From positions 1-39,973 of the forward strand of contig CANQVG010000016.1 of assembly GCA_947627235.1 (NCBI GenBank): a stretch of 39,973 bases of DNA, written 5' to 3'. Positions within the stretch are counted from its first letter, which is position 1. Each line of letters begins with the position of its first letter. Under the pieces are notes generated by a model. The model had not been told where the DNA came from. It saw nothing but the letters and a program-made list of their open reading frames with translations, and searched no databases. Below are positions 1 to 39,973 of the stretch, piece after piece. The stretch comes from an uncultured Clostridia bacterium (GTDB lineage: Bacteria; Bacillota; Clostridia; Oscillospirales; Ruminococcaceae). Made by a program: the position numbers and the translations under genes.

Positions 1-40
1 TTATTTCGCAGATAAAATGACATATTTTTTGCTTTGGCTA

Positions 41-69
41 TAGACAACCGAGGAAAAATCAAGTATAAT
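41..69 (+). promoter_or_regulatory. Sigma-A promoter of the rsmD operon
   Basis: A perfect -10 TATAAT lies at 64-69, with TAGACA at 41-46 as a weak -35 and a 17-nt spacer. It is 52 nt before the rsmD start and on the same strand. The first 40 bases of the window hold nothing I recognise. Confidence 0.65.
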
Positions 70-120
70 AGTTGTCGTATTTCGGATAATAAATGAGATT
101 TTGGGATTCGGAGCAAAAGT

Positions 121-663
121 ATGAGAGTAATTACAGGAACGGCGCGCGGAAAGCGCCTGAAAACCCTTGACGGTCAGGACGTCAGACCGACCTCGGAGAA
201 AGTCAAAGAAGCGATGTTTTCAATAATACAGTTCGACCTTCCCGAGGCGCGGGTACTCGACCTCTTTGCAGGAAGCGGTCAGCTCGGCATCGAGGCGCTT
301 AGCAGAGGCGCGAAGAGCTGCGTATTTGTAGACAAAAGCAGAAATTCCATAAATATAATCCGTGAAAACGTTGAGTCATGCGGCTTTTCGGAGCGTTCAA
401 GAATCATCAATATCAGCGCTGCCGACTACCTCAGAAGCTGTCCCGAAACGGACATAGCCATTCTTGACCCGCCATATTCCAACGGTCTTATCGAGGAGGC
501 GCTGCCGCTTTTGGAAAGCAGGATGTCGGCGGGCGGCATTGTGGTCTGCGAACACGAGGCTGGGCTTGAACTTCCCGAAAGAGTTGGCAGACTCGTAAAA
601 AAGCGCGAATACGGCTACGGGAAAACCATCGCGCTGACGACATATACGGTTGAGGAGAACTGA
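121..663 (+). CDS. rsmD: 16S rRNA (guanine966-N2)-methyltransferase RsmD
   Basis: This enzyme methylates N2 of G966 of 16S rRNA with S-adenosylmethionine, on the assembling small subunit in the cytoplasm. The protein has 180 residues, usual for the family. The N-terminus carries the family signature MRVITGTARGKRL with RPTSEKVKEAMF after it. A Rossmann SAM-binding motif (LDLFAGSGQLGIEALSRGA) is near residues 41-60. The catalytic DPPY of N-methyltransferases appears as ILDPPYSNG near residue 115. GGAG lies 7 nt before the ATG. The stop abuts the coaD start, and the rsmD-coaD pair is a common bacterial arrangement, so co-transcription is likely. Confidence 0.95.
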   Translation: MRVITGTARGKRLKTLDGQDVRPTSEKVKEAMFSIIQFDLPEARVLDLFAGSGQLGIEALSRGAKSCVFVDKSRNSINIIRENVESCGFSERSRIINISAADYLRSCPETDIAILDPPYSNGLIEEALPLLESRMSAGGIVVCEHEAGLELPERVGRLVKKREYGYGKTIALTTYTVEEN

Positions 664-1179
664 ATGAAAGAGAGACTTGCAATATGCCCCGGCAGCTTCG
701 ACCCGGTCACGCTCGGGCATCTCGATATAATGACAAGGGCTTCAAAGCTCTTTGACAGGGTGATAGTTCTCGTTTCGGTAAACGCCGACAAAACCCCCTG
801 CTTCTCTGCTGAGGAGCGTATGGAGATGATACGCGAGGTCATAAAGGGTCTGCCGAACGTATCGGTTGAGCGGCTTGACGGGCTTCTGGCGGACTATGTG
901 AGAGAGCGCGGCGCCTGTGCGATAGTAAAGGGTCTGCGCGCTATGACCGACTTTGAATATGAGTTCCAGATGGCGCTGATAAACAAAAAGCTCTATCCCG
1001 ACGCCGAGACCGTATTTTTGGTCACAAGCTCCGAAAATATGTATCTCAGCTCAAGCGTCGTAAGACAGGTGGCGTCCTTCGGAGGCGATATTTCAAGCTT
1101 CGTTCCGCCCGAAATAGCCGGAAGAATAAAAGAAAGGCTTATGAAGCCCTCAGATAAAAAAATATCAGAATCGAGGTAA
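664..1179 (+). CDS. coaD: Phosphopantetheine adenylyltransferase CoaD
   Basis: CoaD transfers AMP from ATP to 4'-phosphopantetheine to give dephospho-CoA, the penultimate step of coenzyme A synthesis. The 171-residue protein (family usual about 160) begins with CPGSFDPVTLGHLDI, containing the TxGH nucleotidyltransferase motif. The conserved SSSVVR motif, which binds ATP phosphates, is near residue 129. The last dozen residues are a lysine-rich tail beyond the normal end. The ATG directly follows the rsmD stop, with GAGGAG inside the end of rsmD as the ribosome binding site, so the two genes look translationally coupled. Confidence 0.96.
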   Translation: MKERLAICPGSFDPVTLGHLDIMTRASKLFDRVIVLVSVNADKTPCFSAEERMEMIREVIKGLPNVSVERLDGLLADYVRERGACAIVKGLRAMTDFEYEFQMALINKKLYPDAETVFLVTSSENMYLSSSVVRQVASFGGDISSFVPPEIAGRIKERLMKPSDKKISESR

Positions 1180-1184
1180 ACAAA

Positions 1185-1643
1185 ATGACTATTGACGAAA
1201 TCTTAGAGATGATGGACGACCTTCTTGACAAGGCGGTGACGGTTCCGTTTTCAAACAAGAAGAGCCTTGTGGACACCGAAAAGCTCCGCGAATACATCGA
1301 CAATATCCGCTACAATCTCCCGACCGAGATAAAGCGCGCAAAGGAAATGGTTGCCGACCGCTCTGAAATCCTTACCGACGCCAATTCTCAGGCGGAACAG
1401 ATTATCAAACAGGCGGAGGAAAGGGCGAAAAAGCTTGTTTCCGAGAACGAAATAGTCATTCAGGCGCAGGAGGCGGCAAACGACCTGACCGCGCAGGCAA
1501 AGGCGATGGACCAAAGCATTAGAAAAGCTATGACCGAAAAGCTCGAAGATACCCTCGGGCAGTCGGAGAAGGCGCTGCAAAAGGCGCTCAACGAAGTCCA
1601 TTCAATGCAGAACGCCGTCAAGGCGGCGGAAAAGGCAAAGTGA
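1185..1643 (+). CDS. Coiled-coil protein of unknown function, downstream of coaD
   Basis: The protein has 152 residues, no signal peptide and no membrane segment. Residues 1-40 are acidic and hydrophobic and include the short motif TVPFSNKKSLVD. Residues 45-150 are almost wholly Ala/Glu/Lys/Gln heptads typical of a long coiled coil. It resembles ATP-synthase subunit b or DivIVA-like proteins only by composition; I see no subunit-b membrane anchor and no atp genes nearby. It starts 5 nt after coaD and ends in a terminator, so it closes the rsmD-coaD operon. Proteins of this type occur next to coaD in other Clostridia (recollection, unverified). The function is unknown; a scaffold or division-site role would be a guess. 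Confidence 0.8.
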   Translation: MTIDEILEMMDDLLDKAVTVPFSNKKSLVDTEKLREYIDNIRYNLPTEIKRAKEMVADRSEILTDANSQAEQIIKQAEERAKKLVSENEIVIQAQEAANDLTAQAKAMDQSIRKAMTEKLEDTLGQSEKALQKALNEVHSMQNAVKAAEKAK

Positions 1644-1650
1644 ATTTATA

Positions 1651-1682
1651 AAAGGCGGGGCTGAGCGTCCCGCCTTTGTTTT
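1651..1682 (+). terminator. Intrinsic terminator of the rsmD operon
   Basis: The stem AAAGGCGGG/CCCGCCTTT (1651-1659 with 1669-1677) is followed by TTGTTTT. It lies 8 nt past the stop of the coiled-coil gene. Confidence 0.9.
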
Positions 1683-1738
1683 CAGATATGTTCTTGTCAC
1701 AAACACAAGCGTTTTTCACAAGAATACACCCGCGACCG

Positions 1739-1752
1739 ACGAAATATTTCGT
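1739..1752. repeat. Perfect 14-bp palindrome upstream of the aspartokinase promoter
   Basis: ACGAAATATTTCGT is its own reverse complement and ends 12 nt before the -35 box of the aspartokinase promoter. A second inverted repeat, TTCTTGT (1691-1697) with ACAAGAA (1718-1724), lies just upstream. Either could be a regulator site. No known operator was recognised, and AT-rich palindromes of this length can occur by chance. Confidence 0.4.
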
Positions 1753-1764
1753 TAATATATAGGG

Positions 1765-1793
1765 TTGACGTAACGCATCATTGATAATATAAT
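1765..1793 (+). promoter_or_regulatory. Sigma-A promoter of aspartokinase
   Basis: TTGACG (1765-1770), 17 nt, TATAAT (1788-1793). The start codon is only 30 nt past the -10 box, so the leader is too short for a lysine riboswitch. Regulation is more likely by enzyme feedback or by a protein binding the palindrome upstream. Confidence 0.85.
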
Positions 1794-1823
1794 GTACTAA
1801 GACTCATTAAAGGAGAATTTACA

Positions 1824-3155
1824 GTGCATACAAAGGTAGTGAAGTTCGGCGGAAGCTCGCTCGCCGACGCAAATCAGTTTATAAAGGTCGCAAATATAAT
1901 TATGGCGGACAAGAGCAGACGGTTTGTGGTACCGTCCGCGCCGGGAAAGCGCAATCCTCAGGACACAAAGGTAACGGATATGCTCTACACCTGCTACGAC
2001 GCCGCAGCGCGCGGAGCAGACTTCTCGGAGATGTTTGAAGCAATAGTGGCAAGATACATAGGGATTGTAAGAGACCTCGGTCTTAAAATCGAAAGCAGAA
2101 TGATGCGCGAGTTTTCAACTATAAGAATGAGCTTTATGGCGCGTGCAGGGCGCGATTACGCCGCCTCAAGAGGAGAATACCTCAACGGCATTATCCTCGC
2201 GGAGTACCTCGGCTTCAGCTTTGTCGACGCCGCAGACGTCATCTTCTTCGGCGAAGACGGCAAGCTCAGACTTAAAGAGACCTGCGTAGCTGTCCGCGAA
2301 AGACTTGAACAGTCGGGGAACGCGGTAATACCCGGATTTTACGGCTCTATGCCCAACGACACGGTTAAGACCTTTTCACGCGGCGGTTCGGACATCACCG
2401 GCTCCATCGTCGCGGCGGCAGTTGGCGCCGACTTATACGAAAACTGGACCGACGTCTCGGGCTTTTTGGTATGCGACCCGAGAATTGTCCCCGACCCCGA
2501 AACCATCCGCGTAATCACATACCGCGAGCTTAGGGAGCTTGCCTATATGGGAGCTACCGTTCTGCATGAAGACGCCATTTTTCCTGTCCGCCAAGCTGGA
2601 ATACCTATAAACATAAGAAATACCAACCGACCCGAGGATGAGGGTACTATGATTGTAGAAAGCGCCCCCGACGACACGAGTCCCTATGTTGTTACAGGCA
2701 TTGCGGGCCGCAGGGGCTTTGTGACGGTCACCATCGAAAAGGATATGATGAACTCGGAGCTTGGCTTCGGCAGAAGAGTCCTTGAGGCGTTTGAAAACAA
2801 CGGCGTTTCGTTCGAGCATATGCCCTCGGGAATAGACACTATGAGCATCATAGTCCATAAAGACGAATTTGAAGCCAAAGAGCCACAGATAATCGAAGCT
2901 CTCAAGACGTCGGTCTCGCCGGACAAAATAGAGATAGACCGCGACGTAGCGCTTCTTGCGGTGGTCGGCAGAGGAATGAAGTCGCAGCGAGGCACCGCGG
3001 CAAGAATATTCGCGGCGCTTGCCCACGCAAAGGTAAACGTCAAGATGATAGATCAGGGTTCAAGCGAGCTTAACGTCATAGTAGGCGTCACAAACGAAGA
3101 CTTTGAGACCTCTGTCAAGGCCGTATACGACATATTTGTCACACAAAGGCTGTAA
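1824..3155 (+). CDS. lysC: Aspartate kinase
   Basis: Aspartate kinase phosphorylates L-aspartate as the first step toward lysine, threonine, methionine and diaminopimelate for cell wall. The 443-residue protein has the kinase signature KFGGSS at 7-12 and FSRGGSDITG near residue 188 in the amino-acid kinase fold. Two ACT-type regulatory segments follow, about residues 300-365 and 375-443 (the latter with SSELNVIVGV), as in feedback-inhibited enzymes. Length and layout fit the monofunctional YclM/LysC-III type rather than the shorter alpha/beta type; no homoserine dehydrogenase domain is attached. Translation starts at GTG 1824, with AAGGAGA 8 nt before it. The gene stands alone between its own promoter and a terminator. 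Confidence 0.93.
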   Translation: MHTKVVKFGGSSLADANQFIKVANIIMADKSRRFVVPSAPGKRNPQDTKVTDMLYTCYDAAARGADFSEMFEAIVARYIGIVRDLGLKIESRMMREFSTIRMSFMARAGRDYAASRGEYLNGIILAEYLGFSFVDAADVIFFGEDGKLRLKETCVAVRERLEQSGNAVIPGFYGSMPNDTVKTFSRGGSDITGSIVAAAVGADLYENWTDVSGFLVCDPRIVPDPETIRVITYRELRELAYMGATVLHEDAIFPVRQAGIPINIRNTNRPEDEGTMIVESAPDDTSPYVVTGIAGRRGFVTVTIEKDMMNSELGFGRRVLEAFENNGVSFEHMPSGIDTMSIIVHKDEFEAKEPQIIEALKTSVSPDKIEIDRDVALLAVVGRGMKSQRGTAARIFAALAHAKVNVKMIDQGSSELNVIVGVTNEDFETSVKAVYDIFVTQRL

Positions 3156-3160
3156 AATAT

Positions 3161-3203
3161 AAAACCCGCTTATTATCTCATAAGAGCTGATAAGCGGGTT
3201 TTT
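3161..3203. terminator. Bidirectional terminator between convergent genes
   Basis: AAAACCCGCTTA (3161-3172) pairs with TAAGCGGGTTTT near 3191-3202, with an A-run before and a T-run after. It serves aspartokinase on the plus strand and the PF06541 pair on the minus strand. Confidence 0.88.
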
Positions 3204-3216
3204 ATGTCTAACGGTT

Positions 3217-3945
3217 TTAAGAGATTTTGTGTTCTATGCGTTTCTTTTCCTCGTCGTAGATTTCTTTCAGATGCTCGACAAGAGGTGTCTGCGACTTGAA
3301 CGGCTTGAAGAAACGATACTTTTCCTCTAACTCACTGTGCTTCTCCTTGATGTGAGCTTTGACGCTCTCATATTTGAGAACTATCTCATTATCCTCGGCA
3401 AACTCATGAAGCTTTGAGACAATGTTCGCAGAGTGCGCAAAGTCTATGATAAACACTCCGAAGAACATTCCTATTACAAACGAAAACGCGAGGTTGCGTG
3501 AGAGCCAGCCGAGAGCATCAAGTATGTGCGGATGAATCAAAAAGTAATAAAGCGCGCTCAAAGCCGCCCACGCAAGCGAAAACTGCGGACAGATTATTCC
3601 CTGAATGTTTCCCGGAAGCCGTGAGTAGTCCCAAAGGCGCACCTTCAGCACCTTAAGCGAAAAAAGTCCTGCAATATATTCTATAGCGGTCATGCAGGCT
3701 GCCATTGCCGCAAACAGAACTATCTTGTCCCACGGCGAGGGAAGAATGTCAAACCGTTCGAGCTGAGCAAGCAAAAACAGCGTACAAAGCCCGAAGCCGT
3801 AAAGCGGAACATACGGACCGGTGCAGAAACCCGGGTTGATTATGCCGTGTGACCTGTCGTTGAGGTTGCGGTATATAAGCTCCAAAAACCAACCGAAAAC
3901 CGAACCTATGAAAAACAAAAACGCAAGTGTCAGAAAAATCCCCAT
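3217..3945 (-). CDS. PF06541-family membrane protein (putative ABC-transporter type IV)
   Basis: This integral membrane protein has 242 residues. The N-terminus GIFLTLAFLFFIGSVFGWF is a membrane helix. It is followed by the family's N-P-G-F-C-x-G-P-Y-V-P-L-Y-G motif at about residues 37-51 and a WDYS motif near 124. About five hydrophobic helices occupy residues 1-185, then comes a charged cytoplasmic tail rich in Glu and Lys. The Pfam name is 'putative ABC-transporter type IV', but no ATPase is adjacent and the real role is not established. It lies 9 nt downstream of a paralogue and shares its promoter. The ribosome binding site is GAGAGGATAG. Confidence 0.75.
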   Translation of the reverse strand: MGIFLTLAFLFFIGSVFGWFLELIYRNLNDRSHGIINPGFCTGPYVPLYGFGLCTLFLLAQLERFDILPSPWDKIVLFAAMAACMTAIEYIAGLFSLKVLKVRLWDYSRLPGNIQGIICPQFSLAWAALSALYYFLIHPHILDALGWLSRNLAFSFVIGMFFGVFIIDFAHSANIVSKLHEFAEDNEIVLKYESVKAHIKEKHSELEEKYRFFKPFKSQTPLVEHLKEIYDEEKKRIEHKIS

Positions 3946-3954
3946 TCTATCCTC

Positions 3955-4608
3955 TCATTCTTCTTCGCCAAACTCCATATTGCCGTAGATGCGTTCCATA
4001 ACTTCCTCGCCGTATTTTGAATCTATGTACGACTCCGCGGCGTTTCGCGGAGGAAGTCCGTTCCGACGGTCGCGCCATCTCAGAACCGCCGCTGCCGAAA
4101 CCAAAAGGTTCATAGCCATAAAAACGGTCAGAGCTATGCAGGCGAATCGGCTGACGTGTGAATGAACAGCGTCGGCAGCTTTTAAAACAAACGGGAACAC
4201 GAGCCTTGCGAATCCAAGTCCTAAAATTCCCCAAATCAAACTCATTTCGAGACAGATTCTTCCGTTGATGTTCATAAAGCGCGCGCTGTAGTCCCACGAG
4301 CGCGAGCCGAACACCCGCTCCTGTATAAAACTGCAAACATATTCTACCGTCGAACCCGCCGCCGTGAACATCAGAAACTGCTCCGGTATACTCCTGTCCA
4401 TTAAAATCAACGACACGAGATATACCGCTACAGCGCCGATGCCGTAGATTATGCAGAAAGGTCCCCACACCGTAGCCGAGTGGTTTTCCCAAGCTCCCCT
4501 CCTGACGACCGCGTGGAGTCCCTCAAAGATAAATCCCACCACGCTTCCGAGCATAAAAAGCCACAGAAGAGTTGAGTAACTCAGACCTTCTTTGATCCTT
4601 TTTCCCAT
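3955..4608 (-). CDS. PF06541-family membrane protein, tandem paralogue
   Basis: The 217-residue membrane protein shares the plan of its downstream neighbour: an N-terminal helix ending in GSVVGFIFEG, a WGPFCIIYGIG segment where the neighbour has GPYVPLYGFG, and a RSWDYSARFMNINGRICLEMS segment equivalent to LWDYSRLPGNIQGIICPQFS. About five membrane helices are visible, then an acidic tail ending GEEE. The pair probably arose by tandem duplication and may form a heteromer, which is inference. It is the first gene of a two-gene operon, with GAGGTG as ribosome binding site and a good promoter upstream. The biochemical role is unknown. Confidence 0.75.
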   Translation of the reverse strand: MGKRIKEGLSYSTLLWLFMLGSVVGFIFEGLHAVVRRGAWENHSATVWGPFCIIYGIGAVAVYLVSLILMDRSIPEQFLMFTAAGSTVEYVCSFIQERVFGSRSWDYSARFMNINGRICLEMSLIWGILGLGFARLVFPFVLKAADAVHSHVSRFACIALTVFMAMNLLVSAAAVLRWRDRRNGLPPRNAAESYIDSKYGEEVMERIYGNMEFGEEE

Positions 4609-4685
4609 ATTTTACACCTCGTGAAAATATTAAGCAGTCCCGATTTATTATAAAATCTGAAAATACCAATACTTATACATAATAT

Positions 4686-4713
4686 ATTGTACCACACTTT
4701 AAAGATTTGTCAA
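4686..4713 (-). promoter_or_regulatory. Sigma-A promoter of the PF06541 pair
   Basis: On the minus strand TTGACA (4708-4713), 16 nt, TACAAT (4686-4691), with TGG just before the -10 as an extended -10. The rest of 4609-4841 holds only the terminator below and no gene. Confidence 0.75.
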
Positions 4714-4771
4714 TACTACGGAAATTATGGGCAGTGTCCACACAGTGCGCATTTAAGCTGTGCCGAAAATC

Positions 4772-4802
4772 AAAAAATCCGGAAAACAGATTCCGGATTT
4801 TT
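4772..4802 (-). terminator. Terminator of the lipoprotein-ABC operon
   Basis: A stem AAAATCCGGAA/TTCCGGATTTT with loop AACAGA is followed on the minus strand by TTTTTTGATTTT. It lies about 40 nt after the permease stop. A wider repeat TGCCGAA (4761-4767) / TTCGGCA (4814-4820) encloses it. Confidence 0.85.
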
Positions 4803-4841
4803 GCTTTAAAACATTCGGCATTTTTAGCGCCGGATTCTCTT

Positions 4842-6938
4842 TTAGACCCCCGCTATCATTTCCCTGTTCCCGCTGACCCTCCAGCAGAGCCACTGCATAA
4901 AATCCGCACCTGCAAGATAGATGACTATAGGCAGGGCAAACGCCGCGAGAGTGATTATCGTCGCAGTGGTCGGGCTCTTGGATTTGTGGGAGATGAACAG
5001 CACAAGTTCCGCGAAAACCGTTAAGGAGACTATTCTGAAAAGGGTCAGTATTATCAGGTATCCCAAGACAGAAATCCTGCCGAATTTTGAGTAACCGGCT
5101 ATCGCGGAAACGGGCTCCAGAAGCCCCTGTGCGCCGTAGGTCAGAATCATTTCGATATAGTGCGGAATGTATACCGCAAGGCAGGTAAGCAGCGTGAAAA
5201 TTGCCGCGGCTATGGCGCCATGCCTGAAATATGTCCGCTTGCCGGCTTTTGTGGTATAGAGCAGAAAACCTATCCGCGCGCGGTTGTCGTAGGCTATAAG
5301 CGGCGAAATCACTACGCAGATGCCTAAAATCGCCACAAGTCCGAGCTTATAGTCTGACTTGAAGCCGTTCACCCCGAAAAGCTCCTCCCAGCCCGTCGTG
5401 TAGTACATAAATTTGGACAGATCGCGCCTGCCGGACAGTTTAGCTGCGTTATTATATTGATCCAGCAGTTTCTCGAAGCCCTGCCGCTTAGACCAGTACT
5501 CATTGTCGGTAAAACCGCCCGACATCGCGACTTTGTATTCCTCTGCAAGCCCCTCGGCGGTCTCTTTGATGAACCCGTAGACCTCGGCGGAGCTTGTTTT
5601 TGAGTAGGCTTCTGCGGAGTAGACGCGGTAGTAATTATCGCTTGAGCTGTACGGGCGGGTGTAATTATATTCGCTGTAAACCGAGAAAGCGAGTACGGCT
5701 AAAAGTATCGGCAAGCCCTTGTGAAGCACAAATACCTTGTGAAGCGTATAGGCAAAAAGCCGCTTCGGAGGCTTGATTTTTATTAACCTGCGGCGCGTCT
5801 TCTTTATCTCTGAGATTGATATATTCTCATACAGCCACACAGTCAGGAAAATGAAAAACAGTACCAGTAAAACGGCAAAAACGGTCGTGGTGCCGATGAG
5901 ATTTATCGGGAAGCCAAAAAGGTTGATGTTTGCATATGTCTTGAAAAGATGAGCGGAATTTACAAACGCCGCAAGGTTGATTTGCTTTATCGGGGAGAGT
6001 ATCGACGTCTCACTGATGATGAGATAAAGCGCGGTTTCTATGCCTCCTGCAAGCAGGAGTATAAAATATGCAATCGTGTTTTTGAGGCGTATAAAGAGGC
6101 TTTGCGCGATTAGTGCGCATATAAATACCGCGAGGGTCTTGTATGTAAAAACGAGCACCAGAAGCTGCGCGGCACTGATTCTGAGGTTACAGCCCAAAAA
6201 GCCTTTAAGCGACTGCGCAGGCCGTGAAAGGTCGCCCAAGCCAAAACGAACAGAGCCTATCCAGAGATTCAGAAGAAAGAAAACACCCCCGCAGACGAGG
6301 CATGCCGAGAATACCGCCGCAGTTTTTGTAAGCGCAAGACGTGTTCTTCCGTAGCGCAGAGGTTTGACTAATCCTACGATGCCGCTCTCACGGTCTTTGT
6401 AAAATATGACCGTCACGGCGGTGAAGATTATAAACAAAAGAAGTATGTCCGAGGGCGTGTTTTCTATAGCCAGAAGCACGCCGTTTGAGGGCGCAAAGAT
6501 CGGCTGAACACCGCGGACACTGTCATACGCCGACGGGGTCTTGACAATATTTCTATATGCGAAGCTATCGGGGTCGGCAAAAATCGAGACAGCGGTCATT
6601 GTCGCTGTCGTGTCGTCGATTGACTGCAAATACTGATGATATGTCCCGACGGCTTTGAGCTGCTCAATTTCGGCGTTCATCATCGAGCGGACTTCCCACA
6701 TACCGCGCTCCCAGCCGCCGAACATATTGTCGCGACGAGCGATTGAATAATCGTAAGCTTCTTGGAAGGTCTTGCCGTCCGCTATTTCGTAGTATTCCTT
6801 GTACTCCTTTGAGGGACAGCGCATACCGAAGCTCTGTGAGCAGGATATGTAAATATTCAGCAAAAGCCCGCAAATAAGCACCAAAACAAACATTTTGGTG
6901 TGCAGGAGCTTGTAGATCTCGTTGCGAAATATCATCAT
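4842..6938 (-). CDS. Double-length ABC-2-type transporter permease
   Basis: The 698-residue membrane protein appears to be two permease halves in one chain. Half 1 has a membrane helix at about 14-33, a large extracytoplasmic domain to about 155, then a helix cluster to about 370. Half 2 starts again near 405 with a helix (LPILLAVLAFSVYS), a second extracytoplasmic domain to about 530, and four or five more helices. Both halves open with an amphipathic segment containing LHK or LLHTK before the first helix. The start overlaps the ATPase stop (ATGA), so the two are translationally coupled and probably form one ABC complex. Substrate and direction are not evident. Lipoproteins encoded upstream suggest work at the outer face of the membrane. 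Confidence 0.82.
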   Translation of the reverse strand: MMIFRNEIYKLLHTKMFVLVLICGLLLNIYISCSQSFGMRCPSKEYKEYYEIADGKTFQEAYDYSIARRDNMFGGWERGMWEVRSMMNAEIEQLKAVGTYHQYLQSIDDTTATMTAVSIFADPDSFAYRNIVKTPSAYDSVRGVQPIFAPSNGVLLAIENTPSDILLLFIIFTAVTVIFYKDRESGIVGLVKPLRYGRTRLALTKTAAVFSACLVCGGVFFLLNLWIGSVRFGLGDLSRPAQSLKGFLGCNLRISAAQLLVLVFTYKTLAVFICALIAQSLFIRLKNTIAYFILLLAGGIETALYLIISETSILSPIKQINLAAFVNSAHLFKTYANINLFGFPINLIGTTTVFAVLLVLFFIFLTVWLYENISISEIKKTRRRLIKIKPPKRLFAYTLHKVFVLHKGLPILLAVLAFSVYSEYNYTRPYSSSDNYYRVYSAEAYSKTSSAEVYGFIKETAEGLAEEYKVAMSGGFTDNEYWSKRQGFEKLLDQYNNAAKLSGRRDLSKFMYYTTGWEELFGVNGFKSDYKLGLVAILGICVVISPLIAYDNRARIGFLLYTTKAGKRTYFRHGAIAAAIFTLLTCLAVYIPHYIEMILTYGAQGLLEPVSAIAGYSKFGRISVLGYLIILTLFRIVSLTVFAELVLFISHKSKSPTTATIITLAAFALPIVIYLAGADFMQWLCWRVSGNREMIAGV

Positions 6939-7663
6939 TCGTCACCGTAATATTGCATATACAGGTTCTCTAAATTCTTTTCGCCGTTTTTGACCTTTTC
7001 GCATAACTCGGGGACTGTCCCCTCGTCAATCAGCTCGCCCTGCTTTATGAGCAAAATTCTGTCGGCGATGGTCTCAATGTCACTGACGATGTGGGTCGAG
7101 ATGATAACGATTTTGTCCTTTGAAAGCCTTGAAATCAGGTTTCGCGTGACGACTCGCTGCTTCGGGTCGAGACCGGCAGTTGGCTCGTCCAAAATCAGCA
7201 GCTTCGGGTTGCCGAGGAGTGCCTGAGCGATCAAAACGCGCTGCTTCATTCCGCCCGAAAAACCGCCGAGCTTTTGGTCTGCCTGCTCGGAAAGCTCCAC
7301 CAAATTCAAGACCCGCTCGACTTCGCCCTCGATCTTCTCCTTTTTTATGCCCTTGAGCGCGGCGAGGTAACCGACGAACCGCGAGGCGGTGAACGAGGGG
7401 TAAAGCTCCTGCTGCTGCGGCATAAAGCCGATTCGGCGGCGGTATTTCGCCTGAAGCTTATTGATGTCCTCGCCGTTCCAGAGAATTTCGCTGTCGGAAT
7501 CGGCGGGGATATTTTGCGTGATGACGTTCATCATCGTTGACTTGCCCGCGCCGTTGGGACCGAGTAGGCCGTAAACGCCGTCGTGAAAGTCGTAATCGAA
7601 GTCTATAAGGGCGTGCTTTTGGCCGTAATGCTTGTTCACGCCGTTAAGGGATAATGTGTTCAT
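6935..7663 (-). CDS. ABC transporter ATP-binding protein
   Basis: The 242-residue ATPase shows every expected motif: Walker A GPNGAGKS at 35-42, Q-loop PQQQ near 82-85, signature SGGMKQR at 136-142, Walker B LLILDEPTAGLDP at 155-167, and switch His191 in ISTHIVSDIE. It is of the CcmA/DrrA type that drives ABC-2 export permeases. The start overlaps the stop of the upstream lipoprotein (ATGA) and its own stop overlaps the permease start, so lipoprotein, ATPase and permease form one tightly coupled unit. That coupling suggests the lipoprotein works with the transporter. Confidence 0.93.
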   Translation of the reverse strand: MNTLSLNGVNKHYGQKHALIDFDYDFHDGVYGLLGPNGAGKSTMMNVITQNIPADSDSEILWNGEDINKLQAKYRRRIGFMPQQQELYPSFTASRFVGYLAALKGIKKEKIEGEVERVLNLVELSEQADQKLGGFSGGMKQRVLIAQALLGNPKLLILDEPTAGLDPKQRVVTRNLISRLSKDKIVIISTHIVSDIETIADRILLIKQGELIDEGTVPELCEKVKNGEKNLENLYMQYYGDE

Positions 7664-8754
7664 TTTATTTCTTCTCCGATAACTTTTTCTGCCGGAAGTA
7701 TCTGATAGTTCCCCTCCCCATCTGCCGCTAAAAAATATCCCTCGGCAGAGCCGCCGTTGAATGTAAGATCTTTGGTCAACAGGCGATACGCCTTTTCGGT
7801 TTTCATATCTATTACGACATGGTCATTTACCGCGATCAAATAATCGTTATACACGACAAAATACGGAATACCGTTGTTTCCTATCCTGCCGCTGAGGTCG
7901 ATTTCTCTGCCGTTTTCCGTAAGAACCGTTACGTTCATAAAATCCTTATCAGTCATGGTTTTGTTTTCAAAGGTCAGCAGGTACCCGTCATAACACCCCT
8001 GAAGCCCAAAATCCAAGTCTTCGGTTTCCCCCGTTTCAAAGTCATAGCAATATGCTTCTCGCGCGTGATTGTTCGTATAGTACAGTTTGTCATTAAAAAT
8101 TCCGTAGATATATGCGCCTGCGTCTTTGCCGCTTGTCAGAAGAATTTCAGATTTCATATCGCCCGACGAAAAATCATAGCTGTAAAGCCAATTTTCGTTT
8201 TCGCGGAGATTTACGCCATATTCGTTGAAGCTCTCTTTCTTTGCGCAAATCCACAGTTTACCGCCGTGAACGATAAAATTTGAGCACCCTATGATTTTAT
8301 CGTCGATACTTGACACGTTAAGTCTGTTCGTCCCGTCAAGGTCGGCGCGCCAAAGGTCTGTCGAGGAATAAAAATTACCGTCGGGATCTAAAGCAGCGTA
8401 GTTGTTTTCAAACCAATATATCTTATCTTCGTATTGCACCACCGTCCCGATGATGCCTATCGAGCCGCAGTCGGAAGATTTATGCAGGCAGTTGGGCTTT
8501 GAGCATACAACGACGTCGAGACCCGTTTTGAAGTCTACATATCTCAGCCTGTCCCTGCTCGAACCGTTTACTTCGGCGCTTGAAGAATAATAGAAGCCGT
8601 CGGTTCGGGTGGTCGTGGCATAATCGCTCCAATAGGTTTCGGGGGTTTCCAAATACGGGTCGTAAACACCGCTGTTCTCCGATTCTTCTTTTGAACCGCA
8701 GGCTGTCAGAAGAAGCAATAATACCGATAAAATGATTGTAAGCAGTTTTTTCAT
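7660..8754 (-). CDS. Cys-motif lipoprotein 1, coupled to the ABC ATPase
   Basis: The 364-residue secreted lipoprotein has a signal peptide with lipobox LTAC, so Cys19 is lipidated and the protein faces outside. The conserved motif is C84-x4-C89-x-H91-x4-C96 within VVCSKPNCLHKSSDC. Short repeats such as YDFETG and YSYDFSSG, alternating with hydrophobic strands, suggest a beta-propeller-like body (inference). It belongs to the same family as the three lipoproteins upstream. The stop overlaps the ATPase start by 4 nt. Its first 50 nt match those of the neighbouring paralogue exactly. It could be a substrate-sensing or accessory subunit of the transporter, or a cargo-independent surface protein. 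The function is unknown. Confidence 0.85.
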   Translation of the reverse strand: MKKLLTIILSVLLLLLTACGSKEESENSGVYDPYLETPETYWSDYATTTRTDGFYYSSSAEVNGSSRDRLRYVDFKTGLDVVVCSKPNCLHKSSDCGSIGIIGTVVQYEDKIYWFENNYAALDPDGNFYSSTDLWRADLDGTNRLNVSSIDDKIIGCSNFIVHGGKLWICAKKESFNEYGVNLRENENWLYSYDFSSGDMKSEILLTSGKDAGAYIYGIFNDKLYYTNNHAREAYCYDFETGETEDLDFGLQGCYDGYLLTFENKTMTDKDFMNVTVLTENGREIDLSGRIGNNGIPYFVVYNDYLIAVNDHVVIDMKTEKAYRLLTKDLTFNGGSAEGYFLAADGEGNYQILPAEKVIGEEIK

Positions 8755-8759
8755 AGTGT

Positions 8760-9857
8760 TTATTCCTCACCCCTTTTGAACATCTCATCTTCCGGTACTT
8801 TCTTGAAATTGTCGCCGCCGAACTCGCTGTAAATAATATAGCTGCCGTCGTGATAGCAGAGAACATAGTTGTATTTTGGGATAACACCCTTGTTGATCTT
8901 GAGTATTTCGCCGGTCGAAAGGTCGATAGCGGTGCCGTCGGTATTGAAGGAATAACCGTTGACGGGTAACACGGCGATGTTATCAGGCAGCTCATAGTTT
9001 TCAAAAACCATTTCATTGCCTTCGCTGTCAATTATAACCGCATTGTCGCCGTCCATATAACCGTAGTAGCCGCCGCTTGCAAACATCGGCTTGTAGGCGT
9101 CGTATTCATTGATTGAGGATAAAGGCATATCCCAATCGGTTATCTCACCTGTTTCGAGGTCGAAGCGAAGAAAAATACTGTTATAATCACGGATATACAA
9201 GCCTCCGTTATATTCGCCAAGTATACTCGGAAGTGCGGGATAATCTGTAAGCTGCCATTTATTGTATTCCTTATTTGTAAAATCATAGCTACAGATATAT
9301 GTCTTTCCTTTACCCGTTGCGACGCCCGTGTGAACCTCTTTCTCCTCCTCGATAACGGTAAAATAGGCAACCGAACCTTTCATCACAAGGTCTTGAATGT
9401 AGTCAACATTTTCAAGGGTGTCATACTTTATCCTCGAGCTGCCGTCAAGCTCCGCCTTATAGATATCCTTATATCTGTGCAGATTTTCGTCTTTGTCCCA
9501 CTCGGAGTGAGAGCGGAAAAAGTAAAGATTATTCCCTACAACTGTCGGGTGTTCGTCCATTCCGAAAGAGGTGCAGGTCTCGGGATCGTTGTGCTGGCAG
9601 TTCGGTCTCGAGCACATTAACGCCGACTTCATCGAATCGAAGTCGAAAAACCACAGCCGCGGAGCCATAAAACCGTCGCCGTCATAATCCTCGGTATAAA
9701 ACATACCGTTGAGATTGAGATTTGAGAATCTGCTGCTCCTGCGAGCGGTCTCATAGCCTTCGGCATATTCTTTGACGGCAGTCTCTTTCTTTTCTGCGCC
9801 GCAGGAAGTCAGAAGAAGCAATAATACCGATAAAATGATTGTAAGCAGTTTTTTCAT
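8760..9857 (-). CDS. Cys-motif lipoprotein 2, first gene of the ABC operon
   Basis: The 365-residue lipoprotein has a lipobox LTSC with acylated Cys19. The family motif is C82-x4-C87-x-H89-x5-C95 (MCSRPNCQHNDPETC). YDFTNKE, FDLETGE and IDLSTGE repeats fit a propeller-like fold. The C-terminus KKVPEDEMFKRGEE matches the tail of lipoprotein 4 (KKLTPEDMFKEE). It lies 5 nt before lipoprotein 1 and heads the operon lipoprotein 2-lipoprotein 1-ATPase-permease. The promoter immediately upstream has a run of nine G in its spacer, so expression of the whole operon may switch. RBS is GAGGGG. The function is unknown. Confidence 0.85.
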   Translation of the reverse strand: MKKLLTIILSVLLLLLTSCGAEKKETAVKEYAEGYETARRSSRFSNLNLNGMFYTEDYDGDGFMAPRLWFFDFDSMKSALMCSRPNCQHNDPETCTSFGMDEHPTVVGNNLYFFRSHSEWDKDENLHRYKDIYKAELDGSSRIKYDTLENVDYIQDLVMKGSVAYFTVIEEEKEVHTGVATGKGKTYICSYDFTNKEYNKWQLTDYPALPSILGEYNGGLYIRDYNSIFLRFDLETGEITDWDMPLSSINEYDAYKPMFASGGYYGYMDGDNAVIIDSEGNEMVFENYELPDNIAVLPVNGYSFNTDGTAIDLSTGEILKINKGVIPKYNYVLCYHDGSYIIYSEFGGDNFKKVPEDEMFKRGEE

Positions 9858-9886
9858 ACAGATCCCCTCTTTCGTTATGTGTTTTA

Positions 9887-9916
9887 ATTATACCCCCCCC
9901 CGGAGAATTTTGTCAA
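9887..9916 (-). promoter_or_regulatory. Sigma-A promoter of the lipoprotein-ABC operon with poly-G spacer
   Basis: On the minus strand, perfect TTGACA (9911-9916) and perfect TATAAT (9887-9892) are separated by 18 nt. Nine of those are an uninterrupted G run (9893-9901 on the plus strand as C). Loss of one G would give the optimal 17-nt spacer. The layout matches known slipped-strand phase-variable promoters such as Neisseria porA. The promoter lies 30 nt before lipoprotein 2. Confidence 0.85.
9893..9901. repeat. Homopolymer tract of nine C (G on the transcribed sense)
   Basis: It is exactly nine C on the plus strand, inside a promoter spacer. Tracts of this length are prone to slippage during replication, and also to sequencing and assembly error. 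I noticed no other G or C run of this length in the window. Confidence 0.85.
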
Positions 9917-9934
9917 TACTCCCCTGCACGACCG

Positions 9935-10993
9935 TCAGGAAATCACGCAGGTCGCTAAAAGGCTTATCTCATCGCCTACCACCTCGTCCTCGTCGAGCCA
10001 CTCAAACGTCCAGTCGAACCAGTCATATACGAGGTATTTGCCGTCCTTATATATCTTCGGGCCCCAGAAAACGGTCGAAACGAGGTTTTCATAGAGCTTT
10101 CCGCTCTCTATGTCGTAAACCCCCGCACCGATAAAGAGCTTGCCGTTTACGACTCTGTAGCCGTAAATGTCGCCCTCCATAACTTCAAATTCCTTTTTTG
10201 AGCCGTCCTCCGAGGTAAGCACGGCGCAGCCGTTCTCCTCTGTTATCATATAGCCGCCCTCAAACTGCATCGGAGAGATTTCTTCCTCTCTGAGCTTTCC
10301 GGAGGAGAGGTCAAAGGTCGCGGCAAGGCGGTTTTTCTTTTCGGTATTGCCGATAAACCATATCTTTCCGCCGAAAACACCCTTGAAGCTTACGCGTAAA
10401 TATTCCTCCCAGTCGGGGAATATATCCGAAAAGTCGGCGACCTGCTTGGTATCCTTGCTTCCGAAGTCGTAGGCGTAAAGATAGGAACCCTGTTTATTTG
10501 TGAACGAGCCGTATTCGTCAAAAGTAGGGTCGGAGCAGATGATATAGAGCTTATCCCCTGCGGCAAGAAGCGAGAGCGTATCTGCCGGGGCGGGAAGCTC
10601 AGCTTCCTTCCTTCTCTCGGTGCCGTCGGTCTTAGCCGAATGAATAAAACTCAGCGCCCTGTCCTCGACGGTTACCCAGTATATCCTGCCGCCGTGACCT
10701 AAAACCGCCTCGCCCGAGCTGCCGAAGCCGAGAGCAAAGCATTCCTCGGGGTCGGTGTGGGGGCAATTCGGCTTCGGGCAGACGACAGTCTGATTGCCGG
10801 TATCGAAATCGACGAAGCAAAGGGTATATTTCGAGCCGTTTTGCTCGGAAAAATCACGTTTAAAATACATACTTTCGTTTGAACTCGTCCTCCCCGAGTC
10901 GCTCACAAGGAGCCAATCCCCGTCGGCGGAGCTTTTGGACGCGCAGCCTGTCAAAAGCAAAAGGCAAAGAAGTGTGATAAAAACTTTTTTCAT
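9935..10993 (-). CDS. Cys-motif lipoprotein 3
   Basis: The 352-residue lipoprotein has signal peptide MKKVFITLLCLLLLTGC with lipobox LTGC (Cys17). The family motif is C72-x4-C77-x-H79-x5-C85 (VCPKPNCPHTDPEEC), preceded as in its paralogues by F-V-D-F-x-T-G. YAYDFGSKD, FDLSSGK and YDIESGK repeats recur about every 60 residues. After the shared tail EVVGDEI the protein has eight extra residues, LLATCVIS among them, absent from lipoprotein 1, so the 3' end may have shifted. It lies 77 nt upstream of lipoprotein 2 with no clear terminator between, so read-through into the ABC operon is possible. The function is unknown. Confidence 0.82.
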   Translation of the reverse strand: MKKVFITLLCLLLLTGCASKSSADGDWLLVSDSGRTSSNESMYFKRDFSEQNGSKYTLCFVDFDTGNQTVVCPKPNCPHTDPEECFALGFGSSGEAVLGHGGRIYWVTVEDRALSFIHSAKTDGTERRKEAELPAPADTLSLLAAGDKLYIICSDPTFDEYGSFTNKQGSYLYAYDFGSKDTKQVADFSDIFPDWEEYLRVSFKGVFGGKIWFIGNTEKKNRLAATFDLSSGKLREEEISPMQFEGGYMITEENGCAVLTSEDGSKKEFEVMEGDIYGYRVVNGKLFIGAGVYDIESGKLYENLVSTVFWGPKIYKDGKYLVYDWFDWTFEWLDEDEVVGDEISLLATCVIS

Positions 10994-11032
10994 AATCCAA
11001 CTCTCCTTAAAATATCAGCGATGTACAGCGAT

Positions 11033-11063
11033 ATTTTACATTCTTCCCCAAGGTAAGAGTCAA
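11033..11063 (-). promoter_or_regulatory. Probable promoter of Cys-motif lipoprotein 3
   Basis: On the minus strand TTGACT (11058-11063) is followed by TAAAAT (11033-11038) at a poor 19-nt spacing, or by TGTAAA at 17 nt. The leader between it and the start contains ATCGCTG twice. RBS is AAGGAGAG. Confidence 0.5.
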
Positions 11064-11115
11064 TAGGAAAATCGGCTTTTTGTATGACTGCACAAAGCAG
11101 GTCGGACTTTTTGTA

Positions 11116-11145
11116 TAAAAACACAGGTCGCTCCCGACCGCTGTT
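11116..11145 (-). terminator. Terminator of Cys-motif lipoprotein 4
   Basis: On the minus strand an imperfect hairpin, ACA..GGTCG/CGACC..TGT, overlaps the stop codon and is followed by GTTTTTATAC. Two mismatched pairs interrupt the stem. Confidence 0.6.
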
Positions 11146-12379
11146 ATTCTTCTTTAAACATATCCTCGGGCGTAAGCTTTTTAAATTCGCGGGTAAACTG
11201 CGAAACGGTTATGTAGCAGCCGTCGTAATAGGCTATGACCGACGAATCTTCGGGTATGGCGCCATCTTTCAGCGCGTATACGTCGCCTGTCGAAAGCTCC
11301 GTCGCGAGCAGGGTCTCGGTGTTAAACAACATTCCGTTTACGGGTATATCCGTAGCACGCTCGGCGATACGGTGATTCTCTATCTTTTTTACGCTGCCGT
11401 CGGGCGAGAGAATTATCGCGGTGTCCCCCTGCTGGCAGACATAATACCCGTCGCCCGCGATAACAATATCGGGTCCGGACCAATTCATTCCCTCTCTGTT
11501 TCCGGGGAGCGGAAGCTCGGATTCCGATATCTTTCCTGTCGCGGGGTCGAAGCTGCATATAACGGTGGTGGAGGCGGCGTGAGCCACATCGAAAAAGTCG
11601 GGCGAAGAAAGATCCACGCCCTCGGGAAGCTCCCGGGCGCCGACGGATATATAGTAGATCTTGCCGCCGTATTCGCCTATTATGCCGGAGCGATCGCCTA
11701 AATAGACGTGAGAAAGCAGTCCGTGATTCTTCAGCTTACCGGTTTTAAAATCGAATGTTTCGACGTACTGATTTTCCTCCAAGGTGCGAAAGCCTGTCCC
11801 GTCGACAATATTCTCATAAACAACCGTGTAACCCATATTGCCCGAAACAAAAAGCGCGTTGAGCGAGTAGCCCTCGAGCGAGGCGACTTTTTTGCGCTCC
11901 GCGCCGTCCAAAGAGGCTCGGTATATATTTGCACCCTCGTCGGTATTCTCCACAAAATAAATATGCCCGTCATAAACGCTGAGCGTGGATATCCCGAAAG
12001 CTGAGCAGGTCTCGGGGTCGTTATGCAGGCAGTTCGGGCGGGAGCAGACGGGAAATGAGTTCATAGTCTTAAAATCAATAAAGCTCATTCTGTCGCCTGC
12101 AAAAAGGTCCTGATAATAGGCGCCGTCCGGCGTCATATATTCCATAAAGCCGCGATAATCGGCAAGTCCCGCTATAATATCCCCGCCGGGATAATTTCCG
12201 TTCGAGACCTTTTTTACCTCAACGGTCTTTTTTTCTGCCGAATCAGCGTCAACCGACACAATCGCCTCGGTCGGGACGGTCGCCATATCGGCGGAGGGTT
12301 TCGGGGAGGCTTCTGCGCAGGAGGTCAGAACAACCAGCAACGTCAGCGCGACAGCAAACGGCTTCTTCATATTTTTCAT
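11144..12379 (-). CDS. Cys-motif lipoprotein 4
   Basis: The lipoprotein has 411 residues from the preferred ATG at 12379. A longer reading from a TTG at 12394 is possible, but it would place the AGGG ribosome binding site inside the gene. Lipobox is LTSC. An extra Ser/Ala/Lys/Val-rich segment of about 50 residues follows the lipid anchor and is absent from the paralogues. The family motif is C112-x4-C117-x-H119-x5-C125 (VCSRPNCLHNDPETC), followed by FGIS. FDFKTGK, FDPATGK and ELSTGD repeats support a propeller-like body. The tail KKLTPEDMFKEE matches lipoprotein 2. The gene has its own promoter, overlapped by a long inverted repeat, and its own terminator, so it is a separate unit. The function is unknown. 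Confidence 0.83.
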   Translation of the reverse strand: MKNMKKPFAVALTLLVVLTSCAEASPKPSADMATVPTEAIVSVDADSAEKKTVEVKKVSNGNYPGGDIIAGLADYRGFMEYMTPDGAYYQDLFAGDRMSFIDFKTMNSFPVCSRPNCLHNDPETCSAFGISTLSVYDGHIYFVENTDEGANIYRASLDGAERKKVASLEGYSLNALFVSGNMGYTVVYENIVDGTGFRTLEENQYVETFDFKTGKLKNHGLLSHVYLGDRSGIIGEYGGKIYYISVGARELPEGVDLSSPDFFDVAHAASTTVICSFDPATGKISESELPLPGNREGMNWSGPDIVIAGDGYYVCQQGDTAIILSPDGSVKKIENHRIAERATDIPVNGMLFNTETLLATELSTGDVYALKDGAIPEDSSVIAYYDGCYITVSQFTREFKKLTPEDMFKEE

Positions 12380-12409
12380 AACATTTTCCCTCAATTCTAT
12401 ATTTTGCGC

Positions 12410-12447
12410 ATAATAATGGCAGCGGAAATATCCGCTGCCATTATTAT
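12410..12447. repeat. Perfect 17-bp inverted repeat overlapping a promoter -10
   Basis: Arms 12410-12426 and 12431-12447 are exact reverse complements with loop AATA. The right arm covers five of six bases of the -10 box of the lipoprotein 4 promoter, and the rest spans the expected start site and early leader. There is no T-run after it on the minus strand, so a simple terminator is unlikely. It could be a repressor operator or a 5' RNA hairpin. Confidence 0.8.
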
Positions 12448-12471
12448 ACAGTATAATTTAATATAATTCAA
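12443..12471 (-). promoter_or_regulatory. Sigma-A promoter of Cys-motif lipoprotein 4
   Basis: On the minus strand TTGAAT (12466-12471), 17 nt, TATAAT (12443-12448). The start codon lies about 64 nt past the -10, with the inverted-repeat hairpin in the leader. Confidence 0.8.
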
Positions 12472-12479
12472 GGAAACGA

Positions 12480-12519
12480 TTCTTAAGTTTTTCTTAAGTT
12501 TTTCTGAAGATTTCTTAAT
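12480..12519 (-). promoter_or_regulatory. Four phased TTCTTAAG repeats upstream of the lipoprotein 4 promoter
   Basis: On the plus strand TTCTTAAG occurs at 12480 and 12491, TTCTGAAG at 12502 and TTCTTAAT at 12512, giving spacings of 11, 11 and 10 bp. They sit just upstream of the -35 box on one face of the helix. Direct repeats with 11-bp period are typical of OmpR/PhoB-family regulator sites. Phased A/T tracts could also act as curved DNA or an UP element. Confidence 0.55.
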
Positions 12520-12574
12520 TATTGAAAAAAGCATATCACAAAATCACGCGTATCTAAGCCTAAAACGTGCGCTT

Positions 12575-13648
12575 TTACTTATCCGAACCGATAACCTTTC
12601 CGCTGTAGGCGTCGACCTCATAGCTATAGCTGCGCTCGCCGTCGCCGAAGCTTATGCTGTAAAATCCGTAACCGTAATTGTCATTATAAACAACCTCGGG
12701 GGATTTCATATCTTCGGGGCTGACGCACGCATCTTCAAGCGCGATTTTCAGCGCGTCGTGCTCGCTCAGACGCTCCGGCCCGGAATAAAACGCTCCCGCT
12801 ATAGCGCCATCCCAACCGTCTATAAGCTCTATCGAATAATCGAGTACTTCGCCTGTTGCGGATATCAGATAATCAAATTTGTATCCGCCGACCTTGAAGC
12901 TCACATAGTAGCTCCTCACGCCGTTTTCGTCGCTTCTGCCCGAAATCATATCATAGATTTCGCCGCTTATAATAAACGCTGTAAGGTCATCACGGACGGG
13001 AATACTGTCAATGTGTTCGATAAAGTCGTCAAACGCGAGGCTTTCCGCTCCGTGTGAACCGATGTCTACATTAGAAGTGTAAAACTCACCGTTTGAACTT
13101 ATCTCGCACTTATATTCCACGCCGTCATAAGTAAAGCCGACATAATAATGCCGATACTCCGGCTCTTCCTCTGCGTTGTATTCAACTTTGAGACCGTCGA
13201 CCTCACTCTCGTCAATGCCGAAATAGCCGAGAGCCGAGGCTGCGGCTTCTTCCTCAGCCGTATCGGGACTGAGCGGCACATACGGCTTCTCTGGTATCGT
13301 CCTGCTGCTCAAATCATAGATTTCACCGCTGAGCGCGTCTACAGAGCAGCTCAGCTCCACACCGCAGCGATTAAAGACAAAATCATATTCGCCGTCGTCA
13401 AGTTCGGAAGTGTAATTAAGCCGGTCGCGGTTGAGCTCGCTTTTGCTCCAACCGGTTTGCGAGGACGAAGCATATGCGTCGAGCGCGCTGCCGAAAATGC
13501 TTTCATAGCCGAGCGGCTCGGGCCCCTTTGCGGAAAAGTCATCCGGCGCAAGCGTCGGGACGCCCTTGCGCGGCTTATTCGTCGTCGCACAGGAAGATAA
13601 AACCAGTGCAAGCGCACAAGCTGCGGCGATTAAGCGTGCTTTTTTCAT
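12575..13648 (-). CDS. PepSY-domain lipoprotein
   Basis: The 357-residue lipoprotein has lipobox LSSC (Cys20). The C-terminal 75 residues form a clear PepSY-like domain: SEHDALKIALEDACV at the start, then YSISFGDGERSYSYEVDAYSG with the closing D-A-x-S-G-x-V motif. Earlier segments look like weaker copies of the same unit, with YDFVFNRCGVELSCSVDALSGEIYD near residue 90, a second near 165 and a third near 240, so it may hold four diverged units. PepSY domains are linked to peptidase inhibition or surface-protein control; that role here is inference. It lies 38 nt downstream of a four-PepSY lipoprotein and probably shares its operon. Confidence 0.8.
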   Translation of the reverse strand: MKKARLIAAACALALVLSSCATTNKPRKGVPTLAPDDFSAKGPEPLGYESIFGSALDAYASSSQTGWSKSELNRDRLNYTSELDDGEYDFVFNRCGVELSCSVDALSGEIYDLSSRTIPEKPYVPLSPDTAEEEAAASALGYFGIDESEVDGLKVEYNAEEEPEYRHYYVGFTYDGVEYKCEISSNGEFYTSNVDIGSHGAESLAFDDFIEHIDSIPVRDDLTAFIISGEIYDMISGRSDENGVRSYYVSFKVGGYKFDYLISATGEVLDYSIELIDGWDGAIAGAFYSGPERLSEHDALKIALEDACVSPEDMKSPEVVYNDNYGYGFYSISFGDGERSYSYEVDAYSGKVIGSDK

Positions 13649-13686
13649 AATTCTCCTCCTTTATTCGGCGTAATCTGCGGATATTA

Positions 13687-14880
13687 TCAATCCCGCTCTT
13701 TATCGGACCTGAGTATCTCTCCGCTCACGGCGTCGATTTCATAGTCATATTCATAGCCGTTTGCGTCAAAGCTTACGTCGTAGACAACATTTGTACGCTC
13801 TTTGTCAAGCTCGGCCTCGAGCTTTGTGACCCCGTCTGCCGTAAGACCCGCGTGGTCAAGGGCGATTTCCTTTGCGCGGTCATAGCCGATATAGCCGTTG
13901 GCGTCGGCATCTGCGGGACTTATGTTGGTGCTGTCGCGCTCCTTCTCGTTTTTGACTACCGCACCCGTGACGGCGTTTATCTCGTAGTCGTAATCGTAGC
14001 CCTCGGTCTCAAAGCTTATGTCATAGACCATAATGCCGTCTTCGCGTTCGAGCTTGCATTTAAGCTCCCAGACGTCCGACTCCTTAAGACCCGCGTGGTC
14101 AAAAGCGGCTTTCTTGGCGGCTTCCTCGCCGATATATCCGTCGGAGGCTGTCGTCGCGGCTGGGGCGGCAGTCGTTGCGGCGGGGGCGGCTTGCTGAGCG
14201 GGGGCGTTGTTGCGGTCGCGCTCTTTATCGGCGCGGACTATCTCGCCGGTGTGGGCGTTTATGTCGTAATCGTAATCATAGCCGTCGGTCTCGAAGCTCA
14301 CGTCGTAAACCTCAATACCGCGCTCAACATCGCGCTCAACCTCGAGGTCCCAGACTTCGGATTCGCTAAGCCCCGCATGCTCCAAAGCTATCCGCTTGGC
14401 TTCGTCGGCGCCGATAAGCGACGCCGGTATAATTGTGCCTTCGGGAACGGATTCTGCCGCTGTGGTGACCTGCTCGGGCGCTTCAACGGAGGGTTCGGGT
14501 TCCGTTGTGACTGCCGGAGCGTCGGTGGCAGCTTCTTCAGTCTGCGCGGTTTCCGGAACCGAGTCGAAGTTTGCGGGCGGCAGACTGTCGAGCTCCCTGT
14601 GGTTTCTTACTATCTCTCCCGACACCGCGTCGATGTCGTATTCGTATTCATATCCTTCAAAATCAAAGCTCACCTCATAAACAGCGTTTGCTAACTCGCG
14701 GTCGAGCTCGACGTCGAGGTCTTTTATCAACTCTTCCGAGGAGACGCCCGCGTTTTCAAAGGCGATGGTCTTGGCGCTGTCAACGCCGATATATTCGGTA
14801 TTTGCCGGATTTTCGGCACAGGCAGACAACATTGTGAGTGAAAGGACAAGTGCTGATACCGTTGCGAATAGTTTTTTCAT
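13687..14880 (-). CDS. Lipoprotein with four PepSY repeats
   Basis: The 397-residue lipoprotein has lipobox LSAC (Cys21). Four clear PepSY repeats lie at residues 30-96, 155-222, 249-315 and 330-397. Each has Y-I-G-x-x-x-A-K, a D/E-H/N-A-G turn, V-Y-D/E-V-S-F and a closing Y-x-Y-D/E-I-x-A-x-x-G pair of strands. A 58-residue Pro/Thr/Glu/Ala linker joins repeats 1 and 2, and an Ala/Thr linker joins 2 and 3. The protein is very acidic. PepSY proteins often inhibit or escort extracellular peptidases. The adjacent M28 peptidase has no signal peptide, so it is an unlikely partner. RBS is CGGAGGT, behind its own promoter. Confidence 0.9.
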   Translation of the reverse strand: MKKLFATVSALVLSLTMLSACAENPANTEYIGVDSAKTIAFENAGVSSEELIKDLDVELDRELANAVYEVSFDFEGYEYEYDIDAVSGEIVRNHRELDSLPPANFDSVPETAQTEEAATDAPAVTTEPEPSVEAPEQVTTAAESVPEGTIIPASLIGADEAKRIALEHAGLSESEVWDLEVERDVERGIEVYDVSFETDGYDYDYDINAHTGEIVRADKERDRNNAPAQQAAPAATTAAPAATTASDGYIGEEAAKKAAFDHAGLKESDVWELKCKLEREDGIMVYDISFETEGYDYDYEINAVTGAVVKNEKERDSTNISPADADANGYIGYDRAKEIALDHAGLTADGVTKLEAELDKERTNVVYDVSFDANGYEYDYEIDAVSGEILRSDKERD

Positions 14881-14915
14881 GTTGTACCTCCGAAAATAAT
14901 ATTTTTGTATAATCT

Positions 14916-14943
14916 ATTATACTCATTATTCACAAAAAGTCAA
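14916..14943 (-). promoter_or_regulatory. Sigma-A promoter of the PepSY operon
   Basis: On the minus strand TTGACT (14938-14943), 16 nt, TATAAT (14916-14921), 35 nt before the start codon. Confidence 0.8.
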
Positions 14944-14961
14944 TGTTTTATTTATTAAGAT

Positions 14962-14990
14962 TAAGGTGTGTCCCAACAGGACACACCTTA
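14962..14990 (-). terminator. Perfect hairpin, probable terminator after the M28 peptidase
   Basis: TAAGGTGTGTCC (14962-14973) pairs perfectly with GGACACACCTTA (14979-14990) around a 5-nt loop. The minus-strand tract after it (AATCTTAATAAATAAAA) is a poor U-run, so termination efficiency is uncertain. The 85 bases between it and the peptidase stop hold nothing I recognise. Confidence 0.6.
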
Positions 14991-15075
14991 GCGATTGACT
15001 ACTGTGTCGGCTGAGCCGGCGGTTTTCCTTGAGCAGTAACCGTTCGATGTCCGTTACGCGTGCGGTCGAAAACTT

Positions 15076-16305
15076 TTACTTTTTCTCCCTCTCTCTGCAA
15101 AGGTAGTAGTCGAGCTTCTTTTTGACGTTCTCGGGTATCTCCCTGCCGACGGGACACCTTAAGGCGTTCGCCATTCTGTCGGAAAAAGCGCAGATAAACT
15201 CGATGTCCTTAGCGGTCTGCTCCGCGCTCATAACCTTGGCGGTGTCGTATGAATTGTGTATAGTCGCGGTATTGTGGGGCGCAAGGCGCGCAAAGCTCAA
15301 CGATGGGACCCCCTTATCGGCAAACGGCGTGGAGTCGCTCGAATAGACGTCCTGATTCACTGAGATTCCGAAGCCGCGCTCCTGTGCAAAATACTCGATA
15401 TAATGCCCGAGCTTTTCCTCTGAGGTGCAGCAGGCAATGAATTTTCCCATTATCGAGCCTATCATATCGAGATTGATATTGAGAACCATAGACTTCAACT
15501 CCTCCTCAGAGAGCGAGGCGGTATACGCTTTTGAACCTAAAAGCCCGCGCTCCTCCGAGCCGCACCAGATAAATCTGAGACTGTGGCGGTGAGGATGCTT
15601 TGTGAAATACTCCGCGATGCCCAAAAGCCCGATGCTCCCCGACATATTGTCATATGCTCCCTGCGAGAGAAACGTAGAATCGTAGTGAGCGGTAAATACG
15701 ACAGTCTCGGGGATATCGCCCGGCATATCGAGAATGACGTCGCGACTCTCGCCCTCGTATTCCTCCTGCTCAACCGTGATTTTTGCCCTGCGGGCGCCCG
15801 ACTGTATCAAAGAAATCGCGTCCTTGGCATTGATATTCACACCTAAAATTTTGTTGCCGCCGCTGACGTAGCTTCTAAGCTCGCGGCGGTCGATATCGCG
15901 GTCGGAGTAATTCGCGTCGCCGTCGTAGGTGATAAAACCTACGGCGCCGTTGTCGAGCATATCGTGATAAATCCAGTAGCCGAGGTAGCCGTCGATTATA
16001 ACTATCTTTCCGCGGCACTGCGAAAGCGAGTGAGGGTCGGTGTTGCGAAGATAGTAAAGCTCCGCCTCAACTTCGCCCGAGCCGCAGCAAAGATATCCGC
16101 GGCAGGCTATCTTCCTGCCGTCTGCCGTAAGAGAAGCGCTGCGCATCTCCGACATATCCACCTTAAAGGGCCATATTTTTGCCTCGAGACCCAGTTCGGC
16201 GCACCTTGAAACGAGATACTCCGCGCATTTAAGCTCCTCGGCGCTGCCTCCCGTGCGGGAATAAGCGGTGTCTTTTAATATCTGTCTGATTTTTTTAACC
16301 GTCAT
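15076..16305 (-). CDS. M28-family metallopeptidase with inserted PA domain
   Basis: This is a zinc-dependent aminopeptidase-like enzyme of 409 residues. All ligands of the co-catalytic zinc site can be placed: His207 (TAHYDS), Asp219 (GAYDN), Glu251 or Glu252 (CGSEERGLLGS), Asp280 (NLDMIGS) and His350 (IHNSYDT). Residues about 75-185 look like a PA domain inserted before the catalytic core. No signal peptide or membrane helix is present, so it is predicted cytoplasmic, unlike many M28 enzymes. Substrate is unknown; general peptide trimming is the default guess. It has a strong AAGGAGG site and lies downstream of comM with a 37-codon ORF between, so co-transcription is possible. Confidence 0.9.
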   Translation of the reverse strand: MTVKKIRQILKDTAYSRTGGSAEELKCAEYLVSRCAELGLEAKIWPFKVDMSEMRSASLTADGRKIACRGYLCCGSGEVEAELYYLRNTDPHSLSQCRGKIVIIDGYLGYWIYHDMLDNGAVGFITYDGDANYSDRDIDRRELRSYVSGGNKILGVNINAKDAISLIQSGARRAKITVEQEEYEGESRDVILDMPGDIPETVVFTAHYDSTFLSQGAYDNMSGSIGLLGIAEYFTKHPHRHSLRFIWCGSEERGLLGSKAYTASLSEEELKSMVLNINLDMIGSIMGKFIACCTSEEKLGHYIEYFAQERGFGISVNQDVYSSDSTPFADKGVPSLSFARLAPHNTATIHNSYDTAKVMSAEQTAKDIEFICAFSDRMANALRCPVGREIPENVKKKLDYYLCREREKK

Positions 16306-16317
16306 ATCAAATCCTCC

Positions 16318-16431
16318 TTAATTTATGCTCTTTTCGGAGCCGCTATAAAAGACCGCCCCGTCGTATTCCTCAAAGCCCGCTTCATCGGCGCTACGCTCAA
16401 TAAGCCCGAACACCCCGTCGGAAGCGCGCAT
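16318..16431 (-). CDS. Possible 37-residue protein between comM and the M28 peptidase
   Basis: An ATG ORF of 38 codons begins 19 nt after the comM stop and ends just before the ribosome binding site of the peptidase gene, filling the gap. The product is acidic, without a membrane segment, and ends with EEYDGAVFYSGSEKSIN. Its own ribosome binding site is weak (AGGAAAG, rather far). I do not recognise the sequence. It could be a real small protein, the remnant of a larger gene, or chance. Confidence 0.35.
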   Translation of the reverse strand: MRASDGVFGLIERSADEAGFEEYDGAVFYSGSEKSIN

Positions 16432-16450
16432 TTATCATTGTCCGACTTTC

Positions 16451-17980
16451 CTACTCGTTTGCCCAGAATTTTCTGTCGAGAGTGCGATACCTAACCGCCT
16501 GTGAGATATGCACTCTGTCTATCTTATCGCTGCCGTCGATGTCCGCTACTGTCCGCGCAACCTTTAATATCTTGTCGTATGCCCTTGCCGAAAGCCCGAG
16601 GCGATCGAAGACGTCCTTTAAAAGCGAATTTGCGGAGTCGGTCAAAACGCAGACGTCCCGCAAAATGTCCGGCGTTATCCTCGCGTTGCAGGTTATGTCG
16701 ATACCCGCAAAGCGCTTGTTCTGAATCTCCCTCGCTCGCTGCACACGGCTTCTTATCGCGGCGCTCGACTCCTCTTTAGCGGTTCCGGCAAGACTTTCGT
16801 ATTCCACCGGAGCGACTTCAATGTGAAGGTCAAAGCGATCCAAAAGCGGTCCCGAGATCTTTGAAAGATACTGCGAAACCTGCTTTTGAGTGCAGATGCA
16901 CTTTTTTGTCGGATGACCGTAATAGCCGCAGGGACAGGGGTTCATAGCCGCCACGAGCATCACGCTGCACGGATATGTAACGGTGCCGGAGGCGCGGCTT
17001 ATCGAGACTTTACGGTCCTCAACCGGCTGACGAAGCGTCTCAAGAGTTACCCGAGGAAACTCGGCAAGCTCGTCGAGGAACAAAAGACCGTTGTGCGCAA
17101 GTGAAATCTCGCCCGGACGCGGAATACCGCCGCCGCCCGTCAGTCCCGCCGTAGAAACGGTATGATGCGGCGAACGAAACGGTCTTGAGGTGACAAGAGG
17201 ATGTTCCCTGTCGATGAGTCCGGCTATCGAATAGACGTTTGTGGTCTCTATGGATTCCTCAAAGGTCATCTCGGGAAGTATCGAGGGCAGCCTCTTGGCG
17301 AGCATACTCTTTCCTGAGCCGGGAGGACCTATCATAAGGACGTTGTGACCTCCGCACGCTGCAACCTCAAGCGCTTTTTTGGCAAAGGTCTGACCTCTGA
17401 CGTCGCAAAAATCAAGGTGGCTGTCATAAGCTCCCTGCTTCGGAACATAACGAGGGGTGGGAGCTATATCCGCCGCGCCGTTCAGAAATTGACGCATCTC
17501 GCGCAGGTCCGACACCCCGTAAACCTCGATTCCCTCCACGACAGAAGCCTCGAAGGCGTTGTCCTTGGGGACGAATATTTTTGTCACGCCGCTTTTTTGG
17601 GCGGAAATCGTCATCGGGAGAACACCGTTGACTCCCCTGACCTCACCGCCCAAAGAAAGTTCTCCGATAAACACAGCCTCGCTTATGTCCCGCTGCACCT
17701 CGCCCATAGCTTCAAGCACCGCGACCGCCACCGCAAGATCGTGAACGGAACCCGCCTTTCTGACGTCGGCGGGGGCGAGGTTTACGACTATTGATGCGCT
17801 CGGAAACTTAATTTCTGACGAACGGAACGCAGACTTTATCCTCTCTCTTGACTCTTTTACGGCTATGTCCGCCATTCCGACTATGTCAAACCTCTCGATT
17901 CCGCGGCTCAGCTCTATTTCGACGTCCACGGGGTAAGCGTTCATTCCCGTAAGACCTACGCTTTTAACTCTGCAAAACAT
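16451..17980 (-). CDS. comM: YifB/ComM-family Mg-chelatase-like AAA+ ATPase
   Basis: The 509-residue protein has the full family layout. The N-terminal LonC-like domain (1-180) contains VEIELSRGIERFDIVGMAD and PADVRKAGSVHDLAVAVAVL. The AAA+ core has Walker A GPPGSGKSML near 218-227 and Walker B LLFLDELAEF near 298-307. The Cys-rich AMNPCPCGYYGHPTKKCIC insert and the C-terminal Mg-chelatase C domain (KILKVARTVADIDGSDKI) follow. In transformable bacteria ComM is a branch-migration helicase that extends recombination of incoming DNA; many non-competent Firmicutes also keep it. It belongs to a minus-strand cluster with the zinc-ribbon and GNAT genes upstream. Confidence 0.94.
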   Translation of the reverse strand: MFCRVKSVGLTGMNAYPVDVEIELSRGIERFDIVGMADIAVKESRERIKSAFRSSEIKFPSASIVVNLAPADVRKAGSVHDLAVAVAVLEAMGEVQRDISEAVFIGELSLGGEVRGVNGVLPMTISAQKSGVTKIFVPKDNAFEASVVEGIEVYGVSDLREMRQFLNGAADIAPTPRYVPKQGAYDSHLDFCDVRGQTFAKKALEVAACGGHNVLMIGPPGSGKSMLAKRLPSILPEMTFEESIETTNVYSIAGLIDREHPLVTSRPFRSPHHTVSTAGLTGGGGIPRPGEISLAHNGLLFLDELAEFPRVTLETLRQPVEDRKVSISRASGTVTYPCSVMLVAAMNPCPCGYYGHPTKKCICTQKQVSQYLSKISGPLLDRFDLHIEVAPVEYESLAGTAKEESSAAIRSRVQRAREIQNKRFAGIDITCNARITPDILRDVCVLTDSANSLLKDVFDRLGLSARAYDKILKVARTVADIDGSDKIDRVHISQAVRYRTLDRKFWANE

Positions 17981-17995
17981 AACGTCACCCCAAAT

Positions 17996-18370
17996 TTACA
18001 GCTTTCTGCCGCAGCGTCGGCAGAAAACGTACCCGCTTTCCGCCTTTGCCCCGCAATACGGACAGTAGCCGCCCTCGCTACTACGCGGTTCGGGCTGACC
18101 TTTCTCACCGAACATTTCATTTAACGGGTCGGGTTCCTCGCCGCTGTCGGTTATGTCAAACTCTGAAAAACGGTCTTTTCCGGAGGCGTTGCGGAAGCTG
18201 TATACCGCCTGAACGACGGCTATCGCTATGAAGATAAGCCCGAACAGCGCGAACGCTCCTGCTCCCAAATAAACCGCAAATACCATCCACGCAACTCCGA
18301 AGACAGCCATTATCACTGACATGACTCCCTCCATAAACGACGGACCTCTGCCGCGCTTGACGCTTTTCAC
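17996..18370 (-). CDS. Small membrane protein with C-terminal zinc ribbon
   Basis: The protein has 124 residues from GTG at 18370, chosen because GGGAGGGG lies just before it and it starts after the stop of the upstream gene. An ATG at 18424 would add 18 residues overlapping that gene. Two hydrophobic helices lie at about 15-35 and 38-60 (SVIMAVFGVAWMVFAVYLGAG, FALFGLIFIAIAVVQAVY). An acidic linker follows. The C-terminus is a zinc ribbon with CPYCGAKAESGYVFCRRCG (C-x2-C-x11-C-x2-C). This layout is common in Firmicutes proteins of unknown function. It sits 15 nt before comM and 14 nt after the GNAT gene, so the three form an operon. Confidence 0.8.
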   Translation of the reverse strand: MKSVKRGRGPSFMEGVMSVIMAVFGVAWMVFAVYLGAGAFALFGLIFIAIAVVQAVYSFRNASGKDRFSEFDITDSGEEPDPLNEMFGEKGQPEPRSSEGGYCPYCGAKAESGYVFCRRCGRKL

Positions 18371-18384
18371 ATCTACCCCTCCCT

Positions 18385-18825
18385 TTAAAGCTTCGCTCTC
18401 ATAACAAGAAAGCTTGAGTTCCATTCGGCGCGCTTTACTTCCTCAAACCCGCAGCGGCGGTAGATCTTCAGGGCGGGGACATTTCCCTCGTGAACCTGTA
18501 TCTCGACCTCGCCGCGCAGGCGTTCGCTCCGAAATTTTTGCATTATCGCCTCTACAGCCGCCTGCCCATAGCCCCGACGCTGAAAATTGTCGGCAATAAA
18601 TATATCTGTGAACGAATAGGGGGCGCCCTCGGCGGGACGGTCGCGAAGTATCACGAGCCCCACGGCGGTATCGCCGGAATAGATGCCGTAGGCAGTGCAG
18701 TCGTTGCGGTAAACATAAGCCTCAGCGAGGACGTATTCCGGTTCGCCGACCTGTAAAAAGCTGTCCCTTTGCAGGCTGACTATTTCGCTGAAATTTCGGA
18801 TATCCACCTCTTTAAGGGCTACCAT
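18385..18825 (-). CDS. GNAT-family N-acetyltransferase
   Basis: The 146-residue acetyl-CoA-dependent acetyltransferase shows the GNAT fold: the beta-strand pair TAYGIYSGDTAVGLVILRD, motif A FIADNFQRRGYGQAAVEAIM (with R-x-x-G-x-G/A, about residues 92-111), and motif B EVQVHEGNVPALKIYRRCGF-like residues toward the end. The N-A-L-K-I-Y-R-R-C-G-F segment is close to RimI-type and spermidine acetyltransferase-type enzymes. Substrate cannot be told from sequence. It is first in the GNAT-zinc ribbon-comM operon, with CGGAGGT as ribosome binding site and a good promoter. Confidence 0.85.
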   Translation of the reverse strand: MVALKEVDIRNFSEIVSLQRDSFLQVGEPEYVLAEAYVYRNDCTAYGIYSGDTAVGLVILRDRPAEGAPYSFTDIFIADNFQRRGYGQAAVEAIMQKFRSERLRGEVEIQVHEGNVPALKIYRRCGFEEVKRAEWNSSFLVMRAKL

Positions 18826-18852
18826 TTCGCACCTCCGAAACGATTTTACATT

Positions 18853-18881
18853 ATTCTACCACATTAGCGCGGCGCGGTCAA
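18853..18881 (-). promoter_or_regulatory. Sigma-A promoter of the GNAT-comM operon
   Basis: On the minus strand TTGACC (18876-18881), 17 nt, TAGAAT (18853-18858), with TGG before the -10 as an extended -10. Confidence 0.75.
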
Positions 18882-18928
18882 GACAAAACACCCTAAACAG
18901 CACGGAATTTGAAAGTACCGTCTTTCGA

Positions 18929-19020
18929 GGGGCGAAGCCCCGCCCGTCCGAAGGACGGGCAGGCGCGCCGCTGCGCGGCGCGCTCGCCGCCGGCTCACGC
19001 CGGCGGCGGGGCTTCGCCCC
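18929..19020. repeat. 92-bp GC-rich element made of five abutting hairpins
   Basis: Five perfect inverted repeats follow one another: 18929-18941 (GGGGC-GAA-GCCCC), 18942-18960 (8-bp stem, loop GAA), 18963-18983 (9-bp stem, loop TGC), 18985-19008 (10-bp stem, loop TCAC) and 19008-19020 (GGGGC-TTC-GCCCC). The first and last are reverse complements of each other, so the unit has inverted termini around three inner hairpins. Composition is far more G+C-rich than its surroundings. It looks like a REP/MITE-type non-coding repeat in the 295-bp gap between divergent operons. No target-site duplication is obvious. Confidence 0.8.
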
Positions 19021-19050
19021 GGCAAATGCGCAAATTTTCACTTTTTGCTA

Positions 19051-19079
19051 TTGAATTCCTCCAAAAAATGATGTATACT
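19051..19079 (+). promoter_or_regulatory. Sigma-A promoter of the phosphohexomutase
   Basis: TTGAAT (19051-19056), 17 nt, TATACT (19074-19079), 41 nt before the start codon. Confidence 0.75.
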
Positions 19080-19120
19080 TATATCAGCGCATTGACACTT
19101 TACCGAAAGGAGCAAAAATT

Positions 19121-20839
19121 ATGAGAGAAATGGAACTTTATAAGCTTTGGCTTGAAAACGCCACCGAAGACCCCGATCTCATCAGCGAGCTGAAGTCGAT
19201 TGAGGGCAACGAGGAGGAGATAAAAGACCGCTTCTACCGCGACATGGAATTCGGAACCGCAGGCCTTCGCGGAGTCATAGGCGCAGGCACTTTCCGCCTG
19301 AATATCTACACTATCCGTCAGGCGACTCAGGGTCTTTCCGACTACGTCAACGGTGCTTTCAGCAACGCGTCCGTTGCTATAGCCTATGACTCGAGAATCA
19401 AGTCCGACGTCTTCGCAAAAGAGGCGGCGAGAGTTCTCGCCGGCAACGGTATAAAGGCTTATCTGTATTCTGAGCTGATGCCCACCCCGATGCTCTCATG
19501 GGCAGTAAGATACCTCGGCTGCAAGGCGGGCATAGTCGTCACCGCCTCCCACAACCCCTCAAAATACAACGGCTATAAGGCATACGGCGCAGACGGCTGC
19601 CAGATGACCACAGAATCGGCTGACATAGTGTATTCGGCGATTCAAAAGACCCCGATGTTCGGCGGTGCAAAGCTTATCGACTTCGACGAGGCGCTCAAGA
19701 ACGGTATGATAGAATATATCGGTCAGGACGTTATCAGCGCCTATCTCGACGAGGTTCAAAAGCAGCAGGTTCACCCCGAAATAACACCTACAAGCGGTCT
19801 TAAAGTAGTCTATACCCCCCTCAACGGCACCGGCAACAAGCCTGTACGTGAGATACTCAAAAGAATCGGCATAAGCGACGTCACAGTCGTCCCCGAGCAG
19901 GAAAACCCCGACGGCAACTTCCCCACCTGTCCGTTCCCGAATCCCGAAATAAAAGAGGCTCTTGCCCGAGGCCTTGAACTCTGCAAGACCGTTAAGCCCG
20001 ATCTTCTTCTAGCCACCGACCCCGACTGCGACAGAGTCGGCATCGCCGTGCCGGACTCCGAAGGCAACTACGTCCTGTTCAGCGGAAACGAAGTCGGCGC
20101 GCTGCTCCTCGAATACATCTGCAAGGAGCGCATAGCCCTCGGCACAATGCCGGAGCGCCCCGTGGCGGTAAAGTCGATAGTCACAACCGAAATTGCCTCA
20201 GCAATAGCCCGGGAATACGGAGTTGAGCTTAGAAACGTCCTAACCGGCTTCAAATTCATCGGCGAACAGATAGGATATCTCGAAGCCGCCGGAGAAGCCG
20301 ACCGCTACATATTCGGCTTTGAGGAAAGCTACGGCTACCTCGCCGGCTCATATGTAAGGGACAAGGACGCCGTCGTCGGCTCGATGATGATATGCGATAT
20401 GGCGGCTTTCTACCGCTCCAAGGGCATTTCTCTCCTCGAAGCGCGTGAGGCTTTGTATAAAAAGTACGGCAACTACTGCCACAGCGTCGGCAACTTCGTC
20501 TGCGAGGGAGCCGCCGGGATGACCGAAATGGCAGAGCTTATGCACAGGGTTCACGCGGAGCCGTTCAAAGAAATCGCGGGCTTCAGGGTGGTCGGACTCG
20601 CCGACTACGAGAAGAGAGTCGACACCGACCTTCTGACCGGCGCCGAGACCCCCATCAATCTGCCTAAATCCGACGTTTTGCAGTTCAGGCTCGAAAACGG
20701 TTCTTCGGTGATAATCCGTCCCTCCGGCACCGAGCCGAAGATAAAGGGCTACTACACCGCCATTGCGCCGACTCACGATGAAGCGCAGGTGCTCTGCAAC
20801 AAGCTTGCTTCGGACTTCAAGGCAAAGCTCGGCTTCTGA
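19121..20839 (+). CDS. pgcA: Phosphoglucomutase/phosphomannomutase (alpha-D-phosphohexomutase, PgcA type)
   Basis: The enzyme interconverts hexose 1- and 6-phosphates, chiefly glucose, feeding UDP-glucose, glycogen and cell-surface sugar synthesis. The 572 residues match the long PGM2/PgcA type of Firmicutes (about 580), not the 450-residue GlmM/ManB type. Visible motifs are GTAGLRG near residue 45, the phosphoserine loop TASHNPSKYNGYK near 145, the metal loop DPDCDRVG near 301, the sugar-binding FGFEESYGYL near 400, and the phosphate loop RPSGTEPKIKGY near 530. RBS is GAAAGGAGC. It is monocistronic between its own promoter and a strong terminator. Confidence 0.93.
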   Translation: MREMELYKLWLENATEDPDLISELKSIEGNEEEIKDRFYRDMEFGTAGLRGVIGAGTFRLNIYTIRQATQGLSDYVNGAFSNASVAIAYDSRIKSDVFAKEAARVLAGNGIKAYLYSELMPTPMLSWAVRYLGCKAGIVVTASHNPSKYNGYKAYGADGCQMTTESADIVYSAIQKTPMFGGAKLIDFDEALKNGMIEYIGQDVISAYLDEVQKQQVHPEITPTSGLKVVYTPLNGTGNKPVREILKRIGISDVTVVPEQENPDGNFPTCPFPNPEIKEALARGLELCKTVKPDLLLATDPDCDRVGIAVPDSEGNYVLFSGNEVGALLLEYICKERIALGTMPERPVAVKSIVTTEIASAIAREYGVELRNVLTGFKFIGEQIGYLEAAGEADRYIFGFEESYGYLAGSYVRDKDAVVGSMMICDMAAFYRSKGISLLEAREALYKKYGNYCHSVGNFVCEGAAGMTEMAELMHRVHAEPFKEIAGFRVVGLADYEKRVDTDLLTGAETPINLPKSDVLQFRLENGSSVIIRPSGTEPKIKGYYTAIAPTHDEAQVLCNKLASDFKAKLGF

Positions 20840-20851
20840 TTAAAGTTTTTG

Positions 20852-20880
20852 CTCCCCGCCCGTAAAGGCGGGGAGTTTTG
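20852..20880 (+). terminator. Terminator of the phosphohexomutase
   Basis: CTCCCCGCC (20852-20860) pairs with GGCGGGGAG (20867-20875), followed by TTTTG. Confidence 0.9.
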
Positions 20881-20958
20881 CGTCATGCGGTGCATACGTA
20901 CGCGTATTTACCGTAGTCCCGACTTTTTGACGGTCTTTATTCTGACTTCATTTTAATA

Positions 20959-20987
20959 TTGCAAAAACAAAACGGGTATGATATAAT
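20959..20987 (+). promoter_or_regulatory. Sigma-A promoter of the orphan lipoprotein
   Basis: TTGCAA (20959-20964), 17 nt, TATAAT (20982-20987). The 18 bases from 20971 match the rpmE promoter at 17 positions. Confidence 0.8.
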
Positions 20988-21034
20988 AAATTGTTAAATC
21001 AAAGTCTCAGCTTTTACGAAAGGAGCGCCGATAT

Positions 21035-22069
21035 ATGTCCGGTCTGCGCATGTCAATCTGCATATTTTTATCGGCGCTCTGCCTGCTTTTATCTGGATGT
21101 TCGATTTCCGAACTGGGAAAGCCCATATCAAGCGGAAGCCTTGATTCTCAGGACCAGATTCCGCCTGATGATACCGTTATTTCGGAGAACCGCACGGTAG
21201 GCGAACTGTACGGAAGCTTCCTGACAATGCGCTTCAGCCACACCCAGCACCTGCCGTCAATGCCGTATATAATCGTACCCAAGAGCTATTCAGATGTTGA
21301 AAACTACTACAATTCCACTGTTGACAGCTATTTTTACGGCAAACGCTTTACCCTTGCTATGTACTCGTTCTCCGACGAGTTTCTGTCTCAAAACGATGTT
21401 CTGATTCTCGCAATAAACGAGCCGAGCTCTTATATCAGCCACACTGCGGCGCCCATTGAATTTACCGGAGACGAAATAAAAATCAGTCTGACCCGTCATA
21501 TCAGAGAAAACGCTCCCTTAAAGGATGCTCAGTATCACCTTATATTTACCGCTCCGAAGGGAGCTTTTGAGGGTGCGGACAAAAAAGCCCTCACCGTTGA
21601 CATAAACGAGGTTATTGACCCGAATAACAACACCGCATTCGACGCCGAAAGCTATCTGCTATACCATCCGGAATTTTGGCCGTACTGTTATCGCGCCGAC
21701 GCAATTTCCGACATATCCGGCGTTACAGTGGACACGATTGACGGTTATGAAGATCTGATAGCTTTCTTTGAAAACTACAAGGAGAGCTACGACCTCGAAA
21801 GCAACTTCAGCGAATACGTAGGCACTCTCTACAACTGGCAGATTTGCGACCGCTATATCCTTCTCGCCACAATCATTCCCTGTTCAGAAGCCTCGGAACC
21901 CCAGATAAGCGACCTGTTTGTTAATAATCTGCAAATCTATATGACGATAGACGCGCACGAAAAATTCGTCGAAACAGACCCGTCGGCGTGCTATCTGATA
22001 CTGACCGCAGTCGAACGCAGCGACCTTGAAGGCGTTGCACTGGACACATTTTTCCTCTCCATTGAATAA
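21035..22069 (+). CDS. Lipoprotein of unknown function
   Basis: The 344-residue lipoprotein has a signal peptide ending in lipobox LSGC (Cys22), so it is predicted to be anchored on the outer face of the membrane. The mature part has mixed alpha/beta composition with many aromatic residues and no recognisable domain or catalytic motif. Tyr-rich segments such as [19 protein letters not shown] stand out. It is not a member of the Cys-motif lipoprotein family, since C-x4-C-x-H is absent, and it is not a PepSY protein. RBS is AAAGGAGC. It has its own promoter, and no clear terminator precedes the rpmE promoter that follows. Confidence 0.75.
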
Positions 22070-22084
22070 ATATTAAAAAAGTGC

Positions 22085-22113
22085 TTGCATTTTTGCAACG
22101 GGTATGTTATAAT
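22085..22113 (+). promoter_or_regulatory. Sigma-A promoter of rpmE
   Basis: TTGCAT (22085-22090), 17 nt, TATAAT (22108-22113). The start codon lies about 117 nt downstream, leaving a long structured leader. Confidence 0.85.
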
Positions 22114-22119
22114 AGCCGT

Positions 22120-22224
22120 TGCCGAGATTTCGGCGCTTATTTTCGATACCGCCACATAGCACTACTGTCTGAATCGGAACGATGGGCTGCTATTGGTAAA
22201 ATAAAACCGATTCAGAAAGGAGTT
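22120..22224 (+). promoter_or_regulatory. Structured leader of rpmE, possible L31 autoregulatory RNA
   Basis: The leader has a small hairpin (GCCGA-GATT-TCGGC) near its 5' end. A 10-bp inverted repeat follows: TCTGAATCGG (22168-22177) with CCGATTCAGA (22207-22216). The 3' arm directly abuts the ribosome binding site AAGGAG, so forming the stem could hinder ribosome loading. L31 leaders that respond to the ribosomal protein have been described in several bacterial groups, including Firmicutes. I could not check a match. Confidence 0.5.
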
Positions 22225-22230
22225 ATGACA

Positions 22231-22440
22231 ATGGCCAAGGAAGGAATCCACCCCAACTACGAGCCGACTACCATCACCTGTGCCTGCGGAAACGTCATTG
22301 AGACCCGCTCGACCAAGAAGAACATCAAGGTTGAAATCTGCTCGAAGTGCCATCCGTTCTTCACCGGCAAGCAGAAGCTCGTCGATACCGGCGGACGTGT
22401 AGACCGCTTCAACAGGCGCTACGGTCTGGACAAGAAGTAA
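22231..22440 (+). CDS. rpmE: 50S ribosomal protein L31, zinc-binding type
   Basis: L31 bridges the ribosomal subunits. It has 69 residues from the ATG at 22231, chosen over the ATG at 22225 because AAAGGAG then sits at 8 nt rather than 2. The sequence begins [20 protein letters not shown]. It carries the zinc-binding cysteines of the C+ form, the CAC pair near residues 17-19 and CSKCHPF near 37-43. It ends with the usual [12 protein letters not shown]. The zinc-free YkgM-type paralogue is not in this window. Confidence 0.95.
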
Positions 22441-22450
22441 ATTACTCACA

Positions 22451-22476
22451 AAAAAGAGGGTCAGCACCCTCTTTTT
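22451..22476 (+). terminator. Terminator of rpmE
   Basis: AAAAAGAGGGT (22451-22461) pairs with ACCCTCTTTTT (22466-22476) around CAGC. Confidence 0.93.
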
Positions 22477-22496
22477 GCGTTAAAGGAGGTTTCGCA

Positions 22497-23117
22497 ATGC
22501 CCTATAAAACCGTCCGCGCCGAGGCAGAAGAAAGCATCGTGATTGAAAAGAGCGAGTTTATCGCCAGAATCGCGCCCGTCAGAACCGCTGAGGAAGCGGC
22601 GGCTTTTATCGACTCTGTGAGAGCCGCTCACCGCTGCGCGCGGCACAACTGCTATGCCTATTCGCTGCGCGAGGGCTTTGAAACGCGCTTTTCCGACGAC
22701 GGCGAACCTCAGGGAACCGCAGGCCCGCCGATTCTCGATGTCATACAGAAAAACGGTCTGACCGACGTCTGCGTTGTAGTGACGCGTTACTTCGGCGGTA
22801 TTCTTCTCGGCAAGGGAGGTCTTACGCGGGCTTACTCGTCCGCGGCGGCAAAGGCAGTCTCGGCGGTACGCGTGATGATAATGTGCGAGGCGAAAACCGC
22901 GCTTATTAAACTTGTATATTCGCAATACGAAAGGGTTTTGCGGCTGATTCCCGAATTTGAAATCAAAACTCTTAATCAGGATTTTGCGGACAGCGTCTCG
23001 CTTGAATTGCTCATAAAATCGGAGCTTTGCGAGCCTTTTGTAAAAAAACTGACCGATTTGACCAACGGGCAGGCGGAGATTACGCTGTCCGAAATGCACT
23101 TTGCCGACTTTGCCTGA
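22497..23117 (+). CDS. YigZ/IMPACT-family protein
   Basis: The protein has 206 residues from the ATG at 22497, preceded by AAAGGAGG. The N-terminal IMPACT/UPF0029 domain (about 18-125) shows the signatures KSEFIARIAPV, RHNCYAYSL, FSDDGEPQGTAGPPIL and VVTRYFGGILLGKGGLTRAY. The last 70 residues form the DUF1949-type alpha/beta domain. The family is widespread. The yeast and mammalian relatives act in translation control, but the bacterial role is not settled. It lies just after the rpmE terminator and no promoter was found, so read-through is possible. Confidence 0.92.
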   Translation: MPYKTVRAEAEESIVIEKSEFIARIAPVRTAEEAAAFIDSVRAAHRCARHNCYAYSLREGFETRFSDDGEPQGTAGPPILDVIQKNGLTDVCVVVTRYFGGILLGKGGLTRAYSSAAAKAVSAVRVMIMCEAKTALIKLVYSQYERVLRLIPEFEIKTLNQDFADSVSLELLIKSELCEPFVKKLTDLTNGQAEITLSEMHFADFA

Positions 23118-23162
23118 TGTTAATTTGCACAAAAATTCAAGTTGATATTTGTTTTTGTATAC

Positions 23163-23206
23163 AAAAATCTTCTCTTGTCAAGAATTATAAAGAGGAGATT
23201 TTTTGT
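23163..23206 (+). terminator. Terminator after the YigZ gene
   Basis: AAAAATCTTCTCTT (23163-23176) pairs with AAGAGGAGATTTTT (23190-23203) with one G-U pair, followed by a T-rich run. Confidence 0.85.
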
Positions 23207-23263
23207 TTTTATAGTATAAATTTGTGAATGTAAAGCGAAAGTTTGCGCTCAGGGAGGAAAATT

Positions 23264-24265
23264 ATGACACCGAGAGAGTACACCGAGCAGACCGAAAAGA
23301 ACATACTGTCGCGCTGCGCGTGTCTGAGTGTAAACACCGCAGGAAGGCAGCGCGAGGAGGAAAAGTGTCCTCTGCGCACCGATTTTCAGCGCGACCGCGA
23401 CAGAATCATTCACTGCAACGCGTTTGCAAGGCTTAAGCAGAAAACTCAGGTCTTCCTGAACCCGACCGGCGACCACTACCGCACCCGTCTGACCCACACT
23501 CTCGAGGTCAGTCAGATAGCAAGAACAATCTCACGCGCACTGAGGCTCAACGAAGACCTCACCGAAGCGATTGCCCTCGGGCATGACCTCGGTCACACTC
23601 CGTTCGGTCACGCGGGCGAAGCCATTCTGAACTGCCTTTCGCCAAAGGGCTTCAGGCATTACGAGCAAAGCCTCAGAGTGGTGGATTACATCGAAAAAGA
23701 CGGCAAAGGGCTGAACCTCACCGCAGAGGTCAGGGACGGCATACTCAAACACACCGACCAAATCGCCTCCACAAAAGAGGGCTATGTGGTCAGGCTTGCC
23801 GACGTTATAGCATACATAAATCACGATATTGAGGACGCCATCAGGGCGGGAGTAATCTCAAACGCCGACCTGCCCAAGAGCGCGGTCGAAGTGCTGGGAC
23901 AGAGAAAGTCACAGAGAATCACCTCACTCGTGCAGTCGCTTGTAGACAGCGGCGCGGAAAAGCTCTGCTATTCAAAAGAGGTCGAAAATGCCAAGGACGA
24001 GCTTTCGGAGTTTATGTTTGCAAACGTCTACCGCAACCCCGTGTGTAAGTCGGAGGAATCAAAGGCAAAGCTGATGATAGAAAAGCTGTACAACTACTTC
24101 TCCGAGAATCCCGAAAAGCTCCCGGAGGACTACCTTAGGCTCGCCGACCGATTTGACAAGGACACCGCCGTCTGCGACTATATTGCCGGTATGACTGACG
24201 GCTACTGCACTAATCTGTTTTTAGACATATTTGTGCCGAAAGGCTGGGGAACCTACCCTACATAA
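23264..24265 (+). CDS. dgt: dGTP triphosphohydrolase-like HD-domain protein
   Basis: The enzyme hydrolyses dGTP or other dNTPs to the nucleoside and triphosphate, limiting nucleotide pools. It has 333 residues from the ATG at 23264 (AGGGAGGA before it); an earlier TTG at 23243 lacks a site. Metal-binding HD motifs are visible: RLTHTLEVSQ near 80, HDLGHTPFGHAGE near 109-121, and the later Asp in VVRLADVIAYINHDIEDA. Length and the N-terminal R-x-x-C-P-L-R-T-D-F-Q-R-D-R-D-R-I form fit the short type of Gram-positive bacteria. The order dgt-dnaG-rpoD is well known in Clostridia. Substrate preference is not provable from sequence. Confidence 0.92.
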   Translation: MTPREYTEQTEKNILSRCACLSVNTAGRQREEEKCPLRTDFQRDRDRIIHCNAFARLKQKTQVFLNPTGDHYRTRLTHTLEVSQIARTISRALRLNEDLTEAIALGHDLGHTPFGHAGEAILNCLSPKGFRHYEQSLRVVDYIEKDGKGLNLTAEVRDGILKHTDQIASTKEGYVVRLADVIAYINHDIEDAIRAGVISNADLPKSAVEVLGQRKSQRITSLVQSLVDSGAEKLCYSKEVENAKDELSEFMFANVYRNPVCKSEESKAKLMIEKLYNYFSENPEKLPEDYLRLADRFDKDTAVCDYIAGMTDGYCTNLFLDIFVPKGWGTYPT

Positions 24266-24292
24266 ACTGCGAAACCGAAAGGCGGTGATTTT

Positions 24293-26056
24293 ATGCCCCT
24301 GCCGATAGATTTTATCGAGCGCCTTAAAGACCAAAACCGCATCGAGGACGTTATGCGCGGCTATGTGACGCTCAAGCACGCCGGGCATAATCTCAAATGC
24401 CTCTGCCCGTTCCACTCCGAAAAGACCCCGTCCTGCACCGTTTACACCGACAACGGAAGCTTTTACTGCTTCGGCTGCGGCGCGGGCGGCGACGTCATCA
24501 CCTTTATTATGAAGATAGAAAACCTCGACTATATTGAGGCGGTAAGATTTCTGGCGCAGCGGGCGGGTCTGCCTATGCCGGAGGACGGCTATGACGACAG
24601 AGCGGGACAGGAAAAAAAGCGTCTTTTGGAAATAAACAAGGCTGCGGCGAGATTTTTCTATCAGAACCTGCGCACCCCCGACGGCGAGGAGGGACTTAGG
24701 TATCTGATTGAAAAGCGGCGTCTTACGCCCGAAACGATAAAAAAATTCGGACTCGGCGTCGCGCCGAATCACTGGACAAGCCTCAAAAACCATATGCTTG
24801 CGAACGGCTTTACCGAAAAAGAGCTTCTGGGCGCGAGCCTTCTCAGCGAGAAAAACGGCAGAACCTTTGATTTTTTCGTCAACCGCGTGATGTTTCCGAT
24901 ATTTGACCTTCGGGGCAACGTAATCGCTTTTTCGGGGCGCACTCTTGAACCCGACCCGAAAGGTATGAAATATCTCAACTCCCGCGAGACAGCACAGTAC
25001 AAAAAAAGCCGCACTCTTTTCGCGCTGAATTTCGCGAAAAACGAGTCGGTGAAGTCAAAAAGGCTTATTCTCTGCGAAGGAAACGTCGACGTAATCACCC
25101 TGCATCAGGCAGGGTTCCCCGAAGCCGTAGCAACCTGCGGAACCGCCATAACCGACGAGCATGCAAGGCTTATGTCGCAGTACTGCGACAGCGTTTACAT
25201 ATGCTACGACGCCGACGCCGCGGGTCTTAAAGCCACGAAAGCTGCGATATCCATACTTTCGGCGGCGGGACTGAACGCCAAGGTCGTGAGAATCTCGGGC
25301 GACGGTGTCAAGGACGTCGACGACTATATAAGGAAATACGGCTCGGAGCGGTTCAAGCTCCTGCTGAACGGTTCGGAGGGTGCGACCGACTACGAACTCG
25401 CCAACGCAAAGTCGGGGCTTGACCTCGACGGCGACCTCGGAAAGGTTGAATACCTGAAGCGGGCAGTCGGGGTACTCGCGGGAATAGAGAGCAGCATCGA
25501 GCGGGAGGTATATATATCACGCGTCGCTTCCGAGCAGGGAATACCGAAAGACATTGTCAGCGCGGAGGTAACGTCGCTGATAAAGAAAAAGCTCAGTCAG
25601 CAGCGCAAAAAGGAGTGGCGGCAGATTTCCTCATCGGCAAAACGTGACGACATAAATCCCGACGCCGCGAAATATCCCAAACAGGCGCGCGCCGAGGAAG
25701 GCATAATCGCCTACCTGTTCTCACATCCCGACAGCGCCGGAGAAGTATTCTCAAAGCTTTCACCTGACGATTTTGTGACTGCTTTCAACAAAAAAGTCTA
25801 CGCTTCTTTAATGCGCAACCTCAAAGCGTATGAAGATTTCGGACTTGGCTCTTTGGGAAGCGAATTTTCTCCCGACGAAATGGGCAGAATATCAAGTATT
25901 CTTGCCCGTTCAAGAGAAATAACAGCGGACCGTCAGGCGCTCGAAGATTATATCGGCGTCCTTAAAAAGGGAGTCTCAGACAACGGCAATTTGGAAATGT
26001 CGGACGACGATTTTGAAAAATACTTTGCTGAGATACGCAAATCCAAAAGGAATTGA
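24293..26056 (+). CDS. dnaG: DNA primase DnaG
   Basis: DnaG makes RNA primers for replication at the fork with DnaB. The protein has 587 residues. The CHC2 zinc finger is C38-x2-H41...C59-x2-C62. The catalytic core follows, with RLILCEGNVDVITL (TOPRIM glutamate) and YDADAAGLKA (metal-binding aspartates) at about 258-310. The C-terminal 140 residues should contain the DnaB-binding helical domain (EEGIIAYLFSHPDSAGEVFSKL). RBS is AAAGGCGG. It lies 27 nt after dgt and 23 nt before rpoD in the macromolecular-synthesis cluster. Confidence 0.96.
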   Translation: MPLPIDFIERLKDQNRIEDVMRGYVTLKHAGHNLKCLCPFHSEKTPSCTVYTDNGSFYCFGCGAGGDVITFIMKIENLDYIEAVRFLAQRAGLPMPEDGYDDRAGQEKKRLLEINKAAARFFYQNLRTPDGEEGLRYLIEKRRLTPETIKKFGLGVAPNHWTSLKNHMLANGFTEKELLGASLLSEKNGRTFDFFVNRVMFPIFDLRGNVIAFSGRTLEPDPKGMKYLNSRETAQYKKSRTLFALNFAKNESVKSKRLILCEGNVDVITLHQAGFPEAVATCGTAITDEHARLMSQYCDSVYICYDADAAGLKATKAAISILSAAGLNAKVVRISGDGVKDVDDYIRKYGSERFKLLLNGSEGATDYELANAKSGLDLDGDLGKVEYLKRAVGVLAGIESSIEREVYISRVASEQGIPKDIVSAEVTSLIKKKLSQQRKKEWRQISSSAKRDDINPDAAKYPKQARAEEGIIAYLFSHPDSAGEVFSKLSPDDFVTAFNKKVYASLMRNLKAYEDFGLGSLGSEFSPDEMGRISSILARSREITADRQALEDYIGVLKKGVSDNGNLEMSDDDFEKYFAEIRKSKRN

Positions 26057-26079
26057 CATAATATTAACGGAGGCAATTT

Positions 26080-27189
26080 ATGAGTGAAAAGAAATTTACC
26101 ATTGACAGTCTGCTTGAAAGCGGAAAAGCCGCGGGCAAGCTTACTACCAAGGAGATAACCGAGGTCCTTGAGGAGATGGACTACGACGTCGAGCAGATAG
26201 ACAGCTTTTATGACGCCTGCGCGGCCAACGGTATCGAAATAATTGACGACATCGTTATGGAGACGGAAAACCTCGACGAGCTTATAGGACTTGACGAGCC
26301 CATCTTAGACGGAGAACACGAGCTTGACGACGAGATTGACCCGACTATGTCCGATGCCATAGCGATAGATGACCCCGTCAAAATCTATCTTAAAGAAATA
26401 GGACGCGTGCCGCTGCTGACTCCGGAGGAGGAAATCGAGCTTGCGCAAAAGATGAAAGACGGCGACAAGGACGCCAAAAAGCGGCTTGCAGAGGCTAACC
26501 TCAGGCTTGTCGTTTCAATCGCAAAGCGCTACGGCGGCAGAGGTATGAGCTTTTTGGACCTGATTCAGGAGGGAAACCTCGGACTTATCAAGGCGGTGGA
26601 AAAGTTCGACTATACCAAGGGTTTCAAATTCTCCACCTATGCGACTTGGTGGATACGCCAGTCGATAACCCGGGCGATAGCCGATCAGGCGCGCACCATA
26701 CGCATACCCGTCCATATGGTTGAAACAATAACCAAAGTCAAAAAAACCTCCTCGCAGCTACTGCACCAGAACGGCCGCGACCCCTCTCCCGACGAGATAG
26801 CCCGCGAGCTTGATATGCCGGTTGAGCGCGTGAGAGAGATCTTACGAATTGCGCAGGACCCGGTTTCGCTTGAAACGCCAATCGGTGAGGAGGAAGACAG
26901 TCACCTCGGCGACTTCATTCCCGACGAAAACGCCCCCGAACCCACCGAAGCGGCGTCGTTGGTTCTGCTCAAGGAACAGATAAATCAGGTGCTTTCTACA
27001 CTTACAGACCGTGAGGAAAAGGTTCTTCGCCTGAGATTCGGTCTCGAAGACGGCAGGAGCCGCACCCTCGAAGAAGTCGGGCAGATGTTCAACGTCACCC
27101 GTGAACGCATCCGCCAGATAGAGGCAAAGGCGCTGAGAAAGCTCAGGCACCCGAACCGCTCTAACAAGGTCAAGGACTTCATAGACTGA
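26080..27189 (+). CDS. rpoD: Primary sigma factor RpoD/SigA
   Basis: This is the housekeeping sigma factor that directs RNA polymerase to TTGACA/TATAAT promoters like those across this window. It has 369 residues, typical of Gram-positive SigA with no long non-conserved insert. Region 1.1 is residues 1-80 (acidic). Region 1.2 includes [17 protein letters not shown]. Region 2 has [25 protein letters not shown] and [17 protein letters not shown]. Region 3 and region 4.2 follow, the latter with [23 protein letters not shown] is CGGAGG, downstream of dnaG as is usual. Confidence 0.97.
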
Positions 27190-27195
27190 TAAAAA

Positions 27196-27232
27196 CGCCG
27201 CGCCGATTATCCGGTGCGGCGATTATTTTTTG
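27196..27232 (+). terminator. Terminator of the dgt-dnaG-rpoD cluster
   Basis: CGCCGCGCCG (27196-27205) pairs with CGGTGCGGCG (27212-27221) with one G-U pair, followed by ATTATTTTTTG. Confidence 0.9.
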
Positions 27233-27240
27233 AGCAAAAC

Positions 27241-27270
27241 AAAACCCCGCGCATGCGGGGCTTTGTTTTT
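27241..27270. terminator. Second, bidirectional terminator between convergent genes
   Basis: CCCCGC-GCAT-GCGGGG, with AAAA before and CTTTGTTTTT after, works on both strands. It should also end the surface-protein gene on the minus strand. Confidence 0.85.
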
Positions 27271-27305
27271 GAAGAGAGTATTGGTATGTAAATACGTGAT
27301 ATCAA

Positions 27306-29048
27306 TTAGTTCTTCTTCTTTTTGCCGAGCAGGATAGCAACTACCGCTACGACAACTATAACAACGACAACGATGATTCCGACAACTAAGCCGGTGTTGG
27401 AGCCGCTGCTTTCGGTGTTGCTCGAAGAAGGAGCGCTGTCGTCAGCAGGCTCATCCTCGGGAGCATCGGTAACCTCGGGTTCAGCGGGCTGAGCTGCCAC
27501 GGCTTCGTCTACCATAGCCTGAATCTGGTCAACTACGCCTACGAGAGTCTCTTCGACATAGGTCAGAGCAGCGTTGGTGTATCCGGAGTTGTTGCACTCG
27601 GTGCGGGCTCTGTTGGTAGCCTTGGTGGCTTCGTCAAGAGCGTCGTTGAGGACTTCGAGGTCGCCGTTGGCGCCGTTGGCGGATTCGAGAGCCGCATTGA
27701 CTCTGTCGGTGTATTCCTTGAGGTCATTGTCGATGAAGGACTGCTCAAGAGCAACGAGACCTTCAACGAAAGCATCTACGACTTCCTTGGTGTTGTGGTT
27801 GTAGGAATTATAGGTGATAGAGTAGGTAATGGACTTGAGCGCGGTGAGGTACTTGGTGCAGTATTCCTCGTTGGTGATGCCGAGCTTATTAACAATAAGT
27901 TCGCTGAGGGCTATCTCTCTGGCGTTGCCGGTGAGGCTGCCCCAGTCTGCCATACTGCATTCAAGCTTGTAATCCTTGTCGACATATCCGAGCTCTTCGC
28001 CGGTGAAGACAGCGTCTTCATAGCCTTCGGCGGAGACGGTGATGTTGCTGACGGTTACGTTGTATTCGCCCTTGTCGCCCTCGACCATCGCGCTGTCGAT
28101 CATCTGGAGGTTGAACTTCGGAAGAACGGTCCAGTCGTTAGTGTTGGTGGCGTTGATCTCGCCGACCTCTTCGCCCGCCTCGTTGGTGGTCATGCCGAGA
28201 GGAGAGGCGGTTATGGTCTGCTCAACGGTTTCCCCGAGAGGAATGGATTCGCCGTTGCCGACTGTATGCCAGAGCTGCCAGGCGACGTTGTCCTGAATGA
28301 AGAAGCTTGTGGAGATCGCGCGGGACTGAATGCTCTCGTAGTTCTTAATGGTGATTTCCTCCGCAACCGGCTCGGGATCTACACGGTTAGTTTCGTGCTC
28401 GCCGGTGAGGGCAAGAGTCCACCAAACGTCGTATTCCGACTGACGGGTGCTTCTCTGATAAGCGTCGTCCGCTTCCTCGTTGTCGAGAATGTAGCAGGTG
28501 TAGTCGCGCTTACCGCCGGAGCAGGCGTTGATCTGTAGGCACATCTCGATAGAGTTGTCGAGAACATCGGTGATCGGGAAGTAGCACTCTACATCATAGC
28601 CCTCGTCGTTGACGACGACGGAGTAGTAACCTGCGGGGTCAACGCCGGAATCGGCAGAACCGGGATTCTCATAGTAAAGTCTCCACTGCTGCTTTTCGTT
28701 GTTGTTCATCCAGAAGACATCAACAGAGTCGGTCTCATAGTTGTTGGCTGAGGTGGAATCAAGCTCCGAGTCAATAACGCTGAAGAAAACGTAAACGTTG
28801 GTATCGTCGTTGATGACCCAAGCATGACCTATCGGTTCGTCAAGAACCTCTCCGCCGCCGTTCGTTTTGCCCTTCTGGACAAAATCAAGAGGCGTTGCGG
28901 TATCGTAAGCCTCATCCTTTATGCCGTCGATAACAGCGGTACCCGAACCCGCCTGAATAACTATATCGGCGGTGATCGCATTGAGTGTCATCGGCAAAAG
29001 CGAAAGCGCCATAGCCAATGAGATAAGTATTGCTAACAATCTTTTCAT
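27306..29048 (-). CDS. Secreted, membrane-anchored protein with CBM9/DOMON-like domain
   Basis: The 580-residue protein has an N-terminal signal peptide (MKRLLAILISLAMALSLLP). Residues about 30-215 resemble a CBM9-like carbohydrate-binding or DOMON beta-sandwich: AVIDGIKDEAYDTATPLDF, HAWVINDDTNVYVFFSVIDSEL, DSVDVFWMNN and the YDVECYFPI strand. The middle, about 240-360, is a beta-rich unrecognised region. Residues 380-510 are helical with Ala/Asn-rich heptads. A Pro/Glu/Ser/Thr-rich stalk leads to one C-terminal membrane helix and a GKKKKN tail. There is no LPXTG, so it is anchored by the helix and not by sortase. A role in binding extracellular polysaccharide is inference. Confidence 0.8.
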   Translation of the reverse strand: MKRLLAILISLAMALSLLPMTLNAITADIVIQAGSGTAVIDGIKDEAYDTATPLDFVQKGKTNGGGEVLDEPIGHAWVINDDTNVYVFFSVIDSELDSTSANNYETDSVDVFWMNNNEKQQWRLYYENPGSADSGVDPAGYYSVVVNDEGYDVECYFPITDVLDNSIEMCLQINACSGGKRDYTCYILDNEEADDAYQRSTRQSEYDVWWTLALTGEHETNRVDPEPVAEEITIKNYESIQSRAISTSFFIQDNVAWQLWHTVGNGESIPLGETVEQTITASPLGMTTNEAGEEVGEINATNTNDWTVLPKFNLQMIDSAMVEGDKGEYNVTVSNITVSAEGYEDAVFTGEELGYVDKDYKLECSMADWGSLTGNAREIALSELIVNKLGITNEEYCTKYLTALKSITYSITYNSYNHNTKEVVDAFVEGLVALEQSFIDNDLKEYTDRVNAALESANGANGDLEVLNDALDEATKATNRARTECNNSGYTNAALTYVEETLVGVVDQIQAMVDEAVAAQPAEPEVTDAPEDEPADDSAPSSSNTESSGSNTGLVVGIIVVVVIVVVAVVAILLGKKKKN

Positions 29049-29082
29049 ACGGTTTTTACCTCCAATAAAATTTGGTACATTT

Positions 29083-29111
29083 ATTATATCATCTTTTTAT
29101 CACACTTTCAA
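29083..29111 (-). promoter_or_regulatory. Sigma-A promoter of the CBM9-like surface protein
   Basis: On the minus strand TTGAAA (29106-29111), 17 nt, TATAAT (29083-29088). RBS GGAGG precedes the start. Confidence 0.85.
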
Positions 29112-29235
29112 TCAGCACATTTAACAAAAGTTATATGAGTTTTTGCACATTTTGGCAAAAGTCAACTTGAAATGCAATAAAAAATCGTGCGGATTACACA
29201 TATTTCAGCAGGCTTGAGAGGTAAAACGCAGGGAC

Positions 29236-29265
29236 AGCAAAAGGGCGGCACAGTTGTGCCGCCCT
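29236..29265 (-). terminator. Terminator of groES-groEL
   Basis: AGGGCGGCAC (29242-29251) pairs with GTGCCGCCCT (29256-29265) around AGTT. On the minus strand it is followed by TTTTGC. Confidence 0.9.
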
Positions 29266-29284
29266 ACTATCCGCTTTTAAGCTA

Positions 29285-30919
<1,635 letters not shown>

Positions 30920-30948
30920 TCATTCAATCCTTTCCGTAAAATTATGAT

Positions 30949-31312
<364 letters not shown>

Positions 31313-31317
31313 AATAT

Positions 31318-31345
31318 ATTATACCGACATTTTTCAAAAAATCAA
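31318..31345 (-). promoter_or_regulatory. Sigma-A promoter of groESL
   Basis: On the minus strand TTGATT (31340-31345), 16 nt, TATAAT (31318-31323). CIRCE begins 6 nt after the -10. Confidence 0.85.
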
Positions 31346-31475
31346 GCGGTTGATGTCGGCTAAACGAAATTTTTGTATAATTTGTTGAAACATACCATAT
31401 TTCGGCCCTAAACTTAGCATTATTTTATGCGTTAAGTCAAGAAGTATTACAAAATGATGAACTGCTAATACCTAT

Positions 31476-31491
31476 TTAACACTTTATTAAC
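31476..31491 (+). promoter_or_regulatory. Direct repeat TTAAC-N6-TTAAC upstream of the response-regulator promoter
   Basis: TTAAC at 31476-31480 and 31487-31491 gives an 11-bp period, like PhoP/PhoB-type boxes. It is 29 nt upstream of the -35 box of the regulator gene, so autoregulation is possible. The remainder of the 354-bp gap 31237-31590 holds the two divergent promoters, CIRCE and AT-rich sequence with no gene. Confidence 0.4.
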
Positions 31492-31520
31492 CTTTTTGCA
31501 ACAAAATATGCGGAAAGCCC

Positions 31521-31549
31521 TTGCATTATCAAAAGAATTGCTTTATAAT
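31521..31549 (+). promoter_or_regulatory. Sigma-A promoter of the response-regulator operon
   Basis: TTGCAT (31521-31526), 17 nt, TATAAT (31544-31549), 41 nt before the start. Confidence 0.85.
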
Positions 31550-31590
31550 AATAGTAAGTATAGGATAACAGAAAGGCGGGTGTTGGTTTT

Positions 31591-32313
31591 ATGCAGGCTC
31601 TGAAAGTTTTGGTCATCGACGCTGACGTCGGCTCGGCTGAGCTTTTGCGCCTATGTCTCGAAAAAGAGGGATACACCGTTGCCTCCGCCGCCGACGGCGC
31701 GGACGGTCTTGCGAAGTTTTACTCTGTAAAGCCAGACATAATTCTTCTGGATGCCGTCCTGCCGAGGGTAGACGGCTGGCAGGTCTGCCGCGAGATACGC
31801 AAAAAGTCCTCTGTTCCGCTTGTTTTCGTCACCTCTAAGACCGAGGTATTCGACAGGGTGCTTGGACTTGAGCTCGGCGCGGACGACTATATAGTAAAGC
31901 CGTTCGACGGAAAAGAGGTCATTGCAAGGATAAAGGCGATATTCCGCAGGGTGAGTCCTCCCGAGCAGGAAAAGGCGGCGAGCGAAATCCACTACGACGG
32001 GCTGGATATAAACATCACGCGGTATGAACTTAAGGTTCGCGGAAAGGTACTCGACGCCCCTCCGCGTGAACTTGAACTGCTGTTCTATCTCGCGAGCCAC
32101 CCTAACACCGTATTTAACCGCGACCAGCTTTTGGACGAGGTATGGGGATTTGAATACTACGGCGGTACAAGAACGATAGACGTCCATATCAAAAGACTTA
32201 GAGAAAAGCTCAACGGCGTGTCGAAGCAATGGTCCATCGAGACGGTTTGGAGCGTAGGATACAAGTTTGCGCTGAGTGAGAGCGCCGAAAAAAAGGAGGA
32301 TAACAATGTTTGA
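31591..32313 (+). CDS. OmpR/PhoB-family response regulator, no kinase partner nearby
   Basis: The 240-residue DNA-binding regulator has a receiver domain at 1-120, with phosphoacceptor Asp54 (DIILLDAVLP), the Thr/Ser switch in VFVTSK near 85 and Lys in IVKPF near 107. The acidic pocket reads I-D-A-D, with Ala where the second Asp or Glu normally stands, so phosphorylation or Mg2+ binding could be altered. The winged-helix output domain at 135-235 ends with the expected TVWSVGYKF. No histidine kinase gene is adjacent. The next genes are an acidic protein (overlapping by 8 nt) and HtrA. The regulator-plus-HtrA arrangement recalls Wal/Yyc operons, but WalK, H, I and J are missing. RBS is weak (GAAAGGCGGG, rather far). 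Confidence 0.9.
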   Translation: MQALKVLVIDADVGSAELLRLCLEKEGYTVASAADGADGLAKFYSVKPDIILLDAVLPRVDGWQVCREIRKKSSVPLVFVTSKTEVFDRVLGLELGADDYIVKPFDGKEVIARIKAIFRRVSPPEQEKAASEIHYDGLDINITRYELKVRGKVLDAPPRELELLFYLASHPNTVFNRDQLLDEVWGFEYYGGTRTIDVHIKRLREKLNGVSKQWSIETVWSVGYKFALSESAEKKEDNNV

Positions 32314-33142
32314 TTTTTTCGATGAGGACTTTCCTCTGAGCAAAAAACAGGAGGAAGAATACCTCAAACAGCTCGGCGAGGGCGTTGAGGACGTTGAAGA
32401 AGACGCCCGCGAAGATGTAAAACAGGCTATGGAAATTCCGGACGCAGAGGCTGCAAAGGAAGAATCCTCTGAAGAAGCATCTTATGAAGATGCTGAGGAC
32501 ATTGTTGTCGAAAAACCGCAAATCGACCTGTCGGACATAGTCATAGACGAACCCGACGAGAGCATAACCGACCCCGACGATGGCTATGAGGACTACGTGG
32601 AGGAAGACGCCGCAGAACCTGTCATCAAGGATCCTGAGGAGACTAAGGCGGCGGAAAGCGTCGAAAACACAGACTTCGGGAAACAGAACGAAGCCGAAAG
32701 CTTGCAGGAAAAAGTCGGAGAAGAAGCTTTGAATGAGACTGCTGCCGAGGAGACTTCCGAAGACGCAGCAAAGACGGAAATCGAAGAAAAGCTTGCTTCG
32801 TTCGACGAGATAGAAGCCCATCTTCACGAAGAACTCAAGAGCCTTGGCGAAAAGCTTGACAATATGGAGCGCGCCGTCGACGGTATGGACGACGGCGAAA
32901 TCTCAGAGGGGTTCAGCTACGAGTACGACGAGAGATATTTCGCCGAAGACGAAACCCCCGCATACCGCCATCCTGAGCTGTATAAGTCAAAAGAAGCGTC
33001 AAAAGCTCCGACTGCCGCCCCCAAAAAGACGTCGGCAAAGGAGTCTACGGTCAGGCTCGATTCGCTGATAAAGGCAGGAGCCGCGATAGCCGCCGCTGCG
33101 GTCGCCGTCAAGCTCCTGAGCGGCGGTGAAAAGAAGAAATAA
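32306..33142 (+). CDS. Very acidic protein with hydrophobic C-terminus, unknown function
   Basis: The protein has 278 residues from the ATG at 32306, which overlaps the end of the regulator gene; AAAGGAGG lies 6 nt before it. Roughly a third of residues are Glu or Asp. There is a predicted coiled coil at about 155-200 (EIEEKLASFDEIEAHLHEELKSLGEKLDNMERAV). The C-terminal 30 residues are Ala/Val-rich (AGAAIAAAAVAVKLL) and end in basic GGEKKK, possibly a weak membrane anchor or amphipathic helix. No signal peptide is seen. I do not recognise a family. Position between a response regulator and a membrane protease suggests envelope-related work, by context only. Confidence 0.8.
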   Translation: MFDFFDEDFPLSKKQEEEYLKQLGEGVEDVEEDAREDVKQAMEIPDAEAAKEESSEEASYEDAEDIVVEKPQIDLSDIVIDEPDESITDPDDGYEDYVEEDAAEPVIKDPEETKAAESVENTDFGKQNEAESLQEKVGEEALNETAAEETSEDAAKTEIEEKLASFDEIEAHLHEELKSLGEKLDNMERAVDGMDDGEISEGFSYEYDERYFAEDETPAYRHPELYKSKEASKAPTAAPKKTSAKESTVRLDSLIKAGAAIAAAAVAVKLLSGGEKKK

Positions 33143-33177
33143 CCTTTGTTCCACACATTTGAAAGGAACCTGATATT

Positions 33178-34563
33178 ATGGATTTAGATAAGGATACCCT
33201 TGAAACTCCCGCAATGAGTACACCCGGCGCCCCGCCCGTATCGGAAGCGCAAAACGCCGCCGACGCCGTGAACGAAATACGCGAACTTGCCGAAGCGGAG
33301 TCGGAGCAGTGGGACTATATGCCAAAGCCCCCGCGAAAGCTCCGAAAGAGCAGGGACCACCTGTTCCTTAAGATTTTTATACCGATGCTCATAGTGTTCG
33401 TAATACTTTTCGGAACTGTGGGGCGTTTGGTGTTCGGCAAGGGCTGGCTGAAAAATATGCTCGATGGCGCCAAGCCGGGCGCACACTTCACCCTGCCCAT
33501 AGCCGAGGTCCCCGTGCTTGAGGACAGATTTTATCAGCCCGACGGCAGGTTTACCGTTGAGGGCGTGGCACAGGCGGTCGCGCCGTCTATAGTTACCATC
33601 GAATCCTTCTCCGAGGATTCCGCGCTGGCGGCTTACGGTCAGGGCAGCGGAATAATAATGTCGGAAGACGGCTACATCATCACGAACGCCCACGTCATTG
33701 AAGGCGCCACACTCGCAGTAAAAGTGCGCCTACAGGACGGCACGGAATACAGCGCCACGGTCATAGGCAGCGACGTAAAGGGCGATATCGCCGTGATAAA
33801 GATAGAGGCGGACGGCTTGCAGGCGGCGCAGTTCGGAAATTCCGACGCGGTGAATGTAGGCGAACAGGTAATAGCTATAGGCTCTCCCGCAGGTCTTGAG
33901 GGAAGCGTCACTACCGGTATAGTCTCAGGGGTCGACAGAATGATAAGAGTCGAGACCACAAATATAAGCATGTCATGTATACAGATAGACGCCGCGATAA
34001 ATCCCGGCAACTCGGGCGGCGCTCTTATAAATATGTGGGGACAGGTAGTGGGAATAACCTCCTCGAAGCTTGACGCAGTCCAATACGACAATATCGGCTT
34101 TGCAATAGAGATGTCGGCGGCACAGCCGATAATCGAGCAGCTCATAGAAAACGGGCGCGTCCTCGGCAGACCGAAAGTGGGAATATCGTTCTACGAAATT
34201 TCCGACGTCCTCGCCGAAATCTACGGCACTCCGGCGGGTCTTGAAATCGCCGAGATATCCCCGGACTGCGACATCGCAAATACCGACCTCGAAGTAGGCG
34301 ACTACATCACCGAGATGAACGGAATAAAGGTTCGCTCTGCCGACGACGTCTACGGTATAATCCTCGAAATGAAACCCGGCGACGAGATAACCGCGCATGT
34401 GCTTCGGCTCGTGCAGATAGGCAAGACCGAAGACTACGACACCGTTGAGTTTGACATCACGTTCAAGCTTATGGAGGACGACAGCGGATTCGTGAGCGAA
34501 GACGAACCGGAATTACAAGACGGCGAAGAACCTGCGGAGCCGGAACAGGAAGAAGAACAGTAA
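33178..34563 (+). CDS. htrA: HtrA/DegP-type membrane-anchored serine protease
   Basis: This surface quality-control protease has 461 residues. A cytoplasmic N-terminus of about 60 residues precedes one membrane helix at 62-84. The trypsin-like domain carries the triad His172 (ITNAHVIEGA), Asp203 (GDIAVIKI) and Ser279 (NPGNSGGAL). One PDZ domain lies at about 335-430 (GLEIAEISPDCDIANTDLEVGDYITEMNG). The tail is Glu-rich (EEPAEPEQEEEQ). Length and topology match Gram-positive HtrA. It lies 35 nt after the acidic protein with AAAGGAA as ribosome binding site and ends in a terminator, closing the regulator operon. Confidence 0.95.
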   Translation: MDLDKDTLETPAMSTPGAPPVSEAQNAADAVNEIRELAEAESEQWDYMPKPPRKLRKSRDHLFLKIFIPMLIVFVILFGTVGRLVFGKGWLKNMLDGAKPGAHFTLPIAEVPVLEDRFYQPDGRFTVEGVAQAVAPSIVTIESFSEDSALAAYGQGSGIIMSEDGYIITNAHVIEGATLAVKVRLQDGTEYSATVIGSDVKGDIAVIKIEADGLQAAQFGNSDAVNVGEQVIAIGSPAGLEGSVTTGIVSGVDRMIRVETTNISMSCIQIDAAINPGNSGGALINMWGQVVGITSSKLDAVQYDNIGFAIEMSAAQPIIEQLIENGRVLGRPKVGISFYEISDVLAEIYGTPAGLEIAEISPDCDIANTDLEVGDYITEMNGIKVRSADDVYGIILEMKPGDEITAHVLRLVQIGKTEDYDTVEFDITFKLMEDDSGFVSEDEPELQDGEEPAEPEQEEEQ

Positions 34564-34567
34564 ATAT

Positions 34568-34602
34568 TTTCCGATATGCCTCGGCATGTCGGAAATTTTT
34601 TT
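34568..34602 (+). terminator. Terminator of the response regulator-htrA operon
   Basis: TTTCCGATATGCC (34568-34580) pairs with GGCATGTCGGAAA (34583-34595) with one G-U pair, followed by seven T. The -35 motif of the sigma array begins at the next base. Confidence 0.9.
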
Positions 34603-34632
34603 GAAACCGAGTCCTTTTTTCGCACACTATAT
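34603..34632 (+). promoter_or_regulatory. Candidate ECF-type promoter, copy 1
   Basis: GAAACC (34603-34608), 18 nt, CTATAT (34627-34632). It lacks a TTGACA/TATAAT pair at normal spacing. The same two boxes at the same distance precede both sigma genes downstream. GAAAC-type -35 boxes are typical of ECF sigma factors. Confidence 0.65.
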
Positions 34633-34652
34633 AGGCGAAAGGAGGAGATAAT

Positions 34653-34886
34653 ATGAAATCATCCTACAGTGCCAAGGTACGCATAAGCGAATGCTGCGGC
34701 GATTATCTCTCAAGCTATTTATTCTCAGACGGACAGCCCTCCGAAGATTTGAGCTTTTACATTCCTCCGAGGCTCCCCGCCGCTCCCGCAGAGAGAAAGC
34801 CGCGCGGAAACTTCCCCGCAAATGTCTTCGGGATTGCGATTTCGAGGTCTGCCTCCGCGTTCCGAAAAATTTTTAAAATTTTTTGA
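34653..34886 (+). pseudogene. Truncated relic of the downstream sigma factors
   Basis: An intact 77-codon ORF with a perfect GAAAGGAGGAG ribosome binding site aligns to the first part of the sigma paralogues. ISECCGDYLSS matches IHEYCSDYLSK, EDLSFYI matches EDLSSDI, and NFPANVFGIA matches NFSAWVFKIA. About six to eight residues of the first sigma helix are missing, and the sequence stops inside region 2, so region 4 and the extension are lost. Promoter and leader are the same as those of the next gene, so it was made by tandem duplication and decay. It might still be translated; a dominant-negative sigma fragment is possible but unsupported. Confidence 0.7.
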
Positions 34887-34914
34887 AACCGAATTTATTT
34901 TCCACACACTATAT
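34885..34914 (+). promoter_or_regulatory. Candidate ECF-type promoter, copy 2
   Basis: GAAACC (34885-34890), 18 nt, CTATAT (34909-34914). From TTTTGAAACCGA through the ribosome binding site this closely repeats the sequence at copy 1. It lies 20 nt before the first full-length sigma gene. Confidence 0.7.
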
Positions 34915-34934
34915 AGACGAAAGGAGGAGATAAG

Positions 34935-36554
34935 ATGAACGCAGCAGCCTGCACCGCAGAGGTTCTGATACACGAGTATTGCAGCGATTACCTCTCAAAG
35001 CTCTTTTACTTCTGCCTTAAAAAGACCGGCAGCCCAACCGAAGCAGAAGACCTCAGCTCCGACATTTCGTTGCAGATTCTCGCAGCCCTCAAAAAAGGGA
35101 CGGTGCCCGAGAATTTTTCCGCGTGGGTATTCAAAATAGCGAAAAACCGCTACCGTCTCTGGGCGATAGCAAAGCACAGGGCATCGGAGCTTTATGACAC
35201 CGACGCCGAAACCGACTCCGTTCCCGACGATACTCGAGGCGTCGAGGACGAGCTGATTCTCGGCGAAGACATAAAACTTCTGAGACGTGAGCTTGCGTTT
35301 ATCTCAAGCGACTACCGCGATATACTCGTAGCCTTCTACATAGACGACAGAAGCGTAAAGGATATAGCGCAATCGCTCGATCTCCCCGAAGGCACCGTGA
35401 AGACAAAGCTCTTCCGCGCCAGAAAATTATTGAAAGAAGGTATAAATATGGCAAGAGAATTCGGACCTAAAAGCTATAAGCCCGAGGAAGTGAGCTTCAT
35501 TGCAAGCGGCAATCAGCCGTCGGGACTGCCCTGGTCGGCGGTTCAGACAATGTTTGCAAGGAACGTCCTTTTGGAGGCTTCGGACAACCCCGCGACCTTA
35601 GGGGAGCTTTCCATCGCCCTCGGCATCGCCTCGCCCTATATGGAGGAGGAAGCGGAGCGCCTTGTTGCGGCTACACTCCTCAAAAAGATAGGCAACAAAT
35701 ACGTTACCAACTTCCCGATAGTCTCCGCCGAGACCCATAAAAAGGCTTTCGATATAAAGCTTGAGGTCTCTCCGAAGCGTGCGGAGCTCATCGACAAAAT
35801 CGCCGAAGACCTTATCCCCGAGATACGCAGGCGTTTCGTGCGCTCCGACAGGATAACCGACGAAGATATCAAGTGGTGGGCGGTCTGCGAATGTTCGACC
35901 CTCGCGGAAAAGGCTTACGTAGGACAGCCTGCGCTCGTCCGCGAAAACGGCGAGAGCTGGAGCTTTTACGGCTTTGAAGACACCGACTTCTACGACCCGT
36001 TCGTGAGCCTCAACGGCTTCGCGGGCGATGCGTCCGGCAGAGATCTTTCAGCCTTTGTTCCTCACGAATACAACGTTGCGAATTATTGGAGCGAACTTGG
36101 CAAACATTCAGACGCTATCCCGTCGGTCATCGGGATAATTAAGAGCGGCAAAACCTACGGCAGCCTTTCCGAAGCGGAAAAGAAGTTTGTCGCCGACCTG
36201 AAAATGCTCGTCCACGTCGGCGAAGACGGCAAGATAGTCCCCGACGTGCTTTGGATTCCCGACGTGCTTTGGATAGAGGGCGGCGACAGCGTATGCTTCG
36301 AGCTTTTCAATTCTCACCCGCTATTCAAGGAGCTTTTGAAGCTCGACAGCGAGCTTTATAACAGGCTGCTTGAGACAGTCCGCGCCGAAAGCAACTCTCT
36401 CGTTAAGGAGCAGCTCAACGGCGTTGCCGGTATTCTTTCTCATATGCGCGGGCTGACGGTTCGCGAAGAGGTGAACGCGGGGCGGCTCAAAGTCCCCGAA
36501 GACGCATACAACTCGGTCTGCACGCTGGCGTTCTACTGCGGCGCATCAGACTGA
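34935..36554 (+). CDS. ECF-like sigma factor with winged-helix and large C-terminal extension, copy A
   Basis: The protein has 539 residues, about three times an ordinary ECF sigma factor. Region 2 is at about 10-80 (AEDLSSDISLQIL, FSAWVFKIAKNRYR). Region 4 is at about 118-168 (SSDYRDILVAFYIDDRSVKDIAQSLDLPEGTVK, then KLFRARKLLKEG). MAREFGPKSYKPEEVSF follows at 172-188, then a probable winged helix at 200-262 (LGELSIALGIASPYMEEEAERLVAATLLKK). About 275 unrecognised residues complete it. The extension probably senses a signal or controls the sigma part; that is inference. No anti-sigma gene is adjacent. Met172 has its own good ribosome binding site. The paralogue downstream has the same length. 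Confidence 0.85.
   Translation: MNAAACTAEVLIHEYCSDYLSKLFYFCLKKTGSPTEAEDLSSDISLQILAALKKGTVPENFSAWVFKIAKNRYRLWAIAKHRASELYDTDAETDSVPDDTRGVEDELILGEDIKLLRRELAFISSDYRDILVAFYIDDRSVKDIAQSLDLPEGTVKTKLFRARKLLKEGINMAREFGPKSYKPEEVSFIASGNQPSGLPWSAVQTMFARNVLLEASDNPATLGELSIALGIASPYMEEEAERLVAATLLKKIGNKYVTNFPIVSAETHKKAFDIKLEVSPKRAELIDKIAEDLIPEIRRRFVRSDRITDEDIKWWAVCECSTLAEKAYVGQPALVRENGESWSFYGFEDTDFYDPFVSLNGFAGDASGRDLSAFVPHEYNVANYWSELGKHSDAIPSVIGIIKSGKTYGSLSEAEKKFVADLKMLVHVGEDGKIVPDVLWIPDVLWIEGGDSVCFELFNSHPLFKELLKLDSELYNRLLETVRAESNSLVKEQLNGVAGILSHMRGLTVREEVNAGRLKVPEDAYNSVCTLAFYCGASD
36240..36275 (+). repeat. In-frame 18-bp tandem duplication within sigma copy A
   Basis: CCCGACGTGCTTTGGATT is followed by the same 18 bases with one change (final T to A), giving PDVLWI twice. 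The paralogue has a single PDILVF there, so it is a recent slip or small duplication in copy A. Confidence 0.85.
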
Positions 36555-36571
36555 CCTAAATTCTCCACACT

Positions 36572-36603
36572 GCTCTGCCCTCCTTATCGGAGGGCAGAGC
36601 TTT
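36572..36603 (+). terminator. Hairpin terminator after sigma copy A
   Basis: GCTCTGCCCTCC (36572-36583) pairs perfectly with GGAGGGCAGAGC (36589-36600), followed only by TTTCC, so the T-run is weak. Confidence 0.7.
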
Positions 36604-36648
36604 CCGCATAAAAACGCCGCGCTCCTCAAAATAATTTTCCTTTTTAAT

Positions 36649-36678
36649 GCAACCTTTTCTTTCAGTCACCGACTATAT
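36649..36678 (+). promoter_or_regulatory. Candidate ECF-type promoter, copy 3
   Basis: GCAACC (36649-36654), 18 nt, CTATAT (36673-36678). It has the same architecture as copies 1 and 2, although the sequence between the boxes is different, which argues that the boxes and spacing are under selection. Confidence 0.6.
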
Positions 36679-36699
36679 TATCGAAAGGAGATGAAAAGC

Positions 36700-38319
36700 G
36701 TGAGAGAAAACAAAACCGTCCTCGCACCGTCCAACGGACTCATTCACGAATACTGCCGTGATTATATGGAGAAGGTCTTTTATTTCTGTCTCAAAAAGAC
36801 CGGCTGCCCCTCCGCCGCCGAGGAACTATGCTCCGACATTTCGCTCGCGGTCATAGCGGCACTCAGAAAGGGCGTCCGCCCCGAAAGCTTTGCGGCGTGG
36901 GTATGGCAGGTGGCGCGCAACCGCCATGCCGACTATGCCGAGAGCCGCAGGAGATCCCGCGAACGCTCGGCAGGCGAAGACATTTCGGAATATGAGCTTG
37001 AAGACGGCTCGGAACACTTCGAAGACAGGCTGATAAGAGAGGAAGAGCTAAGGCTCATAAGACGCGAGCTGGCGTTCATATCCTCCGACTACCGCGATAT
37101 CCTTACGGCGTTTTATATCGAAGACCGCTCTTTAAAGGACATCTCGCGCTCTTTGAATCTCCCCGAAAACACGGTTAAGTCGAGGCTTTTCCGTGCAAGA
37201 AAAATACTGAAAGAAGGAATGAATATGGCAAGAGAATTCGGACCGAAAAGCTATAAGCCCGAGGAAGTGAGCTTCAACGGCAGCGGGTGGTTCCCCGCGA
37301 ACAATTCGCCGTTTGACGAGGTTAAAAAGAAGATACCGAAAAACATTCTCCTTGAAGCCTCAAACAACCCCGAGACCGCCGAGGAACTCGCAATAGCGCT
37401 CGGCGTCGCGATGCCCTATATGGAGGATGAAATAGACGGACTCATACGCACGACTCTGCTCAAAAAGGTAGGCGGCAAGTACATCACAAATATCCCCATT
37501 CTCTCCCGCGATATCCAGAAAAAGCTCTATGACGTTCAGCTCAGTCACTCCAACGAGGGAGCCGACCTTCTGCAAAGCGTTGCGGAATACGCCCTGCCGA
37601 AGATAAAGGCGCTCGGCTGCATAAGAAACGGCAGGATTTCCGACAACGAACTCCTCTGGTATATCGCCGACGGAATACTTCGCAATACGAAATACCTCTC
37701 GCCCGCACCGACTGTCCGCGAAAACGGCGAAAAATGGCAGCTCGTGGGCTTCGAGGAATACGACCGTCCCGCCTACGGAGGCATCAACAACCAAAGCACC
37801 GCGACCGATAAGATGGCGTTTGCGCGGCAGACCGTCTGCGGCTTCGGCGGAAGCGAAGACAATCCCGACGTTGAGTTTTCTATGGGTTCGATAACCCTTC
37901 TTGCCGACGTCATAAAAAACGGCAGAAAGGTCTCGGATTTTTCGGAGAGCGAAAAGCTCCTCTGGAAAAACGTCGAGGGAGTATATGCCCACACCGAGTC
38001 CGACGGCAGCGTTACGCCGGACATACTCGTATTCGCGGGGAAAATTTCTTCCGACTATATGCCGCAGGTCTGCGCGGATATCTTTAAGTCCCACCCCGAT
38101 TTTGAAGAGCTCAAGCAGCTTTGCAAAGAGGTTCGGGAAGAGCTCGTCGAAATTCTCAGAGAGGACAGCTCCCCCGTTATAGCCGGCCAGATAGAGCTTA
38201 CCGCCGAAATGACCGACCGCTTCGGCGATATAATTCTTGAGGAGCTCGCCGAGCGCCGCACTCTAAGGCCGCTCACCGGCTCCGACCGCTATAAGGGAAC
38301 GAGCTGGATACTGGTTTAA
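36700..38319 (+). CDS. ECF-like sigma factor with winged-helix and large C-terminal extension, copy B
   Basis: The protein has 539 residues from GTG at 36700. The ATG at 36691 is in frame but directly touches the ribosome binding site GAAAGGAG, leaving no spacing. It is a paralogue of copy A over the full length. Region 2 is at about 14-84, region 4 at about 122-172 (SSDYRDILTAFYIEDRSLKDISRSLNLPENTVK), MAREFGPKSYKPEEVSF at 176-192, the winged-helix segment with AEELAIALGVAMPYMEDEIDGLIRTTLLKK at about 222-258, then the large extension. The extension is more diverged than the sigma part, as expected if the two copies respond to different signals (inference). Met176 also has a GAAAGAAGG site 7 nt before it. 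The tail YKGTSWILV differs from copy A. Confidence 0.85.
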   Translation: MRENKTVLAPSNGLIHEYCRDYMEKVFYFCLKKTGCPSAAEELCSDISLAVIAALRKGVRPESFAAWVWQVARNRHADYAESRRRSRERSAGEDISEYELEDGSEHFEDRLIREEELRLIRRELAFISSDYRDILTAFYIEDRSLKDISRSLNLPENTVKSRLFRARKILKEGMNMAREFGPKSYKPEEVSFNGSGWFPANNSPFDEVKKKIPKNILLEASNNPETAEELAIALGVAMPYMEDEIDGLIRTTLLKKVGGKYITNIPILSRDIQKKLYDVQLSHSNEGADLLQSVAEYALPKIKALGCIRNGRISDNELLWYIADGILRNTKYLSPAPTVRENGEKWQLVGFEEYDRPAYGGINNQSTATDKMAFARQTVCGFGGSEDNPDVEFSMGSITLLADVIKNGRKVSDFSESEKLLWKNVEGVYAHTESDGSVTPDILVFAGKISSDYMPQVCADIFKSHPDFEELKQLCKEVREELVEILREDSSPVIAGQIELTAEMTDRFGDIILEELAERRTLRPLTGSDRYKGTSWILV

Positions 38320-38323
38320 AAGC

Positions 38324-38353
38324 AAAAGCCCGATCTTTGCGATCGGGCTTTTT
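38324..38353. terminator. Bidirectional terminator between sigma copy B and the exchanger
   Basis: AAAAGCCCGATC (38324-38335) pairs with GATCGGGCTTTT (38341-38352), with A and T tracts at either end. Confidence 0.92.
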
Positions 38354-38379
38354 CGGTTTATCTGACATGTTAAGACGGC

Positions 38380-39321
38380 TCAGCGCATTATCAGGAAAAG
38401 ATATCCTGCGTAAGCCAACAGCATAGCCGCTCCCTGCCATTTTTGGAACTTTTCGGTTATCAGCGTCGGGACAATTGCGATGAGAACTACTATAAGACAT
38501 GCGGGCATATCGTATACAAGTCCCTGACGGTCTATTGTGAGCTGACCGCGCGAAACGAGCGAGCTTATCGGCAGAATAAGCGTGAGGTCAATGATATTCG
38601 CACCGATAATGTTTCCGGCAGAAAGCCCCGACTGCTTCTTTGCTATCGCGGTTATCGTAGTGACAAGCTCGGGAAGCGAAGTACCTATCGCCACCATAGT
38701 AACGGCGATTATCCCCTCGGGAACATGAAGGAACGTGGCGATATTTGAGCCGTGGTCAACCAAAAGGTCGGAACCTATAACGAGCATCACCGCTCCTACT
38801 ATGAAGAGTATAATCTTTATCACGAGCTCTTTCTTCTCAAATGAGAGCTTTTCCGAGGCACCGCTCATATCCTCCTTTGCGGAACGGACATTTTCGTAAA
38901 CGAATGTCGCAAAAACCGCGAGGAGTATTATACTCGCGATTATGGAAAGCTTTCCCGAAAGGCAGCCGAGCCAGACCGCAGTCACCGCTGCGATGAGCAG
39001 CAATCCCTTTACGAGATACTTTTTTCGTGTGACGACTATCGTCATAAAGATGATTCCTATTGAGAGAATCAGACCGGTGTTTGCGGTCACCGAGCCCACG
39101 GCATTGCCGACTGCCATCTCGTATTTTCCCTGCGCCGCCGCCATTACGGAAACTATCATCTCGGGCATCGTGGTCGCGAGAGAAACTATCGTCGCGCCGA
39201 CGATAAACTTCGGGATTCCGGAAATCTCTGCGATAAAGGACGCGGAATCAACAAAGAAGTCGCCGCCCTTTACGATGAGCAGAATTCCGACCGCAAAGAG
39301 CAAAAGGTCAAGCCAAATCAT
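38380..39321 (-). CDS. CaCA-superfamily cation exchanger (YrbG-like)
   Basis: This antiporter of the Ca2+/cation superfamily has 313 residues from the ATG at 39321, chosen for AGAGG 9 nt upstream and because it begins at the first membrane helix (MIWLDLLLFAVGILLIVKGG). An ATG at 39342 is also possible. The two inverted alpha repeats are clear: GATIVSLATTMPEMIVSVMAA with GNAVGSVTANTGLIL in the first half, and VTMVAIGTSLPELVTTITA with GNIIGANIIDLTLIL in the second. The acidic residues in TMPE and SLPE are the expected ion ligands. About ten helices are visible. A probable manganese riboswitch lies in front, so Mn2+ or Ca2+/Mn2+ export is a reasonable guess. Confidence 0.93.
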   Translation of the reverse strand: MIWLDLLLFAVGILLIVKGGDFFVDSASFIAEISGIPKFIVGATIVSLATTMPEMIVSVMAAAQGKYEMAVGNAVGSVTANTGLILSIGIIFMTIVVTRKKYLVKGLLLIAAVTAVWLGCLSGKLSIIASIILLAVFATFVYENVRSAKEDMSGASEKLSFEKKELVIKIILFIVGAVMLVIGSDLLVDHGSNIATFLHVPEGIIAVTMVAIGTSLPELVTTITAIAKKQSGLSAGNIIGANIIDLTLILPISSLVSRGQLTIDRQGLVYDMPACLIVVLIAIVPTLITEKFQKWQGAAMLLAYAGYLFLIMR

Positions 39322-39363
39322 TTTATATACCTCTTTTTTCATATTTCGGGGTGCGGCGTAAGC

Positions 39364-39410
39364 AAAAAAAGACCTATCCGCCGAGATTACGCCCCGATGC
39401 GGATAAGTCT
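39364..39410 (-). terminator. Riboswitch-controlled terminator
   Basis: On the minus strand AGACTTATCCGC (39399-39410) pairs with GCGGATAGGTCT (39370-39381) with one G-U pair, followed by seven T. It ends about 45 nt before the exchanger start codon. Confidence 0.88.
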
Positions 39411-39500
39411 CATTGTTTATAACCATGCCGGGCAGCGGACAAGTGCCGCTCGCCGCGATGACGGCAGGGTAACGCAAAAGCGCCAACTACTCCCCTATCG
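39364..39500 (-). promoter_or_regulatory. Probable yybP-ykoY (Mn2+) riboswitch upstream of the exchanger
   Basis: The minus-strand leader starts about 39499 and immediately shows GGGGAGTAG (39487-39495), the hallmark of the yybP-ykoY class. A GC-rich helical region and ATGAGAC follow. GATAGG (39494-39499) can pair with CTTATC (39402-39407) to close the element as P1. The same CTTATC strand is the 5' arm of the terminator hairpin that follows, so the two structures exclude each other. Ligand binding would then stop termination and turn the gene on, as known for Mn2+-responsive members. Assignment rests on motif and layout and was not scored against a covariance model. Confidence 0.75.
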
Positions 39501-39505
39501 AATTT

Positions 39506-39534
39506 ATTTTAACCGAAGATGAAGAATTTGTCAA
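39506..39534 (-). promoter_or_regulatory. Sigma-A promoter of the exchanger riboswitch transcript
   Basis: On the minus strand TTGACA (39529-39534), 17 nt, TAAAAT (39506-39511). The expected start site falls at the first base of the riboswitch P1 stem. Confidence 0.85.
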
Positions 39535-39604
39535 GAGCAAGTGAAAACACAGATTATGATTTCCCGAAATTACGGATAGACCTTAAAAAGTCAAATCTTC
39601 AGAG

Positions 39605-39832
39605 CTATAAACCGAAAGCATTATCCTCCCTCAGAAAACCGACCGCGGAGTCGCTTAAATATTCCTTGAAGTCCTCTGTTTTATATGTGCGTTAATATGC
39701 CTCTTTGAGTTCATAATAGCGGCTGTCGGTCTTAATGTCACACATTCCGAGAAGCTCGTCGGCGCTGACCCGAAAAGCCTTGAAATCGGAATTATCATCG
39801 ACAAATCTGGGCTTGCGTTGTTTAACTACCAT
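39605..39832 (-). pseudogene. Small gene interrupted by an in-frame stop
   Basis: From ATG at 39832 an ORF of 46 codons reads MVVKQRKPRFVDDNSDFKAF onward and ends at TAA 39692-39694. The same frame then continues for 28 codons (RTYKTEDFKEYLSDSAVGFL and on) to a second stop at 39605-39607. The whole would be a 75-codon acidic protein with one internal nonsense codon. AAGGAG is present but 15 nt from the ATG, which is long. The family is not recognised. Alternatively the 46-residue product is the real gene. The stretch 39541-39604 holds nothing I recognise. Confidence 0.4.
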
Positions 39833-39860
39833 TTTAGACGAAATATGCTCCTTCTTTGTC

Positions 39861-39889
39861 AAAAAGAAAAGCGACCGCTACGCAGTCGC
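39861..39889 (-). terminator. Terminator after tRNA-Trp
   Basis: GCGACCGC (39871-39878) pairs with GCAGTCGC (39882-39889), with one G-U pair in the RNA. On the minus strand it is followed by TTTTCTTTTT. Confidence 0.85.
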
Positions 39890-39897
39890 ATTCTTCT

Positions 39898-39973
39898 TGG
39901 CAGGGGCAGAAGGATTTGAACCCTCGGCACGCGGTTTTGGAGACCGCTGCTCTACCAACTGAGCTATACCCCT
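39898..39973 (-). tRNA. tRNA-Trp (anticodon CCA)
   Basis: The minus strand gives a complete cloverleaf of 73 nt plus an encoded CCA (39898-39900). The acceptor stem AGGGGTA pairs with TGCCCCT. The D-loop has AGCTCAGTTGGTAGAGC. The anticodon stem GCGGT/ACCGC holds CTCCAAA with anticodon CCA. The T-arm is GAGGGTTCAAATCCTTC. The 5' base of the tRNA is the last base of the window, so any neighbour upstream is cut off. Confidence 0.96.

Follow-up and report, generated by a model that had tools for sequence, protein, structure and literature searches.

A mostly clostridial family of ECF sigma factors whose genes probably each carry a promoter matched to the recognition helix of their own product

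Sigma genes A1 and A2 lie next to each other in the 39,973-nucleotide stretch of uncultured Clostridia DNA analyzed here (the window). We conclude that each gene of the A1/A2 family very probably has its own promoter, read by its own protein through residues 156 and 157 of sigma4. The argument is built from sequence comparison: the promoter itself, its conservation before homologues, a match between recognition-helix residues and promoter bases, and scans in which a wider regulon was not detectable all point to this reading.

Two sigma genes and three promoter copies at one locus

The initial annotation had described three copies of a promoter, G(A/C)AACC-N18-CTATAT, each ahead of a sigma-family gene, and the separation of exactly 18 nt between the two boxes was borne out at 34603-34632, 34885-34914, and 36649-36678. 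The locus contains the following features.

34568..34595, + strand: hairpin followed by a T-run, 3' of the HtrA-like protease gene (from a fold of 34564-34632)
34603..34632, + strand: promoter copy 1, GAAACC-N18-CTATAT, 5' of the small ORF (PWM score 40.5)
34637..34645, + strand: GAAAGGAGG, with the conserved GAAAG element, also the Shine-Dalgarno sequence (PWM positions 32-36, with AACC = 0)
34653..34886, + strand: small ORF of 77 codons, the "relic" of the initial annotation
34885..34914, + strand: promoter copy 2, GAAACC-N18-CTATAT, 5' of A1 (PWM score 38.1)
34935..36554, + strand: sigma gene A1, 539 aa, with ECF sigma2-sigma4, an ArsR-like winged helix (residues 196-262), a long helix, and a C-terminal part
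35400..35405, + strand: A1 codons K156 and T157, recognition-helix residues that covary with −35 bases
36573..36601, + strand: strong terminator-like hairpin between A1 and A2 (from a fold)
36649..36678, + strand: promoter copy 3, GCAACC-N18-CTATAT, 5' of A2 (PWM score 17.9)
36683..36690, + strand: GAAAGGAG element and Shine-Dalgarno sequence of A2 (from the promoter PWM)
36700..38319, + strand: sigma gene A2, 539 aa, with the GTG start chosen
37177..37182, + strand: A2 codons aligned with A1 K156 and T157, encoding K and S
38324..38352, + strand: terminator-like hairpin 3' of A2 (from a fold)

The pattern GMAACC-N18-CTATAT occurred three times in the whole genome (G000; 1,652,659 bases in 37 contigs), each time at this locus, and was absent from the reversed control. 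Promoter copies 1 and 2 agree at 12 of their 18 spacer positions and at 18 of the 20 positions that follow the promoter, which makes them near-duplicates. Copy 3 was rightly described as something other than a plain duplicate: its spacer matches copies 1 and 2 at only 8/18 and 7/18 positions, while the −10 box is identical and the −35 box differs by one base (A/C). The ribosome-binding sites lie closer than the 9 to 15 nt originally given, with AGGAGG in copies 1 and 2 beginning 7 nt past the −10 box, and AAGGAG in copy 3 beginning 6 nt past it. We infer that the promoter is of a non-sigma-A type. Transcription would start approximately 5 to 8 nt past CTATAT, and GAAAGGAGG (34637..34645) is probably the start region of the RNA. 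The TGA stop codon of the small ORF overlaps the −35 box of copy 2, and the T-run behind the HtrA-like protease gene adjoins the first −35 box. For A2, an alternative in-frame ATG start is present at 36691.

A2 is 43% identical to A1 across 518 columns. Besides these two, three further family members were found in the genome, one each on contigs C1, C6, and C2, and the C2 gene is truncated where its contig stops. The −35 boxes of A1, A2, C1, C6, and C2 read GAAACC, GCAACC, CTAACC, CTAACT, and CGAACC, respectively, always with 18-nt spacing, and AAC[CT]-N18-CTATA[CT] is found upstream of 5/5. The original wording G(A/C)AACC fits all three local copies but misses the C1, C6, and C2 members.

Domain architecture and distribution of the family

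Pfam Sigma70_r2 and r4_2 matched both A1 and A2 above cut-off, and both domains were matched at E ≤ 0.01 in 60/60 aligned family members. The only NCBIfam model over cut-off among the 25 best of 69 (A1) and 67 (A2) matches was TIGR02937, the general sigma70-ECF model. Residues 196-262 of A1 have a winged-helix fold of the ArsR type. In a Foldseek search with the whole protein model, sigma factors made up most of the first 50 matches listed, and some winged-helix proteins appeared further down among them. Whole-chain profile searches listed no SnoaL match for A1 or A2 or among the families listed for the 60 members.

Relatives were collected by scanning one genome per species (84,980 species), which yielded 125 confirmed members, and the best 80 of the 125 were used for further comparison. 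By title, these 80 come from Clostridia and other Firmicutes groups, a few titles being uninformative (two Candidatus, one "bacterium"). By these sequence criteria, the A1/A2 family consists of ECF sigma factors with a long fused C-terminal part, mostly from Clostridia. Among the papers listed in our searches of open literature, we recognized none on the family.

A hallmark of classical ECFs, according to PMC8103513, is a cognate anti-sigma gene in the same operon. Here, A1 and A2 are each followed by a terminator-like hairpin, and the small ORF could be co-read with A1. We surveyed the genes downstream of the 80 family loci. Five loci ended too early for this, and another 8 lacked a nearby ORF. 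Of the remaining 67, 8 have an ORF on the same strand no more than 60 nt away, and when downstream ORFs of at least 90 aa were compared, no gene family recurred in more than 3 of the 80 loci. A conserved downstream operon partner was rejected on these counts.

The promoter is conserved ahead of homologous sigma genes

We built a promoter model from the 80 homologous loci, allowing 17 or 18 nt between the boxes. The consensus is AACC-N18-CTATAT followed by NNNYGAAAG, and in A1 and A2 the GAAAG element is the beginning of the ribosome-binding site. At a threshold score of >16, the model, which scores here the very loci used for its training, found a site upstream of 66/80 homologues, compared with a mean of 0.0/80 in five dinucleotide-shuffled sets; the other 14/80 scored 16 or less. 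A 48% homologue from the set of 23 further loci described below (L244) had no promoter site. The initial annotation had made its reading depend on enrichment of the motif before other genes or before orthologous sigma genes, and before homologous sigma genes such enrichment is what we observed. Among the 23 genes of this genome with a sigma70 region 2 match, 17 non-family genes were scored (one more begins at a contig end), and the best promoter score upstream of these 17 was 4.3.

Model-free counts gave the same picture. Exact AACC-N18-CTATA was present upstream of 36/80 homologues (shuffled mean, 0), and the relaxed pattern AA[CT][CTG]-N18-CTA[TC] upstream of 52/80 (shuffled mean, 1.2). When all other spacings from 10 to 26 were counted for AACC and CTATA in the 80 loci, we found N17 three times, N13 and N26 once each, and the rest not at all.

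Recognition-helix residues covary with −35 bases

Mutual information was calculated for every combination of 46 promoter positions with 539 residues in 48 of the 60 aligned members; no site had been called in ten, two were dropped because their sites were weak, and three with 17-nt spacing were re-registered. The top pair joined the first C of AACC (AACC base 3) to K156, with a value of 0.72 against 0.44 for the next pair. A larger table was then compiled from 113 members, 92 of them with a promoter call (86 at 18-nt and 6 at 17-nt spacing). The −35 box contains AAC in 5/5 paralogues of this genome, and AAT and CAG variants occur in 14 of the 92 members.

Residue 156 was paired without exception with the third AAC base in the 92 members (K/R with C, 78/78; T/M with T, 13/13; Q with G, 1/1), as it was in the 80 left after removal of members at least 90% identical (69/69, 10/10, and 1/1). 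Residue 157 followed the base before AAC almost as closely: Y/F/Q/K went with T in 44/44, W with C in 8/8, A with C in 5/5, R with G in 6/6, T with A in 12/13, and S with C in 13/16, the exceptions for S being A once and G twice. With near-duplicates removed, S157-C stood at 10/13 and T157-A at 9/10. In leave-one-out prediction, residue 157 gave the base before AAC in 95% of cases (majority class, 49%) and residue 156 the third AAC base in 99% (majority class, 85%), each being the best of 330 columns. These tables are not fully independent of the −35 box, because the score used to choose site positions included it (except in part of the further-loci test described below), and the residue classes were set after the 92-member table had been seen.

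To take kinship into account, we used a tree built without the recognition helix. On this tree, residue 156 (K or not) changes seven times and its base (C or not) six times. Among independent pairs on supported branches, 4/5 changed the same way, one showed no difference, and none went the opposite way, too few for significance; with the base as the first trait, 4/4 changed the same way. With residue 157 coded as S/A/W against base C, pairs changing the same way averaged 5.6 of 7, and none changed the opposite way (median P, 0.03; range, 0.03 to 0.125). The other three codings of residue 157 were not significant, and in the T-with-A coding a few pairings ran in the opposite direction. The tree-corrected tests thus involve few independent changes, with a median P below 0.05 in 1/5 codings.

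A set of 23 further loci provided an additional test, 12 of which had a site and were less than 85% identical to the earlier set. All ten with a readable helix fit the residue 157 rule; in the other two, translation stops before the helix, and counting these as misses gives 10/12. Where the site had been called without the −35 box, 7/7 loci also fit the residue 156 rule.

The two residues have counterparts in Bacillus subtilis SigW, which resembles A1 in its GAAACC −35 box, in the K-T pair of its recognition helix, and in the two base contacts. In the SigW crystal structure, as described in PMC6713349, K170 contacts G'-31 and T171 contacts A-34 of GAAACCT. The spacing T168-x-K170-T171-R172-x-x-R175 of SigW fits T154-x-K156-T157-K158-x-x-R161 here, and by this analogy in contact-residue spacing, K156 and T157 occupy the positions of the SigW base contacts K170 and T171. 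Because the −35 bases covary with helix residues at these contact positions, we assigned each promoter to its own sigma factor. The expectation in the initial annotation that an ECF-like sigma factor recognizes its own promoter is therefore strongly supported by promoter conservation (66/80) together with the −35/helix covariation.

The five paralogues of this genome reproduce the pattern, having T, S, F, Y, and R at residue 157 with A, C, T, T, and G, respectively, before AAC. Within a single genome, a change of one helix residue is thus accompanied by a change of one promoter base in several paralogues. This bears on the alternative that a single master sigma factor reads all of the promoters and the family genes are its targets rather than self-activators. 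AAC[CT]-N18-CTATA[CT] is indeed common to all five paralogues, which speaks for a shared reader, but the −35 bases of each promoter track the recognition helix of the sigma factor whose gene follows it, and among the paralogues of this genome the base ahead of AAC varies in step with residue 157. We consider a master sigma factor very improbable.

Matched promoters suggest that the A1 and A2 loops are separate

The initial annotation had also raised the possibility of cross-activation between the two paralogues, which would make them a linked switch. The genes are adjacent, their promoters share the spacing and the −10 box, and their −35 boxes are one base apart; moreover, S157 also occurs with A or G in three of 16 members, and a single base change may still permit recognition. 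Against this, A1 combines T157 with GAAACC and A2 combines S157 with GCAACC, a difference in step with the family-wide associations (T157-A and S157-C), which argues against cross-activation, and a terminator-like hairpin separates A1 from A2. We regard a linked switch as improbable, and the sequences suggest instead that the A1 and A2 loops are kept separate and do not feed each other.

In the mechanism that we propose, A1 would serve its own promoter and that of the small ORF (both GAAACC), and A2 would serve its own GCAACC promoter, so that the two loops would be insulated. Both loops would be positive, with activity set by the fused C-terminal part and not by an anti-sigma factor. RNA from promoter copy 1 may run on into A1. 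The locus is a clear and testable example of the way in which sigma factors might remain insulated after duplication, and its parts, with the 18-nt spacing, known contact residues, and private promoters, could serve as small orthogonal switches.

Few targets are detectable besides the family's own genes

Scanning the genome for the two boxes at 17- to 19-nt spacing had been proposed as a way to find the regulon. The scan was run but gave no wider regulon: AACCN{17,19}CTATA matched 37 times, against 29 in the control. Thirty of the 37 sites were scored, the C6 site (CTAACT) falling outside the pattern, and the five with a positive full score were those of the small ORF and of four family genes, A1, A2, C1, and C2. 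When the GAAAG element was ignored and only the promoter part was scored, two ORF-internal N17 sites reached 14.4 and 11.1, like A2 (9.6) and C2 (11.3). Exact sites with the GAAAG element numbered six in the genome (A1, A2, the small ORF, C1, C6, and position 15675 of contig C8, C8:15675); allowing two mismatches added six more, including C2, with six in the control.

We then examined 197 genomes of the same bacterial family. The motif with GAARG had 18 matches in 11 genomes and none in the control. Thirty of the genomes encode a family protein (E ≤ 1e-15), and seven of these 30 account for 14 of the matches, of which 13 precede a family gene, the small ORF, or a fragment of a gene. The remaining 4 matches come from the 167 other genomes; three are inside ORFs and one precedes a secreted-protein-like ORF. 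The core promoter without GAAAG matched 43 times in the 30 family genomes, compared with 43 in the reversed control. Tallied by coordinates, 26 of these matches immediately precede family genes, another 2 precede the small ORF and a gene fragment, and 15 lie elsewhere. Thirteen of the 15 were read, and five lie in no ORF of at least 130 aa on either strand; four of the five intergenic sites (L203, L206, L218, and L227) have an ORF start within 300 nt, that of L203 belonging to a transporter-like ORF. The 15 sites are not above the control level, and single targets among them are possible. Flanking sequence totaling 655 kb contained just 6 further sites. The small ORF accounts for two of them (in L065 and L066) and sigma-like ORFs for three (L087, L088, and L103), while the sixth is approximately 290 nt upstream of the family gene of L075 itself. 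Since matches occur mainly before family genes, the detectable output is close to the family's own genes only.

"Self only" may be incomplete, because the exact site at C8:15675 is conserved in two relatives (G220 and G223), which keep the boxes (−35 AAACT) with a changed spacer. We did not find a convincing ORF behind this site. A small RNA was also considered: the region had no Rfam match at the gathering score, its fold has a z of −3.2 but the strongest helix is a terminator-like hairpin, and its conserved 3' block, judged by eye, resembles a ribosome-binding site and the start of a gene on the opposite strand.

ECF sigma factors usually control wider regulons, and such a regulon might have escaped detection here if its promoters were too degenerate for our patterns, which require a strong −10 box; the conserved C8 site and the four intergenic sites with a nearby ORF start fit that possibility. 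The counts speak against it, with 37 matches versus 29 in the control, positive full scores confined to four family genes and the small ORF, six flank sites all before the small ORF, sigma-like ORFs, or a family gene, and 15 non-family sites versus 43 in the reversed control. We consider a degenerate wider regulon unlikely, while giving it a real chance, and favor near-exclusive self-targeting, which raises the question of what purpose a sigma factor serves if almost nothing besides itself is detectable as a target.

The small ORF

The ORF at 34653-34886 had been labeled a relic, a label that is weakened but not refuted: the ORF is intact here and open in two other species (L065 and L066) behind the same promoter, which makes the label doubtful. 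All three species preserve its start, ribosome-binding site, and frame (77, 77, and 73 codons), and the start of the ORF resembles a sigma N terminus (tblastn against the L065 A1 homologue, E = 2.6e-7).

The ORF could still be a decaying duplicate that merely keeps its promoter. There is a precedent in G148, where a repeated promoter is followed by a true internal sigma fragment, and in a neutral simulation of our ORF against that of L065, 9% of draws reached an amino acid identity this high. However, only 2.8% of the draws combined high identity with the absence of a stop, and dN/dS values were 0.33, 0.62, and 0.36. We rate decay as somewhat less than evenly probable. The sequences lend weak support to the other reading, a conserved small ORF under weak constraint, which could be read together with A1.

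Comparison with known ECF groups

Autoregulation is common among ECF sigma factors. Less usual are the near-exclusive self-targeting, the insulation between paralogues, and the palindrome described below, and with the fused winged helix they make the family a variant of the autoregulated ECF sigma factor. Approximately 55% of ECFs were judged autoregulated in a study cited in PMC8103513, and the code of Todor et al. (2020), as described there, matches sigma residues with promoter bases in autoregulated ECFs. Compared with that work, our analysis traces the matching within a single family and from paralogue to paralogue in the same genome.

The closest parallel is ECF41. According to the account in PMC3426412, ECF41 proteins have a fused C-terminal regulatory part and no obvious anti-sigma partner, and their motif lies essentially only before the own gene or one linked gene, a wider regulon not having been detected. 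The A1/A2 family is alike in its fused C-terminal part, own-gene promoter, and lack of a detected wider regulon, and the narrow target set thus has a precedent. The two differ in their promoters, TGTCACA and CGTC with a 16 ± 1 spacer for ECF41 (PMC3426412) and AACC and CTATAT with an 18-nt spacer here; in their neighborhoods, often a linked COE gene in ECF41 and no conserved downstream gene here; and in the fused domain, SnoaL-like in ECF41 as given in PMC8999054 and an ArsR-like winged helix in the A1/A2 family. SigW, with a chain of 187 residues, lacks the C-terminal part of the A1/A2 type and, unlike our proposal for A1 and A2, is restrained by a separate anti-sigma factor, RsiW, in the account of PMC6713349.

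Table 2 of PMC8999054 places ECF262 (with a Ruminococcus albus model protein) and ECF264 (Saccharibacillus sacchari) under "others"; both are ECFs with regulatory extensions, for which the relevant part of that source describes no mechanism. The A1/A2 family may already be catalogued as ECF262.

A palindrome behind the −10 box

Of the 94 called promoters, 43 have a palindrome 3' of the −10 box, and in 40 of these it is perfect over at least 10 bp, whereas shuffled promoters gave a mean of 2.4 (maximum, 8) and 0.4 (maximum, 4), respectively. Removal of members at least 90% identical left 39/82, with 36 perfect over 10 bp. The center is 9 nt past the −10 box in 35 of the 43, and the letters vary yet stay symmetric (GAAAGCTTTC, GAAGATCTTC, TGAATGCATTCA, TGTAAGCTTACA, CGAAAACGTTTTCG, and others). 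The A1 and A2 promoters lack the palindrome and have GAAAGGAG(G) at that place.

ArsR-type proteins bind such repeats, and the natural reading of the palindrome is a putative operator. The fused winged helix and the covarying palindrome together give a lead on the family's purpose. Two forms of this idea were not borne out. Covariation between the palindrome and the protein was not concentrated in residues 200-275 of the 43 palindrome-bearing members, which supplied 7/25, 10/50, and 19/100 of the top pairs against 23% expected, and on this measure the winged helix did not stand out as its reader. A general operator was discarded because three of six genomic YGAAAGCTTTCR sites are inside ORFs and two are before family genes, those of C1 and C6; the sixth is intergenic (C2:1132).

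Taken as a whole, a one-protein circuit is conceivable, in which a sigma factor has its own gene as its sole substantial target, its ArsR-like domain binds the start-site palindrome in many subfamilies, making the protein activator and limiter in one, and duplication with matched changes in residue 157 and the promoter base yields insulated copies. We treat this complete scheme as a long shot.

Divergence of A1 and its HtrA-like neighbor

We compared the locus L065 of another species with window positions 33178 to 36554. In this alignment, the ECF sigma gene A1 and its counterpart were 91% identical at the DNA level, with a dS of 0.24, whereas the adjoining HtrA-like gene had a dS of 1.03, the L065 stretch taken as HtrA containing one stop. 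The sigma genes may therefore have been exchanged between the two species. Upstream of A1, the T-run 3′ of the HtrA-like gene directly abuts the −35 box of the first of the three promoter copies, and an overlap was read from the sequence:

34884-34890 (window): the small ORF (34653..34886, +) ends in a stop codon that shares bases with the −35 box of A1

Promoters of the family type and their surroundings

A covarying palindrome, centered 9 nt past the −10 box in most cases, was found at the three further family members of the window's genome (contigs C1, C6, and C2), at L107, at many of the loci L110 to L144, and at others. An additional family-type promoter is kept in three genomes (L176, L236, and L237):

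C8, 15675-15711 (same genome as the window; L176): extra family-type promoter, also at L236 and L237

By eye, the genes flanking it appeared DegV-like and M48-peptidase-like, and no convincing ORF was found behind it. In genome G148 (L195/L196), the sigma gene's promoter is preceded, at a distance of 351 nt, by a second copy of it, behind which lies an internal fragment of a sigma gene.

Other genes and family copies

The homologues at L108 and L115 have a long ORF directly 3′, overlapping by 11 and 4 nt, respectively, when the script's first start codon is used; by eye, it looks like an ABC transporter. Family copies on contigs G222:C48 and G213:C14 each carry a single in-frame TGA. A sigma70-region-2 match and the translation also point to the following:

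26485-26697 (window), +: region 2 of a gene that looks like the one for the primary sigma factor
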